From the NCBI RefSeq assembly GCF_003860125.1, contig NZ_RQYL01000014.1, positions 1 through 64,000 of the forward strand: a stretch of DNA of 64,000 nucleotides, written 5' to 3'. Source of the DNA: Fretibacterium sp. OH1220_COT-178 (GTDB lineage: Bacteria > Synergistota > Synergistia > Synergistales > Aminobacteriaceae). Of this stretch, positions 1-64,000 are shown piece by piece. A program made the position numbers and the translations under genes. The number at the start of each line of letters is the position of its first letter. Position 1 is the first letter of the stretch. The notes under the pieces are model-generated. The model did not search any database. It was given only the letters and a program-made list of their open reading frames with translations, and had not been told where the DNA came from.

Positions 1-22
1 GCCTTCTGTGCCCTTGGTCCAT
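1..22 (-). CDS. possible 5' end of a divergent gene (truncated by window edge)
   Basis: On the minus strand an ATG at 22-20 opens a frame reading MDQGHRR up to the window edge. It is preceded by an AGGGGG ribosome-binding site about 8 nt upstream. Only seven codons are visible, so the product cannot be named. Its position at the start of an AT-rich, probably acquired segment would fit a transposase or a regulator of the neighbouring operon, but that is a guess. Confidence 0.3.
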
Positions 23-219
23 AGTGACTTCCCCCTGACTGAATGATTCTGCTGGAGGATATTCTAAACCTTTTAACCTCTCCTGACGACACTATCTAGA
101 CTTTCACGCCTTATTAGGGGTGTGCACTGAAGCGATACCCACAACAAAATGAATAAAAATTGCCACTCGGGGCCAAACAACAAGCAACACAACACGAAAT
201 AAAGAATGTTATTAAGCTA

Positions 220-248
220 TTTACATTTTTTCAGGGGAGATCTATAAT
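220..248 (+). promoter_or_regulatory. sigma-70 promoter of the class I hydro-lyase operon
   Basis: TTTACA at 220-225 and TATAAT at 243-248 are separated by exactly 17 nt. A start near 255 would give a leader of about 265 nt before the TTG start at 522. This is one of the best promoter matches in the window and lies in AT-rich sequence. Confidence 0.7.
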
Positions 249-460
249 ACATTTCATAGGCATACATGACATGAAAAAACAATGATGGAATTCCAAACGA
301 CATTGTATGATTCTGACACCCCAATAGACTTGGTATTTTCCATCAAAAATATGGGGCGGATAAACACAAAGTAATTTGCGAAATCAGTCCGTTACCTTGC
401 TACCTTCAAGCGCTTCAGAAGCAGATGCATTTTTTCGATTTTTACCTTTGTCCGTATTCG

Positions 461-474
461 GATTACGCGTAATC
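461..474. promoter_or_regulatory. perfect 14-bp palindrome, operator-like
   Basis: GATTACGCGTAATC is identical on both strands. It lies about 48 bp upstream of the first gene of the catabolic operon, inside the inferred leader. Such a short perfect dyad suits a dimeric regulator. No regulator gene is visible nearby, unless the truncated divergent frame at 1-22 is one. Confidence 0.4.
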
Positions 475-521
475 GAGAAAGAACTATTTTTCGCGTTTCT
501 TGCCATACGGGAGGGAAAAAA

Positions 522-1412
522 TTGAGTCGATATCCCCATCTTTACCAAGAAATCTATGACATGATCTACCGCGCAACCACATCTATCTCACCCGATGCAG
601 TAAAGATCATGAGAGAGGCGATCGGAAAAGAGCGCAATCCGACAGCAAAAAGTATTATGCAAGCCATGTTGGACAACGTTAGACTTTCGGGAGAAAAACT
701 CAGGCCCCTATGTCAATCGCCGGGTTTTCCCACCGTCTACATCAGCTTTGGAGATTCCTCTTCGCCTCTTGAGGATATCAAGCAGCTGTGGAGAGATGCG
801 TTAATCGAAGGAACAAATCAACATCTTCTGCGCCCCAGTATGGTTGATACATTAACACGAGCAAATCCTGGGGATAACTCTGGTCTAGGGGTTCCTAATT
901 TCGAGTTTGACTACCATCCTGCACAGAATTATCTTGACATGTTGGTGAGCTTTAAAGGATGTGGGGCAGAATTGGCTAATGCCATGAAAATTTTCACAGT
1001 TGCAGAGCTTGAGAAAGACAGGGGATTTGCCGGATTAAAAAGATGGGTTCTGAATACAGTTATAAAAGGAGGAGGCAAATTCTGCCCACCGGGCGCAATA
1101 GGCATAGGCTTGGGAGGCCAGATGGATGTCGCCTGTAAGTTGGCTCGAAGAACCGTAAGCACGCGGCGCTGGGACGATACTCACCCTGATCCTCGATACG
1201 CAGATCTTGAAAAAGAACTGCTCGAAAACATTAACAGTCTTGGCTTGGGAGCTGCGGGTATCGGGGGAGATACAACTCTTCTTGCAGTAAAAATAGACTC
1301 CGTCTCTACACACACAGCTATCGCTCCAGCGGCCATCACCTTCCATTGTTGGGCGGCACGACGAACTTACATAAGACTTCATCCCGATGGACAAAGGGAA
1401 ATCCTGTTTTAA
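522..1412 (+). CDS. class I fumarase / L-tartrate dehydratase-type hydro-lyase, alpha subunit
   Basis: This 296-aa protein matches the N-terminal (alpha) subunit of heterodimeric Fe-S hydro-lyases, the class I fumarase and L(+)-tartrate dehydratase family. These enzymes add or remove water on C4 dicarboxylates in the cytoplasm. Visible family segments are KGCGAELANAMK (about 145-156) and GGGKFCPPGAIGIGLGG (about 183-199). Cys64, Cys188 and Cys276 are placed where three 4Fe-4S ligands are expected. The start is TTG, chosen because a GGGAGGG site lies just upstream and the protein then has normal family length. The beta subunit follows. Fumarate, tartrate or another 2-hydroxy acid could be the substrate; sequence alone does not decide. 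GC content is much lower than in most of the window. Confidence 0.82.
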   Translation: MSRYPHLYQEIYDMIYRATTSISPDAVKIMREAIGKERNPTAKSIMQAMLDNVRLSGEKLRPLCQSPGFPTVYISFGDSSSPLEDIKQLWRDALIEGTNQHLLRPSMVDTLTRANPGDNSGLGVPNFEFDYHPAQNYLDMLVSFKGCGAELANAMKIFTVAELEKDRGFAGLKRWVLNTVIKGGGKFCPPGAIGIGLGGQMDVACKLARRTVSTRRWDDTHPDPRYADLEKELLENINSLGLGAAGIGGDTTLLAVKIDSVSTHTAIAPAAITFHCWAARRTYIRLHPDGQREILF

Positions 1413-1487
1413 TCTTGTTTGTGCATAATTGTTCGTATCTCTATTCGGCAATTGACATCGCGAAATGCTTGGAAAAAGGTGTTTGAG

Positions 1488-2078
1488 ATGACCGAGATAC
1501 TTCTAAACACACCGCTCAAAGAAACCGATATCAGACGGCTAAAAATCGGAGATGTCGTTTTTCTCAAAGGCTCTCTTATGACATCTCGGGACATGGGTCA
1601 TTTGAAAATTCGGCAACTTTTGGATAACAAGGAAAATCTCCCCTTAGATTTTAACGGATCTGTTATTCTCCATGCCGGGCCTGTCGTCAACATGAATAGA
1701 CAAGGAGGATATGATTTAGTGGTTATCGGTCCCACAACGAGTATTCGCATGGAACCTTATCACAGAATGGTAGCGGATCTGGGAGTTAAGGGGATCATAG
1801 GTAAAGGAGGACTGGGCGAGGATAGCCTGAAAGACTTTGCGGAATACGGACAGGTCTATTTTCAGGCCGCACCGGGTTGTGCCGTACTTCTCGCAGAGGG
1901 TATCTCTGAGATCAAAGAAGTCCATTGGCTGGAGCTTGGTGTGCCTGAGGCTTTATGGATACTTGAAGCTCAAAGGTTCGGCCCCCTTGTGGTCGGTATG
2001 GACTCTCACGGAAAAAGCATTTATCAGGAACTCCGGGAAAAAGCGGAGAGAAAAAAGGAAGCTCTCTATGGCTGCTGA
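1488..2078 (+). CDS. class I fumarase / L-tartrate dehydratase-type hydro-lyase, beta subunit
   Basis: This 196-aa protein matches the C-terminal (beta) half of class I fumarases and TtdB-type subunits. It pairs with the alpha subunit 75 bp upstream. Recognisable parts are GDVVFLKGSLMTSRDMGH near residue 24, HAGPVV, and GPTTSIRMEPY followed by GVKGIIGKGGL in the middle. The ATG at 1488 is preferred over an upstream frame extension because it gives the usual MTEILLNTPLKE beginning. The two subunits should form one Fe-S enzyme. AT-rich like its partner. Confidence 0.8.
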   Translation: MTEILLNTPLKETDIRRLKIGDVVFLKGSLMTSRDMGHLKIRQLLDNKENLPLDFNGSVILHAGPVVNMNRQGGYDLVVIGPTTSIRMEPYHRMVADLGVKGIIGKGGLGEDSLKDFAEYGQVYFQAAPGCAVLLAEGISEIKEVHWLELGVPEALWILEAQRFGPLVVGMDSHGKSIYQELREKAERKKEALYGC

Positions 2079-2382
2079 ATCGGAAACCTCGTTGCCTTAA
2101 ATTTTACTTTTTCTGTGCAAGCACGACCTTACAGAAACAACCCGATCAGCAATAAAGAAAAAGACGATGGCTAGGCTCAAGCGCCTGCTCGAAAATAGAT
2201 TCCGAAAAAAGTGGTGAAGAATGAGATCAAAAATTTTAGTAGGCGGTAGACTTCTTGAGTTTTATAGCAAAATTCAAAACAACCTTTGAGTTGGTGGGCA
2301 TTACCCAGAGCAGAATCTTCGGAGCCCATCCTTGTTATTCCACATAACTTTCTAAATATTTATTCATCAAGGAGGAAAAACC
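2079..2382 (+). other. AT-rich intergenic gap before fumC
   Basis: About 300 bp without a convincing gene. A 22-codon frame begins with ATG at 2221 but has no family features. No strong hairpin or consensus promoter was seen, though an AT-rich stretch at about 2330-2362 could hold one. An AAGGAGG site at about 2370 serves fumC. The base composition changes abruptly at the fumC start codon. Confidence 0.5.
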
Positions 2383-3780
2383 GTGGAATACAGAATCGAG
2401 AGGGATTCCATGGGGGAGGTGCGGGTTCCGTCGGACAAATTGTACGGGGCCCAGTCCCAGCGCAGTATCGACAACTTCAAGATCGGCGTGGAGAAGATGC
2501 CTAAGGAGATCATTGCCGCCTTCGCCATCCTGAAGAAGGCGGCGGCGCTCACGAACAGGAAGCTGGGGGTCCTGGACGCGGTGCGGGCGGACGCCATCGC
2601 GAGGGCGGCGGACGAAATCCTGGAGGGCAGGCACGACGGGAATTTCGAGCTTGCCGTATGGCAGACCGGAAGCGGAACGCAGTCGAACATGAACGTCAAC
2701 GAGGTCATCGCCAACAGAGGAAACCAGCTCCTCGAGGGCTCGGACAGTCCGCTCCACCCCAACGATCACGTCAATCGCTCCCAGAGTTCGAACGACGCCT
2801 TCCCCACGGCGATGCACATCGCAGCAGTCCTCGCCCTGGAGGACCGGCTCCTCCCCTCCCTGAGGCAGCTGAAGGAGACGCTGGATGCGAAGGCAAGGCG
2901 ATACGCCGATCTCGTCAAGACGGGCCGGACGCACCTTCAGGACGCGACTCCCCTGACCCTGGGACAGGAGATCGGCGGATGGGCGCGCATGCTCGCCCGG
3001 GACGAGGAGATGATCCTGTCGGGGCTCTCCTTCCTGAAGGACCTGGCCCTGGGAGGAACCGCGGTCGGAACCGGGCTCAACGCCCCGGAGGGCTTCGACG
3101 CCGCGGTCGCGGCGGAGATCGGAGCCCTCACGGGAAAGGACTTCGCGACCGCGCCCAACAAGTTTCACTCCCTGACCAGCAAGGACGAGCTCGTCTTCGC
3201 TCACGGCGCCTTGAAGGCACTGGCCGCGGACCTTCTGAAGATCGTCAACGACATCCGCTGGCTGGCCTCCGGCCCCAGGTGCGGGCTCGGGGAGCTGCTC
3301 ATCCCGGACAACGAGCCCGGGAGCTCCATCATGCCCGGCAAGGTCAACCCGACCCAATGCGAGGCGGTCTCCATGGTCGCGGCTCAGGTGATGGGCAACG
3401 ACGTGACGATCGGCTTTGCGGCCAGCCAGGGCAATTTCGAGCTGAACGTCTACATGCCGGTCCTGATCTTCAATTTTCTGCAATCCTCGCGCCTTCTCGC
3501 CGACTGTATGCGCTCCTTCGACGAGCACTGCGCCTCCGGACTCCAGGCCAATACGGAGAGGATCGGCCTTTTCGTCAACGATTCCCTGATGAACGTGACG
3601 GCCCTGAGCCCGCACATCGGCTACGACAAGGCCGCGGAGATCGCCAAAAAGGCGTTCGCGGAGAACGTGACGCTCAGGGAGGCCGCCGTCGCCCTGGGGT
3701 ATCTGACCGGGGAGGAGTTCGACAAGCACATGGATCTCAGCGCTATGTGCGGACCAGATATCGTAAGGAGAGGACTCTGA
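2383..3780 (+). CDS. fumC: fumarate hydratase class II
   Basis: FumC, 465 aa, interconverts fumarate and L-malate in the cytoplasm without an Fe-S cluster. Diagnostic segments are [16 protein letters not shown] (about 107-122), [14 protein letters not shown] (about 138-151), [16 protein letters not shown], and the superfamily signature [15 protein letters not shown] (about 312-326). The GTG start is fixed by an AAGGAGG site about 9 nt upstream. Length is normal. Its codon use and high GC resemble the rest of the chromosome and not its AT-rich neighbours on either side, and the composition switches at the gene ends. It may be the native gene around which foreign genes arrived, or a later insertion. 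Aspartase and other superfamily members are less likely given the GTQSNMN segment. Confidence 0.93.
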
Positions 3781-3868
3781 ATCCAAGTAAGTGACACAGA
3801 AATAGAAACAATGCTTTTACCAACCTCTAGACATTTTTTCTGCAGTGCTGGATAAGAAGGAAATAGCT

Positions 3869-5236
3869 ATGACTACAATTTCAGATGGAATAAGCAGACA
3901 ATGCGCAAGATTTATCCAGAATCTTTCCTTTGGCAATCTGGATCAAGAAACTTTGTCGATCGTCAAAAAATGTATCATAGACTGGATGGGATGCGCTATA
4001 GGGGGCTCTTCCACTTCTGCTGCGCAAATCGTCGAATCCCTCGTCATGGATATGGGGGGCAAGCCTCAGGCCACACTGCTAGGGAACTTCAACAAAACGA
4101 CGATTCTTCAAGCTGCAATGGTCAATGCTTACAACAGTCATATCCTTGAGATGGACGACGTACATAAAAGCTCGATCTCCCATCCCGCTGCTCCGGTGAT
4201 ATCGACTACTTTTGCTCTCGCAGAGCATTTAGGCAGTTCAGGAAAGGAGATGGTAGAGGCAATTGTGGCCGGCTACGAGGTTATGATACGGATTGGAGAG
4301 GCAATATCCCCCTCCCACTATACCCTATGGCACACAACTTCCACGTGTGGTACTTTTGGTGCGGCAGCAGCAAGCGCTAAACTGTTACATCTCGACGAAC
4401 AAAGTGTACTCCACTCCCTGGGCAACGCCGGCTCACAAGCGGCAGGCCTATGGGAATTCGCATCCGACAACGCAATGACCAAATATCTTCACTGTGGGAA
4501 GGCCGCTTACAACGGCCTTGTATCCTCCCTCTTGGCTCAAAAGGGGTTTACGGGGGCAAGCCAAATTCTTGAGGGGCCAAGAGGCTTTTTCAAAGCTTAC
4601 TCGCAGGAAACAAACTTCGAGAGAAGCTTTAAGGATTGGGGAATCCACTATAAAATCCGCGAGACGGCATTTAAACCCTACGCATCCTGTCGCCATACTC
4701 ATGGCCCGATCAATGCCGTGCTGAATCTTTGTCAACGGGAAGACATCACTTACGAAAATGTAGAAAGCATTACCGTGGAAACTTACGATGTTGCGCTTCC
4801 TCTCGTGGACAACTATGATTTTTCTACCCCTGCGGCAGCCAAGTTCTGCCTCCCCTATTGTTTAGCCAGCGCTCTTATACTAGGACAGGTTGGAGTCGAT
4901 GCCTTTCGAGAGGAATATCTCACGGACCCGCGCTTCAAAAAACTAGCCTTCAGCGTTACACTCAAATCTTCTGAAGAATTGAACGCTCTATACCCTTTAA
5001 AATGGGCTTCTAGAGTCGTAATTCAAACAAATCAAGGCAACTCTTACGATATTTTTATCGATTACCCAAAGGGAGACCCTGAAAATACGATGTCAGACAC
5101 TGAGATTGAGGAAAAATACTTCAGCCTGACTGCTTTAAGAATGGAACGATCCAAAGCCGATTCTTTGTTGCAGCAAATTAAATCTATAGAAAATCGCGAT
5201 AGCCTCATCAATATTTTTCAGAAATTCTTTCTCTGA
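3869..5236 (+). CDS. MmgE/PrpD family protein
   Basis: This 455-aa protein belongs to the MmgE/PrpD family. The N-terminal helical domain (residues about 10-260) contains DWMGCAIGG and the region HILEMDDVHKSS...HPAAPV. A C-terminal domain includes KPYASCRHTHGPINA. Known members act on dicarboxylic and tricarboxylic acids: 2-methylcitrate dehydratase, cis-aconitate decarboxylase and iminodisuccinate epimerase. No prpB or prpC homologue is nearby, so a methylcitrate role is unlikely. Neighbours (hydro-lyase subunits, fumarase, C-S lyase) suggest a dehydratase or epimerase step in an amino acid-dicarboxylate pathway. The ATG at 3869 has an AAGGAAAT site and is preferred over an upstream GTG at 3845. 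Confidence 0.8.
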   Translation: MTTISDGISRQCARFIQNLSFGNLDQETLSIVKKCIIDWMGCAIGGSSTSAAQIVESLVMDMGGKPQATLLGNFNKTTILQAAMVNAYNSHILEMDDVHKSSISHPAAPVISTTFALAEHLGSSGKEMVEAIVAGYEVMIRIGEAISPSHYTLWHTTSTCGTFGAAAASAKLLHLDEQSVLHSLGNAGSQAAGLWEFASDNAMTKYLHCGKAAYNGLVSSLLAQKGFTGASQILEGPRGFFKAYSQETNFERSFKDWGIHYKIRETAFKPYASCRHTHGPINAVLNLCQREDITYENVESITVETYDVALPLVDNYDFSTPAAAKFCLPYCLASALILGQVGVDAFREEYLTDPRFKKLAFSVTLKSSEELNALYPLKWASRVVIQTNQGNSYDIFIDYPKGDPENTMSDTEIEEKYFSLTALRMERSKADSLLQQIKSIENRDSLINIFQKFFL

Positions 5237-5286
5237 AATTCTAAAAACAATAGAGGATTATTCTACCCGATAAGGAGATGGCCATC

Positions 5287-6462
5287 TTGTTTCATGATTT
5301 TGATGACATCACGATACGTTGGGGGACGGACTCTAAAAAGTATGGGCTTTATCCCAAGGACGTCATTCCGATGTGGATAGCCGACTCCGATTTTAAGAGT
5401 CCCCAAGCGGTTATCGACGCCCTTGCTCAAAGACTGCAACATGGCATTTTCGGTTATCCCTCGGAAAGCCAAAGACTTAAGAAGGCCGTTTCCCTTTGGG
5501 AGGGAAAGCGACATGCTTTTGAGGTGACACCGGATTGGGTAACTTTCATTCCCGGAGTTGTAGGAGGACTCGTATGCGCGATTCGCGCATTCAGTCGTCC
5601 AGGAGATAAAGTCTTGATTCAGACCCCCTGCTACCCACCTTTCGCTGCAAGTATCGAGAATAACGGCCGCAGAGTTCTTTGCAACCCTCTTCTGCTAAAG
5701 GAAGAGCGCTACGAAATCGACTTCGGGCACTTTGAAAGGCTATGTCAAGATTCTCAAACCCGTCTTTTCATCCTCTGCAACCCACAAAACCCAACCGGAC
5801 GTGTTTTTTCAGAATTTGAGTTACGAGAAATGGCCCGAATCTGTATGGAGAACGATATCCTGATACTCAGTGACGAAATTCATTGTGACATCGTTTATCC
5901 ACCCCAACAGCATATCCCCATGGCATCATTGTCCCCCAAAATCGCAGACTATTGTGTCACTTTTATCAGTGCTAGCAAGACCTTCAATCTCCCGGGATTC
6001 CGAACGGCAGTCACAATAGCCTCCAACTCCATTTTGAGGTCACGAATTCATGATGTGTTGACTGCGAATAAGGCTACCGGACAAAACATTATGGGGACCC
6101 TAGCGTCTTGTGTTGCCTTCGAGAGTGGCACAGATTACGCGGACCAATTGGTGCGCTACCTCAAAAAAAACCTTGATCTGGCAAAAGTAAAGCTGAAAAA
6201 AACGAAACTTCGACTTGTCAATCCAGAAGGCACCTATCTCCTATGGCTGGATTGTCGGGAGGTGACGGAGGACCCGGATAAGCTGATGGAGTTTTTTGTT
6301 CGAAAAGCAAAGGTAGGAGTCCAGAACGGGACCGATTTCGGAGAGGAGGGCAGAGGTTTCGTGAGAATAAATATCGCATGTCCACACTCGATTCTGGACG
6401 ACGCACTGCGACGTATTCAAGATTGTTTTGAAGATGGTATAAGCCAAGCCACCGTTGCCTAA
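5287..6462 (+). CDS. PatB/MalY-type PLP-dependent cysteine-S-conjugate beta-lyase / aminotransferase
   Basis: A 391-aa fold-type I PLP enzyme of the MalY/PatB group, which cleaves the C-S bond of cystathionine and cysteine S-conjugates to a thiol, pyruvate and ammonia. The N-terminus FHDFDDITIRWGTDSKKYG is typical of the group. PLP contacts are visible: NPQNPTGRVF, SDEIHCDIV, and the Schiff-base lysine in SASKTFNLPGFRTA. The AAGGAG site abuts an ATG at 5278 with no spacer, so the TTG at 5287, nine bases further on, is the better start and gives the normal family N-terminus. It lies 50 bp after the MmgE/PrpD gene and before a transporter-like pair, consistent with one catabolic operon. A plain aminotransferase role cannot be excluded. 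Confidence 0.82.
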   Translation: MFHDFDDITIRWGTDSKKYGLYPKDVIPMWIADSDFKSPQAVIDALAQRLQHGIFGYPSESQRLKKAVSLWEGKRHAFEVTPDWVTFIPGVVGGLVCAIRAFSRPGDKVLIQTPCYPPFAASIENNGRRVLCNPLLLKEERYEIDFGHFERLCQDSQTRLFILCNPQNPTGRVFSEFELREMARICMENDILILSDEIHCDIVYPPQQHIPMASLSPKIADYCVTFISASKTFNLPGFRTAVTIASNSILRSRIHDVLTANKATGQNIMGTLASCVAFESGTDYADQLVRYLKKNLDLAKVKLKKTKLRLVNPEGTYLLWLDCREVTEDPDKLMEFFVRKAKVGVQNGTDFGEEGRGFVRINIACPHSILDDALRRIQDCFEDGISQATVA

Positions 6463-6539
6463 TTTTGGCCCCAAGCTACAACGCACTATTAAGTTAAAGC
6501 AGGAAATCGCACATCCGTTATTATAAGGGAGGGCTCTTT

Positions 6540-7247
6540 ATGACAGAAACAATCCAGAGAATCAATCCCAAAATTTGGATCTTCGCGATCGTTCTTATTG
6601 GTTTTGTGGTCCTTCAGGCAGCAGTTTTCCTGAAAATAGCTTTAAACTTCAACAAAAAGCATCACGTACTCACGTCTCAGGAGGTTAAAGACGCCGTTAA
6701 AACAGGTGCGGTATCTGTTATCGGTCCAGCGCTCAGCGTTGTTCTTCTTGCTATGACCCTGATCACTTTCGTAGGACCAGCAACGACTTTTATGAGAGTA
6801 GGGGTAATAGGATCCGCCTCCTATGAACTCAACATAGCCAATACGGCAGCAGATGCCATCGGAGTTTCGCTGGGGACAGAGGCCGTTACGGAATCGGTCT
6901 TTACCCTCTGTCTATTCGGTATGATCCTTGCTTCCGCCCCATATTTCCTCAACTGCTTCATTAGCCTGAAACCTCTCGACATGGCTATGAAGAAAGCCGC
7001 TTCAAAGAAAATTTCTTTCACTACATATATAGGCCTAGCCGCAGCCGTTGGTTTGATTGGGCGAAATACGCTAAATCAAATGAAGAGCACGCCGCACGTC
7101 GTGGCCATCGTAGTCTCAGTGATTTTGACACTACTCATGAAAAGCTATATCAAGAGAACCGGAAAGAAAGGGTTGAACAACTGGATCCTCGTAATATGTC
7201 TCATCGCGGGCATGACTGCTGCTGTCCTGACAAAAAAATATATGTAG
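6540..7247 (+). CDS. DUF5058 family membrane protein, putative transporter subunit
   Basis: A 235-aa integral membrane protein with about six hydrophobic segments (near residues 11-34, 56-77, 120-141, 160-172, 186-204 and 213-230). I recognise it as a DUF5058 member by the segment VKTGAVSVIGPALSVV followed by GPATTFMRVGVIGSASYEL. The function of the family is not established. It is followed 24 bp later by a second membrane protein of similar size and then a dipeptidase. That arrangement suggests a two-component permease for the substrate metabolised by the operon. The transport role is inference. The start has a GGGAGGG site about 8 nt upstream. Confidence 0.7.
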   Translation: MTETIQRINPKIWIFAIVLIGFVVLQAAVFLKIALNFNKKHHVLTSQEVKDAVKTGAVSVIGPALSVVLLAMTLITFVGPATTFMRVGVIGSASYELNIANTAADAIGVSLGTEAVTESVFTLCLFGMILASAPYFLNCFISLKPLDMAMKKAASKKISFTTYIGLAAAVGLIGRNTLNQMKSTPHVVAIVVSVILTLLMKSYIKRTGKKGLNNWILVICLIAGMTAAVLTKKYM

Positions 7248-7271
7248 ACTCAGCTGAGGAGATGATATTCA

Positions 7272-7988
7272 ATGTCTGACATCCTGGAGAATAATAACAT
7301 CATGGAACAAGAGTATCAGGATATCTTTATGAGACGAGTGCACCTTGTGGGACGTAGCTCTATGGTGATTGGCCTGCTGCTTTCTTTCTTGCCGGTCATC
7401 TACCTTTATTTTTTTAAAGGATACCGTGCGGACGCCAGCAGTTATTTTCAGGTTATATTTGCTGTCGTGGCCTACGGATTGAGTCTATGGTTAACGGAGC
7501 CTCTTTCCTATTACCCTATCCTGGGCTCCGCAGGAACTTATATGGCCTACCTGTCCGGAAATGTGGGCAATATGAGAGCCCCTGTCGCTATGGCCGTTCA
7601 GAGCAGCATGAAGGAAGAGGTTACCACGCCACGGGGAAATATCGGGACAATCATAACAATAGCGATCTCCGTATTTGTCAATATCATCATCCTAGCAGCG
7701 ATCATTTATGGCGGAACGTACCTGTTGAAAGTCCTTCCTCAGGATGTGTTAGACGCATTCGCTTACACTCTGGCAGCTCTTTACGCCTCAATGATCACCA
7801 TGCGCACTGTAAATAACCCCAAGAGAGCGCTTTCTTATATGCCTGTGACCATCATTCTGTTCTATGTCGCAAAAAACATAGCTCCTCTAAAGCGTTACAC
7901 CCTGGCCATTTGTATTGCAGGAACAATTCTTTTCGCATACCTGCTCTTTACCAAGGAACGTTCTAAATTGGAGGCCGATGGCAAATAA
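7272..7988 (+). CDS. membrane protein partnering the DUF5058 protein
   Basis: A 238-aa protein with about six membrane segments: residues about 26-48, 58-78, 124-150, 160-175, 190-205 and 212-228. A hydrophilic stretch between the second and third contains YYPILGSAGTYMAYLSGN and then VGNMRAPVAMAVQ, rich in Gly and Ala. This looks like a re-entrant or conserved functional loop. I do not recognise a named family. Close spacing after the DUF5058 gene, matching size and topology, and the following dipeptidase gene suggest a heteromeric transporter. No signal peptide or ATP-binding motif is present. Confidence 0.6.
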   Translation: MSDILENNNIMEQEYQDIFMRRVHLVGRSSMVIGLLLSFLPVIYLYFFKGYRADASSYFQVIFAVVAYGLSLWLTEPLSYYPILGSAGTYMAYLSGNVGNMRAPVAMAVQSSMKEEVTTPRGNIGTIITIAISVFVNIIILAAIIYGGTYLLKVLPQDVLDAFAYTLAALYASMITMRTVNNPKRALSYMPVTIILFYVAKNIAPLKRYTLAICIAGTILFAYLLFTKERSKLEADGK

Positions 7989-8011
7989 AATTAAGAGGGG
8001 AAGGGTGCTTC

Positions 8012-9001
8012 ATGAAGTTCATCGATATGCATTGTGATATTCTCTTGAAATATTGCGAGCCCAACGATATCAAGGGAGATCTTTATGAAAATCCCCATAT
8101 GTTTGACCTTAAAGGCTGCAGGGCCGCTGGAGGAATCGGACAGTTTTTTGCCATTTTCTTCCTGGCTCCCACTTCCCCTCGCCTTGCAAGGATTCAACCC
8201 ATCACCGATCAAGAGTATTTTGATCGACTCTACACGGTTTTCAAAAATACTCTCAAACGTCACGAAGAACTCATCGCCTTTGCCGGAAACGCCAAGGACA
8301 TGGCACACAATGAAGCGATGGGGAAATTATCCGCCTTTCTTACGGTAGAGGACGGACGTCTTATCAATGGGCAGCTCCAAAAACTAAAAGAGTTTTATGA
8401 TTTAGGAGTTCGTCTGATCACCCTGACCGGCAATCAGCGAAATTGTCTGGGAGCTCCTAATTCCAGGGACGCCAATATCATGGCAGAAGGCTTAACTGCA
8501 TTCGGAAAAGAGGCCGTTCACTGGATGATGGATAACGGAATTCTGGTGGACGTCTCCCATCTCTCGGACGGAGGGTTTTATGACGTCTTGGCTATAAGCA
8601 CAAAGAAGGGGATCCCTTTTGTTGCCTCTCATTCCAATTGCAGATCATTGGCTGCGCATCCTCGCAACCTTACAGACGAAATGATAAAGGAGATCGGCAG
8701 AACGGGAGGCCTTATAGGGGTCAACTTCGGGCCAGAGTTTCTCAATAAAGACCAAGAGAACAAACACAGCAGCACGGATAGCATTGTGGCTCACATGAAG
8801 CGGATAAAAAATCTGGCGGGAATTGAAAGTGTTGCACTAGGCTCCGATTTCGATGGCATCCATGGATCTTTTGATATTCCCCATGTCTCTCACATGAGCA
8901 CTCTGTTTCAAGCCATGGAAGAAAACGGCTTTTCCTTAGATGAAATAGAAAAGATCGCTTGGAAAAACGTCTCTCGAATTATATTGCAGTGCATGAAATA
9001 A
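8012..9001 (+). CDS. membrane dipeptidase (peptidase family M19, renal dipeptidase-like)
   Basis: A 329-aa zinc dipeptidase of family M19, which hydrolyses dipeptides and, in known members, cysteinyl-glycine conjugates. Metal-binding features are IDMHCD at the N-terminus (His7, Asp9), the glutamate in VEDGR, and SHSNCR; the GSDFDG motif lies near the C-terminus. Length fits the family. No signal peptide is visible, so it should act in the cytoplasm after uptake by the adjacent membrane pair. With the upstream C-S lyase it resembles the late steps of mercapturate-type processing: cleave the dipeptide, then cleave the S-conjugate. That pathway reading is inference. Last gene of the AT-rich island; the start has a GAGGGGAAGGG site. 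Confidence 0.88.
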   Translation: MKFIDMHCDILLKYCEPNDIKGDLYENPHMFDLKGCRAAGGIGQFFAIFFLAPTSPRLARIQPITDQEYFDRLYTVFKNTLKRHEELIAFAGNAKDMAHNEAMGKLSAFLTVEDGRLINGQLQKLKEFYDLGVRLITLTGNQRNCLGAPNSRDANIMAEGLTAFGKEAVHWMMDNGILVDVSHLSDGGFYDVLAISTKKGIPFVASHSNCRSLAAHPRNLTDEMIKEIGRTGGLIGVNFGPEFLNKDQENKHSSTDSIVAHMKRIKNLAGIESVALGSDFDGIHGSFDIPHVSHMSTLFQAMEENGFSLDEIEKIAWKNVSRIILQCMK

Positions 9002-9203
9002 TTTATTTTCAACATTGATCAGGATACAAATAATAGACATACAACCAAGCAAGGCTCCTTTAGAAGCTTTTTAGAATACATTTGATAAACATAACGGCAG
9101 AGAAACACAAATAACTATCCAAGACTCTCCAGAATAACATGCAATCCAAATGGGAAGCGAAGCCGACAAAAACGTCGTAAGTACCACTTCCACAATGGAT
9201 ATG

Positions 9204-9233
9204 GGTCGAGGTCGCCTTACAGCGACCTCGACC
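9204..9233. terminator. perfect 12-bp hairpin between convergent operons
   Basis: GGTCGAGGTCGC at 9204-9215 pairs with GCGACCTCGACC at 9222-9233 around a 6-nt loop. It lies just past the stop of dctM (minus strand) and about 200 bp past the dipeptidase (plus strand), so it could end both. Neither side has a clear U-run. The region 9002-9203 holds no gene I can support. Confidence 0.5.
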
Positions 9234-9239
9234 ATTGCA

Positions 9240-10514
9240 CTAACGGATCACGGCGTTCGGGATCCAGGTGGAAACCCCGGGGAAGAGGATGATGAGCAGC
9301 AGAACCAGCCCCATCACCCCCAGGAAGGGATAGATGTAGCGGAACGAGTCCGAGTACCGGGTCTCCGTGATCTTGCACGCCGTCATCAGGTCCACGCCCA
9401 GCGGGGGCGAGTTCGCGCCGATCGCCAGGTTCACCGCGATCATGACGCCCAGGTGGATGGGGTCCACGCCCAGCTGCTTCATCACCGGCATGAAGACGGG
9501 GACGATGATGATGATGATCGCGATGGACTCCATGAACGTCCCCAGCACCAGCAGCAGCAGGTTGAAGAAGAGCAGCACGACCCAATAGTTGTCCGATATC
9601 GACAGGATCGTCTGCGCCACCTTCTGCGGGATCTCCTCCAGGGCCAGGATCCACCCGAAGAGGGAGGCCGACGAGATGATGAGGAGCACCGCGGCGCTGG
9701 TGAGGGCCACGGAATGGCAGACGTCCCAAAAGTCCCGAAGCGAGAGCTTGCGGTAGACGAAGGCCGACAGGACGAGGGCGTAGAGGGCCGCGATCGCGCC
9801 CGTTTCCGTTGCGGTGAAGATCCCGCTCCGGAACCCCACGACGATGATGAGGGGAGCCCCCATGGGCAGGACGGCCTCCTTGAGGGTCTGGGCCACCTCC
9901 GGCCAGGTGGGCTTGGCCCCGCAGGGATAGCCCTCCTTTCTGGCGAAGTACCAGGAGAGCGCCATCAGCCCCACGCCCAGCAGAATGCCCGGCAGGATTC
10001 CCGCCAGAAAGAGCCTTCCTATGGAGACGCCCATGGTCACGCCCAGGACGACCATGACGATGCTGGGCGGGATGATGGTCCCCAGCGAGCCCGCGCAGCC
10101 CAGGAGCGACGCGGTGAAGGACATGTTGTACTTTTGCTGGCGCATCATGGGGACCACGATCGAGCCGATCGCGGCCACGTCCGCGATGCCCGACCCCGAT
10201 ATGGCCCCGAACAGCATGCACGAGACCACCAGCACCATGGCGAGCCCCCCGGGGATCCGCCCCACCAGGATCGAGGCCAGCCGCATGATCTTGGGCGTGA
10301 TGTCGCCCTTGGCCATGAGCGTACCCGCCAGAAGGAAGAGCGGGATCGCCAGGAGCGTGAAGGAGTCCACCCCCACGACCATGCGCTGCGCGATGGCCGT
10401 TATGGGGACGGACTCGAAGATCAACAGGTACGACGCGCCCGAGACGGCGATGGCGAAGGCGACCGGTATGCCCATCGCCATCAGCAGGAGCATGGAGCCC
10501 AGCAGCAGCGTCAT
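9240..10514 (-). CDS. dctM: TRAP transporter large permease subunit
   Basis: The 424-aa DctM subunit forms the ion-driven translocation pathway of a tripartite TRAP transporter in the inner membrane. It begins MTLLLGSMLLLMAMGIPVAFA and continues with many hydrophobic segments. Family features include GRIPGGLAMVLVVSCMLFGAISGSGIADVAAIGSI and PPSIVMVVLGV. The ATG at 10514 overlaps the dctQ stop by four bases (ATGA), typical of the family and better than a longer upstream frame. Operon order on the minus strand is dctP-dctQ-dctM. Substrates of such systems are organic or amino acids; the specific one is unknown. Confidence 0.93.
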   Translation of the reverse strand: MTLLLGSMLLLMAMGIPVAFAIAVSGASYLLIFESVPITAIAQRMVVGVDSFTLLAIPLFLLAGTLMAKGDITPKIMRLASILVGRIPGGLAMVLVVSCMLFGAISGSGIADVAAIGSIVVPMMRQQKYNMSFTASLLGCAGSLGTIIPPSIVMVVLGVTMGVSIGRLFLAGILPGILLGVGLMALSWYFARKEGYPCGAKPTWPEVAQTLKEAVLPMGAPLIIVVGFRSGIFTATETGAIAALYALVLSAFVYRKLSLRDFWDVCHSVALTSAAVLLIISSASLFGWILALEEIPQKVAQTILSISDNYWVVLLFFNLLLLVLGTFMESIAIIIIIVPVFMPVMKQLGVDPIHLGVMIAVNLAIGANSPPLGVDLMTACKITETRYSDSFRYIYPFLGVMGLVLLLIILFPGVSTWIPNAVIR

Positions 10515-10984
10515 GACGGGTGCCTCTCCGTCTCCAGCCCCTCCCTGCCCGTGATCAGCATCCAGAGGCCGAAGAGGGCCATCAGGCCGAACCCCACGGG
10601 AAGCGCCAGATAGAGGATGCCCGCGGAGATCTGGAGGGATGCGGTGACGTCGTCCCAGACCCGCGCCACGACCCTGCAGCCGCTGCGGATCCCATAGCCC
10701 AGGAACGCCAGGATGATCAGGACGTTCAGACGGATCAGCACCTTGCGGGCGGTGCGGGGCAGACGCTCGACCAGCATCTCGATGCCGATGTGCTCGCCCC
10801 TCAGAAACGCCGCCGCGGCGCCCACGAAGGTCATCCACACCAGCAGCGTCTGGCTGGCCTCGGCGCCCCAGGGCAGGGGATTGTGAAAGATGAAGCGCGA
10901 CGCGACCTCGAGCACGACCTCGAGAAAGATCAGAAGCACGACAAGAATCAGAAAGGGCCTGAGGAGCCGATCGAATATCCTCAT
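10511..10984 (-). CDS. dctQ: TRAP transporter small permease subunit
   Basis: DctQ, 157 aa, has four predicted membrane helices (about 9-29, 45-62, 87-104, 127-148) and the family segment NPLPWGAEASQTLLVWMTFVG followed by GEHIGIE. It bridges or stabilises the large permease. It starts four bases after the dctP stop and its own stop overlaps dctM, so the three genes should be co-translated. Confidence 0.92.
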   Translation of the reverse strand: MRIFDRLLRPFLILVVLLIFLEVVLEVASRFIFHNPLPWGAEASQTLLVWMTFVGAAAAFLRGEHIGIEMLVERLPRTARKVLIRLNVLIILAFLGYGIRSGCRVVARVWDDVTASLQISAGILYLALPVGFGLMALFGLWMLITGREGLETERHPS

Positions 10985-10988
10985 GCCC

Positions 10989-11954
10989 TTACTCGCCCGC
11001 CTCCCGGACCAGCTTCATCAGCTCCTCTCCGAACGTCGGCTCGAAGCTCTTCCAGACGCCCTGGACCGCCTCGCGGAAGGGGGCCTTGTCCACCTCGCGC
11101 ACGTCGACGCCCTTCTTGCGGATCTCCTCCACCAGGGCGGCGTCCGCCTCGCGGATCATCCTCCGCTCCTCGTCGCGCCACTTCGCGGCCAGGGTCAAAA
11201 AGGCCTTGCGGTCCTCCTCGGAGATTCGGTCCCAGACGTCCGTCCCCACGCAGAGCACGGCCGACGTCCAGATGTGCCCCGTCAGGGACAGGTGTTTCTG
11301 CACCTCGGAGAACGCGTTGGAGACGAAGATGACCAGCGGGTTCTCCTGGGCGTCCACGACGCCCTGCTGGAGCGCGGAGTAGAGCTCGCCGAACGGAATG
11401 GGCATGGGCGAGGCGCCCAGGGCGGTGAAGGTGTCGAGGCGCATCTTCTGGGGCGTCACCCGGATCTTGATGCCCGCCAGGTCCTCGGGCTTGTCGATCG
11501 GGCGCTTGTTGTTGGAGATGTGGCGGAACCCGTTCTCCCACCAGGCCAGGCCGACGATGCCCTTTCCCTTCAGGATTCCGAACAGGACCTCCCCCAGTTT
11601 GCCGTCGAAGGCCCTGTACGCCTGCTCGTGGGACGCGAAGGCGTAGGGCAGCTCCTCGATGCCGAACTTCGGGTCCAGGGACTGGAACGAGGACCCCCCG
11701 ACCAGGGCTCCGTCGATCGTCCCCATCTTCAGCCCCTCGATCAGGTCCTTCTCGTTCCCCAACTGGGCGCTGTGGAAGACCTTCAGCGTCACCCGGCCCT
11801 CCGTCGCCCCGGCAAGATCGGACGCCAGGCCCTCCAATGCGACGTTCCACGGATGATCCGGATTCAGCACGTGGCCCACCCGAATCGTCGTGCCCGCAAA
11901 CGCCGGCACCGCCAGCAGCAGCAACGCAACAACCGCAAACCCGAATTTCCTCAT
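10989..11954 (-). CDS. dctP: TRAP transporter solute-binding protein
   Basis: A periplasmic DctP binding protein, 321 aa. It opens with a signal peptide, MRKFGFAVVALLLLAVPAFA, then TTIRVGHVLNPDHPWN, the usual start of the mature domain. The conserved RVTPQKMRLDTFTALGASPMPIPFGELYSALQQGVVDAQENP segment of DctP family members (ligand-binding Arg and the signature helix) lies at about 160-200. The ATG at 11954 is chosen because it begins the signal peptide and has a GGGAGGG site; longer upstream frames lack both. It captures the substrate for DctQM. It diverges from thrC across about 230 bp. Confidence 0.92.
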   Translation of the reverse strand: MRKFGFAVVALLLLAVPAFAGTTIRVGHVLNPDHPWNVALEGLASDLAGATEGRVTLKVFHSAQLGNEKDLIEGLKMGTIDGALVGGSSFQSLDPKFGIEELPYAFASHEQAYRAFDGKLGEVLFGILKGKGIVGLAWWENGFRHISNNKRPIDKPEDLAGIKIRVTPQKMRLDTFTALGASPMPIPFGELYSALQQGVVDAQENPLVIFVSNAFSEVQKHLSLTGHIWTSAVLCVGTDVWDRISEEDRKAFLTLAAKWRDEERRMIREADAALVEEIRKKGVDVREVDKAPFREAVQGVWKSFEPTFGEELMKLVREAGE

Positions 11955-12085
11955 CCTCTCGATACCCTCCCGACATTCGACGTATCCGCGCTCCCTTCCG
12001 CAAGGAAGAGGGGCGATCGGATTGACACACAAGTTTCATTTTACACGTTACAAGAAAAAAGAAAACCTTTTACGACGCATCGGCC

Positions 12086-12114
12086 TTGACATCCCTTTTC
12101 CTGCAGTGTATAAC
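12086..12114 (+). promoter_or_regulatory. sigma-70 promoter of the threonine operon
   Basis: TTGACA at 12086-12091 and TATAAC at 12109-12114 are separated by 17 nt, giving a leader of about 65 nt before thrC. The match is near consensus. No T-box or leader peptide rich in Thr codons was recognised in the short leader. The divergent dctP promoter probably lies in the AT-rich stretch around 12038-12070 but is less clear. Confidence 0.7.
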
Positions 12115-12185
12115 CGTGAAAAATTCCAAAAAAGGGCGCGGGCGCTCATGCGGCAACCCCCGCCCAAGGGATGGAGGGACAGAGC

Positions 12186-13235
12186 ATGGGCATTCTGGCA
12201 CGTTACGCCGAGCTGCTTCCGGTGACGTCCGCGACGCCGCCCGTCAGCCTGGAGGAGGGCTCCACCCCGCTGATCGCCCTGCCGCGCATCGGGGCACGGC
12301 TCGGCATCACGCTCTACGGCAAGTTCGAGGGGTGCAACCCCTCGGGCTCCTTCAAGGACAGGGGCATGGTCCTGGCCGTCGCCAAGGCGCTGGAGGAGGG
12401 CAAGCGCGCCCTGATCTGCGCCTCGACGGGCAACACCTCCGCCTCGGCGGCCGCCTATGCGGCCTCCGTCGGCATCCCCTGCTTCGTCCTGCTCCCGGCC
12501 GGCAAGGTCGCTCTGGGCAAGCTGGCCCAGGCCCTGATGTACGGGGCGAAGGTCATCGCCGTGCGGGGCAACTTCGACCGCGCCCTGGAACTGGCGCGCA
12601 CGGCGGCCGAGAGGACCGGCTGCGCCATGGTCAACTCCGTCAACCCCTACCGGCTCATCGGCCAGCGCACGGGCGCCTGGGAGATCTGCGAGGCCCTGGG
12701 CGGCAGGGCCCCGGACTGGCACGCCATCCCCGTCGGGAACGCGGGGAACATCAGCGCCTACTGGGCGGGCTACTCCGAGTACCTCGGCCTGGGCCGGATA
12801 CCCCGCGCCCCCCGCATGATGGGCTTTCAGGCGGCGGGGGCCGCGCCGCTCGTCACGGGGCGCCCCTGCCCGAACCCCGAGACGGTCGCCACGGCCATAC
12901 GCATCGGCAGCCCGGTCAGCGGCCACCTGGCCCGAGCGGCGGTGTCGGAGTCGGGCGGCGAGTTCAACGCGGTCTCCGACGAGGAGATCCTGGCCGCCCA
13001 GAGGCTTCTGGCCTCCGAGGGAGGAGTGTTCGCCGAACCCGCATCCTGCGCTCCCCTCGCGGGGCTCCTCGCGCTCGAACGCGCCGGGCGCCTGCCGAAG
13101 GGCATCACCGTGGCCATGGTCCTGACGGGCAACGGCCTGAAGGATCCGGACACGGCGCTCTCCCAGACGGGACGCCCCGTCGAGATCGACGACTCCCTCG
13201 ACGCGCTGATGGACGTCCTGGGGACCCCGTCATGA
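12186..13235 (+). CDS. thrC: threonine synthase
   Basis: ThrC, 349 aa, converts O-phosphohomoserine to threonine with PLP. The PLP lysine lies in CNPSGSFKDRGM (about residues 46-57), and the phosphate-binding Ser/Thr loop is CASTGNTSASAAAYA. A glycine-rich PVGNAGNISAYWAG segment is also typical. The second ATG (12186) is chosen over 12171 because a GGAGGG site sits seven bases before it. The stop overlaps the thrB start (ATGA), so the genes are translationally coupled. Length is that of the shorter, Bacillus-like class. Confidence 0.93.
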   Translation: MGILARYAELLPVTSATPPVSLEEGSTPLIALPRIGARLGITLYGKFEGCNPSGSFKDRGMVLAVAKALEEGKRALICASTGNTSASAAAYAASVGIPCFVLLPAGKVALGKLAQALMYGAKVIAVRGNFDRALELARTAAERTGCAMVNSVNPYRLIGQRTGAWEICEALGGRAPDWHAIPVGNAGNISAYWAGYSEYLGLGRIPRAPRMMGFQAAGAAPLVTGRPCPNPETVATAIRIGSPVSGHLARAAVSESGGEFNAVSDEEILAAQRLLASEGGVFAEPASCAPLAGLLALERAGRLPKGITVAMVLTGNGLKDPDTALSQTGRPVEIDDSLDALMDVLGTPS

Positions 13236-14218
13236 AGGGCGCCCCCCTCCTCTCCCTGCGCGTCCCCGCCACGAGCGCGAACCTGGGCTCAGGCTTCGAC
13301 ACCCTGGGCATGGCGCTCTCCCTCTGCAACGTCTTCAACGTCCGAGAGCTGCTGCCCGAGGGGGAGTTCACCTGCGACGTCATCGGCGAGGGGGCGTACG
13401 AGCTGACCGACGCGGCCTCCAACATGGTGGTTCGGAGCTACCTCCGCGCCTGCGCGGAGTGGGGGCTCCCCGCCCGGGGCCTGGCCCTGGAGTGCCACAA
13501 CGTCATCCCGCTCTGCCGCGGGCTCGGCAGCTCCTCCACCGCCGTCGTGGCGGGCGTGGCGCTCGCGGACGCCGTCTCGGGCAAGGGGGCGGACGAGGCC
13601 GAGCTGCTGCGCGTCATGACCCTGATCGAGGGGCACCCGGACAACGTCGTACCCTGCTACGTCGGGGGCATGACTGTCTGCTGCTGGGACGGCCGGGACC
13701 TGCGCTACGTGAAGCTTCCGCCCCTGCCGGACGACATGCACGTGGTGGCCGCGGTGCCGGACGTCCGGGTCCGTACCCAGGAGGCCCGCCAGGTCCTGCC
13801 CGAGCTGGTCCAGTTCGGGGACGCCGTCTTCAACCTGGGGCGCGCCTCCCTGCTCTGCGCCGCCTGGGCGACGGGCCGATGGGACCTGCTGTCCTGGGGG
13901 ATGGACGACCGCCTGCATCAGCCCTACCGAAGCTCCCTCTTCCCCGGCGGCAAGGCCATCCTGGAGCGCATCCGGGAGCTTCCCGGCTGCGTGGCCGTCG
14001 CGATCAGCGGGTCGGGCCCCACGATGGTGGCGCTGGTGCGGGGCTCGCCCGGCGCGGTCGCCTCGGCGATGTGCCGCACGTTCTCCGAGCACGACGTGCC
14101 CTCGCAGTTCTTCGTCCTTCGCGGCTCCTCCACCGGAGCGGCGATCGAACGCGCCGCCGGCGGCCTGCCGCCGGCCGGAGGCGCGGGGAAAAATTTCATT
14201 TCTCGGGATAGGAGCTGA
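13232..14218 (+). CDS. thrB: homoserine kinase
   Basis: ThrB, 328 aa, a GHMP-family kinase that phosphorylates homoserine to the substrate of ThrC. The N-terminal motif VPATSANLGSGFDTLGMAL and the ATP-binding PLCRGLGSSSTAVV (about residues 90-103) are clear. The C-terminal GHMP motif is AISGSGPTMVALV. The last 20 or so residues (GGLPPAGGAGKNF...) look like an unconserved tail. It overlaps thrC by four bases and is followed four bases later by an ACT-domain gene. Confidence 0.93.
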   Translation: MKGAPLLSLRVPATSANLGSGFDTLGMALSLCNVFNVRELLPEGEFTCDVIGEGAYELTDAASNMVVRSYLRACAEWGLPARGLALECHNVIPLCRGLGSSSTAVVAGVALADAVSGKGADEAELLRVMTLIEGHPDNVVPCYVGGMTVCCWDGRDLRYVKLPPLPDDMHVVAAVPDVRVRTQEARQVLPELVQFGDAVFNLGRASLLCAAWATGRWDLLSWGMDDRLHQPYRSSLFPGGKAILERIRELPGCVAVAISGSGPTMVALVRGSPGAVASAMCRTFSEHDVPSQFFVLRGSSTGAAIERAAGGLPPAGGAGKNFISRDRS

Positions 14219-14222
14219 GACC

Positions 14223-14702
14223 ATGCAAAAGTCGACGATCGAAAGCATCCGGATCGACCGCGGGTGCGCCCGCATCATCCTGCTGGGCGTCCCCGACCTC
14301 CCGGGGGTCGCGGCCACCGTCTTCTCGTCCCTGTCCGAGAAGAACGTCGGAGTGGAGATGATCGTCCAGAACAACATGCGCGGCGGCATGACGGACATGA
14401 CCTTCCTGATCCGCAAGGACCGTCTGGACGACGCCATCCCCGTCTGCCGGGCGGCCGCCGAGTCGATCAGGGCCCAGGGCGTCTCCTTCAACACGGAGGT
14501 GGCCAGCGTCTCCATCCAGGGCCGGGACCTGTCCTCCAGCCCGGAGATCGCCGCAAAGATGTTCGCCACTCTGGCGTCGGTGAACGTGAACATCGGGATG
14601 ATCACCTCAAGCGCGCTCGCGGTCACCTGCGTCGTGGACGCCACCGCCGTGGACCGGGCCGTCGAGGCCCTGGAGGGGACCTTCGGGGTCAAACCCGCGT
14701 AG
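14223..14702 (+). CDS. stand-alone aspartate kinase-type ACT regulatory protein
   Basis: A 159-aa protein that corresponds to the two tandem ACT domains of aspartate kinase without the catalytic domain. The first half reads GVPDLPGVAATVFSSLSEKNVGVEMIVQN; the second half has the matching SSPEIAAKMFATLASVNVNIGMITSS, as in lysine/threonine-sensitive aspartokinases. It lies four bases behind thrB, so it probably senses threonine. It could act in trans on an aspartokinase encoded elsewhere. In bacilli and corynebacteria a similar beta subunit comes from an internal start within the kinase gene; here it is a separate gene. Confidence 0.75.
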   Translation: MQKSTIESIRIDRGCARIILLGVPDLPGVAATVFSSLSEKNVGVEMIVQNNMRGGMTDMTFLIRKDRLDDAIPVCRAAAESIRAQGVSFNTEVASVSIQGRDLSSSPEIAAKMFATLASVNVNIGMITSSALAVTCVVDATAVDRAVEALEGTFGVKPA

Positions 14703-14730
14703 CCTCCGGCCCTTCCCGGACAGATCAAGT

Positions 14731-14762
14731 CGGGGCCCCGGACTTTACCGTCCGGGGCCCCG
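14731..14762 (+). terminator. hairpin after the threonine operon
   Basis: A 13-bp perfect stem (14731-14743 with 14750-14762) around a 6-nt loop, all G/C except one A-T pair. It lies 28 bp after the ACT gene stop. No U-run follows, as with several other hairpins in this window. Confidence 0.6.
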
Positions 14763-14873
14763 AATGCTGCGCTTCCGACGCTTTCGCACGACGCAAAAAC
14801 GAGCCCCCGCCATCAAGCTCTCTCCCACAAGCTGCAAAGGCAAGAGCAAGGGGATCGCACTCAAAGGTCAATA

Positions 14874-16274
14874 TTAATCAATTGATTTGTCGTCTTTTTT
14901 GACAGTCTTCATTTCTCTTGCATCCGCCGCCAAGGGCAGCGTCACCGCGAACCGGCTGCCATGCCCCTCCGTGCTGGACACGGCGATCGTCCCGCCATGG
15001 GCCTCCACCATCGCCTTCGCGATGGCGAGCCCCACGCCGCGGCCCCCGGTCGCCCGGGCTCGGGCCGCGTCCGATCGGTAGAAGCGGTCGAAGACGTGGG
15101 GAAGGTCCGATGCGGCGATTCCCGTCCCCCAGTCCTCGACCTCGATCACGGCCTCGCCGTCGCGGGTGAGCAGCCGCACCTCCACGCGTCCCCCGGGGTC
15201 CGAATAGCGCAGCGCATTCGAGAGCAGGTTGTCGATCACGCGGCGAAACCGTTCGGGATCGATCTCCGCCCGGACGTCCCGCTCGAGGCTGCGGCAAAGC
15301 GCCACCTCCGCCCCCTCGAAGAGCGGCTCCAGAGCATCCAGAAGAGCCCGCAAGAACTCGGCGAGGTCCGTATCCTCGACGCGGACCGACAGAACCTCGC
15401 CCTCCAGATGCGTCAGGGTTTCCACCTCCCCTATCAGGGCGCTCAGACGCCCCACCTCGGAGACGCAGAGCGCCAACCGATCGGGGCTCGCCTCCCAGAT
15501 CCCGTCCGCCATGGCCTCCAGCTGAGAGCGCACCACCGTCAGCGGGGTCCTGAGCTCGTGCGCGATGTCCACCATCAGCCGCCTGCGCAGCCGCTCCTGT
15601 CCGGCCAGGGAGCGCCCCAGATCCTCCACCCCGCGGGACAGCACGTCCATCTCCCGGATGCCGCTCGGAGGTTCCGGATCCAGCTCATACTCCCCCCGGC
15701 TGATGCGCCGTGCCCGTTCGGCCGCCCGTACCACGGGCCGGCTCAACCCTCCGGCGACGAAATACCCCAGCCCGCAGGCCACGGCGATCATCACCAGCGC
15801 CCCCAGGAAGGTGTTCCGGGCGAGGCGCGACACGAAATCCCGGTCAAAACGACTGGGCAGAGCCTGGAGGCTCCCCTCCAGGAGACCGATCCGTCGGTCG
15901 CCCGAGTTCAGCTCGACGACGGCGAGTTTGCCGCCCCCGACTTTCCTCCCGTGCGCTCCGTGCCCCCGACCGGGCCCATGGGGCAGAAGCCTGTTCCCGT
16001 CCGCATCCCAAAGGGCGATATCCGGGACTCCCCAACGCGGGGAGGAACGCATGACGTCCATGACGCGCCTTCGGTCCCAGCCTCCGTCCTCCCGATAAAG
16101 GGCCTCCAGGGATTGCCCCAGGGCCTCCAGGTCGGAGAGCCGCCGACGCTCCAGATACTCCCGGAACCCCGAAAGGGTCAGGCGCATCCCCAGGGCCGGG
16201 ACGATCGCCCCGCTCAGCACCGCCAGGAGGACGTAGAGGGACATCAGATGAACCCGGAGAGAGCGCCCCTTCAT
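14874..16274 (-). CDS. sensor histidine kinase (HAMP, HisKA, HATPase)
   Basis: A 466-aa membrane kinase. It has an N-terminal membrane helix (about 10-30), an extracytoplasmic sensor of about 130 residues, a second helix (about 155-175), HAMP (about 176-230), a HisKA domain with phospho-acceptor His in DIAHELRTPL (about 237-246), and an ATPase domain. The N-box is NLLSNALRYS, the G1 box DWGTGI, followed by FDRFYRSD and GGRGVGLAIAK. It shares a four-base overlap with the upstream response regulator gene. The Spy-like exported protein encoded divergently suggests that it senses envelope or metal stress, as BaeS, CpxA and ZraS do. The stimulus is inferred. Confidence 0.9.
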   Translation of the reverse strand: MKGRSLRVHLMSLYVLLAVLSGAIVPALGMRLTLSGFREYLERRRLSDLEALGQSLEALYREDGGWDRRRVMDVMRSSPRWGVPDIALWDADGNRLLPHGPGRGHGAHGRKVGGGKLAVVELNSGDRRIGLLEGSLQALPSRFDRDFVSRLARNTFLGALVMIAVACGLGYFVAGGLSRPVVRAAERARRISRGEYELDPEPPSGIREMDVLSRGVEDLGRSLAGQERLRRRLMVDIAHELRTPLTVVRSQLEAMADGIWEASPDRLALCVSEVGRLSALIGEVETLTHLEGEVLSVRVEDTDLAEFLRALLDALEPLFEGAEVALCRSLERDVRAEIDPERFRRVIDNLLSNALRYSDPGGRVEVRLLTRDGEAVIEVEDWGTGIAASDLPHVFDRFYRSDAARARATGGRGVGLAIAKAMVEAHGGTIAVSSTEGHGSRFAVTLPLAADAREMKTVKKDDKSID

Positions 16275-16978
16275 GACCGCTCCTCCGGATCGGCGTCGTC
16301 GATCCTGTAGCCGAAACCGTAGACGGTGCGTATCCAGCCGTTCTCGTGCCCCGGCTCTGCCAGCTTGCGCCTGAGGTTCTTGACGTAGGTGTCCACCGTG
16401 CGGTCGAACCCCTCGTAATCGTCGCCCAGAGCGACGCGGATGATGTCGTCCCGCGACCAGGTCCTCACGGGCCGGGAGGCCAGGGTCGAGAAGACCAGGA
16501 ACTCGCTGCGCGTGACGGGGACCGCCGAGCCGTCCTTTCGGATCTCCACCCGCTGCGGGTCGACCTCGATGCGCCCGCCCACCCTCACCAATCCGCCGCT
16601 GCCCACGGCCTCCCTCGATTCCCGCGCCGGGCGGAGGTGCGCACGGATCCGAGCCATGAGGACCCGGGGACTGAAGGGTTTGCCGACATAATCGTCCGCT
16701 CCGGCATCGAGCCCTGCAACGACATCGTCCTCACTGCCCCTGGCCGTCAGCATCACGATGGGCACGGAAGAGCGGGCTCGGATGCGCCGGCACACCTCCA
16801 ATCCGCTCAGCTTGGGCAACATCAGATCCAGAACCACGAGGTCGGCCCCCTCACTCTTCCAGTGAGACATCGCGGCCTCGCCGTCCGCGGCCCACAGGGT
16901 CTCGTACCCCTCGCGAGCCGCGTACGCCACCACCACCTCTGCGATCGCCGGCTCGTCCTCGACGATCAAAAGCCTCAT
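16271..16978 (-). CDS. OmpR/PhoB-family response regulator
   Basis: A 235-aa two-domain regulator. The receiver domain has the acidic pair EDE near residue 7, the phospho-acceptor Asp in LVVLDLMLPKLSGLEV (about residue 51), and the Lys in GKPFSPRVLMARI. A winged-helix DNA-binding domain follows and ends TVDTYVKNLRRKLAEPGHENGWIRTVYGFGYRID. Partner of the overlapping histidine kinase. Two TTCA-type direct repeats 11 bp apart at 17217 and 17228, upstream of the divergent Spy-like gene, are a plausible binding site. Confidence 0.93.
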   Translation of the reverse strand: MRLLIVEDEPAIAEVVVAYAAREGYETLWAADGEAAMSHWKSEGADLVVLDLMLPKLSGLEVCRRIRARSSVPIVMLTARGSEDDVVAGLDAGADDYVGKPFSPRVLMARIRAHLRPARESREAVGSGGLVRVGGRIEVDPQRVEIRKDGSAVPVTRSEFLVFSTLASRPVRTWSRDDIIRVALGDDYEGFDRTVDTYVKNLRRKLAEPGHENGWIRTVYGFGYRIDDADPEERS

Positions 16979-17058
16979 CGTTCCCCCTCCTTCTGCGTCC
17001 CGTCACGCACCTCATGTCGATTCTCAATGATAGAGCACAAATGCGGAGAAAATAAGTC

Positions 17059-17079
17059 GAGGGGAAAGCCCCTCTTTTT
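17059..17079 (+). terminator. terminator-like hairpin in a divergent intergenic region
   Basis: GAGGGG, a 4-nt loop, CCCCTC and then five T on the plus strand: a textbook intrinsic terminator shape. No plus-strand gene ends here. It lies 80 bp upstream of the response regulator start, so it may stop antisense transcription or act in the regulator's 5' leader, where the minus-strand hairpin is followed by a weaker T-rich run. Confidence 0.45.
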
Positions 17080-17216
17080 CAGTAATTTTAGCGCATAAAA
17101 CAATTGACCTTATATGATCTTCATATCGCCCCTTGAAACCTTCCCGTGAAGAAGCCCCCTTTCCCTCCCCTTACATTCCAAAGGGACAGGCGTCTCCACG
17201 GGATATCCTCATTGCG

Positions 17217-17255
17217 TTCATATTCTCTTCACATTGGGCGGTTATCCTGTATTTA
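17217..17255 (+). promoter_or_regulatory. OmpR-type direct repeat overlapping a promoter
   Basis: TTCATATT at 17217 and TTCACATT at 17228 are direct repeats spaced 11 bp, the spacing used by OmpR/PhoB-family dimers. The second overlaps a possible -35 (TTCACA, 17228-17233) with a -10 TATTTA at 17250-17255 and a 16-nt spacer. This would place the Spy-like gene under control of the neighbouring two-component system. Confidence 0.45.
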
Positions 17256-17301
17256 CCCGGGGGAAAACGATCCCCCGGCAGATCATGAGGAGGTCGTTCA
17301 G

Positions 17302-17856
17302 ATGAAAAAGGTCGTTATCGCGGTATTGGTCGTAGGACTGCTGAGCATCGCAGGAACGGCGATGGCCAAGAACAACAGAGGACAAAAGGGGGTTTTCCCT
17401 CCCAACGGTGCCTGTCCGCAGACGTACCGGGAAGGCGGACCTGCGTGGGCAGGAGAGTGTCCCGTGTTCTCCGGACGGAACGGGATGCATCGTCCGGGAC
17501 ACGGACGAGGGCATCAGGTGCATGGCCGGAACGGCCGGGGTTACAGGGGCCATGGCTGGGACGGCAGGATGGGATGGAATGCCGTCGATATGCCGGAGGC
17601 GCTCCGCGCGAAGGCCGTAGAGATGGAGAAACTGCACGTGGAGCTGCGGGATGTTTTGTCCCGTACGCCCATCGACCGGGACAAGGCCCTGGAGCTCCAT
17701 GGAAGGATCGTGCAGATCCACCAGGAGATCGGGGCCTGGCGCTTCGCCCAAAGGCTCGAGGCCATCGACAGCTTCCGCAGGCAGCAGGAACTGAATCGGG
17801 CCGTCCCCCCCGGCCAGCCCGCCGCGCCGGACAAGGCCGACCCGGCAAAACCTTAG
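17302..17856 (+). CDS. exported Spy/ZraP-like protein, Gly/His-rich
   Basis: A 184-aa protein starting with a signal peptide, MKKVVIAVLVVGLLSIAGTAMA. A Gly-, His- and Arg-rich stretch (about residues 58-92) follows, then a helical region of about 60 residues (DMPEALRAKAVEMEKLHVELRDVLSRTPIDRDKALELHGRIVQIHQEI as a whole) that resembles the Spy/CpxP/ZraP periplasmic fold. Proteins of this type act as metal-binding or chaperone-like sensors in the periplasm. The GAGGAGG site at about 17287 fixes the ATG at 17302. It diverges from a two-component system, a layout known for ZraP/ZraSR and CpxP/CpxRA. Family assignment is by character and context more than by sharp motifs. Confidence 0.6.
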   Translation: MKKVVIAVLVVGLLSIAGTAMAKNNRGQKGVFPPNGACPQTYREGGPAWAGECPVFSGRNGMHRPGHGRGHQVHGRNGRGYRGHGWDGRMGWNAVDMPEALRAKAVEMEKLHVELRDVLSRTPIDRDKALELHGRIVQIHQEIGAWRFAQRLEAIDSFRRQQELNRAVPPGQPAAPDKADPAKP

Positions 17857-17890
17857 TTCCTTCCCCGCCGACAAAGACGCACCTTGCAGC

Positions 17891-17917
17891 CAACCCCGCC
17901 CTTTGAGGGCGGGGTTG
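17891..17917 (+). terminator. terminator after the Spy-like gene
   Basis: CAACCCCGCCCT at 17891-17902 pairs with AGGGCGGGGTTG at 17906-17917 around a 3-nt loop, followed by the T-rich TTGGTTGG. It lies 35 bp after the stop codon. Confidence 0.7.
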
Positions 17918-18296
17918 TTGGTTGGCCGGAACGCTCGACAATATCTTGTCGTCCTCCTTCGGCTTCTTGATGGAGTCCCCGCCGAAGCAGCCCCAATGGG
18001 GCATCTCGCCATGGACGACCGGAGCCGGCGTGCGGAACGGTGCTTTGAGATCGTGCACGTCCACCTGACGAACCGACACCCGACAACGCTCCAAAAACAC
18101 GCGGATCGAAAACCAAAAATTTGATGGAATGAAATTCCAAAATCCCAGGGAATGGGGAGGCTCATCGACCCGATGATTCGCGGCGGCTGGCCCGGACGGC
18201 TTGTTTGTGATGCCGATCACGGCACTGAGGGAATGATCCCGCAGTCGTCGGGCAATATGCGCGTTTTACAGCGACAGTCCAGGTACGGCCCTTCCC
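17918..18296. other. intergenic region without a supported gene
   Basis: About 380 bp. A minus-strand open stretch around 17940-18130 (with the phrase HGEMPHWGCFGGDSIKKPKED) has protein-like composition but no start, signal or family match I recognise. It could be a gene remnant or a conserved dispersed element. Confidence 0.35.
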
Positions 18297-18485
18297 CTAC
18301 AGAGCGGTCCCTTTTGGGGGCGCAAACAGGCGGTCCATGCCGACGTCCTCCGGATCCAGCAGCCTCACCTTCGTCGGGATGCCGCCGGCGTATCCCGTCA
18401 GGCTGCCGTCCGCCCCCACGACCCGATGGCAGGGAATGATGACGGATATGGGGTTGTGTCCCACCGCCCGGCTCGCCCCGTGATG
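18297..18485 (-). pseudogene. 3' remnant of a methylated-DNA--protein-cysteine methyltransferase gene
   Basis: The minus strand encodes the active-site end of an Ogt/Ada-type DNA repair protein: [21 protein letters not shown], then [18 protein letters not shown] contains the alkyl-acceptor Cys. The part upstream that should carry the N-terminal domain is not recognisable, and about five residues normally found between AVG and NPI are absent. The protein would lack its fold, so I call it a broken gene. It ends in TAG at 18299-18297. Confidence 0.7.
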
Positions 18486-18647
18486 TTTTTGCCCATTCGG
18501 GCACAGGCCGACCAGGCTGTCCCCGTCGGATGCGAGGGTATGGATCCCCACGGGCAACGCGTTTTCGAACGGATTCCCGCTCCCGTCCGCCGCTGCGTCC
18601 CTCATTGCCAAAACCTCCGCCTTGCGCCACAATAGCGCAAAGGGGGC

Positions 18648-19112
18648 ATGGACATCATGTTCTACGGCGCATCCATGTTGAACAAGAGGCTGCGGGACGG
18701 AGAGATCTTCCTGAGGCTGGACCGCACCTCGGAGGCGGATCCGGAAAAGGGCTACGTCCCGGTCTACCACTTCAAGATCTGCCGCATCGAGGGCGATGCG
18801 GAGCTGGGCTGGATCGACCTCCGGATCGGGCACAACCGCAGCACGGCCTTCGGCGGCAACATCGGCTACGCGGTCTACGAGCCCTTTCGGGGCAATCACT
18901 TCGCCGGAAAGGCCTGCCGCCTCCTTCCGGAGCTCGCGCGCAAACATGGCATGAGGGCGCTCTTCATCGCCTGCGCCCCGGAGAACGAGCCCTCGCGAAG
19001 GACCTGCCTCTACGCCGGAGCCCGGCTGATGGACGTCGTGGACATCCCCGAGTGGCACGAGATGTACGCCGAGGGGAAGCGGAAAGCATGCCGCTACCGC
19101 CTGGACCTGTGA
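18648..19112 (+). CDS. GNAT-family N-acetyltransferase
   Basis: A 154-aa GCN5-related acetyltransferase. The acetyl-CoA-binding region is near [33 protein letters not shown] (about residues 70-102), where strand beta-4 and the pyrophosphate loop fall. The C-terminal [20 protein letters not shown] has the usual Asn and the Y-x-x-A-G-A segment. The substrate is unknown. An AAAGGGGG site touches the ATG at 18648, so the in-frame ATG at 18657 is an equally good start. It is adjacent to the broken ogt but has no clear functional link. Confidence 0.75.
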
Positions 19113-19291
19113 GCGCGTAGCCCCCGCTGGCGCAAAGGGGCGCGGCGCTTCCTCCTGCCGCATCACGGGCCGATCGGTCCCGCCGCTTCGCGCGTTTCGA
19201 CGGCCGTACGGACGACCTCCGCCGAAGCAGGGTCACGGAAAAGCCCGGGAGAGGACAGGATATTTTGTCCGACAGCGAAGGAGAGTGCAAC

Positions 19292-20716
19292 ATGAAAACG
19301 AGAAGGGCGACGGCGGACAAGCTCGATGGAATCGATGCATACGGAACCCTGTTGGAAAAAGCCGGTCGGTATGCGCTCGACTATATCCGGCACATCGATG
19401 AGCGCCCGCCGTATCCCGAAGGGGACAGCCTGGAAAACCTGAAGAGGCTCGGAGGCCCTCTGCCCGTGGAGGGGACGGACCCTCAGCGGGTCCTCGAACT
19501 GCTCCACAGGATCGGCTCCCCCGGGACGACCGCCCAGATCGGAGGACGCTGTTTCGGGTTTGTGAACGGCGGCCTGCTCCCCGTCGCTCACGCGGCCGGA
19601 TGGCTGACGGACACGTGGAATCAGAACGGGGCCCTTGCGGTCATGTCCCCTGTCGCCGCGGAGCTGGAGGAGATCTGCGAGCTCTGGATAACGGAGCTGC
19701 TGGGCCTGGAGAAGGGCACGGCGATGGGTCTCGTGACCGGCTCATCCAACGCCGCCATATGCGCCTTGTCCGCCGCAAGAAACACCCTCCTGGGAAGGCT
19801 CGGCTACGACATCACAAAGGACGGACTGCGCAACGCCCCGCCGATCCGCATCGTGCTGGGAGAGGACGCCCACTCGTCCATCAGGGCCGCCCTCTCCGTT
19901 CTGGGCTTCGGGACACGGGAGATCGAGCGTGTTCCGACGGACGAGCTCGGCCGGATCCGGGCCGAAGCGGTCCCAAAACTGGACGAGAGGACCCTCCTGA
20001 TCCTGCAGGCCGGGAACGTCAACGGCGGCAGCTACGACCCGCTCGAGGAGCTGTGCGGTCTGGCGGAAACGGCAGGGGCCTGGACGCACGTCGACGGCGC
20101 TTTCGGGCTCTGGGCGGCCGCCTCGGAGCGGCATCGCCATCACGTGGCCGGGATGGAGAGGGCCGATTCCTGGTCGACGGACGCCCACAAGACGCTGAAC
20201 GTCGGCTACGACTGCGGCATTGTCCTGTGCCGGCACAGGGACGCGCTGGTTGCCGCTCTGCAGGCCAGCGGCTCCTACATCCAATATGGGGACCGCCGCG
20301 ACGGGATGCTCTATACGACCGAGATGTCGCGCAGGGCAAGGGCGGTCCCGCTTTGGGCGCTGCTGAAATGCTTGGGCGCAAAGGGTGTCGAACAGCTGAT
20401 CGACAGGCTCTGCGACAACGCGGAGCTCTTTGCCTCCCGATTGCGGCAGGCCGGGTTCACCCTGATCAACCCCGTTTTCTTCAATCAGTTTATGGTGGCG
20501 TGCGATACGGAGGCCGAGACCGAGGCCGTGCTGCGGGCGATACAGGACGGCGGCGTTTGCTGGTGCAGCGGGAGCCGATGGAAGGGAAAGCCCGTGATAC
20601 GCGTCAGCGTTTGCTCTCATGCGACGACCCGCGAGGACGTCGACCGAAGCGCCGCCTCCTTCAGCGCGGCCCTGCAAAAAGTACGGAATGCGCCGCGCGG
20701 AGGGGGAGCGCCGTGA
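19292..20716 (+). CDS. PLP-dependent (group II type) amino acid decarboxylase family protein
   Basis: A 474-aa fold-type I PLP enzyme resembling aromatic/glutamate decarboxylases. Segments seen are GLVTGSSNAAICALSAARN (about 150-168), GEDAHSSIRAALSVLG, the PLP-Asp region THVDGAFGLWAAAS, and the Schiff-base lysine in SWSTDAHKTLNVGYDCG (about 297-313). It would decarboxylate an amino acid to an amine and CO2; substrate not determinable. ATG 19292 has an AAGGAG site and is preferred over a frame start at 19265. It seems to be transcribed alone. Two short hairpins after the stop (20724-20747 and about 20758) may terminate it. Confidence 0.8.
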   Translation: MKTRRATADKLDGIDAYGTLLEKAGRYALDYIRHIDERPPYPEGDSLENLKRLGGPLPVEGTDPQRVLELLHRIGSPGTTAQIGGRCFGFVNGGLLPVAHAAGWLTDTWNQNGALAVMSPVAAELEEICELWITELLGLEKGTAMGLVTGSSNAAICALSAARNTLLGRLGYDITKDGLRNAPPIRIVLGEDAHSSIRAALSVLGFGTREIERVPTDELGRIRAEAVPKLDERTLLILQAGNVNGGSYDPLEELCGLAETAGAWTHVDGAFGLWAAASERHRHHVAGMERADSWSTDAHKTLNVGYDCGIVLCRHRDALVAALQASGSYIQYGDRRDGMLYTTEMSRRARAVPLWALLKCLGAKGVEQLIDRLCDNAELFASRLRQAGFTLINPVFFNQFMVACDTEAETEAVLRAIQDGGVCWCSGSRWKGKPVIRVSVCSHATTREDVDRSAASFSAALQKVRNAPRGGGAP

Positions 20717-20802
20717 AAAAACCGGCCTGTTTCTGCACATACAGGCCCGGAGGGGACAAGCCCGCTTAGCGGCGGGCCAAACGGATCCTTCGGCCCCGTC
20801 AT

Positions 20803-20896
20803 GATTTTCCCCACTACAGCTCGAGGTCGGCACAGGGCCTCACGGCAGGATCTCATGGAGCCGATCGAGGCCGATGCAAGAACCGGAGGCGGTTAG
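20803..20896 (+). pseudogene. possible decayed copy of the small Cys-rich protein found at 58931
   Basis: A 31-codon frame ends RHRASRQDL-MEPIEADARTGGG. It resembles residues 22-40 of the intact 51-aa protein at 58931-59086 (RHGRSTIAELIEAEARAGN). The cysteine-containing ends are missing. The similarity is short, so this could be chance. Confidence 0.35.
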
Positions 20897-21037
20897 GGCT
20901 CGGTGTTGGCCTTTGCCCGCCGGAAGGGGAACTTTGTGCGTCGAGGGAGAGGATCCGTTCCTTGTCTCGACCTTGGGGGCGCAGATCAGCCCGCGCTCCT
21001 GCGCGGCACACAGCCGAAGGGTCGGCATGGAGACACC

Positions 21038-21406
21038 CTAATCCGTCCGTCTTTCAATTTCCTCACGATAAAATTGAATTTTGTCGTCCAGTTTGGACTG
21101 ATGTTCCTGCAGCTTTGCCACTTGCTCTTTCAATGCCCGCCGGTGTCTCAGGAGCAGTTTCAGCCGCTCGTTCAGCGTCGATTCTCCGGCAGCCCGCAGC
21201 AGCGCATAACGCTTGATCTCCCTGATGGGCATACCCGTATCCTTCAAGCGCTTTATGAAATCGACCCACGTCATGTCCCTGTCGGAATAGCGGCGTCGGT
21301 TTCCGGCATTGCGTTCCGGCGCAAGCAGATGCTCCCGCTCGTAATAGCGCAGGGTGTGTATTCCAAGCCCCGTAAGTTTCGAAAATTCGCCGATCGAATA
21401 ATCCAA
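21038..21406 (-). CDS. MerR-family transcriptional regulator
   Basis: A 122-aa regulator. The MerR helix-turn-helix reads DYSIGEFSKLTGLGIHTLRYYEREHLL (residues 2-28), followed by NRRRYSDRDMTWVDFIKRLKDTGMPIREIKRY. A C-terminal coiled coil (about 80-120) provides dimerisation. No Cys cluster is present, so it is not a metal sensor; it looks like the AdhR/YfmP-type regulators often paired with oxidoreductases. The TTG at 21406 is chosen because GGAGGGA lies five bases upstream and it gives the family N-terminus. It diverges from a short-chain dehydrogenase with a MerR-type promoter between them. Confidence 0.88.
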   Translation of the reverse strand: MDYSIGEFSKLTGLGIHTLRYYEREHLLAPERNAGNRRRYSDRDMTWVDFIKRLKDTGMPIREIKRYALLRAAGESTLNERLKLLLRHRRALKEQVAKLQEHQSKLDDKIQFYREEIERRTD

Positions 21407-21425
21407 AGAAAGTCCCTCCACTCCC

Positions 21426-21456
21426 TTGACATAGAGTCCGCTCCACATCGTATGGT
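21426..21456 (+). promoter_or_regulatory. MerR-type promoter with 19-bp spacer
   Basis: TTGACA at 21426-21431 and TATGGT at 21451-21456 are separated by 19 nt. That overlong spacer is the hallmark of promoters activated by MerR-family proteins. It points toward the SDR gene (start 21524) and lies just upstream of the divergent merR-like gene. Confidence 0.65.
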
Positions 21457-21523
21457 CTCATTATATGCGACCCGGTCGTCGCAAAAATTATGGACGAATG
21501 GCCATGATATGGAGGGATTTCAG

Positions 21524-22366
21524 ATGGCGCGGAAGACAGAAAGATACACGGTCGTCACGGGGGCCAGCTCGGGCATCGGTTATGAAACGGCAAGGGCGTT
21601 TGCCGCCCGAGGCAAAAATCTGATCGTCGCCGCCCGCCGCAGGCACAACCTGGAAGCCTTGAAGAGCGAGATTCTGGCTCGATACCCCACGCTGGATGTC
21701 GTCATCAAAGCCTCGGACCTGTCCGTCACGGAAAACGTATACCGACTCTATACGGACCTGAAGGGCTATGCGCTGGAGACATGGATAAACAATGCGGGCT
21801 TCGGACACTACGGCAGCGCGGCCCATCAGGACCTGCACAAGATCGGAGCCATGCTCCGCCTGAACGTGGAAGCGCCCACCCTTTTCTCCTCCCTGTTCGT
21901 CAGCGATTACAAGGACGTGGAGGGAACCCAGCTCATCAACATTTCCTCCGCGGGGGGCTACACGCTCGTCCCCGGAGCCGTCGCCTACTGCGCAACGAAA
22001 TTCTTCGTCAGCGCCTTTACCGAAGGACTGGCACGGGAGCTGAAGGAGACCGGAGCCAGAATGCGGGCAAAGGTGTTCGCACCGGCCGCAACCCAGACGG
22101 AATTCGGCAAGGTGGCAAACGACGCGGCAGAATACGATTACGACAAAGCCTTCGGAACCTACCACACGAGCCGGCAGGCAGCCGAATTTCTGCTGGAGCT
22201 CTACGACAGCGACAAGACGGTCGGAGCCGTGGACCGGGAGACTTTCGAGTTCACGCTGCACGACCCCCTGCTGAGCTATGCGGGAAGCTCGAAACACAAT
22301 CAAAAAACCGCTGCAGAGGCCGACGGACAGCGGGAAGAAAAATCACGGTGTTCTCGACGGGAATGA
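21524..22366 (+). CDS. short-chain dehydrogenase/reductase
   Basis: A 280-aa SDR oxidoreductase. The NAD(P)-binding TGASSGIGYETA lies at about 11-22, NNAGFGHYG at about 85-93, the catalytic Ser in INISSAGGY, and the YxxxK motif as YCATK (about 152-156). Arg-rich RRRHN after the second strand suggests NADP(H). The last 25 residues are a charged, unconserved tail. ATG 21524 follows a GGAGGG site; a much longer open frame upstream is ignored. Probably activated by the divergent MerR protein, perhaps in response to an aldehyde or electrophile; the ligand is a guess. Confidence 0.88.
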   Translation: MARKTERYTVVTGASSGIGYETARAFAARGKNLIVAARRRHNLEALKSEILARYPTLDVVIKASDLSVTENVYRLYTDLKGYALETWINNAGFGHYGSAAHQDLHKIGAMLRLNVEAPTLFSSLFVSDYKDVEGTQLINISSAGGYTLVPGAVAYCATKFFVSAFTEGLARELKETGARMRAKVFAPAATQTEFGKVANDAAEYDYDKAFGTYHTSRQAAEFLLELYDSDKTVGAVDRETFEFTLHDPLLSYAGSSKHNQKTAAEADGQREEKSRCSRRE

Positions 22367-22474
22367 TGCCGGGGGGCCACCCCTCCATACCGTTCCTAAA
22401 ATCCCGTAGCGAAACTCAGGGGAAAAATCAAATCGGGAATGCTTTTACGGTCCACGGCGAACCTTGGACTCAAC

Positions 22475-23392
22475 CTACGTTCCTGTGCGCGCAAAACCGC
22501 CTTGGATGCGGCTTCCCAACTGAAAGACGACCAGCCCGGCGATGACCCCCGCTATTCCGATCCACTGAGAGGAAGCCACCCTCTCACCATGGACCAACAT
22601 CGCGCTCAATAGCCCTGTAATGGGCACCAGGAACGAAAAGGGAGCGACTCTTCCGGCCGAGTAGACCGCAATCATTTTGTTCCAGACGTAATAGCTGAAG
22701 AGGGTGGACAGAACGACGAGGTACAGAACGGAGAAGACGGCCGTCCCGTCCAAGCGGGTCAGCACACGAAAGGCCGCTGACGCCTCGCCTCCGGCCAGGG
22801 AAATGCCAAGCATGGGCAGAGGAACGAAAACCGAGGACCAGACGAGCATTTCCATCATATTCAGGGGAGCTCCTTTTCGCTCGCTCTCCTTGGCCGCCCT
22901 TTTGACAAGAACATTCGCACAGCCCCAGAAGAAGGCGGCCATGAGGCACATCAGGAAGGCTATCGTCGGGATCGAATCGGAACCGGGGCCCCAAAAACCA
23001 CCGATCAGTCCCAGTCCGAAAACGGCCAGCATTATTCCAGCAATCTGAATCCTTCCCATTCTCTCCCCCATGAACCCCGACGACAGGATAAGGGTGAAGA
23101 TGGCTTGAGCCTGCAGGACCACCGAGGCCAATCCTGCAGGCATTCCGGCACGAATCGCACAGAACAGAAACGAAAATTGTCCCACCCCGATACACAGCCC
23201 GTAGCCCGCAATCACCCTCCACGACACATCAGGGCTCTTCACAAAAAAGATCAAGGGGAAGGCAACGAACAGATACCTCAAAAAAACCAGAAAAAGGGGC
23301 GGGACCGACTGCAACCCGATTTTTATCACCGTAAAGTTGACGCCCCAGACGACCGCGACCGTCAGCAACAGCAATACGTCGCGCTTCTTCAT
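22475..23392 (-). CDS. EamA/DMT-superfamily transporter
   Basis: A 305-aa membrane protein with ten predicted helices in two EamA repeats. It begins MKKRDVLLLLTVAVVWGVNF and includes LRYLFVAFPLIFF, the first-repeat end FMGERMGRIQIAGIMLAVFGLGLIG, and the second-repeat end HGERVASSQWIGIAGVIAGLVVF. Members export metabolites such as O-acetylserine, cysteine and other amino acids. The substrate here is unknown. It stands alone on the minus strand. Confidence 0.85.
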   Translation of the reverse strand: MKKRDVLLLLTVAVVWGVNFTVIKIGLQSVPPLFLVFLRYLFVAFPLIFFVKSPDVSWRVIAGYGLCIGVGQFSFLFCAIRAGMPAGLASVVLQAQAIFTLILSSGFMGERMGRIQIAGIMLAVFGLGLIGGFWGPGSDSIPTIAFLMCLMAAFFWGCANVLVKRAAKESERKGAPLNMMEMLVWSSVFVPLPMLGISLAGGEASAAFRVLTRLDGTAVFSVLYLVVLSTLFSYYVWNKMIAVYSAGRVAPFSFLVPITGLLSAMLVHGERVASSQWIGIAGVIAGLVVFQLGSRIQGGFARTGT

Positions 23393-24257
23393 CCTGTCGC
23401 CCTCCTTCCATCAAGGGGCAGAAAAACCGTCTATCTGCAGCTCCGCGTTCCCTTCGGCGTGGATTTGTATCGGACAAACTGCAAATTCTCGGAGCATGCC
23501 GCGCAAAGCATAGCACAAACCACCGTCATCAAGACCAAGGACGAGGTCCAGGGCAAAATCTCCTCCATGGGCAAGCCCCTCCTCAAAAGCCTTCAAACCG
23601 ACCTCCACTCCGAAAAGAAGCGGCACGGATACTCGCGTCGCCCCCCTTGGTCGGGCTGTGCCCGGGCGCGCTTGCCGTGCGCCTCATGGTTGTGCCCTCG
23701 GTTACGAAGCGATGAGCACCGCAGGTCTCATGGTGTTTGTGCGTCACGCGATCTGGCGTACCCGAATCGAATCGATGACGGCAAGCTTTCGGCTGAAAAA
23801 TCACGCTTTATTGCATCCGGTACAAACTTGCGGGCATGACGCGCTGGAGGCTTTTGAGCCTCTGATAAGGGCATGGGGCGACCATTTATCCGGAGAAACT
23901 GCATCCGCCGCAAGAAGGCCGGAGCGCGATACCTGAGGTCTTCATGAACTCCCGGCCTCTTTCCCGCAAAAAGCCTGAGATGATCCGTATGAACGGTATT
24001 TCGGAACCTCCTGGACCCGTCCCATCGTCTCAAGCCAAAACTTTGGGGTTCTAGGGTATCGCAAAGGCCGAATTAAAAGTGAAGAGCCAATTCCAAAACG
24101 TTTCCTTCCCGCTCCGCGAGATCCCGCAGAACCTCATCAGCGGTCTCGATCCAGGCGTTCGACGAGACGGACGAGCGGTGTGCAAGCGACTCCCCAATCC
24201 CCTCGAAGGAACAAGGGAGCACCCGCTCCGGGCGGAGCGCGCCCCTGGATCGACAAA
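23393..24257. other. long intergenic region, probably decayed sequence
   Basis: About 860 bp with only short overlapping frames on both strands and no start-plus-ribosome-site combination. A plus-strand stretch at about 23500-23640 (IKTKDEVQGKISSMGKPLL) and a minus-strand one at about 24075-24200 (IETADEVLRDLAEREGNVL) look protein-like, but I cannot assign either. The EamA promoter must lie at its left edge. Likely a graveyard of broken genes. Confidence 0.4.
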
Positions 24258-24282
24258 GACGCCCCGCAGGGTCGGGGGCGTC
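24258..24282 (-). terminator. terminator of the NADH oxidase gene
   Basis: Read on the minus strand, GACGCCCC (24282-24275) pairs with GGGGCGTC (24265-24258) and is followed by TTTGTC. It lies about 70 bp beyond the stop of the NADH oxidase. Confidence 0.6.
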
Positions 24283-24353
24283 TCCATCCGTCGTGCGCAA
24301 CTTTTTTATCCTTGAGGGCGCACCGCCGCTCCGGACGTGCCTCCTCCCGGTCG

Positions 24354-25694
24354 CTAGACCGGCGGCAGGGCCTGGAGCGCCACGGTGTTGAGGAAGTTCC
24401 AGGGCTTGTTGTAGTGCGGCTGGAAGAAGAAGTCGACGAACGCCAGCTCGTCCACCGTCATCCCGTTCTGGATGCAGACGGACAGGGTGTTGATCGACTG
24501 GGTGAGGTCCTCCCGGGAACGAACCTGGGCACCCAGGATGCGGCGCGTCCCCTTCTCGTAGACCAGCTTGAGGAGGAAGGGCTCGGTGGAGGGCATGAAC
24601 TCCGGCCGATAATTGTCCTCGAGGACGGAGACGGAGTAGTCGAGCCCCAAATCCTTGGCCACCAGCTCGGTCAGGCCGGTGCTGGCGATGTTCCAGTCGT
24701 AGATCTTGATGCCGGACGTCCCCTGGGTCCCCATATGCTTGGTCGTGGGCGCCTTGAGGTTCCGCGCGGCGAGCGTTCCCATGCGGACGGCGTTGGTCGC
24801 CAGCGGGATGTAGCCGTACTGCCGGGAGGCGTTGTTGTAGACCGCGCAGCAGTCGCCGGCCGCGAACACGTCCGGGTGGGACGTCCGCATGAACTCGTCC
24901 ACGCGGATGGCCCCGTTCGGAAGCATCTCCAGCTTCCCCTTGAAGAGCGCCGTCTGGGGACGGAAACCCACGCAGAGGATCACCAGGTCCGCCTCGAACT
25001 CCCCGTCCGTCGTCACGACCCCGGCGACCTTTCCATGCCCGTCGTCCACGAACTTCTTCACCGTCCGGCCGAAGGCCAGCCTCACGCCCTTTTCGACGTA
25101 GAGCCGCTCCACCACGTCGACCACGTCGGGGTCCAGGTAGCGGGGCAGCACCTGACTCATCTGGTCGATGAACGTCACCGACTTGCCCTGGGTCTCGAAG
25201 GCCTCCACCAGCTCCGTGCCGATGTAGCCCGCCCCGACGATGGCGACGCTGCGCGCGGACGCGCACCGTTTCACGATCTCCATCGCATGGCCGTAGTTCT
25301 TGCAGAGCAGGACGTTCTCCAGCTTCGAGTTCTCTATGGGCGGCTCGACGGGCCAGGACCCCGACGCGACGATCAGCTTGTCGTAGGCGTCCTCGAACTC
25401 GCGCCCGGAGTCCAAGTCGCGGACCCGGAGCTTCTTCGCCGCGAGGTCGACGTCCGTCACCTCATGCTTCATGCAGGTCCCGACGCCCAGCTCGGCGAGC
25501 TTTTCGGGCGAGCAGTAGAACAGCCCTTTGGGATCCTTCACCACCCCCTGAACGTGCAGCGCGATGCCGCACGACAGAAAGGAGATATTGTCGTTTCGCT
25601 CGTAAACCGTCACCTGCGCGTCCTTGTGCAGCGCCACCGTGTTCAATATCGCCGCCGTCCCCGCGTGGGTACAGCCCAAGACCACAACCTTCAA
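24354..25694 (-). CDS. FAD-dependent NADH oxidase (Nox / CoA-disulfide reductase family)
   Basis: A 446-aa flavoprotein. It has an FAD-binding start (KVVVLGCTHAGTAAIL), the redox-active Cys in NISFLSCGIAL (about residue 42), an NAD-binding GAGYIGTELVEAF (about 153-165), and an FAD motif VFAAGDCCAVYN (about 275-286). It resembles water-forming NADH oxidases, which use NADH to reduce O2 and protect anaerobes; CoA-disulfide or polysulfide reductase activity is the main alternative. The TTG start at 25694 follows a GAGGAG site and gives the family N-terminus. A 63-aa gene lies 100 bp upstream on the same strand. Confidence 0.88.
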   Translation of the reverse strand: MKVVVLGCTHAGTAAILNTVALHKDAQVTVYERNDNISFLSCGIALHVQGVVKDPKGLFYCSPEKLAELGVGTCMKHEVTDVDLAAKKLRVRDLDSGREFEDAYDKLIVASGSWPVEPPIENSKLENVLLCKNYGHAMEIVKRCASARSVAIVGAGYIGTELVEAFETQGKSVTFIDQMSQVLPRYLDPDVVDVVERLYVEKGVRLAFGRTVKKFVDDGHGKVAGVVTTDGEFEADLVILCVGFRPQTALFKGKLEMLPNGAIRVDEFMRTSHPDVFAAGDCCAVYNNASRQYGYIPLATNAVRMGTLAARNLKAPTTKHMGTQGTSGIKIYDWNIASTGLTELVAKDLGLDYSVSVLEDNYRPEFMPSTEPFLLKLVYEKGTRRILGAQVRSREDLTQSINTLSVCIQNGMTVDELAFVDFFFQPHYNKPWNFLNTVALQALPPV

Positions 25695-25794
25695 GGTCCT
25701 CTCCTCCTCAAATTGCAGCATCGCAGGGAAAGGCCCCGCACCCCGAACGGAATCGCGGCGCCCGCCCCCGTGGAACGCCCCCCGAAGGAGGTCT

Positions 25795-25986
25795 TTAACC
25801 GTACTGCTCGATCTTGTCGTGGACGACGACGAGCGAATTGAAGTCCTCTATCTGGGGACGGGGGACGATGACGGGTTCCTTGACGTGCTCGTAATCGACG
25901 TTGACCCGCCGCACGGCGTACCCCCGTTCCAGGCGATCGACAAAGCCGTCGGTGTTGATGATGGTGTTCGTCTGTACTATGCGCAC
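25795..25986 (-). CDS. small protein of unknown function upstream of the NADH oxidase
   Basis: A 63-aa frame starting with GTG at 25986 behind a GGGAGG site. It has no signal peptide or membrane helix; the centre reads VNVDYEHVKEPVIVPRPQIEDFNSLVVVHDKIEQYG at the C-terminus. The mix of Val, Asp and Glu suggests a folded soluble domain. Location just ahead of the oxidase suggests co-transcription. A longer start at 26079 would add an Arg-rich tail and is less likely. Function unknown. Confidence 0.5.
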   Translation of the reverse strand: MRIVQTNTIINTDGFVDRLERGYAVRRVNVDYEHVKEPVIVPRPQIEDFNSLVVVHDKIEQYG

Positions 25987-26165
25987 GATATCCGCCTCCC
26001 TGCGTCGAAAAAGCCTCCTGCCGAAACGGCGACCACGAAAACATCCCCTCGCCGTCCGAATTTTGCGGTGCGTCTCCACTGATCAACCATCGTAGGCCAC
26101 GATTCATTGTACAATAGAAGACAAAGGTGTAAAGCCACCCCGACAGCAAGGAGGACGAATTTTTC

Positions 26166-26540
26166 ATGAAGAGCAACCTGAAGCGTTTGGGGTCCATCCT
26201 CATGCTGGCCGCCCTGTTCGGCAGCCTTCTGGTCATGGGCTCGGATGCGGCGCCGAACAGAAAGAAACAAAAATATCTCAAGAACTCCCCTCCCCTGGGT
26301 TGGCAGTACCAGGCCGGCTACACCCTCTGGCGCCTCGAAAGGGGATTGGACGCCACCCCTCAGACGTGGAGGAAATACGTTCGGGAGAAGAAGCGGATTC
26401 AGCGCAGGGGACAGGAGAACGTGGCGGACAAGCTGATCCTGAACTCTCTCGACTGGACGATCGAGGAGTTGAGGGCCCTCCTGGACGAACAGAAGGAGCT
26501 GCTCAAGTTCCATCCCGCGGGGGTGGAGCCACAGCCGTAG
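26166..26540 (+). CDS. small exported protein of unknown function
   Basis: A 124-aa protein with a signal peptide (residues 1-28, ending MGSDAA) and a basic, helix-prone mature part containing PPLGWQYQAGYTLWRLERGLD and RKYVREKKRIQRRGQENVADKLI. No lipobox cysteine or recognised domain. The Lys/Arg-rich mature region could bind the outer membrane or nucleic acid. Single-gene unit, divergent from the oxidase gene pair; a clear GGAGG site precedes the ATG. Confidence 0.6.
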   Translation: MKSNLKRLGSILMLAALFGSLLVMGSDAAPNRKKQKYLKNSPPLGWQYQAGYTLWRLERGLDATPQTWRKYVREKKRIQRRGQENVADKLILNSLDWTIEELRALLDEQKELLKFHPAGVEPQP

Positions 26541-26601
26541 GCGGCGGCATTTTAGTGCCCTCCGTCCACATATCGTCTCTGTTTGGGTTCCGATAATTGC
26601 T

Positions 26602-28203
26602 TCACACCGCCCGAAGCACCCTTCCGGAACGGTTTTCCGTTTGGCGTCCGTCCCGCACCGCGAGCGTCCCGTTGACGACCACGGCCCGGATCCCCTCCGG
26701 GCGGCGGTGCGGGTCGAGGAAGTCCCCCCGGTCGAGGACCGCAGCGGGATCGAAGACGACGAGGTCGGCGAAGAGCCCCTCCGCGATCAGACCGCGCCCC
26801 GCGAGACCGTAGCGGCGGGCGGGCGCGGAGGTCATTTTGCGCACCGCCTCCTCCAGACTCAGAAGCCGCCCCTCCCGGACGAACCGCCCCAGGAAACGGG
26901 CCGTAGTCCCGTACGCACGCGGGTGCGGACAGCCCTCCCCGTCCCGGACGACCCACGCGTCCGACCCCAGGGCGGTCAGGGGATGGGCGAGCACATGCCG
27001 CAGGTCGTCCTCGCTCTGCTCGTCCAGCAGCACCATCAGGGCGCGGCCGGAGACACTCAGGAGCCAGTCCATGAAAAGGCCGATGGACTCCGCATCCACG
27101 GAGCGCCTCTCGAGTATCTCCGCCAGGGTGCGCCCCTCGCACGCCCGGTCCCCCGGACAGTCGCCGATCAGGACCCGCTCCCATCCCTGAAGGAGCATCA
27201 GGTTGTCGCCCGGCACGTCGTCCTTCAGGATCGCGTCCGCGATGCGGTCCCTCTGCGTGTCGTCCCGCAACCGTGCGAGCAGCGCGTCCACTCCGCCCTC
27301 CGCGGCCCATGCGGGCAGGAGCGACAGGATCGTCGTGCTCCCCGCCACGTAGGGGTAGGCGTCGCACAGGACGTCGACGCCCTCCGCACGGGACCGCTCC
27401 ATCGCGCGCAGGGTCTCGAAGACCTTACCCCAGTTCTCCCGCCCGATGGCCTTGTGGTGCGAGATCTCCACGGCGGCCCCCGTCTCCCGCGCCAGATCCA
27501 GCACCGTCTCGACGCACCCGACGACCGCGGTGCTCTCGCTCTCCAGATGAAAGGCACAGCGCCGGCCGTGCCGGGCAGCGGCCGACAGAAGCGCGGCGAG
27601 CTCCCGGCGTCTCGCGTAGCTCCCGGGCGGATAGGCCAGCCCGAAGGAGAGCCCGAACGCCCCTTGGCCGAACTCGCGCTCCAGCAGCAGCCCCATCCGC
27701 TCCAGCTCCCCGTCCGTGGGAGCCCGGTCCTCGAAGCCCATGACGGCGGCTCGCAGCGTGCCGTGCCCCGCCAGGAGCGCCAGGTTCTGGGCCGGACGGG
27801 CCGCCTCGATCCTTCGGACGAAGGAGGCGAGGTCGTCCCACGCCCAGTCGTACTCCTGGGCCGCCCCCACGAAAGGGGCCATATAGCGGGCGAGCCCCTC
27901 GCGGTGGGCGTCCGACAGGGGCGTCAAGGCCAGGCCGCAGTTTCCGCAGATGGAGGTCGTGATGCCCTGAGCGAGGAAGTTCTGCGCGTCCGGACAGCGC
28001 AGGATGCCGTGGTCGGCATGATTGTGCGCATCGACGAATCCCGGCGCCACGACCATCCCGGAGGCGTCCACCGTCGTCCTCCCGTCCGGGAGGCGCCCCA
28101 GGGCGGCGACCCGGTCGCCGCAAACGCCGACGTCCGAACGGAAGCACGGGCCCCCCGTCCCGTCCGCGACGAACCCGCCCTTGACGACGAGATCGAACGT
28201 CAT
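26602..28203 (-). CDS. N-acyl-D-amino-acid deacylase (D-aminoacylase)
   Basis: A 533-aa amidohydrolase-superfamily enzyme that removes the acyl group from N-acyl-D-amino acids. Features are VVAPGFVDAHNHADHGIL (the HxH metal site, about residues 51-68), ITTSICGNCGLALTPL (the Cys ligand typical of D-aminoacylases), AFHLESES and EISHHKAIGRENWGK (metal His), and GSDAWVV with the catalytic Asp. A C-terminal beta-sandwich part ends FADLVVFDPAAV...VVVNGTLAV. The ATG at 28203 is preceded by the tail of a racemase gene with which it originally overlapped (ATGA). An insertion now separates the two. The product amino acid would feed racemases and D-amino acid catabolism. Confidence 0.92.
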   Translation of the reverse strand: MTFDLVVKGGFVADGTGGPCFRSDVGVCGDRVAALGRLPDGRTTVDASGMVVAPGFVDAHNHADHGILRCPDAQNFLAQGITTSICGNCGLALTPLSDAHREGLARYMAPFVGAAQEYDWAWDDLASFVRRIEAARPAQNLALLAGHGTLRAAVMGFEDRAPTDGELERMGLLLEREFGQGAFGLSFGLAYPPGSYARRRELAALLSAAARHGRRCAFHLESESTAVVGCVETVLDLARETGAAVEISHHKAIGRENWGKVFETLRAMERSRAEGVDVLCDAYPYVAGSTTILSLLPAWAAEGGVDALLARLRDDTQRDRIADAILKDDVPGDNLMLLQGWERVLIGDCPGDRACEGRTLAEILERRSVDAESIGLFMDWLLSVSGRALMVLLDEQSEDDLRHVLAHPLTALGSDAWVVRDGEGCPHPRAYGTTARFLGRFVREGRLLSLEEAVRKMTSAPARRYGLAGRGLIAEGLFADLVVFDPAAVLDRGDFLDPHRRPEGIRAVVVNGTLAVRDGRQTENRSGRVLRAV

Positions 28204-28302
28204 TCCCCGTTCCCCCTCGCGTGGAGGACGTCGAGGCAGGCGTCGCAGAGCGCCTGGAGGCTCGACACCTCCCGATCCTTCGGCAGGCCCGACGCCGCGT
28301 AG
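28157..28302. repeat. 146-bp direct repeat, copy A
   Basis: Matches 30365-30510 over 146 bp with three mismatches (near 28206, 28212 and 28224). It contains the first 47 bp of the deacylase gene and the last 34 codons or so of a racemase gene. The two copies flank 2,062 bp. Confidence 0.93.
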
Positions 28303-28346
28303 ACCGTTTTCTCGAAAATCGAAGCAGCACTGAATTCCAAAGACAT
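28200..28346 (-). pseudogene. chimeric 48-codon frame carrying a racemase 3' remnant
   Basis: From an ATG at 28346 with an AAGGAG site about 10 nt upstream, 15 codons of unrelated sequence run into the last 33 codons of the aspartate/glutamate racemase (SGLPKDREVSSLQALCDA and on), ending in a TGA that overlaps the deacylase start. The racemase part is nearly identical to the C-terminus of the intact gene at 30408-31118. It has no catalytic residue. It may still be translated and couple ribosomes into the deacylase gene. Confidence 0.75.
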
Positions 28347-28526
28347 TATCGAAAGAGGCTCCTTCCCGGTTCCGCGATAGGGAACGCAAAGATTGGCGCA
28401 AGCACGTCCCCCAACTCCCGTCAAGTTTAGCACCGAATTCCCGAACCGCAGGCCGCGGATCGCCGGCGTCTTCTGCTGCGGTGCGCCTCGGAGGACGCTT
28501 CTGAAATCGCATTGGGAGACATGGCG

Positions 28527-28555
28527 CATCATGGTGTATAATGCACACCATGATG
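28527..28555 (+). promoter_or_regulatory. PadR operator overlapping a -10 box
   Basis: CATCATGGTGT (28527-28537) and ACACCATGATG (28545-28555) form a perfect 11-bp inverted repeat around a 7-bp centre. TATAAT (28537-28542) sits inside it; a possible -35 TTGGGA is at 28512-28517. PadR-type sites have this form (GTGT or ATGT arms about 8 bp apart), so autorepression of the gene that follows is likely. Confidence 0.75.
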
Positions 28556-28601
28556 GACTGTAGCGACGAGGGAGGACGAAGTGCGGGAGGGGGGCACGGT
28601 G

Positions 28602-29000
28602 ATGGGGATCATCGAACGCAACGGGCACAGGCACCTATGTGCATTCATCCTGCTTCTGATTGCCGAGGAGAACGGGTACGGAAGAGAGATCCATCGACGC
28701 CTCGAGGAGTCTTTCCCCGGATTCAGGAGGGATTCCTCCACGGTTTACCGTTGCCTCCGCACGCTTGTCGAAGAGGGAGCACTGAGCTTCGAATGGGTCT
28801 TTTCCGATCGCGGCGACCCCAAGAAGAGATACCGCCTGACGGAGTCCGGGTACGCCGACCTGAGGGAATGGGAAGAGGATATTGCCGTCAGGAAACGGCA
28901 TTTCGACACGTTCCTCCGACGGTATGCGGCGTTGAAAGACAAGGGAGAAGAAACTCGCCGGGAAGGCGAGGGGAATCCCGGCCGTTTCAGGGCGGAATGA
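28602..29000 (+). CDS. PadR-family transcriptional regulator
   Basis: A 132-aa regulator with the PadR winged helix: HLCAFILLLIAEENGYGREIHRRLEESFPGF (about 9-39), then STVYRCLRTLVEEGALSFEW and DPKKRYRLTESGYADLREW. A charged C-terminal helix mediates dimerisation. ATG 28602 is preferred over GTG 28581; both have usable sites. Its promoter is covered by a matching operator. It heads a cluster with a methyltransferase and a truncated binding-protein gene, and lies within the 2-kb insertion between the deacylase and racemase. Confidence 0.87.
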   Translation: MGIIERNGHRHLCAFILLLIAEENGYGREIHRRLEESFPGFRRDSSTVYRCLRTLVEEGALSFEWVFSDRGDPKKRYRLTESGYADLREWEEDIAVRKRHFDTFLRRYAALKDKGEETRREGEGNPGRFRAE

Positions 29001-29009
29001 GGAGGACGG

Positions 29010-29819
29010 ATGATGCAAATCGTGGAGAAAGGCAAAAAGGACTCGGCGTACTGGGACAGTTCGGCGGAGGATTTTCAACGCAGGGTCGCGGGACACGGCT
29101 GGAACCTCGAACGCGATCCGGCACTGGCAATTCTGAAGCGGATCGGGGCGCTCGGCCCCGGAGCCAGAGTGCTGGATGTGGGCTGCGGCGTGGGGCGCCA
29201 CCTTGGAGCCTTCGCTCCGACGGCCGGCGAGGCGGTGGGGGTGGACATCTCCGCACGCATGCTGGAGTTCGCCGCGGAAAACCTGAGGCAACACGCCAAC
29301 ATCATCCTGCAAGTCGGTGATTTCAAAAATCCCGATGCCGCTCTCGAGACGTTGCTCGCCCAAGGATTCGACCTCGTCTTCGCCTCGATGTCACCGGCAG
29401 TCGAGGATCTGGAGGACTTGCGCCGGATGAGCGCGTGCTCCAGAGGATGGTGCATGGTCGACCGTTTTCTGGAGGAACAGGACGAGCTGAAGGCGTCAAT
29501 CCTCGAGGCAGTCGGCATGGACGTTCGCGACGACCCCCACAACCAGGGGGAACGGACGAAGCGTCTGTGGACCCTGCTGTGGGAGGACGGGTACTGTCCG
29601 CAGCTTGAGATCCACGCCCGCAGCGAAACCTTCGAACTGAGTGCCGATGCCCTGATGAAGCGTTACGAACGCAATGTCAAGGACTGCAACGCGGAGAAAA
29701 GGGAGAGGATCCGCCGGATCCTCCGGGAACGCTCCGAGAACGGATCGATCCGCAGCGACGTTCACGTCCTCAAAGCCACCTTGTACTGGGACGTCCGGGA
29801 GCGGCGCCGTTACCGCTAA
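29010..29819 (+). CDS. class I SAM-dependent methyltransferase
   Basis: A 269-aa methyltransferase. Motif I is VLDVGCGVGRHLGAF (about residues 54-68), followed by the acidic GVDISARMLEFAAENL loop and QVGDFKNPD. The C-terminal half (about 150-269) is less conserved and presumably binds the substrate. It starts 10 bp after the PadR gene. In its uninterrupted form the cluster probably continued into a peptide/nickel-type ABC transporter, of which only the start of the binding protein remains. Methylation of a transported ligand or metallophore is possible but unproven. Confidence 0.8.
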   Translation: MMQIVEKGKKDSAYWDSSAEDFQRRVAGHGWNLERDPALAILKRIGALGPGARVLDVGCGVGRHLGAFAPTAGEAVGVDISARMLEFAAENLRQHANIILQVGDFKNPDAALETLLAQGFDLVFASMSPAVEDLEDLRRMSACSRGWCMVDRFLEEQDELKASILEAVGMDVRDDPHNQGERTKRLWTLLWEDGYCPQLEIHARSETFELSADALMKRYERNVKDCNAEKRERIRRILRERSENGSIRSDVHVLKATLYWDVRERRRYR

Positions 29820-29936
29820 GCACCCCGGAGGCCGAGCGGACCCAATTTTGCCTCTTTAAAAAAATTTTTGGCCGATCGATATTTTCGCGTGCATTTCCAT
29901 GAACCGCACTCTCGACGCGAAAAGAGAGGCTTATCG

Positions 29937-30116
29937 ATGGACGTCAGACGCAATGGCTTCAGGAACATTCTCCCGCCTGTGCGGTGCTTTTCCGCTGGTG
30001 GCTGCGATCGTGTCGTCCGCCTCTCCCGGGGTGTGCGCCGAACCGGCGGCGCGCCCGGTCATCCGTTTGAGCGGCGGTGACTTCGGGGCACCCAACCCAT
30101 TCAGGCACGACAACCG
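29937..30116 (+). pseudogene. 5' fragment of a peptide/nickel-type ABC solute-binding protein gene
   Basis: An ATG at 29937 behind an AGAGAGGC site opens MDVRRNGFRNIL. The rest of the signal peptide continues in another frame (GAFPLVAAIVSSASPG), followed by the typical mature start PVIRLSGGDFGAPNPF of oligopeptide/nickel-type binding proteins. The frame change near 29970 and the break at about 30116, where transposase-like sequence begins, show the gene is dead. Confidence 0.65.
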
Positions 30117-30319
30117 TCAAGGCGGAACGGGTCATACGAACCTTAATGGAGATGCGGCACGATGATAAGGAGCATTTCGAGTCACCGGAGCTTCGCAGAA
30201 AATCACTGGTCCGTTCCGCCGATGGCCACAACTGGGCCAAGCCTCACAAGTCTCTCGGAAATTTGACGCCGGGTGAGAAGCTCCGTTCATGCTTTTTCTC
30301 TCGGGATTTTGTAAATAAC
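30116..30319 (+). mobile_element. C-terminal remnant of an IS481/IS3-type transposase
   Basis: The plus strand reads VKAERVIRTLMEM, then HFESPELRRKSLVR, and AKPHKSLGNLTPGEKL, ending FSRDFVNN. This is the end of an integrase-core transposase, where RFVNFYNTVKPHKSLG is usual; the FVNFYNTV part is scrambled here. No N-terminal part or terminal repeats are present. It abuts the truncated binding-protein gene on the left and lies 45 bp from the direct repeat on the right. Confidence 0.7.
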
Positions 30320-30364
30320 TCTCGACCTCCTTACACTCCCGGCTCGCCGCGTGGGATGTCGAAT

Positions 30365-30510
30365 GTCCCGTCCGCGACGAACCCGCCCTTGACGACGAGA
30401 TCGAACGTCATTCTCCGTTTCCCCTCGCGTAGAGGACGTCGAGGCAGGCGTCGCAGAGCGCCTGGAGGCTCGACACCTCCCGATCCTTCGGCAGGCCCGA
30501 CGCCGCGTAG
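30365..30510. repeat. 146-bp direct repeat, copy B
   Basis: Counterpart of 28157-28302. It holds the 3' end of the intact racemase gene and the first 47 bp of the deacylase gene, including the overlapping ATGA stop/start. Confidence 0.93.
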
Positions 30511-31118
30511 GCCAGGGGCAGCTCCGTGCAGGCCGTGACGACCAGGCAGTCCCGCTCGGACCAAAGCTCCTCCACGAGCTCGCGCATCAGCCCTGCCGCC
30601 TCCGTCATGTCCCCGGACTTCACCCGGCGCAGGCAGCGCTGGACCCGTTCCTGACACGCCTCCGAGGGATGAAAAAACCGATACCCCCTGTCCTCGGCGC
30701 AGGCGGGATAGATCCCGCTGGCGCGGGTCCCCGAGGTGGAGAGGAGCCACGCCCCCTCCGGACTGCACCGCCGAGCGGCATCCACGGTGGCCTCGACGAT
30801 GTGGACCAGGGGCACCGGCAGGTCCGCCCGGAAACGGTCGATGAAGTGATGGGCCGTGTTGCAGGGGACGGCCAGCAGGTCCGCACCCCACTCGGCGAGG
30901 CGCAGCAGGGCCCGGCGTATCGCCGGCGCGGGGTCCGGCCCCGTCCCGAGAATCCCGTCGCTGCGGTCCGGGATGTCGGGATCGGAGAACATCATCAGGC
31001 GCGGGTGCTCCGCGTCGCTCCGGGCCGGAGCCCCCGCGGCCAGGAGCCGCAAAAACTCGGCCGCCGCGGCGGGGCCCATCCCGCCCAGAATCCCAAGGGT
31101 CTTTTCAGGCTTCGTCAA
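30408..31118 (-). CDS. aspartate/glutamate racemase family protein
   Basis: A 236-aa racemase. GILGGMGPAAAAEF at the N-terminus, AVPCNTAHHFID with the first catalytic Cys (about residue 82), and VTACTELPLAY with the second (about residue 195) are typical of aspartate racemases. It interconverts L- and D-aspartate (or glutamate) without a cofactor. A TTG at 31118 (or 31121) follows an AAGGAGG site and is preferred over an ATG at 31148 upstream of that site. Its stop overlaps the first codons of a deacylase fragment, showing that the racemase and D-aminoacylase genes were once one operon for D-amino acid use. Confidence 0.87.
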   Translation of the reverse strand: MTKPEKTLGILGGMGPAAAAEFLRLLAAGAPARSDAEHPRLMMFSDPDIPDRSDGILGTGPDPAPAIRRALLRLAEWGADLLAVPCNTAHHFIDRFRADLPVPLVHIVEATVDAARRCSPEGAWLLSTSGTRASGIYPACAEDRGYRFFHPSEACQERVQRCLRRVKSGDMTEAAGLMRELVEELWSERDCLVVTACTELPLAYAASGLPKDREVSSLQALCDACLDVLYARGNGE

Positions 31119-31146
31119 CAAACTCGCTCCTCCTTCTCCGAGCGTC

Positions 31147-31188
31147 AAAAAACGATCGGGGCAGGATAAAGGCGCCCGGCCCCAATCG
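31147..31188 (-). terminator. terminator of the flavodoxin gene
   Basis: On the minus strand CGATTGGGGC (31188-31179) pairs with GCCCCGATCG (31162-31153) and is followed by TTTTTT (31152-31147). A good intrinsic terminator. It separates the flavodoxin gene from the racemase gene downstream. Confidence 0.75.
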
Positions 31189-31202
31189 TGTCGTCGTCAA
31201 AT

Positions 31203-31649
31203 TCAAATCTGTCTTATGAATTCCCTCGCCCTCCGGAGCTCCTGCTCCGTCGGGTTCTTCCTGGCGATCCCCCCGATCAGCTTGAGCGGTCCCCAGGTGT
31301 CGTAGCCCCTGCAGGAGTACCGGCCGACGTAGGTGCCGTTTTTCTCCCTCAGGATTTTCTCGACGGGTGCGGCGTAGTTCTTGTAGTTGATCCCGGCCGT
31401 GTAGACGATGAACGTCCTCTGACGATCGCTCAGTTCGAGGTCCCTCGCCAACTGGACGATGAGCGGACTCAACGACTGGAAATACACGCCCGAGGCGAAC
31501 CCGACGACGTCGTATTTCGAGAGCTCCGCATCCTTCGCCCGATCCGCGGGATACAGATCGCACTCCCGTTCCGCCGCCATGGCCTCCACAACTTTCCTGG
31601 TGTTTCCATGATGCGTCGAGACATACACGATCGCGATTTTCGTCTCCAT
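31203..31649 (-). CDS. flavodoxin family protein
   Basis: A 148-aa FMN-binding redox protein. The phosphate-binding loop VSTHHGNTRKVVEAM (about residues 9-23) matches the flavodoxin T/S-x-T-G-N-T pattern with HHGNT. GFASGVYFQSLSPLI (about 51-65) and TAGINYKNYAA lie around the isoalloxazine. It resembles flavodoxins used for anaerobic reductive reactions. The ATG at 31649 follows a GGAAAGGGGCG site. Monocistronic. Confidence 0.82.
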   Translation of the reverse strand: METKIAIVYVSTHHGNTRKVVEAMAAERECDLYPADRAKDAELSKYDVVGFASGVYFQSLSPLIVQLARDLELSDRQRTFIVYTAGINYKNYAAPVEKILREKNGTYVGRYSCRGYDTWGPLKLIGGIARKNPTEQELRRAREFIRQI

Positions 31650-31917
31650 GACATTCGCCCCTTTCCGTTCCATCGGTCCCAAGCTTATGGGCCGCGCGCT
31701 TCGGATTCATTATAGCCATTTCCGGCCATCGTGCTGACGGCCGGAGGGCCGAAACGCCCCGCACGTCGCACGATAAGATGCTTCTCCCGGCGGAACCCGA
31801 TGCAAAATAAAAATATCCTTTCATCTTGTTAATTTTTTCTTACCCAGTTTGCCCCGAATATGTCATAATGAGCGTATCGCATCAGTTTCGACACCATTGT
31901 TTGGAGGGATTGCTGTC

Positions 31918-32886
31918 ATGAAGAAGAGATTGTCGTTGTTGGTCCTTGCGCTGCTCCTCGTCGTCCTGGGCGCCTCCGCCGCCCGGAGCGAGCCCATCAA
32001 GGTCGGCTTCGTCGTCCCCAGCACCCGCGACGACCTGGCCTGGAGCCAGGCAATGTACGAGGGCATCGTCGCCGTACAGCAGGAGCTAGGCGAGGGCAAG
32101 CTGGAGCTCTCGATCAGCGAGCGCCTGGGCAACCCCGTCGATGCCGCGGCGGCCATCCGCCAGTACGCCTCGCAGGGCTACGACATCATCATCGCCCACG
32201 GAGCCCAGTACCAGAGCCTTCTGAACGACATCGCGCCGGACTTCCCCAAGACGAGCTTTGCCTACGGCACCGGCTACGCCGCGAAGTTTCCCAACATCTT
32301 CGCCTACGATCCCCATGCCCAGGAGGGCGCCTACCTCGGCGGCGTGATCGCGGGCATGATGACCAAGAGCGGCGTGATCGGCCTGGTCGGCCCCGTCGAG
32401 GCGGGGGACGCCATCAAGTACAACAAGGGTTTCGAGATGGGCGTGAAGGCCGTGAACCCCAAGGCCGTCGTCCGCATCGCCTACACGGGCTCCTTCAACG
32501 ACCTGGTGGGGGCCGGCGAGATCGCCCGTACCGCCATCAAGGCCGGGGCGGACTTCCTGAGCGGCTCATCCCAGCAGAGCGTCGGGGCGCTGAAGGCCGT
32601 CGCCGAGCATAAAGGCGTCCACTGGATCTCCACCGACCTCAACATGAAGGACGTCGCCCCCGACTCCGTGCTCATGGCGCAGGTCTACCTCTTCAAGAAC
32701 GTCGTGAAGGAGATCATCGACTCCCGCGCCAAGGGCGAGCTGGGCGGACGCGCCATCCCGCTCTCCCTCGCCAACGGGAACATCGACATCCAGGTGAACC
32801 ACGAGCTTCCGCCCGAGGTCGCCAAGAAGCTGGAGGAAGTGAAGGCGGACATCGCCAGCGGCAAGCTGAAGATCGAGCTGAAGTAG
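31918..32886 (+). CDS. BMP-family ABC transporter substrate-binding protein
   Basis: A 322-aa exported binding protein. It has a signal peptide (residues 1-22, ending ASAARS) and then PIKVGFVVPSTRDDLAWSQAMYEGI, the N-terminal Rossmann-like lobe of the BMP/Med family. GYDIIIAHGAQYQ and NIFAYDPHAQEGAYLGGVIAGMM are also typical. Characterised members bind nucleosides or purines, but this operon ends in a ROK kinase and a SIS isomerase, pointing to a sugar-like ligand. ATG 31918 follows GGAGGG. A structured attenuator separates it from the ATPase gene. Confidence 0.87.
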   Translation: MKKRLSLLVLALLLVVLGASAARSEPIKVGFVVPSTRDDLAWSQAMYEGIVAVQQELGEGKLELSISERLGNPVDAAAAIRQYASQGYDIIIAHGAQYQSLLNDIAPDFPKTSFAYGTGYAAKFPNIFAYDPHAQEGAYLGGVIAGMMTKSGVIGLVGPVEAGDAIKYNKGFEMGVKAVNPKAVVRIAYTGSFNDLVGAGEIARTAIKAGADFLSGSSQQSVGALKAVAEHKGVHWISTDLNMKDVAPDSVLMAQVYLFKNVVKEIIDSRAKGELGGRAIPLSLANGNIDIQVNHELPPEVAKKLEEVKADIASGKLKIELK

Positions 32887-32943
32887 CCCCCGGTGCGGGA
32901 GAACCGCACCTGAAACCGACACAGCATCGTACCGAAAGGAATC

Positions 32944-33002
32944 GCCCCCGTGCCCGGGAGCGCGGCAAGGCCGCCCTCCCCGTGTTCTCGGGGGCTTTTA
33001 TT
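32944..33002 (+). terminator. terminator/attenuator between binding-protein and ABC genes
   Basis: GCCCCCG (32944-32950) pairs with CGGGGGC (32989-32995), with an inner stem GCGGC/GCCGC, followed by TTTTATT. A smaller hairpin (GGTGCGG/CCGCACC, 32892-32910) directly follows the binding-protein stop. Partial termination here would give more binding protein than membrane components. Confidence 0.65.
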
Positions 33003-33073
33003 CCCCCGGGCGGCCCCGGGGCAAGCCGTCATCACCACCGGTTCACGACTCGGAAAACAATGGAGGGATGTCC

Positions 33074-34636
33074 ATGGCAGAATTGATCGAGACCCTCGAG
33101 ATGAGGGGGATAACCAAGCGCTTCCCCGGCGTCGTCGCCTGCGACTCCGTGGACCTGGAGCTGCGCTCGGGCGAGATCCTGGCGCTTCTCGGGGAGAACG
33201 GTGCGGGAAAGAGCTCGCTGATGAACGTCCTTTACGGCCTCTACCGTCAGGACAGCGGCAGCATAAAGGTGAACGGGCAGGAGGTGGAGATCGGCAGCCC
33301 CCTGGCCGCATTCCGGCTGGGCATCGGGATGGTGCACCAACACTTCATGCTGGTCCCGAACCTCACGGTGACGGAGAACGTCGCGCTGGGGTTCTGCCAC
33401 AAGCACACCTTCTCCCTGGACCTGGAGGAGGTGCGCTACAAGATCCTGGAGGTCTCCCGAAAGCACGATCTGGAGGTCAAGCCGGACGCCCTGATCTGGC
33501 AGCTCTCGGTGGGCGAGCAGCAGAGGGTGGAGCTGATCAAGGCCCTGGTCCTGGGCGCCAACCTCCTGATCATGGACGAGCCCACCGCCGCCCTGACGCC
33601 CCAGGAGACGGACGAGCTTCTGGAGCTGCTCCGCGACATGGCCCGCAAGGAGTGCTCCGTCATCTTCATCAGCCACAAGCTGAACGAGGTCCGTCGGGTC
33701 AGCGACCGTGTGATGGTCCTTCGGGCCGGGAAGCGGGTCTACGAGGGCCCGACCCAGGAGCTCTCCGACCGCGAGCTGGCGGACCGCATGGCGGGCCGTA
33801 CCCTGGGCCAGGCCTCGTCCCGAACGCCCCAGGCCCTGCGCGAGGAGGTGGCCCTGGACGTCGTCGACGTGCGGGTCAAGGGGGACCTGGGCAAGCCGGC
33901 CCTGGACGGGACCACCTTCAGCGTCCGCAAGGGCGAGATCTTCGGCATCGCCGGCGTCTCCGGGAACGGGCAGCGCGAGCTGGCAGAGGCGATCAACGGC
34001 CTTCGGAAGGTCGACAGCGGCAACATCCTGATCGACTACTGGAACATCACCAACCACACGCCCCTGCAGATCATCGAGCAGGGCATGGGCTACATCCCCG
34101 AGAACCGGATCCACGAGGGAACCATCCCCTCCTTCTCCGTCCGCGAGAACCTGATCCTGAAGGATTACGATACGCCCGCGCTGTCGAGCCGCGGCTTCCT
34201 GAACCGCGAGAAGACCAAGCGCTTCGCGTCCGACCTGGTCTTCTCCTTCGAGATCAAGACCCCGGACATCGAGACGTCCTGCGCCACCCTCTCGGGCGGC
34301 AACATCCAGAAGGTCATCCTAGCGCGCGAGATCACCCGAAAGCCCAAGGTGCTGATCGCCGTCTACCCCATCCGGGGCCTGGACCTGGGAGCCACGGAAC
34401 ACGTGCACAAGCAGCTTCTGAAGATCAGCGAGGCCGGAACCGCCGTGCTGCTCATCTCCGAGGAGCTGGACGAGCTGCTTGACCTCTGCGACCGGATCGC
34501 CGTCATCTACGAGGGACGCATCATGAAGATCCTGAACGCCGCCGAGACCGACAAGCAGGAGCTGGGCCTGCTGATGGCGGGCATCGACGCCCCGCAACGG
34601 GACCCGGCCGCCAAGGCCGAGGAGGTACGGGCATGA
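33074..34636 (+). CDS. sugar/nucleoside-type ABC transporter ATP-binding protein (two NBDs)
   Basis: A 520-aa protein with two fused nucleotide-binding domains, as in RbsA/MglA and the BMP-linked YufO group. The first Walker A is GENGAGKSS (about 40-48), with signature LSVGEQQRVELIKAL and Walker B LLIMDEPTAALT. The second domain has a degenerate P-loop, GVSGNGQREL, the signature LSGGNIQKV and LIAVYPIRGLDLGA. One active and one degenerate site is normal for the family. ATG 33074 is chosen since GGAGGG abuts the ATG at 33068. The stop overlaps the next gene. Confidence 0.92.
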   Translation: MAELIETLEMRGITKRFPGVVACDSVDLELRSGEILALLGENGAGKSSLMNVLYGLYRQDSGSIKVNGQEVEIGSPLAAFRLGIGMVHQHFMLVPNLTVTENVALGFCHKHTFSLDLEEVRYKILEVSRKHDLEVKPDALIWQLSVGEQQRVELIKALVLGANLLIMDEPTAALTPQETDELLELLRDMARKECSVIFISHKLNEVRRVSDRVMVLRAGKRVYEGPTQELSDRELADRMAGRTLGQASSRTPQALREEVALDVVDVRVKGDLGKPALDGTTFSVRKGEIFGIAGVSGNGQRELAEAINGLRKVDSGNILIDYWNITNHTPLQIIEQGMGYIPENRIHEGTIPSFSVRENLILKDYDTPALSSRGFLNREKTKRFASDLVFSFEIKTPDIETSCATLSGGNIQKVILAREITRKPKVLIAVYPIRGLDLGATEHVHKQLLKISEAGTAVLLISEELDELLDLCDRIAVIYEGRIMKILNAAETDKQELGLLMAGIDAPQRDPAAKAEEVRA

Positions 34637-35718
34637 AAAAGAGCACGATCCTGATCTACAACGTAACGGTCATCCTGACCTTCCTCCTCTGCGCGCTTCT
34701 GCTGGGGGCAGTCCTCTTCGCGGTCGCCGGCGGCAACCCCCTGACCGCCTACGCCGTCATGTTCACCCAGCCCCTGCAGGACGCCTTCGGCATCTCCGAG
34801 CTGCTGGTGCGCGCCACGCCGCTGATGCTGGTCGCCGTCGGGGTCGCCGTCTCCTTCCGCAGCGGGATCCTGAACATCGGCGGAGAGGGCCAGATTCTGA
34901 TCGGCGCCGTCGTCGGCGCGTTCTTCGGCCTCTCCCTGCCCGACCTGCCCAAATTCCTCCTGCTGCCCCTGATCTTCGCCGCCGCCTTCCTGGGCGGGGC
35001 CCTGTGGGGCGGCATCGCGGGATGGCTCAAGGCCTATCTGGGCGTCAACGAGATCCTGAGCACGGTCATGATGAACTACATCGCGAGCCAGATCTACACC
35101 TACCTGCTCCGCGCCCCGATGATCGACCCCCAGGAGCTGGCCTACGGCACGGGCATCCCCCAGACGGCGCAGCTCTCCCCCAACGCGTGGCTGACCCGGT
35201 TGATGCCCCCCATGCGGCTGCACTCCGGCCTGATCTACGCGATCCTCATCGCCGTGCTGGTCTACCTGATGCTCTGGAAGACGACCCTGGGCTATCGCAT
35301 GAGGGCCTGCGGGGCTCAGCCCCTGGCCGCCCGCTACGCGGGCATGAGCGTAAAGCGCCACCTCGTCCTGGCGATGTTGCTGGCCGGAGGCATGGCCGGG
35401 CTGGCCGGGGCCGTGGAGCTCTGCGGCGTCCACCGCCGCGCCCTGGAAGCCCTCTCCGCGGGCTACGGATTCAGCGGCATCGTCGTGGCCCTATTCGGCG
35501 GTCTCCATCCGCTGGGGATCATCCCCGCCTCGATGCTCTTCGGACTCCTGATCGTCGGCGCCGACATGATGCAGCGGGCCGTCACCATCCCCGCCCACAT
35601 CATCCTGGCCATCCAGGGGCTGATCATTCTCGCGGTGGTCTCCTCGGCGGTCTTCATCTCCAGCCGGCACATCCGGGCCCGGATTCTGTCCCGATTCATA
35701 CGAGAGGAGGACGCCTGA
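34633..35718 (+). CDS. ABC transporter permease (BMP system, subunit 1)
   Basis: A 361-aa membrane protein of the branched-chain/ribose permease superfamily. Family features are FRSGILNIGGEGQILIGA (about 74-91), GVNEILSTVMMNYIA (about 136-150) and ARYAGMSVKRHLVLAMLLAGGMAGLAG (about 232-258). About ten helices. It overlaps the ATPase gene by four bases and precedes the second permease, so the channel is a heterodimer. Confidence 0.9.
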   Translation: MKKSTILIYNVTVILTFLLCALLLGAVLFAVAGGNPLTAYAVMFTQPLQDAFGISELLVRATPLMLVAVGVAVSFRSGILNIGGEGQILIGAVVGAFFGLSLPDLPKFLLLPLIFAAAFLGGALWGGIAGWLKAYLGVNEILSTVMMNYIASQIYTYLLRAPMIDPQELAYGTGIPQTAQLSPNAWLTRLMPPMRLHSGLIYAILIAVLVYLMLWKTTLGYRMRACGAQPLAARYAGMSVKRHLVLAMLLAGGMAGLAGAVELCGVHRRALEALSAGYGFSGIVVALFGGLHPLGIIPASMLFGLLIVGADMMQRAVTIPAHIILAIQGLIILAVVSSAVFISSRHIRARILSRFIREEDA

Positions 35719-35719
35719 C

Positions 35720-36649
35720 ATGAGCTGGGAATCCCTGTTCTCCGTCATGCTCGCGGCCGCGGTTCCCATGGCCGTGCCCCTGCTGCTGGTCGCCCTGGGC
35801 GAGATGTTCAACCAGAGGGCCGGCATGTTCAACCTCGGCGCCGAGGGCATCATGATGATGGGGGCCTTCGTCGCGTTCTACATCGACCTGAAGCTCCAGA
35901 CCCCCTGGATCGGCCTCCTGGCGGCCCTGGCCGTCGGAGCGCTTCTCGGGCTGCTCCTGGGCCTGGTCTGCGTCACCTTCAAGTCCCGCCAGGGCATCGC
36001 CGGAATCGGGCTCTACATGCTGGGCTGGGGGATCTCCGGGACGCTCTTCCGCGTCTACGTGGGGGGCCCCACCCCGGTGACCGGCATCCCCGCCCTCAAC
36101 GTGGCCGCCCTGCAGAACGTCCCCTGGGTCGGCTCGGTCCTGGCGACGCTCAGCCCGATGGACTACGTCGCCTTCGCGCTCATCCCCCTGTCGAGCTGGC
36201 TGCTCTTCCGCACGTCGTGGGGCCTGAAGGTCCGTGCCGTGGGCACCACGCCCCGGGCGGCGGACACACTGGGAATCGACGTCTCCCGAGTGCGGTACCA
36301 GTGCGTGGTCCTGGCGGGTGCCTTCGCGGGCCTGGCCGGCGCGTACCTGTCCGTCTGCTCCGCCAAGATGTTCGCCGACAACATCACGGCAGGCCGGGGC
36401 TTCATCGCCGTGGCGCTCGTGTACTTCGGGCGCTGGTCGCCCTGGGGCGTGACGGGCGGCGCGGTGCTGTTCAGCATCGCGGCGGCGGCACAGCGCCTGA
36501 TTCAGTTCTACGGCATCGACTTCCCCTACGAGCTGGCCCTGATCGTCCCCTACGTGCTGGTCATCCTGGTGCTGGCCCTCTCCCCCAACCGCCGCCGGGT
36601 GGAGCCCGCGGCGCTGGGCAAGCCCTACGACCGCGAGAACCGGGGGTAG
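35720..36649 (+). CDS. ABC transporter permease (BMP system, subunit 2)
   Basis: A 309-aa permease partner. NQRAGMFNLGAEGIMMMGAF (about 34-53) is the family hallmark; FKSRQGIAGIGLYMLGWG, ADTLGIDVSRVRYQCVVLAGAFAGLAGAYLSV and the final FPYELALIVPYVLVILVLAL follow. It begins one base after the stop of subunit 1. Together they translocate the ligand delivered by the BMP binding protein. Confidence 0.9.
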   Translation: MSWESLFSVMLAAAVPMAVPLLLVALGEMFNQRAGMFNLGAEGIMMMGAFVAFYIDLKLQTPWIGLLAALAVGALLGLLLGLVCVTFKSRQGIAGIGLYMLGWGISGTLFRVYVGGPTPVTGIPALNVAALQNVPWVGSVLATLSPMDYVAFALIPLSSWLLFRTSWGLKVRAVGTTPRAADTLGIDVSRVRYQCVVLAGAFAGLAGAYLSVCSAKMFADNITAGRGFIAVALVYFGRWSPWGVTGGAVLFSIAAAAQRLIQFYGIDFPYELALIVPYVLVILVLALSPNRRRVEPAALGKPYDRENRG

Positions 36650-36708
36650 CTTCACAAGAGCGGCGCACTCGTTCGGTACCGCGGACAAAGAAAGGAGAGG
36701 GGAAAGCC

Positions 36709-37698
36709 ATGAGGGCGATAGGCGTGGACATCGGCGGCACGAGCTGCTCGGTCTGCGTGGGGGACCTGGGGGCCGACGGGGTCGTCGTTCGGCATCGGAC
36801 GCCCCCCCGCGCCACGGCGGACCACACGCCCCTCGACATGCTGCGTGCTCTGGCCGAGGACATCGGGACCTGCCGCAGGCTGGAGGGGCCCGAGCCCGCA
36901 GGAATCGGGATCAGCTGCGGGGGACCGCTGGACGGCCGCAGGGGCCTTGTGCTCTCGCCCCCGAACCTGCCGGGCTGGGACGAGCTCCCCATCGTCGCGG
37001 AGCTCTCCGGGCGGACGCAGCTCCCCGCATGGCTCTGCAACGACGCCAACGCGGGGGCCCTGGCCGAGTGGCTCTGGGGTGCGGGGCAGGGCTGCCGCTC
37101 CATGATTTTCCTCACCTTCGGCACCGGCCTGGGTGCCGGCCTGGTCCTGGACGGACGGCTCTACTGCGGCGCATCCGACAGCGCGGGCGAGGCGGGACAC
37201 ATCCGCCTGGCCCCGTTCGGGCCCGTCGGGTTCGGCAAGGCGGGCTCCTTCGAGGGGTTCTGCAGCGGAGGCGGGATCGCCCAGTTGGCCCGCGCGATGG
37301 TGCTGGAGCGCCTGCAGGCGGGGGAGCGTCCCGCCCTGTGCCCCGACCGCGACGCGCTGGGTTCCTTGACGGCCGAACGCGTGGGCCGTGCGGCGGACGC
37401 CGGCGACGCGCTGGCCCGCGATATTCTGGCCGTCTCAGGGCGCAGGCTCGGCCAGGGGCTGGCCGTGATCGTCGACCTGCTGAACCCCGAAAAAATCGTC
37501 ATCGGGAGCATCTTTGCGCGCTGCCGTGATCACATCTGGCCCTCGGCCCGCGAGGTGCTGCATGCGGAGGCGCTGCCGTCGGCACGCGACGCCTGCGAGG
37601 TCGTGCCCAGCCGGCTGGGCGAGGCCGTGGGGGACGTCGCCGCGCTCACCGTGGCCTATTATTACGGGAACAGGGAACGGGAGGATGAACGCCCATGA
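36709..37698 (+). CDS. ROK-family sugar kinase
   Basis: A 329-aa kinase. The ATP-binding start is GVDIGGTSCSVCVGDL, the catalytic Asp lies in LCNDANAGALAEW (about 106-118), and a second phosphate motif is FGTGLGAGLVLDG. The C-x-C zinc motif of many ROK proteins is not obvious (GFCSGG only). The absence of an N-terminal HTH shows it is a kinase, not a repressor. It follows the BMP permeases by 59 bp with an AAGGAGAGG site, and overlaps the SIS gene. It probably phosphorylates the imported sugar, such as a hexose or amino sugar. Confidence 0.85.
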   Translation: MRAIGVDIGGTSCSVCVGDLGADGVVVRHRTPPRATADHTPLDMLRALAEDIGTCRRLEGPEPAGIGISCGGPLDGRRGLVLSPPNLPGWDELPIVAELSGRTQLPAWLCNDANAGALAEWLWGAGQGCRSMIFLTFGTGLGAGLVLDGRLYCGASDSAGEAGHIRLAPFGPVGFGKAGSFEGFCSGGGIAQLARAMVLERLQAGERPALCPDRDALGSLTAERVGRAADAGDALARDILAVSGRRLGQGLAVIVDLLNPEKIVIGSIFARCRDHIWPSAREVLHAEALPSARDACEVVPSRLGEAVGDVAALTVAYYYGNREREDERP

Positions 37699-38342
37699 AG
37701 GACCGGACGCAGGAGCTCTTCCGGCGCTTTTTCGAGGAACATCCCGATCTGGAGCCCCTGCGCGCCGCGCTTCTCGACGCGTCGGGGCTGATTGCGGAGA
37801 CCTACCGCCGGGGCGGCAAGCTGCTGATCTGCGGCAACGGGGGCAGCTGCGCCGACGGCGAGCACATCGTGGGCGAGCTGATGAAGGGCTTCATGCTGAG
37901 GCGCCCCCTGCCGGCCGGGCTTCGGGAGCGCCTGTCGGAGCGGTTCGGGGAGGAGGGCGAGCGCATCGGACGGGGATTGCAGGGCGCACTGCCGGCCATC
38001 TCCCTGGGGTCCCAGACCTCGCTCCTCTCGGCTTTCGCCAACGACGCCGATCCCCAGCTGGCCTTCGCCCAGCAGGTGCTCGGGTACGGCAGGCCGGGGG
38101 ACCTGCTCCTTGGGATCTCCACCTCGGGGAACTCCGCCAACGTGTGCTGCGCCCTGATGACGGCCCGCGTCCTCGGGCTCGCGACCCTGGTCCTGACCGG
38201 CGGCGGAGGGGGGCGGGCGGCGGCGCTCGCCGACTGCGCCCTCATCGCCCCCGACCGCCGAACCTTCCGCATCCAGGAGTATCACCTGGCCTTTTATCAC
38301 CTGCTCTGCGCGGCAGCCGAGTCCGAGTTTTTCGAGGAATGA
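37695..38342 (+). CDS. SIS-domain protein, GmhA-like sugar-phosphate isomerase
   Basis: A 215-aa SIS protein. LLICGNGGSCADGEHIVGELMKGF (about 43-66) is the sugar-phosphate loop; GDLLLGISTSGNSANV (about 135-150) is the second. An insertion between them (about 67-118) is longer than in DiaA. Resembles phosphoheptose isomerase, but the operon context (BMP importer, ROK kinase) suggests it isomerises the phosphorylated imported sugar. Overlaps the kinase gene by four bases. Last gene of the operon. Confidence 0.8.
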   Translation: MKDRTQELFRRFFEEHPDLEPLRAALLDASGLIAETYRRGGKLLICGNGGSCADGEHIVGELMKGFMLRRPLPAGLRERLSERFGEEGERIGRGLQGALPAISLGSQTSLLSAFANDADPQLAFAQQVLGYGRPGDLLLGISTSGNSANVCCALMTARVLGLATLVLTGGGGGRAAALADCALIAPDRRTFRIQEYHLAFYHLLCAAAESEFFEE

Positions 38343-38387
38343 GCCTCCGCCAAAAATTTCGTCCCCGACAGCGGGCCGAGCCGGTCC

Positions 38388-38882
38388 TCAGAATTCCGTC
38401 AACTCAAGAGAGCCGTCCATGCCGCTCTCCCCTAAGGTGAAGTACCGTGTCTTCCCCTTCGAGTCGAGGTAGGAGATGCCGTGATGGGGAGTGGAACCAT
38501 AAAACGTCAAGGCAACGACCAGAGGACGCTCCGGCTTCAGCCTGTCCAGGGCATACAGCGTATCCACGAGAAAGTCCGCCTTGCCGTTGCTGTCCACATC
38601 CTTGAGGTGGAGCGACAGCACCTTGAACTCCCTCACGTCCCCCTCGGCCAGAAATGCGACTCTGACCTGCGGTTCGGTCGTATCGGCAACGAACTCGTCA
38701 TACTCGGCATAGCCGGAGAGCACCGCCTCCGCCTCTTGTACGCGCACCAAGGGCTCGGCCTCTCCTCCGGCCGGGCCGTCTTTTTTCGCGGGGGTTCGGC
38801 CTTCCCCGGCAAGGGACGCCCCAACCGCCACAAGCACGAGAGCCACGCACACAAACAAGCCCAAAAACGCCTTCTTTTTCAT
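38388..38882 (-). CDS. exported protein of unknown function
   Basis: A 164-aa protein with a signal peptide (residues 1-26, ending GASLAG) and a Lys/Ala/Pro-rich linker. A beta-rich domain contains VLSLHLKDVDSNGKADFLVDTLYALD, where DVDSNGKAD resembles a calcium-binding dockerin/EF-hand-like loop. No other match is recognised. The GGGAGAAG site fits the ATG. It lies beside another secreted protein on the same strand; they may act together at the cell surface. Confidence 0.6.
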   Translation of the reverse strand: MKKKAFLGLFVCVALVLVAVGASLAGEGRTPAKKDGPAGGEAEPLVRVQEAEAVLSGYAEYDEFVADTTEPQVRVAFLAEGDVREFKVLSLHLKDVDSNGKADFLVDTLYALDRLKPERPLVVALTFYGSTPHHGISYLDSKGKTRYFTLGESGMDGSLELTEF

Positions 38883-39185
38883 GCTCTTCTCCCTTCAAAA
38901 CAAAAGTTCCCCGGCTGTTTCCCCATTCACGAGCGCAATAGCCCAAACCGTCCATTCTCAAGGAGGACGAAGCACCAGGGGCAATCCAAAGGGACTCCCG
39001 CGGCATCCCTCCTCGCACGTTAGTGATCAACCGCACACTTCGTTTAAGCGGACAAACGCTTTGGAGTGGGAGTTGAGCGCGCAGCCCGCAATCGAGTCGT
39101 CCGTTCGTATGCGGCAAATTTCCTTGTATCCGAACGGCGCCGGCCGGAGCGCCCGGCCCTCCTATAGCGGCGGGAGGCTCCCCTT

Positions 39186-40430
39186 TCACCTTCGGTCCGG
39201 CTCCGGATCGTTCCCCTGCCAGGAACCGATGTCCGTGTTGCCGCCCTGCGGGCGGACGTATCCACGCTGGTCGTTTGAGGGGACAACCACGGTGCGTGCG
39301 TTGCCGGAATCCCCCAAAATCCGGCTCCCCACCGGCTGGCCCCGGCCAAGGGCCGAACTGCCCGTGCCCAGCGCGTAGAACCGGATCTTGGAGGGGTCGT
39401 GCGTTTCGGCACCCTCCGCGTCGCACGGGACCAGCTTCGGGTCCTCCCCGATGAGATCGGCCGAGTCCACCCCGACGGCATTGCCATCGCCGGATGCGAT
39501 CCCGCCCAACGGCATCACGCAGTTCCGCAGCACGGGCGGACGGACCGAGAGGTTGTACAAGAACAGCGCAGCCCCCTCTGTGTCCGCCCCGTTCCCCCAC
39601 AGGATCGTGTTGACCACCGTCGGGCTGGAGTTCCTGAGCAGCATTCCGCCGCCGTTGTCGGCTGCGTTGTCCGAGAGAGTGCAGTTCACCACCGTCGGGG
39701 CAGATTCGTAAAGGGATATTCCTCCGCCGTAGCTGGCCGTGTTGCCCGAGAAGGTGCAGTTCGCCAGCGTCGGGGCGGATTCGTAGAGGGATATTCCGCC
39801 TCCGTTGCTGCTGGCCGTGTTGCCCAAGAAGGTACAGCGCTCCACCATCGGGCTGGATTTCCAGAGGGCCATCCCGCCTCCGTTCCAAACCGTGTTTTCC
39901 GAGAAGGTACAGTCCGCCACCGTCGGACTGGAGCCCCCTAGGACCATCCCGCCGCCGAAGTCGTCATGGCCGCGCGTGACCGTGAAGCCGTCCAGCCGAG
40001 TGTCCCCGGGCTGAGCCCCGTTGCCGAGACACGCGACGACGCGGCGTTTGCCCTCGCCGTCCAGAATTGTGACGTTCGCCTTTCGGTCGCGGCCGGCGAC
40101 GGACGTCCCCTCGAGGGTCGCCGGGTACCCGCCCCACAGCTTCACGCCCCTCGGCAAAACCAGCGTCGTTCCCTTGTACGCTCCCGCCGCCACGTGGACG
40201 TCCACGGGCCTTTGGGCAGGGTCACGGCCGAAGTCCGCGGAGGCCGCATTCAGCATTGATTGAAGGTTGCCGGCGTTCTCCCAGCTCGTGCCGTCGCCCC
40301 GGCCGTCCTCTCTGACGAAGTACGCCGCTTCCGTGCGCCCCGCCCCCAGGAACGCCATGCCGAGCGCACAGAAAAGAAGACCCCAGACGCCCGGCAATCC
40401 CCACAAACGGACTGGACTGACGCAGCGCAT
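39186..40430 (-). CDS. secreted right-handed beta-helix repeat protein
   Basis: A 414-aa protein with a signal peptide (about residues 1-35, ending GRTEA) and a start AYFVREDGRGDGTSWENA typical of pectate lyase-like parallel beta-helix proteins. Residues about 155-280 contain five rungs of about 23-25 residues built on NGGGM, SSPTV and NCTFSGNTA. Such domains bind or cleave polysaccharides or serve as adhesins; no catalytic motif is visible. The C-terminus lacks an anchor or an autotransporter domain. ATG 40430 follows GGGAGGG. Neighbouring rungs are nearly identical in DNA, so rung number may vary by recombination. Confidence 0.78.
   Translation of the reverse strand: MRCVSPVRLWGLPGVWGLLFCALGMAFLGAGRTEAAYFVREDGRGDGTSWENAGNLQSMLNAASADFGRDPAQRPVDVHVAAGAYKGTTLVLPRGVKLWGGYPATLEGTSVAGRDRKANVTILDGEGKRRVVACLGNGAQPGDTRLDGFTVTRGHDDFGGGMVLGGSSPTVADCTFSENTVWNGGGMALWKSSPMVERCTFLGNTASSNGGGISLYESAPTLANCTFSGNTASYGGGISLYESAPTVVNCTLSDNAADNGGGMLLRNSSPTVVNTILWGNGADTEGAALFLYNLSVRPPVLRNCVMPLGGIASGDGNAVGVDSADLIGEDPKLVPCDAEGAETHDPSKIRFYALGTGSSALGRGQPVGSRILGDSGNARTVVVPSNDQRGYVRPQGGNTDIGSWQGNDPEPDRR
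39590..39965 (-). repeat. in-frame tandem repeats of about 69-75 bp in the beta-helix gene
   Basis: Five units encode GGG(M/I)-x-L, (S/A)PT-x-x-NCT and S-x-N-x-A. Units around 39710 and 39785 share long identical stretches. Unit length varies by one or two codons. Confidence 0.75.
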
Positions 40431-40682
40431 CACACCCTCCCCTTTCCACCTCCGTCTTCGACTGAATTCACACGGATGCAGCGTGACGCATCGAAACAGG
40501 GACCGCCATGAAAGCGCCTCCCCGGATAAATTATAGAACGCATCGCTCCAATCCGCCTTCCCCGCCGGGGTGGTTTTGAACGGGTGCTACACCGGCCGGC
40601 GGAACCGGTCCTTTTGCTATAATGGCGTCAGGGACGGAGGGGGGCGAGGAGGACGGGGCACGAGGATGCGTTTTATCCGGCA

Positions 40683-41630
40683 ATGGTGCCGCTCACGGAC
40701 AGGCAGCTGGAAGAGGAGCTGGACAGAGGACGGGTCTACCGTCTGAACGACCGTTTCTTCAAATTTCTGTTCGGACGGGAGGACCGAAAACACCTGTTTT
40801 TGGATCTCGTCAACGCCCTTGTCTTCCCCGAAGGCGGTGTGGGGTTTACCGACTTTGAATACACGAATTGCGAACGCTCCCCCTCGCGGGAGGACGGCAA
40901 GGAATGCTACCTGGATATCGTCGCCAATATGGCCGACGGCTCCCAGGTGGAGGTCGAGGTGCAGGTAAAGAACCGGAGAGACTACCCCCAGCGTTCCGCC
41001 TATTACCTGAGCACGCTGCATGCCTCCCAGATGAATGCCGGTGGATCCTACCTGGACCTGAAACGGACGATATCCATTCACATACTGGCATTCAACCTGT
41101 TCTTGGGGGAACGATTCCGCCGCGAGTTCTGTCTGTGCGACAAGGAGACGGGAGAGACGCTGTGCGACGATTTGACGCTGGTCTACCTCGAAATTCCGAA
41201 GTTCGTCAAGCACAGAGCACCTCGAAATCGTTTGGAGTATTGGCTTTTGTATCTGGCAGGAATGGAGGCGAAGAGGATGCCGGACCCGATGATCAGAGAT
41301 CCAATGATTGGTGAGGCTCTGAATCTGGAGGCTTTGTTTTTGCAGAGTCGCGAGGAGCGCCAGCGTTACATCGTCAGCTACAAGGCGCTGAGGGACGCGA
41401 TGACGAGCGAGGAGACGATCCGTCGCACGGCCAGGGCCGAGGGTCTGGCCGAGGGCAGGGCCGAAGGCAGAGCCAAAGGCAGGGCTGAAGGGAGAGCTGA
41501 AGGCAGGGCCGAGGGCAGGGCCGATACCGCGCGGCGGATGCTGGCGCTGAACTTCTCTCTCGATCAGATCGTGCAGGCGACCGGCCTGACGCCAGCCGAG
41601 ATAGAGGCCTTGAGGGACACCCGGCCGTAA
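40683..41630 (+). CDS. Rpn/PD-(D/E)XK nuclease family (putative recombination-promoting nuclease)
   Basis: A 315-aa member of the Rpn/YhgA-like group, often annotated as transposase-like. The N-terminus LNDRFFKFLFGREDRKHLFLDLVNAL is typical. The nuclease core has the Asp in CYLDIVANM and E-V-Q-V-K in VEVEVQVKNRRDY (about 80-100). The C-terminal part carries an AEGR repeat (about 252-279) and a final helix-turn segment LSLDQIVQATGLTPAEIEAL-like. Known relatives cut DNA and promote RecA-independent recombination. It is a solitary gene followed by a very strong hairpin. Confidence 0.85.
   Translation: MVPLTDRQLEEELDRGRVYRLNDRFFKFLFGREDRKHLFLDLVNALVFPEGGVGFTDFEYTNCERSPSREDGKECYLDIVANMADGSQVEVEVQVKNRRDYPQRSAYYLSTLHASQMNAGGSYLDLKRTISIHILAFNLFLGERFRREFCLCDKETGETLCDDLTLVYLEIPKFVKHRAPRNRLEYWLLYLAGMEAKRMPDPMIRDPMIGEALNLEALFLQSREERQRYIVSYKALRDAMTSEETIRRTARAEGLAEGRAEGRAKGRAEGRAEGRAEGRADTARRMLALNFSLDQIVQATGLTPAEIEALRDTRP
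41436..41519 (+). repeat. seven 12-bp tandem repeats inside the Rpn gene
   Basis: Units of the form GCCGAGGGCAGG, each coding AEGR (first unit AEGL, fourth AKGR). Copy changes keep the frame, so the spacer between nuclease core and C-terminal helix can lengthen or shorten by four residues at a time. Confidence 0.9.
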
Positions 41631-41650
41631 CTCCTTGCATCGAAAAAACA

Positions 41651-41707
41651 CCGAATCGACGAATGGACGGCCCCCCTGTCCGAGGGGCCGTCCATTCGTC
41701 GATTCGG
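41651..41707. terminator. 24-bp perfect hairpin between convergent genes
   Basis: Positions 41651-41674 pair perfectly with 41684-41707 around a 9-nt loop. On the minus strand it is followed by a TTTTTT run (complement of about 41643-41648), so it terminates the iron transporter operon; it also lies 20 bp past the Rpn stop. Its length and perfection are unusual for a terminator. Confidence 0.8.
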
Positions 41708-41745
41708 ATTCCCCGCCGGCGCTGCCGAGGGGGCGGTTCCGTCCA

Positions 41746-42450
41746 TCAGCTCCGCTGAAGGTCCGACAGGTGCACGATCTCGTCCGCAAAGGTTCGGGCG
41801 TCCTCGACGTCGTGCGTCACGAACATCGCGGTCACGCCGGAGCGCTTCAGAATGGCGCGGACGTCCCCCCGCAGCCGCTCCTTCAGCGCCGCGTCCAGGT
41901 TGGAGAAGGGTTCGTCCAAGAGCAGGACGTCCGGCGACGGCGCGAGCGCGCGGGCCAGGGCCGCACGCTGCTGCTGGCCGCCGCTCAGCTCGTGGGGATA
42001 GCGCCGCTCGTAGCCGGCCAGCCCCACGAGTTCCAGGACCTCCGCCACCCTAGCGGACCGGTCCCCGCGGGACATCGACCGCAGGCCGAACCCCACGTTG
42101 CCGAAGACCGTCATGTGGGGAAAGAGCGCGTAGTCCTGAAAGACCATCCCGACCCCCCGGTGCTCCGGCTCACAGAAGACCTCCTCCGAGGCCACCAGCC
42201 GGCCCCCGATTCGGACCGTGCCCCTCTCGCTCCGCTCGAGCCCGGCGACGATGCGGAGCAGAGAGCTCTTTCCGCCCCCGCTCTCCCCCAAAATCGCCAC
42301 GATGCGCTCCCGTTCCACCGAGAGCGAAAGGTCCCTCAGGACGAGGGACCCTTTGGGATCGTACCGAAAGCGAATTCCCTCGAGCGCGACCTGCGGCGTC
42401 AAAACCGTACGGCCCCCTTTCTCCAACATCCGGTCTTCGTTGCACTCCAT
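41746..42450 (-). CDS. Fe3+ ABC transporter ATP-binding protein
   Basis: A 234-aa FbpC/FutC-like ATPase. Walker A GESGGGKSS (about 45-53), Q-loop VFQDYALFPHMTV, signature LSGGQQQRAALARAL, Walker B VLLLDEPFSNLDAAL and switch His in FVTHDVEDA are all intact. It lacks the C-terminal regulatory domain of many FbpC proteins and is therefore short. Last gene of a three-gene operon (binding protein, permease, ATPase) on the minus strand; the ATG follows GGGAGGC. Confidence 0.88.
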   Translation of the reverse strand: MECNEDRMLEKGGRTVLTPQVALEGIRFRYDPKGSLVLRDLSLSVERERIVAILGESGGGKSSLLRIVAGLERSERGTVRIGGRLVASEEVFCEPEHRGVGMVFQDYALFPHMTVFGNVGFGLRSMSRGDRSARVAEVLELVGLAGYERRYPHELSGGQQQRAALARALAPSPDVLLLDEPFSNLDAALKERLRGDVRAILKRSGVTAMFVTHDVEDARTFADEIVHLSDLQRS

Positions 42451-42482
42451 GAGTGCCTCCCGGCCGACCCGCCCCATTCCGC

Positions 42483-44090
42483 TCACGGCTCCCCTCCCCG
42501 CCCCCGCTCGCGCATCCGGTGAAGGACGAGCATCGGCACGCAGCTGAGCAGCACGATGGCGAGGGAGGCCGGTGACGACTCGGGGATCATCTCGTCGTGC
42601 GCGTACTCGAACACCTTCGTCGAGAGCGTGTGAAAGTTGAAGGGCCGGAGGAAGAGCACCAGCGGCAGCTCCTTGACGATGTCCACGAAGGTGAGGATGA
42701 AGGCGCCGATCAGCGCGTCCTTCATCATGGGCAGGTCGACCCTCAGCAGGCAGGCCAGGCGCCCGTACCCCAGGGTACGGGCCGACTCCACGAAGCGGAG
42801 CCCGATCTTCTCGAACCCGCTCTCGATGTTCTGGTACGCGATGGCCATGTACCGGATGACGTAGCCGGCCGTCACCATCGCCAGGGTCCGGCCGAGTCTG
42901 AGGGAGAGGCGCCTGTCGAGGTCGAGGAAGAAGAGCAGCAGCGTGATGGCCACCACCGTTCCGGGGATCGAATAGCCGACGATGGCCAGCCGGGAACAGG
43001 CCCGGGAGAGCCGGTTTCTGAAGAGCCGGTTGTAGTTGGCGACGATCAGGGCCAGGACCACGATGACGGCGCTGCAGCCCAGGGCGAGCCCGGCGGAGTT
43101 GATCGCCATGGACCAGAAATTGTCGTATCGGACCGTCCCCCAGCTCCGGGCGGTCCACACGACGATCTGCCCCACGGGCAGCAGCACCCCCAGGGCGAAG
43201 ACCCCGTAGGCCAGGAGCAGAATCGCGTATTTCAGCGGCCCCTCGGCTCGAATCGGGCGCAGGGGACGGAGACGGGCCGAGGCCGGACCAACCGGAAGGG
43301 AGCGGAAGCGTTTCTCGGCGGAGGTCACCAACAGCACGGAGACGAGAAGCAGCGCCGAGAGCCGCAGCGCGGTCGGCACGTCCGAGAAGGAGATCCAGGA
43401 CTTGAATATCGCCGTGCTGAAGACCGGCACGCCGAAGTAGGAGACCACCCCGTAGTCGCTGATCGTCTCCAGGGCCACCAGGGTCGCCCCGGAGAGGATG
43501 GCGTGCCGCGACAGGGGCAGCACCACCCGGAAGAAGATTCCGCCCATGCCGGCCCCCAGCACCCGTCCGGCTTCGACGAGCTGGGCCGACTGGCGCATCA
43601 GGAAGGAGCGGACGATCATGTAGGTGTAGGGGTAGAGGAACAGGGAGAAGACGAACACGGCCCCGCCCTCGGACAGGATGTCGAAAAAGCGCGGATCCGG
43701 GCGGACGCCGAGGGTGTCCCGGAGAAACGTCTGGACGAACCCCGTGTACCCCAGCATGCCGGAGTAGGTGTAGGCCGCGATGTAGGGGGGGATGGCCAGG
43801 GGCAGGGCCAGCCCGAAGGACAGAAGCCCCTTGCCCGGAAAGTCGTAGACCGTGACGAACCAGGCCAGCGGAACGGCGATCAGGGTGCTGACGGCCAGGA
43901 CGGAGAGGGTGAGCCGCACGGTGGTGACGACGTAATCCCGCAGCAGGTGCTGCCGGATGTGGAACCAGACCTGCGTGGGCGCGTCGAAGAGGTGGTGCAG
44001 TACGCTCAAATTGGGCAGCACGATCATCGCCGCGATGATCGTGCTGCAGACGGCCCACCCGTTGAAACGGGAAACGGCGCTTTTATTCAT
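42483..44090 (-). CDS. Fe3+ ABC transporter permease (fused, two-domain)
   Basis: A 535-aa permease with about twelve helices, made of two FbpB-like halves. Each half has a permease loop: EAGRVLGAGMGGIFFRVVLPLSR (about 178-200) in the first and ESARTLGYGRLACLLRVDLPMMK (about 437-459) in the second. This is the usual form for FbpB/FutB iron permeases. The ATG at 44090 is preceded by TTG; either could start. It lies 24 bp after the binding-protein gene. Confidence 0.9.
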   Translation of the reverse strand: MNKSAVSRFNGWAVCSTIIAAMIVLPNLSVLHHLFDAPTQVWFHIRQHLLRDYVVTTVRLTLSVLAVSTLIAVPLAWFVTVYDFPGKGLLSFGLALPLAIPPYIAAYTYSGMLGYTGFVQTFLRDTLGVRPDPRFFDILSEGGAVFVFSLFLYPYTYMIVRSFLMRQSAQLVEAGRVLGAGMGGIFFRVVLPLSRHAILSGATLVALETISDYGVVSYFGVPVFSTAIFKSWISFSDVPTALRLSALLLVSVLLVTSAEKRFRSLPVGPASARLRPLRPIRAEGPLKYAILLLAYGVFALGVLLPVGQIVVWTARSWGTVRYDNFWSMAINSAGLALGCSAVIVVLALIVANYNRLFRNRLSRACSRLAIVGYSIPGTVVAITLLLFFLDLDRRLSLRLGRTLAMVTAGYVIRYMAIAYQNIESGFEKIGLRFVESARTLGYGRLACLLRVDLPMMKDALIGAFILTFVDIVKELPLVLFLRPFNFHTLSTKVFEYAHDEMIPESSPASLAIVLLSCVPMLVLHRMRERGRGGEP

Positions 44091-44114
44091 CAAACTCGTG
44101 TGGATGTCCCGGGG

Positions 44115-45122
44115 CTACTTCCAGCCCACCTGATCGAAGATGGCCGCCGCCTCGGGCTTCGCCTTGCCCAGCGTCTCATAATTCAGCTCCTGGGGCTCGA
44201 AGGCGCCCCAAGACTTCTGGACCTCGGGAAGGGGCACGGAGGGGTTGAGCGGAAACTCCCCGTTCGCCTCCGCGTAGAGCGCCTGCACGTGCTCGCCGGA
44301 GAGAAATTCCAGGAACTTGACCGCGTTGTCCTTGTTCCCTGCCCCCCTGACCAGGGCGGCAATGCTCAGGTTCAGGTGCACGGGCTTGGGGAAGATCAGC
44401 CCGATCTTCTTGGCCGCATCGGCCTCGGCCGGGTCGGACGAGCGCATCATGCGGATGAAGTAGTAGGAGTTCATGACCGCGAGGTCGCCCTCGCCCGCCA
44501 CGACGGCCTTGGCCTGGTCCCGGTCGTTCCCCTTGGGGGTCCGGGCAAGGTTGCCGACCACACCCTGAGCCCACGCCTTGGCCGCATCGGCCCCGTTCAG
44601 CTGAATGAAGGAGGACAGAAGCGCCACGTTGTAGGACGACGACGAGCTGCGGACCAGGACCTTGCCCTTCCACTCGGGCTTCGTCAGGTCGTCGTAGGAC
44701 GTGATCTTGGAGGGATCGACGCGATCCAGGGGATAGGCGATGACCCGGGCCCTGGCGGTGATCCCCATCCACCCCTCACCGCGGTAGCGGGCGGGAATGT
44801 TCTTCTCGACCGCCGCGGAGCTGAAGCCCTCGCTCAGTCCCCTCTCCATGAGGGGCGCGATGCTCTCGGCCCCCACCGTCAGGAACAGGTCCGCCTCGGG
44901 CTTGTCCTTCTCGCGCGTGAGCCGCTCCAGAAGCTCGTCGCCCTTACCCTCGACCACGTTGACCTTGATGCCGGTCTCCTTCTCGAAGTCGGCGTACACC
45001 TGCTTGTCCACGTCGTAATGCCGCGAGGAATAGACGTTCAGCACCTCCGCGGCCTGCACCGACGGCACCGCCAGAAACCCCAGCGCCGCAACCGCACCCA
45101 GAATGATACCCAGCTTTTTCAA
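44115..45122 (-). CDS. Fe3+ ABC transporter substrate-binding protein
   Basis: A 335-aa FbpA/FutA-like periplasmic protein. Signal peptide residues 1-23 (ending SVQAA), then EVLNVYSSRHYDVDKQVYADFEKETG, a hallmark start for ferric-binding proteins with the metal-contact Tyr. GKGDELLERL, LFLTVGAES and MNSYYFIRMM (tandem tyrosines typical of iron ligands, about 213-222) follow. TTG 45122 follows AAGGAGG by eight bases and begins the signal peptide. A promoter lies about 75 bp upstream. Confidence 0.9.
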   Translation of the reverse strand: MKKLGIILGAVAALGFLAVPSVQAAEVLNVYSSRHYDVDKQVYADFEKETGIKVNVVEGKGDELLERLTREKDKPEADLFLTVGAESIAPLMERGLSEGFSSAAVEKNIPARYRGEGWMGITARARVIAYPLDRVDPSKITSYDDLTKPEWKGKVLVRSSSSSYNVALLSSFIQLNGADAAKAWAQGVVGNLARTPKGNDRDQAKAVVAGEGDLAVMNSYYFIRMMRSSDPAEADAAKKIGLIFPKPVHLNLSIAALVRGAGNKDNAVKFLEFLSGEHVQALYAEANGEFPLNPSVPLPEVQKSWGAFEPQELNYETLGKAKPEAAAIFDQVGWK

Positions 45123-45193
45123 TTCGACTTCCTCCTTGTTTTTGACGAGACGTTCCGCGTCTCGCAGAAAATTGTTTTTTAAGCCCAACTCAA

Positions 45194-45221
45194 ATTGTAC
45201 AAATACACTCCGGTTTGTCAA
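45194..45221 (-). promoter_or_regulatory. sigma-70 promoter of the iron transporter operon
   Basis: On the minus strand TTGACA (45221-45216), a 16-nt spacer, and TACAAT (45199-45194). No clear Fur box was recognised around it. Confidence 0.65.
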
Positions 45222-45347
45222 CCGTAAAAGACGGCGCACCATGCCGGGGTGATAAGGGGGTGATAAGATAGAGAGGCTTATAAGAGCCCCTTGATGAAAC
45301 TCCCTCGGGGCAGCACGGCCCGGGGCGAAGAGATGCGGAGGTGCAGG

Positions 45348-46313
45348 ATGCAGCCGTTCACGCTGAACCCGGTCTACAAGGATTATCTCTGGGGCGGGAC
45401 CCGCCTGAAGGACGAGTGGGGCAGGAGGACCGACCTGGACGTCGTCGCGGAGAGCTGGGAGCTGTCCGCACACCCGGCGGGGGACGCCACGGCGGCGGAC
45501 GGCCCCTGGACGGGCCGCCCGTTCTCGGAGCTCGTGCGTCGGCACCCGGAGATCGTCTCCGACCGGCACGCCGCGGACGAGCCGTTTCCGCTGCTGGTGA
45601 AGCTCATCGACGCCCGTCTGCCCCTCTCCGTGCAGGTCCACCCGGACGACGCCTACGCCGCCCGCGTGGAGCACGGCCTGGGCAAGACGGAGATGTGGGT
45701 CGTCCTGGACCACGATCCCGGGGCGTTCCTCTACATGGGGTTCGCGCGGGACATCCCGCGGGAGGAGATGCGGCGGCGCATCGCGGACGGGACCCTGACC
45801 GAGGTGCTGCACAGGGCGGAGGTCCGGAAGGGGGACCGCTTCTTCATCCCGGCGGGAACGATCCACGCCATAGGCGGCGGGATCCTGATCGCCGAGGTGC
45901 AGCAGAACTCCGACCTCACCTATCGCGTCTTCGACTACGGCCGCACCGGCCCGGACGGCAGGCCCCGCGCGCTCCATGTGGAGAAGGCGCTCGACGTCAC
46001 GACGCCGGGCCCCGCCGACCCGACCCCACCGGGGGCCCTACCCCCGTCGCCCGTCCCGGGCGGCTCGCTGGAGCGCCTGGCCGACTGCCCCTACTTCCGG
46101 GCCGAGGTCCTGGACCTGGACGGACGATGGGGGCGCGCCGCCGACGGGCGGACCTTTCTTTCCCTGCTCTGCCTGGAGGGGGAGGCGACGCTGCGTACGG
46201 GGACGGCCGAGCTGAGCGCCCATCGGGGCACCAGCCTCTTCGTCCCTGCCGACGCGGGCCCCTTCGGGCTGGAGGGCACGGCGCGCTTTCTGATCACGTC
46301 GCTGGGGGGATAG
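45348..46313 (+). CDS. manA: mannose-6-phosphate isomerase, class I
   Basis: A 321-aa zinc cupin enzyme converting mannose-6-phosphate to fructose-6-phosphate. The N-terminus PFTLNPVYKDYLWGGTRL is typical. Zinc ligands are in LSVQVHPDDAYA (Gln and His, about 95-105), the Glu in GKTEMWVVLD, and His in IPAGTIHAIGGGILIAEVQQNSD. Length is that of the short Bacillus-like class. ATG 45348 follows GGAGGTG. It appears to be transcribed alone. Confidence 0.92.
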   Translation: MQPFTLNPVYKDYLWGGTRLKDEWGRRTDLDVVAESWELSAHPAGDATAADGPWTGRPFSELVRRHPEIVSDRHAADEPFPLLVKLIDARLPLSVQVHPDDAYAARVEHGLGKTEMWVVLDHDPGAFLYMGFARDIPREEMRRRIADGTLTEVLHRAEVRKGDRFFIPAGTIHAIGGGILIAEVQQNSDLTYRVFDYGRTGPDGRPRALHVEKALDVTTPGPADPTPPGALPPSPVPGGSLERLADCPYFRAEVLDLDGRWGRAADGRTFLSLLCLEGEATLRTGTAELSAHRGTSLFVPADAGPFGLEGTARFLITSLGG

Positions 46314-46457
46314 AAGCCCCAACAGTCACCCCTTCCTCCACTCGAAAAGGTCTGCAACCCAAAGGACAGCCCCTCGCTTTCGCGGCGGCGATCTGCCATA
46401 ATGGCGGAGCATCGCGAGAAAACCGGCGATGCGACACTTTGTGGGGAGGGGAAACGA

Positions 46458-47657
46458 TTGAAATTGAGATGCGTAACGGGAGCCCTTTTGGCCGCAGGGC
46501 TGTTTCTTTTGGGGGGCCGCGGCCCGGCCTGCGCCGCCGATCCGGCGCCCTTCCACATCGGGATCATGACGGGGACGGTGTCGCAGAGCGAGGACAGCCT
46601 GCGGGGCGCCGAGCTGATGATCCGGAGGTACGGCGACAGCGCGAGCGGGGGGATGATCACCCACGTCACCTACCCGGACAATTTCATGTCCGAGATGGAG
46701 ACCACCATCGGTCAGCTGGTGGGGCTGGCCGACGATCCCAAGATGAAGGCCGTCGTGGTCAACCAGGCCATCCCGGGCACCACCGAGGCCTTCCGAAGAA
46801 TCCGGGAGAGGCGCCCGGACATCCTGCTCCTGGCCGGGAACATCCAGGAGGACCCCGCCGTCATCACGGCGGCGGCCGACATCGCCATCAACGGCGACGA
46901 CATCAGCCGCGGATACCTCATCCCGCTGGCCGCACAGAAGCTGGGCGCCAAGACCTTCGTCCACATCTCCTTCCCGCGGCACATGAGCTACGAGACCCTG
47001 GCCCGGAGGCGCGCCATCATGGAGGAGGCCTGCAAGGACCTGGGGATCCGGTTCGTCTTCGAGACGGCCCCGGACCCGACGAGCGACGTGGGCGTGGCGG
47101 GCGCGCAGCAGTTCATCCTGGAGAAGGTTCCGGCCTGGCTGGAGCAGTACGGCAAGGACACGGCCTTCTTCTGCACCAACGACGCGCAGCGCGAGCCAAT
47201 GCTGAAGCGCATCGCCGAGCTGGGCGGCTACTTCGTCGAATCCGACTCCCCGCTCATGGCCTACCCCGGCGCGCTGGGGATCGACCTGTCCAAGGAACGG
47301 GGCAACTGGCCGGCGCTCCTGAAGAAGGTCGAGGAGGCCGTCGTCGCCGCGGGCGGCAGCGGGCGCATGGCCAGCTGGGCCTACTCGATCGACTACACGT
47401 GCAGCGCGGCCCTGGCCGAGTTCGCCAAGGAGGTCGTCGAGGGCAGGGCGAAGATCGGCAGCATGAAGGACCTCATGTCCTGTTTCTCGCAGTTCACGCC
47501 CGGCGTCAAGTGGAACGCCAGTCACTACACGGATGCGGGCAGCGGCGTGCGCAACAGGAAACTGGTCATGATCTACGAGGACACCTACGTCTTCGGCCGA
47601 GGCTTCCTGGGGATGACCGACGTGGAGATCCCGGAAAAGTACTTCCGCGTCAAGTGA
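46458..47657 (+). CDS. DUF3798 family exported protein (periplasmic binding protein-like)
   Basis: A 399-aa protein with a signal peptide (residues about 1-27, ending ACAA) and the DUF3798 pattern: FHIGIMTGTVSQSEDSLRGAELMIRRYG at the N-terminus, DDPKMKAVVVNQAIPGTTEAF and FVHISFPRHMSYETLARRR. The fold resembles periplasmic ligand-binding proteins with two lobes. No transporter genes are adjacent, so it may serve a distant permease or act as a sensor subunit. TTG 46458 follows GGGGAGGGG by about five bases and begins the signal peptide; longer frame extension has no signal. Confidence 0.78.
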   Translation: MKLRCVTGALLAAGLFLLGGRGPACAADPAPFHIGIMTGTVSQSEDSLRGAELMIRRYGDSASGGMITHVTYPDNFMSEMETTIGQLVGLADDPKMKAVVVNQAIPGTTEAFRRIRERRPDILLLAGNIQEDPAVITAAADIAINGDDISRGYLIPLAAQKLGAKTFVHISFPRHMSYETLARRRAIMEEACKDLGIRFVFETAPDPTSDVGVAGAQQFILEKVPAWLEQYGKDTAFFCTNDAQREPMLKRIAELGGYFVESDSPLMAYPGALGIDLSKERGNWPALLKKVEEAVVAAGGSGRMASWAYSIDYTCSAALAEFAKEVVEGRAKIGSMKDLMSCFSQFTPGVKWNASHYTDAGSGVRNRKLVMIYEDTYVFGRGFLGMTDVEIPEKYFRVK

Positions 47658-47926
47658 CGTCCCCGCCCATAAAAGACTGAATTGAACATGTTTTTCCGCA
47701 AGCTCCCGCGAATCTGCCCTCGCCATTTCCGACGGTCTAGTGATAAAATATCATCGTGGCTCCATCAGCTTTACTCTTTCTCAAACATTTATTCTCCGCT
47801 TTCTTGCGCAGACTTCTTTTCGAATGCGTGGCGGTCGGGTTTGGCGGTGGTCGGGGACGGGACTGCAACGGCAAGAGCGTGACGGTCGGGAAGGCGAACG
47901 ACATTTGATTTAAGGAGGGATTTGGC
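47658..47926 (+). other. leader region of the glycine cleavage operon, no riboswitch seen
   Basis: About 270 bp. I looked for a glycine riboswitch (tandem aptamers) and did not recognise its conserved core. An AT-rich patch at about 47738-47752 (GATAAAATATC) could hold a promoter. AAGGAGGGA at 47912-47920 serves gcvT. Confidence 0.45.
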
Positions 47927-49138
47927 TTGATCAAGAAAACACCTTTGAACGACGTGCACCGCAAGCTGGAAGGGCAGCTGACCGATTTCGGCGGCTGGGA
48001 GATGCCCCTGTGGTACAAGGCCGGGGCCGTCAAGGAACACCTTTTCGTCATCGAGAAGTGCGGCATCTTCGACATCTGCCACATGTGCCTGGTCCGCGTG
48101 ACGGGCAAGGACGCCTTCGGACTCCTCCAGCTCTGCCTGACCCGCAACATCGAGAAGCTGGCCAAGGGCGCCTGCGGCTACACGATGATCCTCGACGAGA
48201 AGGCCCACGTGGTCGACGACTGCATCGTCTACAACATGAACGAGAACCGCGAGGACTACCTGCTGGTGGTCAACTCCGGCCGGGCCTCGATCGTGGCCGA
48301 CCACCTGAAGAAGCACATGGGCTCCTTCAAGGCGGACGTCAAGAACGAGGACGGCGTGTTCGGCAAGATCGACCTCCAGGGCCCCAAGTCCGTGGAGATC
48401 CTCCGTAAGGTCATGGTCAAGGGATCCCTCGACGGGCTCAAGTACTTCCGTTTCCTCGGCGATTACGACGGGACCAAGAACAAGGACGTGCTCCTGCGCG
48501 GCGACATTCCCGTCCTGCTCTCCCGAACCGGCTACACCGGCGAGCTCGGCTTCGAGATCCTCTGCCCGATTGACAAGACCGTCGACGTGTGGAACATGCT
48601 GGTCGAGGCGGGCGGGGACGACATCCTCCCCTGCGGCCTGGCCTCCCGCGACTCCCTGCGCATGGGCGCTATTCTGCCGCTCTCCCAGCAGGACATCGGC
48701 CCGTGGCCCTTCGTCAACACCCCCTGGGACTTCGCCCTGCCCCGCGACAAGGAGGGCAAGCTGACCAAGACGTTCCTCGGCTCGACCATCTACGACAACC
48801 CGCCCGAGAGCTACACCTATCCCTACTGCGGCTTCGACCCGCGCAAGGTGGACGCCCACAGCGGCGCTCGCGTGCTGCTCGACGGCAAGGACATCGGTCT
48901 GGTCTCCACCTGCTGCCTGGAGGTCGCGTGCAGCCGCGTCGACGGAAAGATCGTCGGGACCGCCAGCCCGGACAAGCCGGCGGACTTCAAGCCCAAGGGC
49001 CTGGTGGCGGGCTACGTCCGGGTGGACCGCAAGCTCGAGCCCGGCACCAAGGTGACGCTGAAGGACGACCGCCGCAGCATCGAGGTGGAGATCGTCTCCG
49101 ACATCCGCCCGGGCCGCACGGCGCGCGTCGCCATCTGA
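47927..49138 (+). CDS. gcvT: glycine cleavage system T protein (aminomethyltransferase)
   Basis: GcvT, 403 aa, transfers the methylene group from aminomethyl-lipoyl-GcvH to tetrahydrofolate, releasing ammonia. Residues LTDFGGWEMPLWY, FDICHMCLVRVTGKDA (family FDxSHM variant), GYTMILDEKAHVVDDCIVY, SRTGYTGELGFEI and LPCGLASRDSLRMGA are family features. It is somewhat longer than the usual 360-370 aa because of inserts around 180-200 and 265-300. TTG start with a strong AAGGAGGGA site. First gene of gcvT-H-PA-PB. Confidence 0.92.
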   Translation: MIKKTPLNDVHRKLEGQLTDFGGWEMPLWYKAGAVKEHLFVIEKCGIFDICHMCLVRVTGKDAFGLLQLCLTRNIEKLAKGACGYTMILDEKAHVVDDCIVYNMNENREDYLLVVNSGRASIVADHLKKHMGSFKADVKNEDGVFGKIDLQGPKSVEILRKVMVKGSLDGLKYFRFLGDYDGTKNKDVLLRGDIPVLLSRTGYTGELGFEILCPIDKTVDVWNMLVEAGGDDILPCGLASRDSLRMGAILPLSQQDIGPWPFVNTPWDFALPRDKEGKLTKTFLGSTIYDNPPESYTYPYCGFDPRKVDAHSGARVLLDGKDIGLVSTCCLEVACSRVDGKIVGTASPDKPADFKPKGLVAGYVRVDRKLEPGTKVTLKDDRRSIEVEIVSDIRPGRTARVAI

Positions 49139-49256
49139 AAATCGGGGTGCTCCCCTTCGGCACCGCGGAGCACGAGGCTGTCCGGAGCTCCCGGTGAGGG
49201 GGCTCTCCATCTCCAGTCCTTAGACACAGTACCAAAACACAAAGGAGGAATATCCT

Positions 49257-49664
49257 GTGAAGGCATTTGACGAGCTGAATTTCAAGGCGGACGTGTCCTA
49301 CACGAAGACCCACGAGTGGGCGAAGAAGAACGGCAACGTAGTCGTCGTCGGGGTTGACGACTACGCTCAGGGTGCTCTTGGCGACATCGTCTACGTCGAG
49401 CTTCCCGACGTCGGCGCCACCACCAAGGCCGGTGCGGCCTTCGGCTCCCTCGAGTCCACCAAGGCCGTCAGCGACCTCAACGCTCCCGTCTCGGGCAAGG
49501 TCGTCAAGGTCAACGAGGCGCTCGCGGACTCCCCGGACCTGGTAAACTCCGACCCCTACGGCGCGGCCTGGATGGTGGAGATCGAGGTGCCCGACGACAA
49601 GGACTTTGAAGCGCTGATGAAGGTCGACGCCTACAAAGAGTACGTCAAGACCCTCGATCATTGA
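49257..49664 (+). CDS. gcvH: glycine cleavage system H protein
   Basis: GcvH, 135 aa, carries the lipoyl arm that shuttles between the P, T and L proteins. The lipoylated lysine is Lys69 in FGSLESTKAVSDLNAPVSGKV. THEWAKKNGNVVVVGVDDYAQGALGDIVYVELP is the usual start. GTG start with AAAGGAGG. The lplA gene downstream of the operon can supply lipoate. Confidence 0.94.
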   Translation: MKAFDELNFKADVSYTKTHEWAKKNGNVVVVGVDDYAQGALGDIVYVELPDVGATTKAGAAFGSLESTKAVSDLNAPVSGKVVKVNEALADSPDLVNSDPYGAAWMVEIEVPDDKDFEALMKVDAYKEYVKTLDH

Positions 49665-49684
49665 TGGAAGGGGGGGCGTATCCC

Positions 49685-50995
49685 ATGAGATACCTGTCCC
49701 ACACCCCGGAAGATCTCCGGGCGATGCTGGATGTTATCGGAGTCAAAAAAGTCGAGGATCTCTTCGCGTCGATCCCGGCGGCAGTGCGCATGGATGGCCC
49801 CATCGACATCAAGCCCCGCACCGAGTGGGAGCTGACGGCCGAGCTGGGGGCCATGGCAGCGTCCAACTGCGACAGCGTGGCCTTCCTGGGCGCGGGGTGC
49901 TATCCTCACCACATCCCGGCCCACATCCCCTATCTCGCGAGCCGCTCGGAGTTCCTGACCTCCTACACGCCCTACCAGCCGGAGGTCAGCCAGGGCACGC
50001 TTCAGGCCGTATTCGAGTTCCAGACGATGACGGCCAACCTGCTGGGCATGGAGGTCGCCAACGCCTCCATGTACGACGGCGCCAACGCCCTGGCCGAGGC
50101 CGCCATCATGGCCATCCGCGTCAAGAAAAAGCCCAAGGTGGCCTTCTCCCGCCTGAACCACCCCCACTACATCCAGGTGATGGACACCTACTTCCGCCCC
50201 GCAGGCTTCGAGGCGGTGGAGCTTCCCGTCCTGCCGGACGGGCGCACGGATCTCGGCAAGATCCCCGACGACGTCTCGGCCGTGATCGTCCAGTCCCCCA
50301 ACTTCGCCGGCGTGATCGAGGACCTCGAGGCGGCGGCCAAGGCCGCTCACGACAAGGGCGCCCTGCTGATCGCCTCCTTCTCCGAGGCCATGGCCTGGGG
50401 ACTGCTCAAGAACCCGGGCAGCTGCGGCGCGGACATCGTCAGCGGCGAGGGCAGCAGCTTCGGCATCCCTCTGAACGCGGGCGGGCCCGGCGTGGGCATG
50501 CTGGCCTGCACCATGAAGAACGTCCGTTCCATGCCAGGCCGTCTGATCGGCGAGACGACGGACAAGAACGGGGAGCGCTGCTTCGTCCTGACCCTCGCGG
50601 CCCGCGAGCAGCATATCCGCCGCGAGAAGGCCACGTCGAACATCTGCACCAACTCCGGCCACAACGCCCTGACGGCGGCGATGTACATGGCCTCCGCCGG
50701 AAGCCAGGGGCTCCACGCCATCGCCAAGCTGAACCACGACAAGGCCGCCTACCTGAAGGCGGGGCTCGAGAAGGCGGGCTTCAAGCCGCTCTTCGACGCG
50801 CCGTTCTTCAACGAGTTCGCCATGAAGGCCCCGGCGGGCTTCGAGAAGCGCTACGATGATCTGGCCAAGAAGGGCTTCGTCGCCGGGCTCGATTTGGGCA
50901 AGTACTATCCGGAGTACAAGGGGGCGTGGCTCTTCTGCGCGACGGAGGTCCACACCCGTGAGGAAATCGATGCATTCCTGAAGGAGGTGGCCTGA
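49685..50995 (+). CDS. gcvPA: glycine dehydrogenase (decarboxylating) subunit 1
   Basis: A 436-aa subunit of the split P protein that decarboxylates glycine with PLP. MRYLSHTPEDLRAMLDVIGV and GAGCYPHHIPAHIPYLASRSEFLTSYTPYQPEVSQGTLQ are diagnostic. It lacks the PLP lysine, which is on subunit 2. The ATG at 49685 is chosen over TTG/ATG at 49661/49664 because a G-rich site precedes it and it matches the family start. Three bases separate its stop and gcvPB. Confidence 0.93.
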   Translation: MRYLSHTPEDLRAMLDVIGVKKVEDLFASIPAAVRMDGPIDIKPRTEWELTAELGAMAASNCDSVAFLGAGCYPHHIPAHIPYLASRSEFLTSYTPYQPEVSQGTLQAVFEFQTMTANLLGMEVANASMYDGANALAEAAIMAIRVKKKPKVAFSRLNHPHYIQVMDTYFRPAGFEAVELPVLPDGRTDLGKIPDDVSAVIVQSPNFAGVIEDLEAAAKAAHDKGALLIASFSEAMAWGLLKNPGSCGADIVSGEGSSFGIPLNAGGPGVGMLACTMKNVRSMPGRLIGETTDKNGERCFVLTLAAREQHIRREKATSNICTNSGHNALTAAMYMASAGSQGLHAIAKLNHDKAAYLKAGLEKAGFKPLFDAPFFNEFAMKAPAGFEKRYDDLAKKGFVAGLDLGKYYPEYKGAWLFCATEVHTREEIDAFLKEVA

Positions 50996-50997
50996 TC

Positions 50998-52455
50998 ATG
51001 AGCCGCTATCCCGGCACCAAAGGCCTGGCCTTTAAAGAGTCGCTGCTTTGGGAGCGCGCGAGCAAGGGGCGCATGGGCATCAGCGTACCCTCCCAGGACG
51101 TCCCGGAGAGCAAGCTGGACGCCTCCCTGACGGGACCGGCACCCAAGCTGCCGGAGCTGTCCGAGGTCGACGTCATTCGTCACTACACGCGCCTGTCCAC
51201 CTGGAACTTCGGGGTCGACACGGGGATGTACCCCCTGGGCTCCTGCACCATGAAGTACAACCCAAAGATCAACGACCGCATGGCGTCGCTTCCCGGCTTC
51301 GCCAACGTCCATCCCCTCATGCCCGAGATCTGCTTCCAGGGGGCCCTCAAGGCCATGTACGAGCTGGAGCAGGACCTGCTGAAGATCACCGGCATGAAGG
51401 CCGCCTCGCTCCAGCCCTCGGCCGGAGCTCAGGGCGAGCTGACGGGAATGCTGATGATCCACGCCTATCACGCGCACAAGGGCCGGCAGCGCAAAAAGGT
51501 GATCATGCCCAGCACGGCGCACGGGACGAACCCGGCGTCCGCGGCCCTCTGCGGCTACGAGCCCGTTCCGGTCGAGCTGAACAAGGACGGGGTCGTGACC
51601 CCCGACGCCATTCGCGAGATCATGGACGAGGACACGGCGGGCATCATGCTCACCAACCCCAACACGCTGGGCATCTTCGAGCACCACGTGGCCGAGATCT
51701 CCAAGATCATCCACGAGAAGGGCGGGCTGGTCTACGGAGACGGCGCGAACATGAACGCCCTGATGGGCTATGTCGACGTGCACAAGATGGGGGTCGACGT
51801 GCTGCACCTCAACGTCCACAAGACCCTCTCGACGCCGCACGGCGGCGGCGGGCCCGGCGCGGGGCCCGTGGTGGTGGGCGAGACCCTGGAGCCCTTCCTG
51901 CCCGTGCCGCGCATCTGCAAGGAGGGCGACCGCTACACGCTCTGCACCGACTCGCCGCTCTCCATCGGCCGTCTTCAGGCGTTCTTCGGCAACTTCGCCG
52001 TGCTGGTTCGGGCCCTCGCCTACACGCGTACCATGGGGCACGACCTCAAGGCCGCGACCGAGGCCGCGGTCCTGAACGCCAACTACATCAAGGCGTGCCT
52101 GAAGGGCGTCTACAACCTGCCCTTCCCGCAGGACAGCCTGCATGAGGTCATCTTCAACGACGCGATCCAGCAGAAGAACGGCGTGACCACGCTCGACATC
52201 GCCAAGCGCCTGATCGACTGCGGCTATCATCCGCCCACAGTCTACTTCCCGCTGGTGGTGGACGGCGCCATCATGATCGAGCCGACGGATACCGAATCCA
52301 AGAACGACCTGGACGGGTTCATCGACGCCATGAAGGCGATCGCCGAGGAGGCCAAGTCGAATCCGGAGATGGTCACGAACACGCCGCAGAACACGATGGT
52401 CGCGCGTCCCGACGAGACGCTGGCCGCCAGGAACCTGGTTCTGAAGGGCGAGTAG
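50998..52455 (+). CDS. gcvPB: glycine dehydrogenase (decarboxylating) subunit 2
   Basis: A 485-aa PLP-bearing subunit of the P protein. The PLP lysine is in HLNVHKTLSTPHGGGGPGAGP (about 274-294). STWNFGVDTGMYPLGSCTMKYNPKIN near residue 65 and MIPTAHGTNPA-like MPSTAHGTNPASA (about 170) are typical. ATG 50998 follows GGAGGTGG. A good terminator follows. Confidence 0.94.
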   Translation: MSRYPGTKGLAFKESLLWERASKGRMGISVPSQDVPESKLDASLTGPAPKLPELSEVDVIRHYTRLSTWNFGVDTGMYPLGSCTMKYNPKINDRMASLPGFANVHPLMPEICFQGALKAMYELEQDLLKITGMKAASLQPSAGAQGELTGMLMIHAYHAHKGRQRKKVIMPSTAHGTNPASAALCGYEPVPVELNKDGVVTPDAIREIMDEDTAGIMLTNPNTLGIFEHHVAEISKIIHEKGGLVYGDGANMNALMGYVDVHKMGVDVLHLNVHKTLSTPHGGGGPGAGPVVVGETLEPFLPVPRICKEGDRYTLCTDSPLSIGRLQAFFGNFAVLVRALAYTRTMGHDLKAATEAAVLNANYIKACLKGVYNLPFPQDSLHEVIFNDAIQQKNGVTTLDIAKRLIDCGYHPPTVYFPLVVDGAIMIEPTDTESKNDLDGFIDAMKAIAEEAKSNPEMVTNTPQNTMVARPDETLAARNLVLKGE

Positions 52456-52473
52456 CCGATCTTATCCATGTGC

Positions 52474-52510
52474 GCAGCCGTGTTCTCGTCCGGGAACACG
52501 GCTGCATTTT
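52474..52510 (+). terminator. terminator of the glycine cleavage operon
   Basis: GCAGCCGTGTTC (52474-52485) pairs with GAACACGGCTGC (52494-52505), followed by ATTTT. It lies 18 bp after the gcvPB stop and separates the operon from the regulator gene. Confidence 0.8.
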
Positions 52511-52567
52511 CGTATCGCGAAAAGGATGCGGCCTTCGCCCTTCCTCCAAAAAACGAACGAGACGAAC

Positions 52568-53047
52568 ATGAACGAGACGACGAACAACCGAAAGAGCGGA
52601 ATCCGAATCGACGAGACGAGTCTGGAGATCATCAAGCGCCTCAGCGGGGAGCGCCAGCCCCTGGCGCAGATCGCGGAGGAGCTGCACATCTCCGAGGGCA
52701 CCGTGCGCAACCGCATCAACAAGCTGGAGCAGGCGGGCGTGCTGTGCCGGCGCGGCCTGGTGGACGTGGACGCCCTGCCCGGCCACATGGCCCTGCTTGT
52801 GGGCGTCAAGCTCACCAACACCAACTTCGTCGCCAAGGCCAGGGAGCTGGAGTCCATGAGGGGGGTCGTCTCCGTCATGGTCGTCACGGGAAGCTTCGAC
52901 ATCTTTCTGCTCGTGATGCTGGACGAGAACTTCGGGCTGCTCGAGTTCTTCAACGCGGAGCTCGCCGCGCACGCCGACGGCATACAGTCCACCGAGACCT
53001 TCGTGGTGTATAAGGGGTTCAACTTCAACCTGCCCTACATGCTGTAA
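52568..53047 (+). CDS. Lrp/AsnC-family transcriptional regulator
   Basis: A 159-aa regulator. AsnC-type helix-turn-helix: DETSLEIIKRLSGERQPLAQIAEELHISEGTVRNRINKLEQAGVL (about 15-60). The RAM/AsnC ligand domain includes HMALLVGVKL, RGVVSVMVVTGSFDIFLLVML (about 98-118) and a C-terminal VVYKGFNFNLPYML. Position between the gcv operon and lplA suggests it senses glycine or a related amino acid and controls these genes. The ATG at 52568 lacks a strong ribosome site; an upstream ATG at 52526 is the alternative. Confidence 0.88.
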   Translation: MNETTNNRKSGIRIDETSLEIIKRLSGERQPLAQIAEELHISEGTVRNRINKLEQAGVLCRRGLVDVDALPGHMALLVGVKLTNTNFVAKARELESMRGVVSVMVVTGSFDIFLLVMLDENFGLLEFFNAELAAHADGIQSTETFVVYKGFNFNLPYML

Positions 53048-53325
53048 CTCCAATTTCAAATCATTCGTATGCTTCGTTGTCTTTGCTCAACTTGGCTGCT
53101 GCGCAAACCTTCGGCCCGACGAACCTCTTGGTACGTCTGATGAAGCCTCCAAGCGGCCGACACAGTTCACTTCGTTCACTGGTTGTCCGCTTATTCGCCG
53201 CGACTCGCAAAGGCCGCCTCGCCTGCAAACGATTTGGAAATGGAATCAATCGGTGTTTCGCCTTCGTCCGCGCCGGAAATCCGGGAAAAATCAAGGACCA
53301 ATTTTCATCCCCTGGGAGGAAGACC
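53048..53325. other. intergenic gap before lplA
   Basis: About 280 bp. An open plus-strand frame runs through it into lplA, but it has no start with a ribosome site and ends in low-information Arg/Ser/Leu-rich sequence. The text around 53160-53215 has a self-similar TTCACTTCGTTCACTG, giving a small imperfect palindrome. No gene supported. Confidence 0.4.
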
Positions 53326-54309
53326 ATGTACGTCATCGAAAACCACGACCACCGCCCTCAGCACAATCTGGCACTGGAGGAGCACCTCTGCCGGAAGGCC
53401 GCCCGGGAGGGATGCGAGTTTTTCATGCTCTGGCAGAACGAGCCCTCCATCATCGTGGGGCGTTTCCAGAACACGCTGGAGGAGATCAACGCCAACTTCG
53501 TCCGGGAGCGCGGCATCCACGTCGTGCGGCGCAACTCGGGTGGGGGGGCCGTCTACCACGACCTCGGCAACATCAACTACAGCTTCGTCATGGCGGACCG
53601 AGAGGGGGAGTTCAACTTCGCCTTCTTCACGGAGCCGATCATCCGTGCGCTTCGCTCGCTCGGCGCGAACGCGGAACTTTCGGGCCGCAACGACATCGCC
53701 ATCGACGGCAGAAAGGTGTCGGGCGGCGCACAGTACCGGCGGGGCGGCATTTTGCTCCACCACGGAACCCTGCTCTTCGACAGCGATCTGGACGTCCTGT
53801 CCCAGGCGCTGAAGGTCTCGCAGGAAAAATTTCGCAGCAAGGGCGTCAAGTCGGTCCGCGCCCGGGTGGGCAACATTCGCGAATTTTTGCCTCAGGCCCG
53901 GTCCGTATCGGACTTCATCGCCATGCTGGAGGAGCGGATCGAGGGGCTCACCCCGAAGGAACTGACGCCCGAGGACCGGGCCGAGGTCGAAGCGCTCATG
54001 AGGGAAAAGTACGCCACCTGGGACTGGAACTACGGCGAATCGCCCGAGTTCACCGAGCTCAAGAAGGCCCGCTTTCCCTGGGGCGGCGTAGAGGCCTACC
54101 TCAAGGTGGACAAGGGGACCATCGTCGCCTGCGAGCTGCGCGGCGATTACTTCGGCAGCGGGGACTACGCTCCCCTCCAGGAGCGCATCGTCGGCGTCCC
54201 CTACACGCGTTCCGCCCTGGAGGCGGCCCTCGTCGGGCTCGAGACCCATGGGATGTTCGCGGGCTCGACGCCCGAGGACCTTCTGACGCTGCTCGTGCCG
54301 GGCGCATAG
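53326..54309 (+). CDS. lplA: lipoate-protein ligase A
   Basis: LplA, 327 aa, activates lipoate with ATP and attaches it to lipoyl domains such as GcvH. N-terminal NLALEEHL, VVRRNSGGGAVYHDLGNINYSF (about 67-88, the RRxSGGGAV(Y/F)HD lipoyl-AMP motif), and NDIAIDGRKVSGGAQYRR (about 125-142, catalytic Lys in GRKVSG) are intact. The C-terminal accessory domain (about 245-327) is present, so the two-step reaction is possible in one protein. The ATG follows GGGAGGAAG. Confidence 0.92.
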   Translation: MYVIENHDHRPQHNLALEEHLCRKAAREGCEFFMLWQNEPSIIVGRFQNTLEEINANFVRERGIHVVRRNSGGGAVYHDLGNINYSFVMADREGEFNFAFFTEPIIRALRSLGANAELSGRNDIAIDGRKVSGGAQYRRGGILLHHGTLLFDSDLDVLSQALKVSQEKFRSKGVKSVRARVGNIREFLPQARSVSDFIAMLEERIEGLTPKELTPEDRAEVEALMREKYATWDWNYGESPEFTELKKARFPWGGVEAYLKVDKGTIVACELRGDYFGSGDYAPLQERIVGVPYTRSALEAALVGLETHGMFAGSTPEDLLTLLVPGA

Positions 54310-54337
54310 CCCTCCGAAAAAATCCCTGCGTGAAAAT

Positions 54338-54369
54338 ACGGGCGGCCCCCTGCTCCGGGGGCCGTCCGT
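54338..54369 (+). terminator. terminator of lplA
   Basis: A 13-bp stem with one G-U pair (54338-54350 with 54357-54369) around a 6-nt loop, followed by T-containing CGCTTTTG. It lies about 30 bp after the lplA stop. Confidence 0.65.
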
Positions 54370-54681
54370 TCGCTTTTGCCTTTTCCCTTGAGGATTTCCG
54401 TATTTTTATTCAAACAGATCAAGGCCATTCGGCCCTTTTCCGCCCAAGCGCTTTTTGATGTACTGAAAGAGCGTTTCACACGGCAGCCATGCGCCGGCTG
54501 CTCTCCAGCATGCCAACGGACTCGAGGCGAACGGTCCCGTTCCGTTCGAATTTTCCTTCCTCCCCCGTAACCGAACGATTGATCGTTCCCGTCGCCCTTT
54601 CGAAAAAGCTGGGCCGTTTGTCCGACAAGGCGCCCTTCTTGCTTTGCCCCCACCGGGACCGGCCGGAAAGGAGACCGACAT
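54370..54681. other. intergenic gap before the betaine transporter operon
   Basis: About 310 bp. No supported gene. AT-rich at its left end (about 54385-54420); a promoter for the downstream operon must be here but no near-consensus pair was found. AAAGGAG at about 54667 serves the next gene. Confidence 0.4.
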
Positions 54682-55911
54682 ATGCTCGAATTCAAAAACG
54701 TATCGAAGATCTACCAGGGCACCAGGCCCGCCGTGGAGGACGTGACCCTCACCTTCGGCGAGGGGGAGTTCATCGTCTTCATCGGCACCAGCGGCAGCGG
54801 AAAGACCACCTGCATGCGCATGATCAACCGCATGACGGAGCCGACGAGCGGGACGATCCTGCTGAACGGGGACGACGTGATGTCCATGGACGCGGTGCGG
54901 CTGCGCCGACGGATCGGCTACGTGATCCAGCAGATCGGCCTGATGCCCCACATGACCATCTACGAGAACGTCACGCTGGTCCCCGGTCTGCTGGGATGGG
55001 ACGAGGACCGCCGGCGCGCCGTGGCAAAGAGGCTCATGAGGCGCGTGGACCTGGACGAGAGCTTCCTGGAACGCTATCCGGCGGAGCTGTCGGGCGGCCA
55101 GCAGCAGCGTGTGGGCGTCATCCGCGCACTGGCCGCGGATCCGGAGATCATCCTGATGGACGAGCCCTTCGGAGCGCTCGACCCGATCACGCGCGACTCC
55201 CTCCAGCGGCTGATCAAGAAGCTCCAGAAGGAGCTGGGAAAGACCATCGTCTTCGTCACCCACGACATGGACGAGGCCCTGGCCCTGGCCGACCGCATCG
55301 TCATCATGGACGCCGGCCGCGTGGTGCAGTTCGGCACGCCGGCGGACATCCTGCAGAACCCCGCCAACGCGTTCGTGGAGGACCTCCTGGGCGAGGACCG
55401 ACTCAACGAGGCCCGCCTGGCGCTGCGCACCGTGGACGAGGTCATGGCGAAGGATCCCGTTTCGATCGCAAACGGCCGGTCCATCCGGGACGCCCTGAGG
55501 ATCATGCGGAGGAACCGCGCGGAGACGCTCTTCGTGACCGACTCGGACGGGGTGATCCAGGGCGTGGTCGACATCTTCGACATCGAGAAGGTCAGCCTGA
55601 AGCAGGCCCGCCGGGCCGGACGGGAGGGCGGCCAGCCCGACCTGATGCAGGACCGGATCGACACGATCATGAAGCCGGCCTCCTACATCGCCCGCGATAC
55701 CCTGATCCGGGACGCCCTCCACTGGATCGTCCATCTGGACCACCGCTACCTGCCGGTCGTCGACGAGGGCAACCGCCTGATCGGCGTCGTGACGCGCGCG
55801 GTTCTGGTCGAGGACCTCTACACCAACGTGTGGGGGGCGGAGGACTCGGTCCCCGAGGACACCCTCCAGACGACGGAGGAGCCCAGGGAGGGGGGGGTCT
55901 CCGATGTTTGA
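54682..55911 (+). CDS. opuCA: glycine betaine/choline ABC transporter ATP-binding protein with CBS domains
   Basis: A 409-aa OpuCA/ProV-like ATPase. Walker A GTSGSGKTT (about 35-43), QQIGLMPHMT, signature LSGGQQQRVGVIRAL, Walker B IILMDEPFGALDPI. After the ATPase domain (to about 240) come two CBS motifs (about 255-300 and 325-372), which in OpuA-type systems sense ionic strength. The residues PTSGTILLNGDDV and DADRR are typical of the group. It overlaps the permease gene by eight bases. First gene of a four-gene osmoprotectant operon. Confidence 0.92.
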   Translation: MLEFKNVSKIYQGTRPAVEDVTLTFGEGEFIVFIGTSGSGKTTCMRMINRMTEPTSGTILLNGDDVMSMDAVRLRRRIGYVIQQIGLMPHMTIYENVTLVPGLLGWDEDRRRAVAKRLMRRVDLDESFLERYPAELSGGQQQRVGVIRALAADPEIILMDEPFGALDPITRDSLQRLIKKLQKELGKTIVFVTHDMDEALALADRIVIMDAGRVVQFGTPADILQNPANAFVEDLLGEDRLNEARLALRTVDEVMAKDPVSIANGRSIRDALRIMRRNRAETLFVTDSDGVIQGVVDIFDIEKVSLKQARRAGREGGQPDLMQDRIDTIMKPASYIARDTLIRDALHWIVHLDHRYLPVVDEGNRLIGVVTRAVLVEDLYTNVWGAEDSVPEDTLQTTEEPREGGVSDV

Positions 55912-56536
55912 GTTCCTCCTGGAAAACCATTCCGCGCTGCTCTTCAAGACCTGGGAGCACCTCCTGATCTCGGGCGCCTCCCTTCTCGCCGGGACGGCGG
56001 CGGCCGTCCCGCTCGGCATCGTTCTGACGCGCTTCAGGCGCATCTCGGGGGTCGTCATCGGCCTGGTCTCCATCTTTCAGACCATCCCCTCCCTGGCCCT
56101 GCTGGCCATCATGATCCCCTTCCTGGGCGTGGGCAAGCCGCCCGCCGTCATGGCGCTGTTCGTCTACTCTCTGCTGCCCGTCGTCCGCAACACCTACCTG
56201 GGCATCGAGGGCGTGGACAGGGACGTCGTGGACGCGGCCAAGGGCATGGGCATGACGCCCCTGCAGCGGCTCCTCAAGGTCCGGCTCCCGCTGGCCGTCC
56301 CCGTGATCATGGCGGGCGTGCGCACCTCCGGCGTGTACGTCGTGGCCTGGGCCACCATCGCCTCCTATATCGGGGCCGGCGGGCTGGGCGACTTCATCTT
56401 CACGGGACTGCACAACTACATCCCCCCCATGATCGTCTGGGGGACCCTGCCCGTCACCCTCATGGCGCTGCTGACGGATTTTCTTCTCGGGCGCGTCGAG
56501 GCCGCTCTCTCGCCCCGGCTGCGCTCCCGGGCCTGA
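55904..56536 (+). CDS. opuCB: glycine betaine/choline ABC transporter permease (subunit 1)
   Basis: A 210-aa permease with about five to six helices. IFQTIPSLALLAIMIPFLG (about 51-69), LLPVVRNTYLGIEGVD and DAAKGMGMTPLQRLLKVRLPLAVPVIMAGVRTS (the EAA loop, about 111-145) define the OpuCB/YehY family. Confidence 0.92.
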   Translation: MFEFLLENHSALLFKTWEHLLISGASLLAGTAAAVPLGIVLTRFRRISGVVIGLVSIFQTIPSLALLAIMIPFLGVGKPPAVMALFVYSLLPVVRNTYLGIEGVDRDVVDAAKGMGMTPLQRLLKVRLPLAVPVIMAGVRTSGVYVVAWATIASYIGAGGLGDFIFTGLHNYIPPMIVWGTLPVTLMALLTDFLLGRVEAALSPRLRSRA

Positions 56537-56554
56537 CGAGGAAGGAGGACGAAC

Positions 56555-57511
56555 ATGGCAAGAGGAAAAAACGCGCTCTGGGCCCCCATCCTGCTGGCGG
56601 CGCTGCTGGCCGTCGCGGTCTTCCTGCCGGGGCTCGAAAGGGGCGCCTCCAAGGACGGCATTGTCATCGCGGGCGGCAACACGACCGAGCGTCAGATCCT
56701 GGCCGAGATCACGGCCCAGATGATCCGGCACCACATCCGGGACGCGAGGGTCGGTCTGGTGAACAACCTGGGGACCACCGTCCTGATCCGCCGGGCGCTC
56801 GACAACGGGGACGTCAACCTGTCCGGCGCCATGTACACCGGCACCTCCCTGACCGGGGAGCTGGGCCTGCCGATGACGACGGACCCCGCGGAGGCCATGG
56901 ACACCGTGGTTCGGGAATACGACAGACGCTACGGCGAGAAATGGTATCCCTCCTGGGGCTTCGCGAACACCTACGCCTTCATGGTGACCCGGGAGCTGGC
57001 GGACCGGGAGGGGCTGAGGACGGTCAGCGACCTGGCCCGCATCGCGCCCGGCATGAGGCTGGGGGTGGACACCTCCTGGATGGAGCGCAAGGGCGACGGC
57101 TACCAGGACTTCAGGAAAAAGTACGGATTCGACTTCAAACACGTGTTCCCCATGGAGATCGGGCTCGTCTACAGTGCCGTGCGCGCCGGGGAGATGGACG
57201 CGGTCCTGGGCTACTCCACGGACGGGCGCATCGCCACCTACGACCTGGTCCTTTTGGAGGACGACCGGCGCCTGTTCCCGCCCTACGACGCCAGCCCCGT
57301 CGCCACACGCCGGGTTCTCGAGGCATATCCGCAGCTCGATTCCATCCTCATGCGGCTTTCCGGGACGGTGGACAGCACCCGCATGCAGAGGATGAACCGC
57401 ATGGCCGACGAGGATCTGGTCGAGCCCCACACCGTGGCCCGACGTTTTCTGGAGGAGCACGGCTATTTCGAGGGCGCCGACTCGGGCTCGGTGCGAAAGG
57501 AGGCGCGGTGA
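56555..57511 (+). CDS. opuCC: glycine betaine/choline ABC transporter substrate-binding protein
   Basis: A 318-aa OsmX/OpuCC-type binding protein. An N-terminal hydrophobic segment (about 9-25) without a lipobox Cys, so it is probably secreted or membrane-anchored by the helix. GGNTTERQILAEITAQMIR (about 40-58), NLSGAMYTGTSL and a C-terminal GTVDSTRMQRMNRMAD are typical of the quaternary-amine binding fold. GAMYTGTSL has aromatic and polar ligands expected for betaine/choline. Its stop overlaps the next start (TGATG). Confidence 0.88.
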   Translation: MARGKNALWAPILLAALLAVAVFLPGLERGASKDGIVIAGGNTTERQILAEITAQMIRHHIRDARVGLVNNLGTTVLIRRALDNGDVNLSGAMYTGTSLTGELGLPMTTDPAEAMDTVVREYDRRYGEKWYPSWGFANTYAFMVTRELADREGLRTVSDLARIAPGMRLGVDTSWMERKGDGYQDFRKKYGFDFKHVFPMEIGLVYSAVRAGEMDAVLGYSTDGRIATYDLVLLEDDRRLFPPYDASPVATRRVLEAYPQLDSILMRLSGTVDSTRMQRMNRMADEDLVEPHTVARRFLEEHGYFEGADSGSVRKEAR

Positions 57512-58152
57512 TGGAGCTTCTTAGGGAGACGGCCTCCTACTACGCGATCAATGGAGGCTATGTGCTGGAGCAGTTCTGGAGGCATTTCCTGATCTCGGTC
57601 TACGGAGTCCTGTTCGCGGCCGCGCTGGCCATCCCCACGGGGTTCCTGATCGCCCGAAGGGGCCGTCTTGCCGGCTGGGTCATCGGTGCGGCGAACGTGA
57701 TCCAGACCGTCCCGTCCCTGGCCCTGATGTCCGTCCTGATGCTGGGGCTCGGCCTGGGGGTCCGCACCGTCATCGTGACCGTGCTGCTCTACTCGCTGCT
57801 GCCCATCGTCCGAAACACCTACGCGGGAATCCGCAGCATCGAGCCCCAGGTCCTGGACGCCGCCAGGGGGATGGGCATGACCGAGCTCCAGAGGATCTTC
57901 ATGGTGGAGCTCCCGCTGGCCCTGTCGGTCATCATGGCCGGGGTACGCAATGCGCTGGTGGTGGCCATCGGCGTCACGACCATCGGCACCTTCATCGGGG
58001 CCGGCGGGCTGGGCGACATCATCTCGCGCGGCGTCAACGTCGCCAACGGGAGCGCCATCATCGTCGCCGGCGCCCTGCCCACCGCCTTGATGGCCGTATG
58101 CGCGGACGTCGTTTTGGGGGTGTTGGAGCGCAGGCTGGACCCCACGCGGTAA
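57511..58152 (+). CDS. opuCD: glycine betaine/choline ABC transporter permease (subunit 2)
   Basis: A 213-aa permease paralogous to subunit 1. VIQTVPSLALMSVLMLGLGLG (about 64-84), LLPIVRNTYAGIRSIE, DAARGMGMTELQRIFMVELPLALSVIMAGVRNA (EAA loop) and TIGTFIGAGGLGDIISRG are intact. It completes the OpuCA-CB-CC-CD importer for osmoprotectants. Confidence 0.92.
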   Translation: MELLRETASYYAINGGYVLEQFWRHFLISVYGVLFAAALAIPTGFLIARRGRLAGWVIGAANVIQTVPSLALMSVLMLGLGLGVRTVIVTVLLYSLLPIVRNTYAGIRSIEPQVLDAARGMGMTELQRIFMVELPLALSVIMAGVRNALVVAIGVTTIGTFIGAGGLGDIISRGVNVANGSAIIVAGALPTALMAVCADVVLGVLERRLDPTR

Positions 58153-58195
58153 TGAGCGTCTACGAATGATTTACACCCGGTCACATCCAAACGGA

Positions 58196-58321
58196 ACGAT
58201 ATCCTCGGCCCCCCTGTAAGGAGGGCGGCCGAGTGAGAGCGAGGCTGGGGGGTAGGGTTCCTCAAGGACACCCCCCCGCCTCACTGCGTTCCTTGCCTCC
58301 CCTTGCAGGGGAGGCAAGGAA
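58196..58321. repeat. palindromic intergenic element (MITE-like)
   Basis: Two nested structures. GAGGCTGGGGGGT around 58240-58252 pairs imperfectly with ACCCCCCCGCCTC around 58269-58283. A perfect 14-bp hairpin follows (58289-58302 with 58308-58321, loop TTGCA). The composition and form (G/C-rich arms, AGGCAAGGAA end) resemble interspersed repeats found in many anaerobes. It lies between the betaine operon and an acetyltransferase gene and may act as a terminator. Confidence 0.6.
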
Positions 58322-58347
58322 TTATCACTTCGTTAAACGCAATTTGG

Positions 58348-58353
58348 TATAAT
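58348..58353 (+). promoter_or_regulatory. -10 element of the acetyltransferase gene
   Basis: A perfect TATAAT lies 40 bp before the ATG at 58393, directly after the palindromic element. No good -35 was found; TCACTT at 58325-58330 has the right 17-nt spacing but is a poor match. Confidence 0.45.
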
Positions 58354-58392
58354 GTCCCGCAAAACCTTTTGGGGGAAAGGACGGGATCGCAG

Positions 58393-58908
58393 ATGGCAAA
58401 GACACATGCGGACGCGAAAAGCGGCGGCGTGAAGATTCGTCCGGTGCGGCCGGAGGACGCGAAGGACGTCCACGAGCTCCGCGTCATGGAGGGGGTCCGG
58501 GAGACCATCCTGGCGCTGCCCAGCGAGCGCGTCTCGGACACGGAGGACTTCATCCGCAACACCAAGGAGCCTCTGATGGTGGCCGAGGTGGACGGGCGCG
58601 TCGTCGGCATGGCGGGGCTCGTCGTCCCGTTCATGGCGCGCCAGCGGCACACGGCGGGCCTCGGCATCATGGTCCACGCCGGACATCAGGGCCGGGGCAT
58701 CGGGAGGGCCCTGATGGAGTCCCTGCTGGACATCGCGGACAACTGGCTGATGCTGAAGCGCGTCGAGCTCACGGTCTTCACGGACAACGAGCGGGCCGTC
58801 CGCCTCTACGAGTCCCTGGGGTTCGTCATCGAGGGGACCAAGAAGTACGCCGCGGTCAAGAACGGCGTCCACGCCGACGAGTACCTGATGGCGCGCTACG
58901 GGAAATAA
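58393..58908 (+). CDS. GNAT-family N-acetyltransferase
   Basis: A 171-aa acetyltransferase. IRPVRPEDAKDVHELR (about 15-30), VAEVDGRVVGMAGLV, the acetyl-CoA site GIMVHAGHQGRGIGRALMESLLDIA (about 91-115) with Q/G-x-G-x-G/A, and VFTDNERAVRLYESLGFVIEGTKK (about 131-154) are clear. Resembles ribosomal-protein or small-molecule acetyltransferases of the RimI/YjaB type; the substrate is unknown. It is followed 22 bp later by a tiny Cys-rich protein. Confidence 0.87.
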   Translation: MAKTHADAKSGGVKIRPVRPEDAKDVHELRVMEGVRETILALPSERVSDTEDFIRNTKEPLMVAEVDGRVVGMAGLVVPFMARQRHTAGLGIMVHAGHQGRGIGRALMESLLDIADNWLMLKRVELTVFTDNERAVRLYESLGFVIEGTKKYAAVKNGVHADEYLMARYGK

Positions 58909-58930
58909 AGACGGACGCCAAGAGGGTATT

Positions 58931-59086
58931 TTGGAGAGAATCGTCTGTCACTGCTTCGGGTACAGCAAGGCGGATATCGAGCGGGATGTCAAGCGGCACG
59001 GCCGATCCACGATCGCAGAGCTCATCGAGGCCGAGGCAAGGGCCGGAAATTGCCGTTGCGCGGAGCGAAACCCCGGAGGGACCTGA
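58931..59086 (+). CDS. small BFD-like (probably 2Fe-2S-binding) protein
   Basis: A 51-aa protein starting at TTG with an AGAGGG site. It has two CxC pairs: VCHCFGYS near the N-terminus (Cys6, Cys8) and NCRCAERNP near the C-terminus (Cys41, Cys43), around a helix-turn-helix IERDVKRHGRSTIAELIEAEA. This is the pattern of BFD-type 2Fe-2S domains, here as a stand-alone protein. Likely an electron carrier or Fe-S donor; partner unknown. A decayed copy may exist at 20803. Confidence 0.75.
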   Translation: MERIVCHCFGYSKADIERDVKRHGRSTIAELIEAEARAGNCRCAERNPGGT

Positions 59087-59179
59087 TGCCTGCCCGACGT
59101 CCGCCGGCTGGCGGACCGGGCGCAGGTCTTGCGTGGCCGCAAAGGGGCGGTTTTTCCGCCATCATGAACCGTCCCCAAA

Positions 59180-59212
59180 CGGTGAGGGGGGCTCGAAAGG
59201 CCCCCCTCACCG
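59180..59212. terminator. bidirectional hairpin terminator
   Basis: GGTGAGGGGGG (59181-59191) pairs with CCCCCCTCACC (59201-59211), plus an inner C-G pair and an outer C-G pair; ATTTTA follows on the plus strand. It lies between the end of the Cys-rich protein gene (plus) and the end of the nucleotidase-like gene (minus). Confidence 0.7.
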
Positions 59213-59217
59213 CCATT

Positions 59218-60846
59218 TTATCGGCCTTTGATCTCGATGCGTCCGTCCGTCTCCGGCGCCACCCGCCCCTCGGGAAAGGAGAGGATATAATCGAGCAGCA
59301 CGTCCAGGTCCCGCAGCTCCGTCGGCATCCTCTTCCCCTCGCCGAACACGAAGTAGCGGTCGCCGCCTCCCGCCGTCCAGGCATTGACGGCCACGGTATA
59401 CGTCTGTGCGTCGTCGACCTCCCGCCACTCCCCTTCCTTCCAAACGGAAAGGGACCGAAGCCGCGTTCCCCAGGAACCCAGCTTGCCCTCGGCGTCGAAA
59501 AGCGTCGGCTTTCCCTGGAGATCGTAGACGACCTTCAGTCCGGAGACCTGGAGGAACCCTCCGTCCGGAACGCGAAAGGCAGGATCGTAATTCTCGTCCT
59601 CTCGCATCAGAGCGGACGCGGAGAGCTCCATGACCTGACGGAGCTGAGCCCCCGTCAGCGAGACGATGTCGATGGTGTTTCCGAAGGGGAAGATATCGGC
59701 CAGCCACTTGATGGGAATCTCTCCGGCGGGGAACACCCGGTCCCCCCTCAGCGCGCCGCTGTTGACGAGCCCGACATCCGTTCCGAACTTCCAGCGCAGC
59801 GAGTCCGCCGCGAAGTTCCCCAAGGGCACCTCCTGAATACGCAAGGTCCTTTTGCGTCCGTCCAGGGGCTTTTCAAAGAAGCCCGCCGCCCTCTCCATCT
59901 TGCTGTTGAGCTTCTCCTCGTACTCCGAGGCGATCTTCATGACGGCGGTGTCCACCGGGACCTTGGGGGTGACGTTCAAGAGCCGCCAGGACGTCTGATC
60001 CCAAAGCAGCCTGCCGTTCTTTGTGACCAGAACGAGTTTCCCCACGAACTTCCCCATGGCGCCCCCCCAGGCCAGGACGGTCGGCCAATCGTCCGGGCCG
60101 CGGACGTAGTGCAGCTGCACCTCCTCCCTTTGGGACACCCCGCGGCCGATGATCGCATGGATTCCCGCGACCGACTCCGCCAGACGACGGTTCTCCCCCT
60201 CGCTGAGGTTGCTGAGCATCACGATGATATCCGCCCCTTGACGGTGCAGGTCGGCGACCATCTCGCGGGCGATCTCCGCCGTGTCGGGCAGAACCGTCAG
60301 CTCGTCGGCCCTCTTCGTCACGGAGAAGATCCAGGTGGAGAGCATCGCGAAGAAGCCGACCTTCATCTCGCCCGCGGGCACAATGACGTTTCGCACCAGG
60401 CGCTGCCGCATCTCGGGATCCGATACCGAGACGTTCGAGAGGACCATGGGGAAGTCGGCGTGGGCCAGCGCCCCCTTCAGATGGTCCCATCCGTAGTCGA
60501 ACTCGCGCTTGCCGATCATGCCCACCTGAACTCCCGCGGCCGACAGCGCGGAGAACTCGGGAAGGCCGCCAAAATAACGCCATAGGGGGCCGTTGACGGC
60601 CTCTCCGGTCTGGACGAAAATGGCGTTCGGGTCCTGGGAGCGTTCCTGGCGGACGACCCCGGAGACGTGGCTCAGCCCCCCGATGCGCACCGAGGTCTTG
60701 TTCAGCTTTTCCGAGATCGGAAGAAGCTGGCTTTTCAGATGGCTGATGGAAAGGATCGTCACCTTCCCGTCCCGAGCGCATGCCGGGCAGGCATGGAGAA
60801 GCAAAATCCCGCACAGCAGGAAGAACCCGATCGTCCGTCGTCTCAA
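59218..60846 (-). CDS. exported 5'-nucleotidase-family protein with degenerate metallophosphatase domain
   Basis: A 542-aa protein with a signal peptide (residues 1-25, ending ACPACA), built like UshA-type 5'-nucleotidases: an N-terminal calcineurin-like domain (about 28-300) and a C-terminal nucleotide-specificity domain (about 320-540). The C-terminal half looks normal: GNFAADSLRW, GLVNSGALRGD, FPFGNT and NAWTAGGGDRYFVF. In the N-terminal half every metal-ligand motif is altered: TNDxH is ISHLK, AGD is TGE, GNHEFD is GKREFD, LSH is LSN and GHTH is GRGVS. It should not hydrolyse phosphates but could bind nucleotides in the periplasm. TTG start, one base after the upstream c-di-GMP gene stop. 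Confidence 0.85.
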   Translation of the reverse strand: MRRRTIGFFLLCGILLLHACPACARDGKVTILSISHLKSQLLPISEKLNKTSVRIGGLSHVSGVVRQERSQDPNAIFVQTGEAVNGPLWRYFGGLPEFSALSAAGVQVGMIGKREFDYGWDHLKGALAHADFPMVLSNVSVSDPEMRQRLVRNVIVPAGEMKVGFFAMLSTWIFSVTKRADELTVLPDTAEIAREMVADLHRQGADIIVMLSNLSEGENRRLAESVAGIHAIIGRGVSQREEVQLHYVRGPDDWPTVLAWGGAMGKFVGKLVLVTKNGRLLWDQTSWRLLNVTPKVPVDTAVMKIASEYEEKLNSKMERAAGFFEKPLDGRKRTLRIQEVPLGNFAADSLRWKFGTDVGLVNSGALRGDRVFPAGEIPIKWLADIFPFGNTIDIVSLTGAQLRQVMELSASALMREDENYDPAFRVPDGGFLQVSGLKVVYDLQGKPTLFDAEGKLGSWGTRLRSLSVWKEGEWREVDDAQTYTVAVNAWTAGGGDRYFVFGEGKRMPTELRDLDVLLDYILSFPEGRVAPETDGRIEIKGR

Positions 60847-60847
60847 G

Positions 60848-63526
60848 TTACGTCAACCTCTCCTTCTGTATCAATCTCTCGGCCTCCGCCCAGGCCATCG
60901 GTTTGGAGAAATAGTAGCCCTGAGCCTTGCCGCACCCCGCCTCGCCCAGCCAGGAGAGCTGCTCCTCCGTCTCGACCCCCTCGGCGATGGTGTCCAGGTT
61001 CAGGACGTTGGCCATGTCGATGATGGTGCGCAGCATCCTGGCGTCCTTCTCGGAGTCGAACACGTGGCGGACGAACGCCATATCCAGCTTGATGCAGTCG
61101 AGCGGCAGGGAGTGGATGTATTGAAGCGACGAGTACCCCGTTCCGAAATCGTCCAGAAAGATCCGGATTCCCATCCCCCGCAGCTTGTCGAGCGTGGCGC
61201 TGACCCCCTTGAGGTTGTCGATCAGGACGCTCTCGGTCACCTCGATGACGAAACAGGAGGGGTCCACATGCGCCTCCTCCAGGTAGCTCCGGATGAGGTC
61301 CGCCGCATAGGGCTTCTGCAAGAGGTTGGAGGACCCGTTGGCGGAGAAGTAGAGGGTACTGGAGGATTTTCGGATGGCCTCCAGGGCCCGGCGCATCATA
61401 CAGCGGTCGATCTCGCCGATCAGGCCCATGCGCTCGGCATAGGGGACGAACTTCGAGGGCGGCAGGAAGCCCTTGGTGGGGTGCATCCAGCGCACCAGGG
61501 TCTCGAATCCGCTCAATCGCCGCTCCTTGATGGAGTAGACGGGCTGGAAATAGGGGACGAACTCGTCGTTCCCTATGGCCGCATGGATCTCCGCCCTCAT
61601 GCTGAGCACGGAGGACGAGAACAGAACCTCCTCCTGAACGTCATGCCCGTCGAAGAAGACGACGGCGCCGAGGCCGGACTTCTTCGCCTGCTTCAGGGCA
61701 TTCGTGGCCTTCTCGATGATCACCGAGGGGGAGCTGCAGGCCGCGACATCCGGCAGGACCCCGATGCTCGCGCTCGGGTAGACCGTCCCCTCGCCCACCT
61801 CGCAGGGAACGCTGATCACATCCCGAATTTCCTCCAGAAGCCGGTTCAGCCTCTCCTTTTTCAGAGCGTCGTCCTGATCCTGAATCAAAATGGCGAACTC
61901 GTCGCCGCCCGTTCGGTAGGCCGTGCCCCTGTCCCCGAGAGTGGACTTGATCCGTTCGGCGATCATCACCAGGATCCTGTCCCCATTGACGTTGCCGACC
62001 TCGGCGTTGATGCTCTTGAAGTGGTCCATGTTGACGAGCGCCAGGTTCGACAGGGAGGGATCGCACGATTCGGCCTCCTTGAGGATGCAGCCCAGGGTAT
62101 CGACGAGCGACATGCGGTTGGGAAGCCCCGTGAGATCGTCGTAGTAAAGCTTCCAGGCGAGACGGGTCTCCAGACGCTTGCGCTCCCGGAGGTCGCGCGC
62201 AAGGAAGAGGACCAGCTTGCGCTTACCGAAGGTGATGGCACGCTGATGGATCTCGACGGGCACCTCCGTGCCGTCGCTGCAGCACAGAAAGGCCTCATAG
62301 ACGGCCTGATCCTCGTTGGCCCGGATGGGCGTATCCACCCCCGACTTGCGGATCAGGGCGGTGATCGGGATTCCCTCGTGGTCCTGGAAGGTCTCCGAAA
62401 GCCCCAGGATGCGCTGGGCCTCCGAGTTCACCAGGGCGACCTTGCCGGACAGGTTGCAGAGGATCATGGCGTCAGGGATGTTCATGAGCAGATGTTCCAG
62501 GGTCCCGAACACCACGTTGAAGGATCGGGAGAGGTCGGAGATCTCGTCCGATCGGGTCACGGGGACCCGCAGGGACAGCCGGAGCTCGCTGGTGATCGTG
62601 TCGGCGACCTCTCGGAGCTTTTCCAGGCGCTTCAGCACCAGCCGCGAGAGAAGCTCGGTCACGACCACGGCGAGGACGACCCCGTTCAGAAATATCCAGA
62701 AGTAGGAGCTGTAAATCGCTTTTTTGCCCTCGTTATAGATATGGCGCGGAGTGCGGCACGCCACCGCGTAGGGCGATCCCGCTCCGAGGACCTCGCCGCG
62801 CATCTGCCAGACGGAGGCCTTGCCGTCCGCCTCCTGCTCTATGACGACCTTGCCGCTCCAACGGGCCGGATACTCCTGTCCCGGAACGGAGACGAACTCG
62901 CAGGGAATGCCCAGGTTCTCCGAGATCTCCTGCAATTTTTTGGAAAAATCGATCCCCGCCACGACCAGGCCGCGCGAGGGGCCGCTCCAGTTGGTCATCA
63001 GAATGGGGTTGGCGCCGAACAGATAAACGCTCTCCCCCAGCTTCAGCATGTGGGGGGAGGCGTCCTGATCGTTGGAATAATCCTTTGTCCCCTCGGAGGC
63101 CGCAAGTCGGGCACCGATGCTCCGAAGCTGCTCCAGCATCGCCTCGGACAGGGGAATTTCGCCTCCGAGCTCGTTGACCGTGTAGCCCGTCACGGTGTTC
63201 ATGTCCCTGTCCAGGACCGCCAGGAAGTCGACGTCCAAGGCCCGCAGGCTCGTACCCGTCAACAGCTCGTCGAAACGGGAGGGGTCCTTCGTCTCCATGA
63301 AGGCGTACATGGCGTCCCAGGCCCCCCAGTCGGAGACATAGCCGACCAGTCGATTGACCTCGTCGTCGATATACCCCTGCAGGAGGAACATGTCCTGCTC
63401 GAAAAAGCGGCGTTCCACGGTTTCGAATGCCTTTACGGTCCTGTAGTTCGTGGTGAAGCTCATGACCAGGGAGAGCCCCAGAAGGGTCCCCACGATGATC
63501 CGAAAGGCTTTTTTCTGCAATCTCAT
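60848..63526 (-). CDS. membrane c-di-GMP protein: CHASE4-HAMP-PAS-GGDEF-EAL
   Basis: An 892-aa protein. First helix about 9-28; a CHASE4 sensor (about 40-260) with YVSDWGAWDAMYAF; second helix about 272-295; HAMP about 296-345; PAS about 350-450; GGDEF domain about 460-620; EAL domain about 640-890. The GGDEF signature is present as TGGDEFAIL, but the usual metal-binding Asp of DxDxFK is Asn (VNMDHFKSIN). The EAL domain keeps FETLVRW, EVTES, LDDFGTGYSS, IKLDMAF, AEGVE and AQGYYFSKP. It is probably a phosphodiesterase with a regulatory GGDEF domain. It is followed after one base by a nucleotidase-like exported protein. Confidence 0.9.
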   Translation of the reverse strand: MRLQKKAFRIIVGTLLGLSLVMSFTTNYRTVKAFETVERRFFEQDMFLLQGYIDDEVNRLVGYVSDWGAWDAMYAFMETKDPSRFDELLTGTSLRALDVDFLAVLDRDMNTVTGYTVNELGGEIPLSEAMLEQLRSIGARLAASEGTKDYSNDQDASPHMLKLGESVYLFGANPILMTNWSGPSRGLVVAGIDFSKKLQEISENLGIPCEFVSVPGQEYPARWSGKVVIEQEADGKASVWQMRGEVLGAGSPYAVACRTPRHIYNEGKKAIYSSYFWIFLNGVVLAVVVTELLSRLVLKRLEKLREVADTITSELRLSLRVPVTRSDEISDLSRSFNVVFGTLEHLLMNIPDAMILCNLSGKVALVNSEAQRILGLSETFQDHEGIPITALIRKSGVDTPIRANEDQAVYEAFLCCSDGTEVPVEIHQRAITFGKRKLVLFLARDLRERKRLETRLAWKLYYDDLTGLPNRMSLVDTLGCILKEAESCDPSLSNLALVNMDHFKSINAEVGNVNGDRILVMIAERIKSTLGDRGTAYRTGGDEFAILIQDQDDALKKERLNRLLEEIRDVISVPCEVGEGTVYPSASIGVLPDVAACSSPSVIIEKATNALKQAKKSGLGAVVFFDGHDVQEEVLFSSSVLSMRAEIHAAIGNDEFVPYFQPVYSIKERRLSGFETLVRWMHPTKGFLPPSKFVPYAERMGLIGEIDRCMMRRALEAIRKSSSTLYFSANGSSNLLQKPYAADLIRSYLEEAHVDPSCFVIEVTESVLIDNLKGVSATLDKLRGMGIRIFLDDFGTGYSSLQYIHSLPLDCIKLDMAFVRHVFDSEKDARMLRTIIDMANVLNLDTIAEGVETEEQLSWLGEAGCGKAQGYYFSKPMAWAEAERLIQKERLT

Positions 63527-63745
63527 ACCGAGTCCCCTCGATCCATACGGCCCGCCCTACGACACCAACGCCCTCAAAGCCCGAAATTTTTGCTCAATGC
63601 AAGGACCCGGCACTGCCGAAGCGGCATTTGGATACGGACACGACCAATCAGCGTCGCGTCTCGTACGATCCACGACAGAAAGTAGTATAACATCAATTTC
63701 CGAGGAGTCCCCATAAAACAGCCCCTCAGGGGGGTCAAGTTGAAA

Positions 63746-63778
63746 GCCTTTAAGATTATACACGATGAATCTTAAGGC
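63746..63778 (-). terminator. hairpin after livF
   Basis: On the minus strand GCCTTAAGATT pairs with AATCTTAAAGGC with a one-base bulge, followed by TTTCAACTT. It begins at the livF stop codon. A second short hairpin (CCCC/GGGG) with TGTTTTAT lies at about 63712-63733. Confidence 0.55.
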
Positions 63779-64000
63779 CTATCCGCCCAAATACGCCTCC
63801 TTGACGCGCGGATCCCTCAACAGGTCCTCGCCCGTCCCCTGGATGGCAACGGTGCCGACCTCCAGCACGTAGGCCTTGTGCGCCACCTTCAGAGCCGCGA
63901 AGGCGTTCTGCTCCACCAGCAGGATGGTACGGCCCTGGGCGTTGATCGTGCGGATGATCCCGAAGACCTCCTCGACGAGGATGGGCGCCAGCCCCAGCGA
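63779..64000 (-). CDS. livF: branched-chain amino acid ABC transporter ATP-binding protein LivF (3' end only)
   Basis: The last 73 codons of a LivF-type ATPase, cut by the window edge. SLGLAPILVEEVFGIIRTIN and GRTILLVEQNAFAALKVAHKAYVLEVG are the family's Walker B-following segment and switch region (EQN replaces the usual switch His). It ends RDPRVKEAYLGG, the normal LivF C-terminus. The other liv genes should lie beyond the edge. Confidence 0.92.
   Translation of the reverse strand, partial: SLGLAPILVEEVFGIIRTINAQGRTILLVEQNAFAALKVAHKAYVLEVGTVAIQGTGEDLLRDPRVKEAYLGG

Follow-up and report, generated by a model that had tools for sequence, protein, structure and literature searches.

In the stretch of DNA analysed here (the window: 64,000 nucleotides of Fretibacterium sp. 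OH1220_COT-178), a membrane CHASE4-GGDEF-EAL protein is encoded directly upstream of an exported relative of the 5'-nucleotidases that has lost its catalytic centre, and we hold, at a probability of roughly 0.66, that the two proteins constitute one signalling unit which follows the logic of NspS-MbaA and would sense a nucleoside or nucleotide. In NspS-MbaA, known from Vibrio cholerae and Sinorhizobium meliloti, a periplasmic binding protein switches a membrane GGDEF-EAL enzyme and the two genes overlap (PMC8967002, PMC9993111). The near-overlapping inheritance of the window genes, the loss of the catalytic centre and the preservation of the pocket suggest that a dead enzyme has been turned into the outside half of a two-protein sensor.

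Both genes are read from the minus strand (Table 1). The TAA stop codon of the CHASE4 gene and the TTG start codon of the nucleotidase-like gene are one base, a C, apart (...GAGGTTGACG TAA C TTG AGA...), exactly as a sequence-only reading of the same DNA had stated. The hairpin past the nucleotidase stop is only suggestive as a transcription end, because its T-run on the minus strand is short. No RNA families were found over the gene pair, and a sigma-70 promoter scan gave scores no better than those of shuffled sequences. As for the surroundings, translations read as an osmoprotectant-like (OpuC/glycine-betaine type) ABC operon occupy 54682-58152 on the plus strand, in the order ATPase with a CBS-like C-terminus, permease, binding protein and second permease. 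LivF/LivG/LivM/LivH-like branched-chain amino acid ABC genes, also assigned by reading of translations, lie just beyond the window end (L210, 3780-7502), 253 bp upstream of the CHASE4 gene and in the same orientation.

Table 1. Features of the gene pair in the window, with the two dead paralogs found elsewhere in the same genome
Feature	Position	Strand	Basis
CHASE4-HAMP-PAS-GGDEF-EAL membrane protein, 892 aa	60848..63526	-	ORF, Pfam domains, transmembrane segments
CHASE4 domain (periplasmic), aa 53-210	62897..63370	-	PF05228; sole CHASE4 protein in genome
GGDEF domain, RTGGDEF motif intact	61673..62146	-	Pfam, motif check
EAL domain, catalytic residues E, N, E, DD, K, E, Q present	60899..61591	-	Pfam, residue check
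Exported pseudo-5'-nucleotidase, 542 aa, TTG start	59218..60846	-	ORF, alignments, AlphaFold fold; export predicted
Signal sequence, about aa 1-25	60772..60846	-	Hydrophobic stretch and ..ACA/RDG.. junction; putative cleavage site
Ex-catalytic (metallophosphatase) domain, every metal-ligand position substituted	59962..60771	-	Alignment; PF00149 without match
C-terminal domain, predicted to bind nucleosides; R336, E339, N362, R367, F388, W490, D496 retained	59344..59859	-	PF02872, pocket table, CD73 alignment
14-pair hairpin directly past nucleotidase stop, probable transcription end (suggestive)	59180..59212	.	
Two unlinked dead 5'-nucleotidases, same genome	L034 6727-8373 (contig C38); L035 6804-8438 (contig C8)		

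The membrane protein carries CHASE4, HAMP, PAS, GGDEF and EAL domains by Pfam, and its transmembrane segments (about aa 7-26 and 270-298) enclose the CHASE4 domain, which is therefore periplasmic. The sequence-only reading had named CHASE4, GGDEF and EAL and had placed CHASE4 in the periplasm, all of which stands; HAMP, PAS and the intactness of GGDEF had gone unmentioned. The EAL active site is complete in all nine paired proteins (ExLxR, N, E, DDFG(T)GYS, K, E, Q), and the GGDEF motif, RTGGDEF in the window protein, is intact in eight of the nine, the remaining one (G033) having SGDEF. Since all EAL residues are present and GGDEF is intact, the window protein probably works as a phosphodiesterase and could double as a cyclase, which would make it bifunctional, so the c-di-GMP output could go either way. 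Genome-wide, EAL domains occur in three proteins, GGDEF in nine and CHASE4 in this one only, alongside two weak PilZ matches.

The downstream product begins with an N-terminal hydrophobic signal sequence and is predicted to be exported, in line with the sequence-only reading, and it aligns to 5'-nucleotidases over its full length. Among its Pfam matches solely the 5'-nucleotidase C-terminal domain PF02872 passes the cut-off (E 3e-34), and PF00149 gives no match. In an alignment with 40 homologs from the same order, eight of the nine metal and catalytic residues (D, H, D, N, H, H, H, H) proved to be gone, their places being taken by H36, K38, E82, K113, R114, N213, V237 and Q239; D117, the Asp of the catalytic dyad, is the sole one retained. 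The motifs of the dinuclear metal ligands and the catalytic His (DxH, GD, GNHE, H, GHxH) are absent from the window protein. The label pseudo-nucleotidase, given on first reading, is therefore right. The hydrolytic mechanism of UshA and CD73 is well established, and with the metal and catalytic set replaced and only the dyad Asp left, hydrolysis by the window protein through this mechanism is very unlikely.

The proposal of a receptor pair had been made to depend on conserved pairing of the two families, and such pairing is found: among 188 genomes of the phylum, nine, from six genera and two families, carry the genes side by side, so the objection that no conserved pairing exists fails. When both proteins were compared by tblastn with 40 nucleotidase loci from the order, the CHASE4 protein was found in exactly eight loci besides the window (L036-L043), always immediately upstream of the nucleotidase and on the same strand. 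The genes overlap by 4 bases in seven of the nine pairs, the window has its 1-base gap, and the ninth pair (G033) has two nucleotidase copies downstream. The adjacency is seen again, at identities as low as about 40%, in eight genomes other than this one and is therefore more than chance. Flanking genes are unrelated among the pairs except within one genus, other flank matches being weak, so that the two-gene adjacency is strict in about seven different gene contexts; comparison of the flanks of the paired loci revealed no third conserved gene. Around the unlinked nucleotidases no GGDEF/EAL gene was found in any of 31 loci, and the association of the two families gives a Fisher value of 4e-9 when relatedness is ignored. 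Beyond the phylum, the matches listed are generic 5'-nucleotidases without exception, at 29% identity or less; none of them has an EAL neighbour, and four weak GGDEF matches lie several kb away. In G033 the two dead nucleotidases stand in tandem behind the CHASE4 gene (L037, 7182-10700); an apparent frameshift in the first of these copies was rejected, as it is an N-run in the record and not a mutation.

In the mechanism that we propose, the pseudo-nucleotidase would be exported to the periplasm and folded as a complete two-domain 5'-nucleotidase incapable of hydrolysis. Its pocket would most likely bind a nucleoside or nucleotide, the ligand would make the protein change between an open and a closed form, as UshA and CD73 do, and one of these forms would engage the partner's CHASE4 domain in the periplasm. 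The movement would then travel via the second transmembrane helix, HAMP and PAS to the GGDEF/EAL output, expected to be chiefly c-di-GMP breakdown by the EAL domain, whose residues are present.

The AlphaFold model of the window nucleotidase (pLDDT 90.6, pTM 0.86) reproduces in full the two-domain fold seen in Thermus 5'-nucleotidase, CD73 and UshA; structure matches include 2z1a, CD73, NadN and UshA (E down to 4e-51, TM 0.55-0.77), and closed CD73 forms mostly outscore open ones (TM about 0.7 vs about 0.6). R336, N362, R367, F388, W490 and D496 of the window protein correspond to R354, N390, R395, F417, F500 and D506 of CD73. The equivalents of CD73 R354, E357, N390, R395 and D506 are invariant in all ten paired dead copies, and the two stacking positions are aromatic in the paired copies save for one His (position 388) in a single copy. 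In UshA and CpdB the C-domain holds the nucleoside through an aromatic sandwich (PMC7922932). The nucleoside pocket is thus, as far as alignment and model can tell, retained in the window protein though catalysis is lost.

The main rival to a model of the NspS-MbaA type is that the pseudo-nucleotidase restrains the CHASE4 protein from the periplasm, or relays stress to it, in the manner of YfiR, responding to a cue other than a nucleoside (envelope stress, redox or metal), with the pocket being structural. In YfiBNR, a membrane c-di-GMP enzyme is known to be regulated from the periplasm with no small-molecule binding protein involved (PMC2837407, PMC3375315). Metal site 1 is largely preserved in six of the ten paired copies, which could thereby sense a metal, and the conserved positions peculiar to the paired clade fall mostly within the ex-catalytic domain. 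However, the contacts that CD73 makes to base, ribose and phosphate are retained in every paired copy, while several are missing from more distant relatives, and the partner has a nucleotidase fold and not that of YfiR. We regard this rival as unlikely.

Alternatively, the two genes may merely be co-expressed, the pseudo-nucleotidase acting alone (in nucleotide scavenging or buffering, or in adhesion) and CHASE4 sensing its own ligand, as CHASE4 domains elsewhere are described as doing (PMC13277305). Against a signalling unit and in favour of mere co-expression stand four close CHASE4 paralogs without a nucleotidase neighbour, found when the 188 genomes were searched with the CHASE4 half and all of one genus (g8: G037 twice, G038 and G034), and two dead nucleotidases without a CHASE4 neighbour in the genome of the window itself; many distant CHASE4 proteins in that search also have no nucleotidase neighbour. 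The two dead paralogs are the only dead copies that have no CHASE4 neighbour; they are nested in the dead clade and therefore derive from it, and in both of them the D506 equivalent is changed. Together with the window copy they make up all PF02872 proteins of this genome, which is therefore without a catalytically intact member. The copy on contig C8 sits behind a PF07670 "nucleoside recognition" membrane protein.

The genome G037, in which a paired CHASE4 copy coexists with copies lacking a nucleotidase neighbour, serves as an internal control. Its three CHASE4-GGDEF-EAL paralogs lie within about 14 kb (L038 5097-17503, L110 1666-7234), with a nucleotidase only at the first and receiver-like proteins in between. 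Of 34 periplasmic positions that are invariant in the other eight paired CHASE4 proteins, 2 are changed in the paired G037 copy, 5 in type b and 6-9 in type c, while 9-11 of 127 such cytoplasmic positions are changed in all copies. The periplasmic excess has p values of 0.006 and 0.01 for two type c copies and 0.11 for the third and is not significant for type b; the type c copies are one lineage and therefore count as one observation. Since the unpaired paralogs have changed more in the periplasm and equally in the cytoplasm, the comparison suggests that the nucleotidase may be one reason for the constraint on the periplasmic domain. This greater change where the nucleotidase is not adjoining, the strict adjacency in about seven contexts and the apparent joint transfer described below argue against mere co-expression, which we consider quite unlikely.

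Metal site 2 is gone in all ten CHASE4-linked nucleotidases (His215 replaced by R, N or D; His238 by S, L or V), whereas the unlinked nucleotidases outside this genome are catalytically intact in 29 of 29 cases where the record covers the sites, in a survey of the stronger matches (weaker ones being mostly under 30% identity). In the window subgroup metal site 1 is also lost or broken, and the copies of the window, G039 and G033 have no complete metal site at all. In the six copies of L038-L043 most or all of the site 1 D, H, D and distal H survive along with the NH of the catalytic loop. This survival would agree with a partner that is still an enzyme, its relatives working with a single-metal site to make or destroy the CHASE4 ligand. 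The copies without any complete metal site are nevertheless paired, site 2 is lost throughout and five of these six copies have N or H in place of the catalytic Asp, all of which makes a surviving enzyme highly improbable. We give about even odds to the fuller evolutionary account, in which stepwise loss of catalysis, at site 2 and then at site 1, produced a dedicated periplasmic nucleoside or nucleotide receptor docking on CHASE4 to set c-di-GMP levels.

The dead nucleotidases form one clade of single origin (SH-aLRT 99). The main groups in the tree of the CHASE4 partners match those of the nucleotidase tree, with a distance correlation of 0.96; correlated trees also arise from shared ancestry alone. 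The pair of G019, which belongs to the other family, falls into one and the same subgroup in either tree; joint movement of the two genes would give this pattern, and the pair was thus apparently transferred as a unit. Because catalytic loss happened once on the tree, its association with pairing counts, on this phylogeny, as one event and not as many independent ones; the event has been long maintained, given that identity between the pairs has fallen to 35-50%. Between the closest species pair dN/dS is 0.19 for the nucleotidase and 0.15 for the CHASE4 protein, so neither gene is decaying, and the dead nucleotidases appear from these ratios to be under purifying selection. The idea of a decaying gene that lies beside a signalling gene by chance, to which the lost catalytic residues might point, is refuted by this dN/dS value, the full-length open frame, the conserved pocket and the recurrence in nine genomes.

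In genus g3 (L046, L047 and L051), an intact nucleotidase lies directly behind a nucleoside-type ABC operon, which by Pfam on L046 consists of a Bmp/PnrA binding protein, two permeases and an ATPase. Such an operon beside the intact relatives fits a nucleoside or nucleotide role for the family.

If the signalling unit is real, it shows how a scavenging enzyme becomes a signalling subunit, with intermediates still alive in the six copies that have lost site 2 and kept most of site 1. In addition, it points to a specific class of candidate ligands for a CHASE4 sensor and links extracellular nucleotides, sensed through a dead enzyme, to c-di-GMP. The sequence-only reading had called this a new kind of receptor pair, which is too strong, because a periplasmic binding protein and a membrane GGDEF-EAL enzyme encoded by overlapping genes are known from NspS-MbaA, and the general kind, a periplasmic partner with a membrane c-di-GMP enzyme, is already known. 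What is new is the use of a dead 5'-nucleotidase as the binding protein and of CHASE4 as the sensor; neither a pseudo-5'-nucleotidase/CHASE4 pair nor any protein partner for CHASE4 was found in a search of open-access literature.

Among known systems, the purine sensor domains of bacterial receptors resemble the proposed pair in coupling purine sensing to second-messenger turnover and differ from it in that, according to the abstract of the report, the receptor's own domain binds the purine without a nucleotidase-derived co-receptor (PMC11245519). The CHASE4 systems PA0847/PA14_53310 and PA2072/PA14_37690 likewise place a CHASE4 sensor on a c-di-GMP enzyme but are described as binding heme or probably copper directly, and the abstract of that report mentions no periplasmic partner, unlike the window pair (PMC13277305). 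YfiBNR (TpbB) of Pseudomonas aeruginosa also puts a membrane c-di-GMP enzyme under the control of a periplasmic protein (PMC2837407, PMC3375315), as would be the case here, and YfiR-YfiN demonstrates that such a partner can do without binding a small molecule (PMC2837407). YfiR, however, is a different and smaller repressor, YfiN is a cyclase and YfiB is a third, outer-membrane part; with a nucleotidase fold in the partner, no YfiR-like repressor or YfiB lipoprotein was found adjoining the pair in its flanks. With the 5'-nucleotidases (UshA, CD73/NT5E, Thermus 2z1a, CpdB) the window protein shares the two-domain fold, the pocket residues of the C-domain and the secretion signal, but all its metal ligands and the catalytic His are replaced. 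NspS-MbaA differs in that its binding protein NspS, whose gene lies upstream, is a polyamine solute-binding protein of the PotD type, whereas the window partner is a dead 5'-nucleotidase fold encoded downstream, with CHASE4 as the sensor domain and no PotD fold found. Both, however, rely on an inner-membrane GGDEF-EAL enzyme whose two transmembrane helices flank a periplasmic domain, and both are encoded by adjacent, coupled and usually overlapping genes, here in nine genomes with a 4 bp overlap in seven. In NspS-MbaA ligand binding switches the cyclase/phosphodiesterase output, and by analogy the same is proposed for the window pair.
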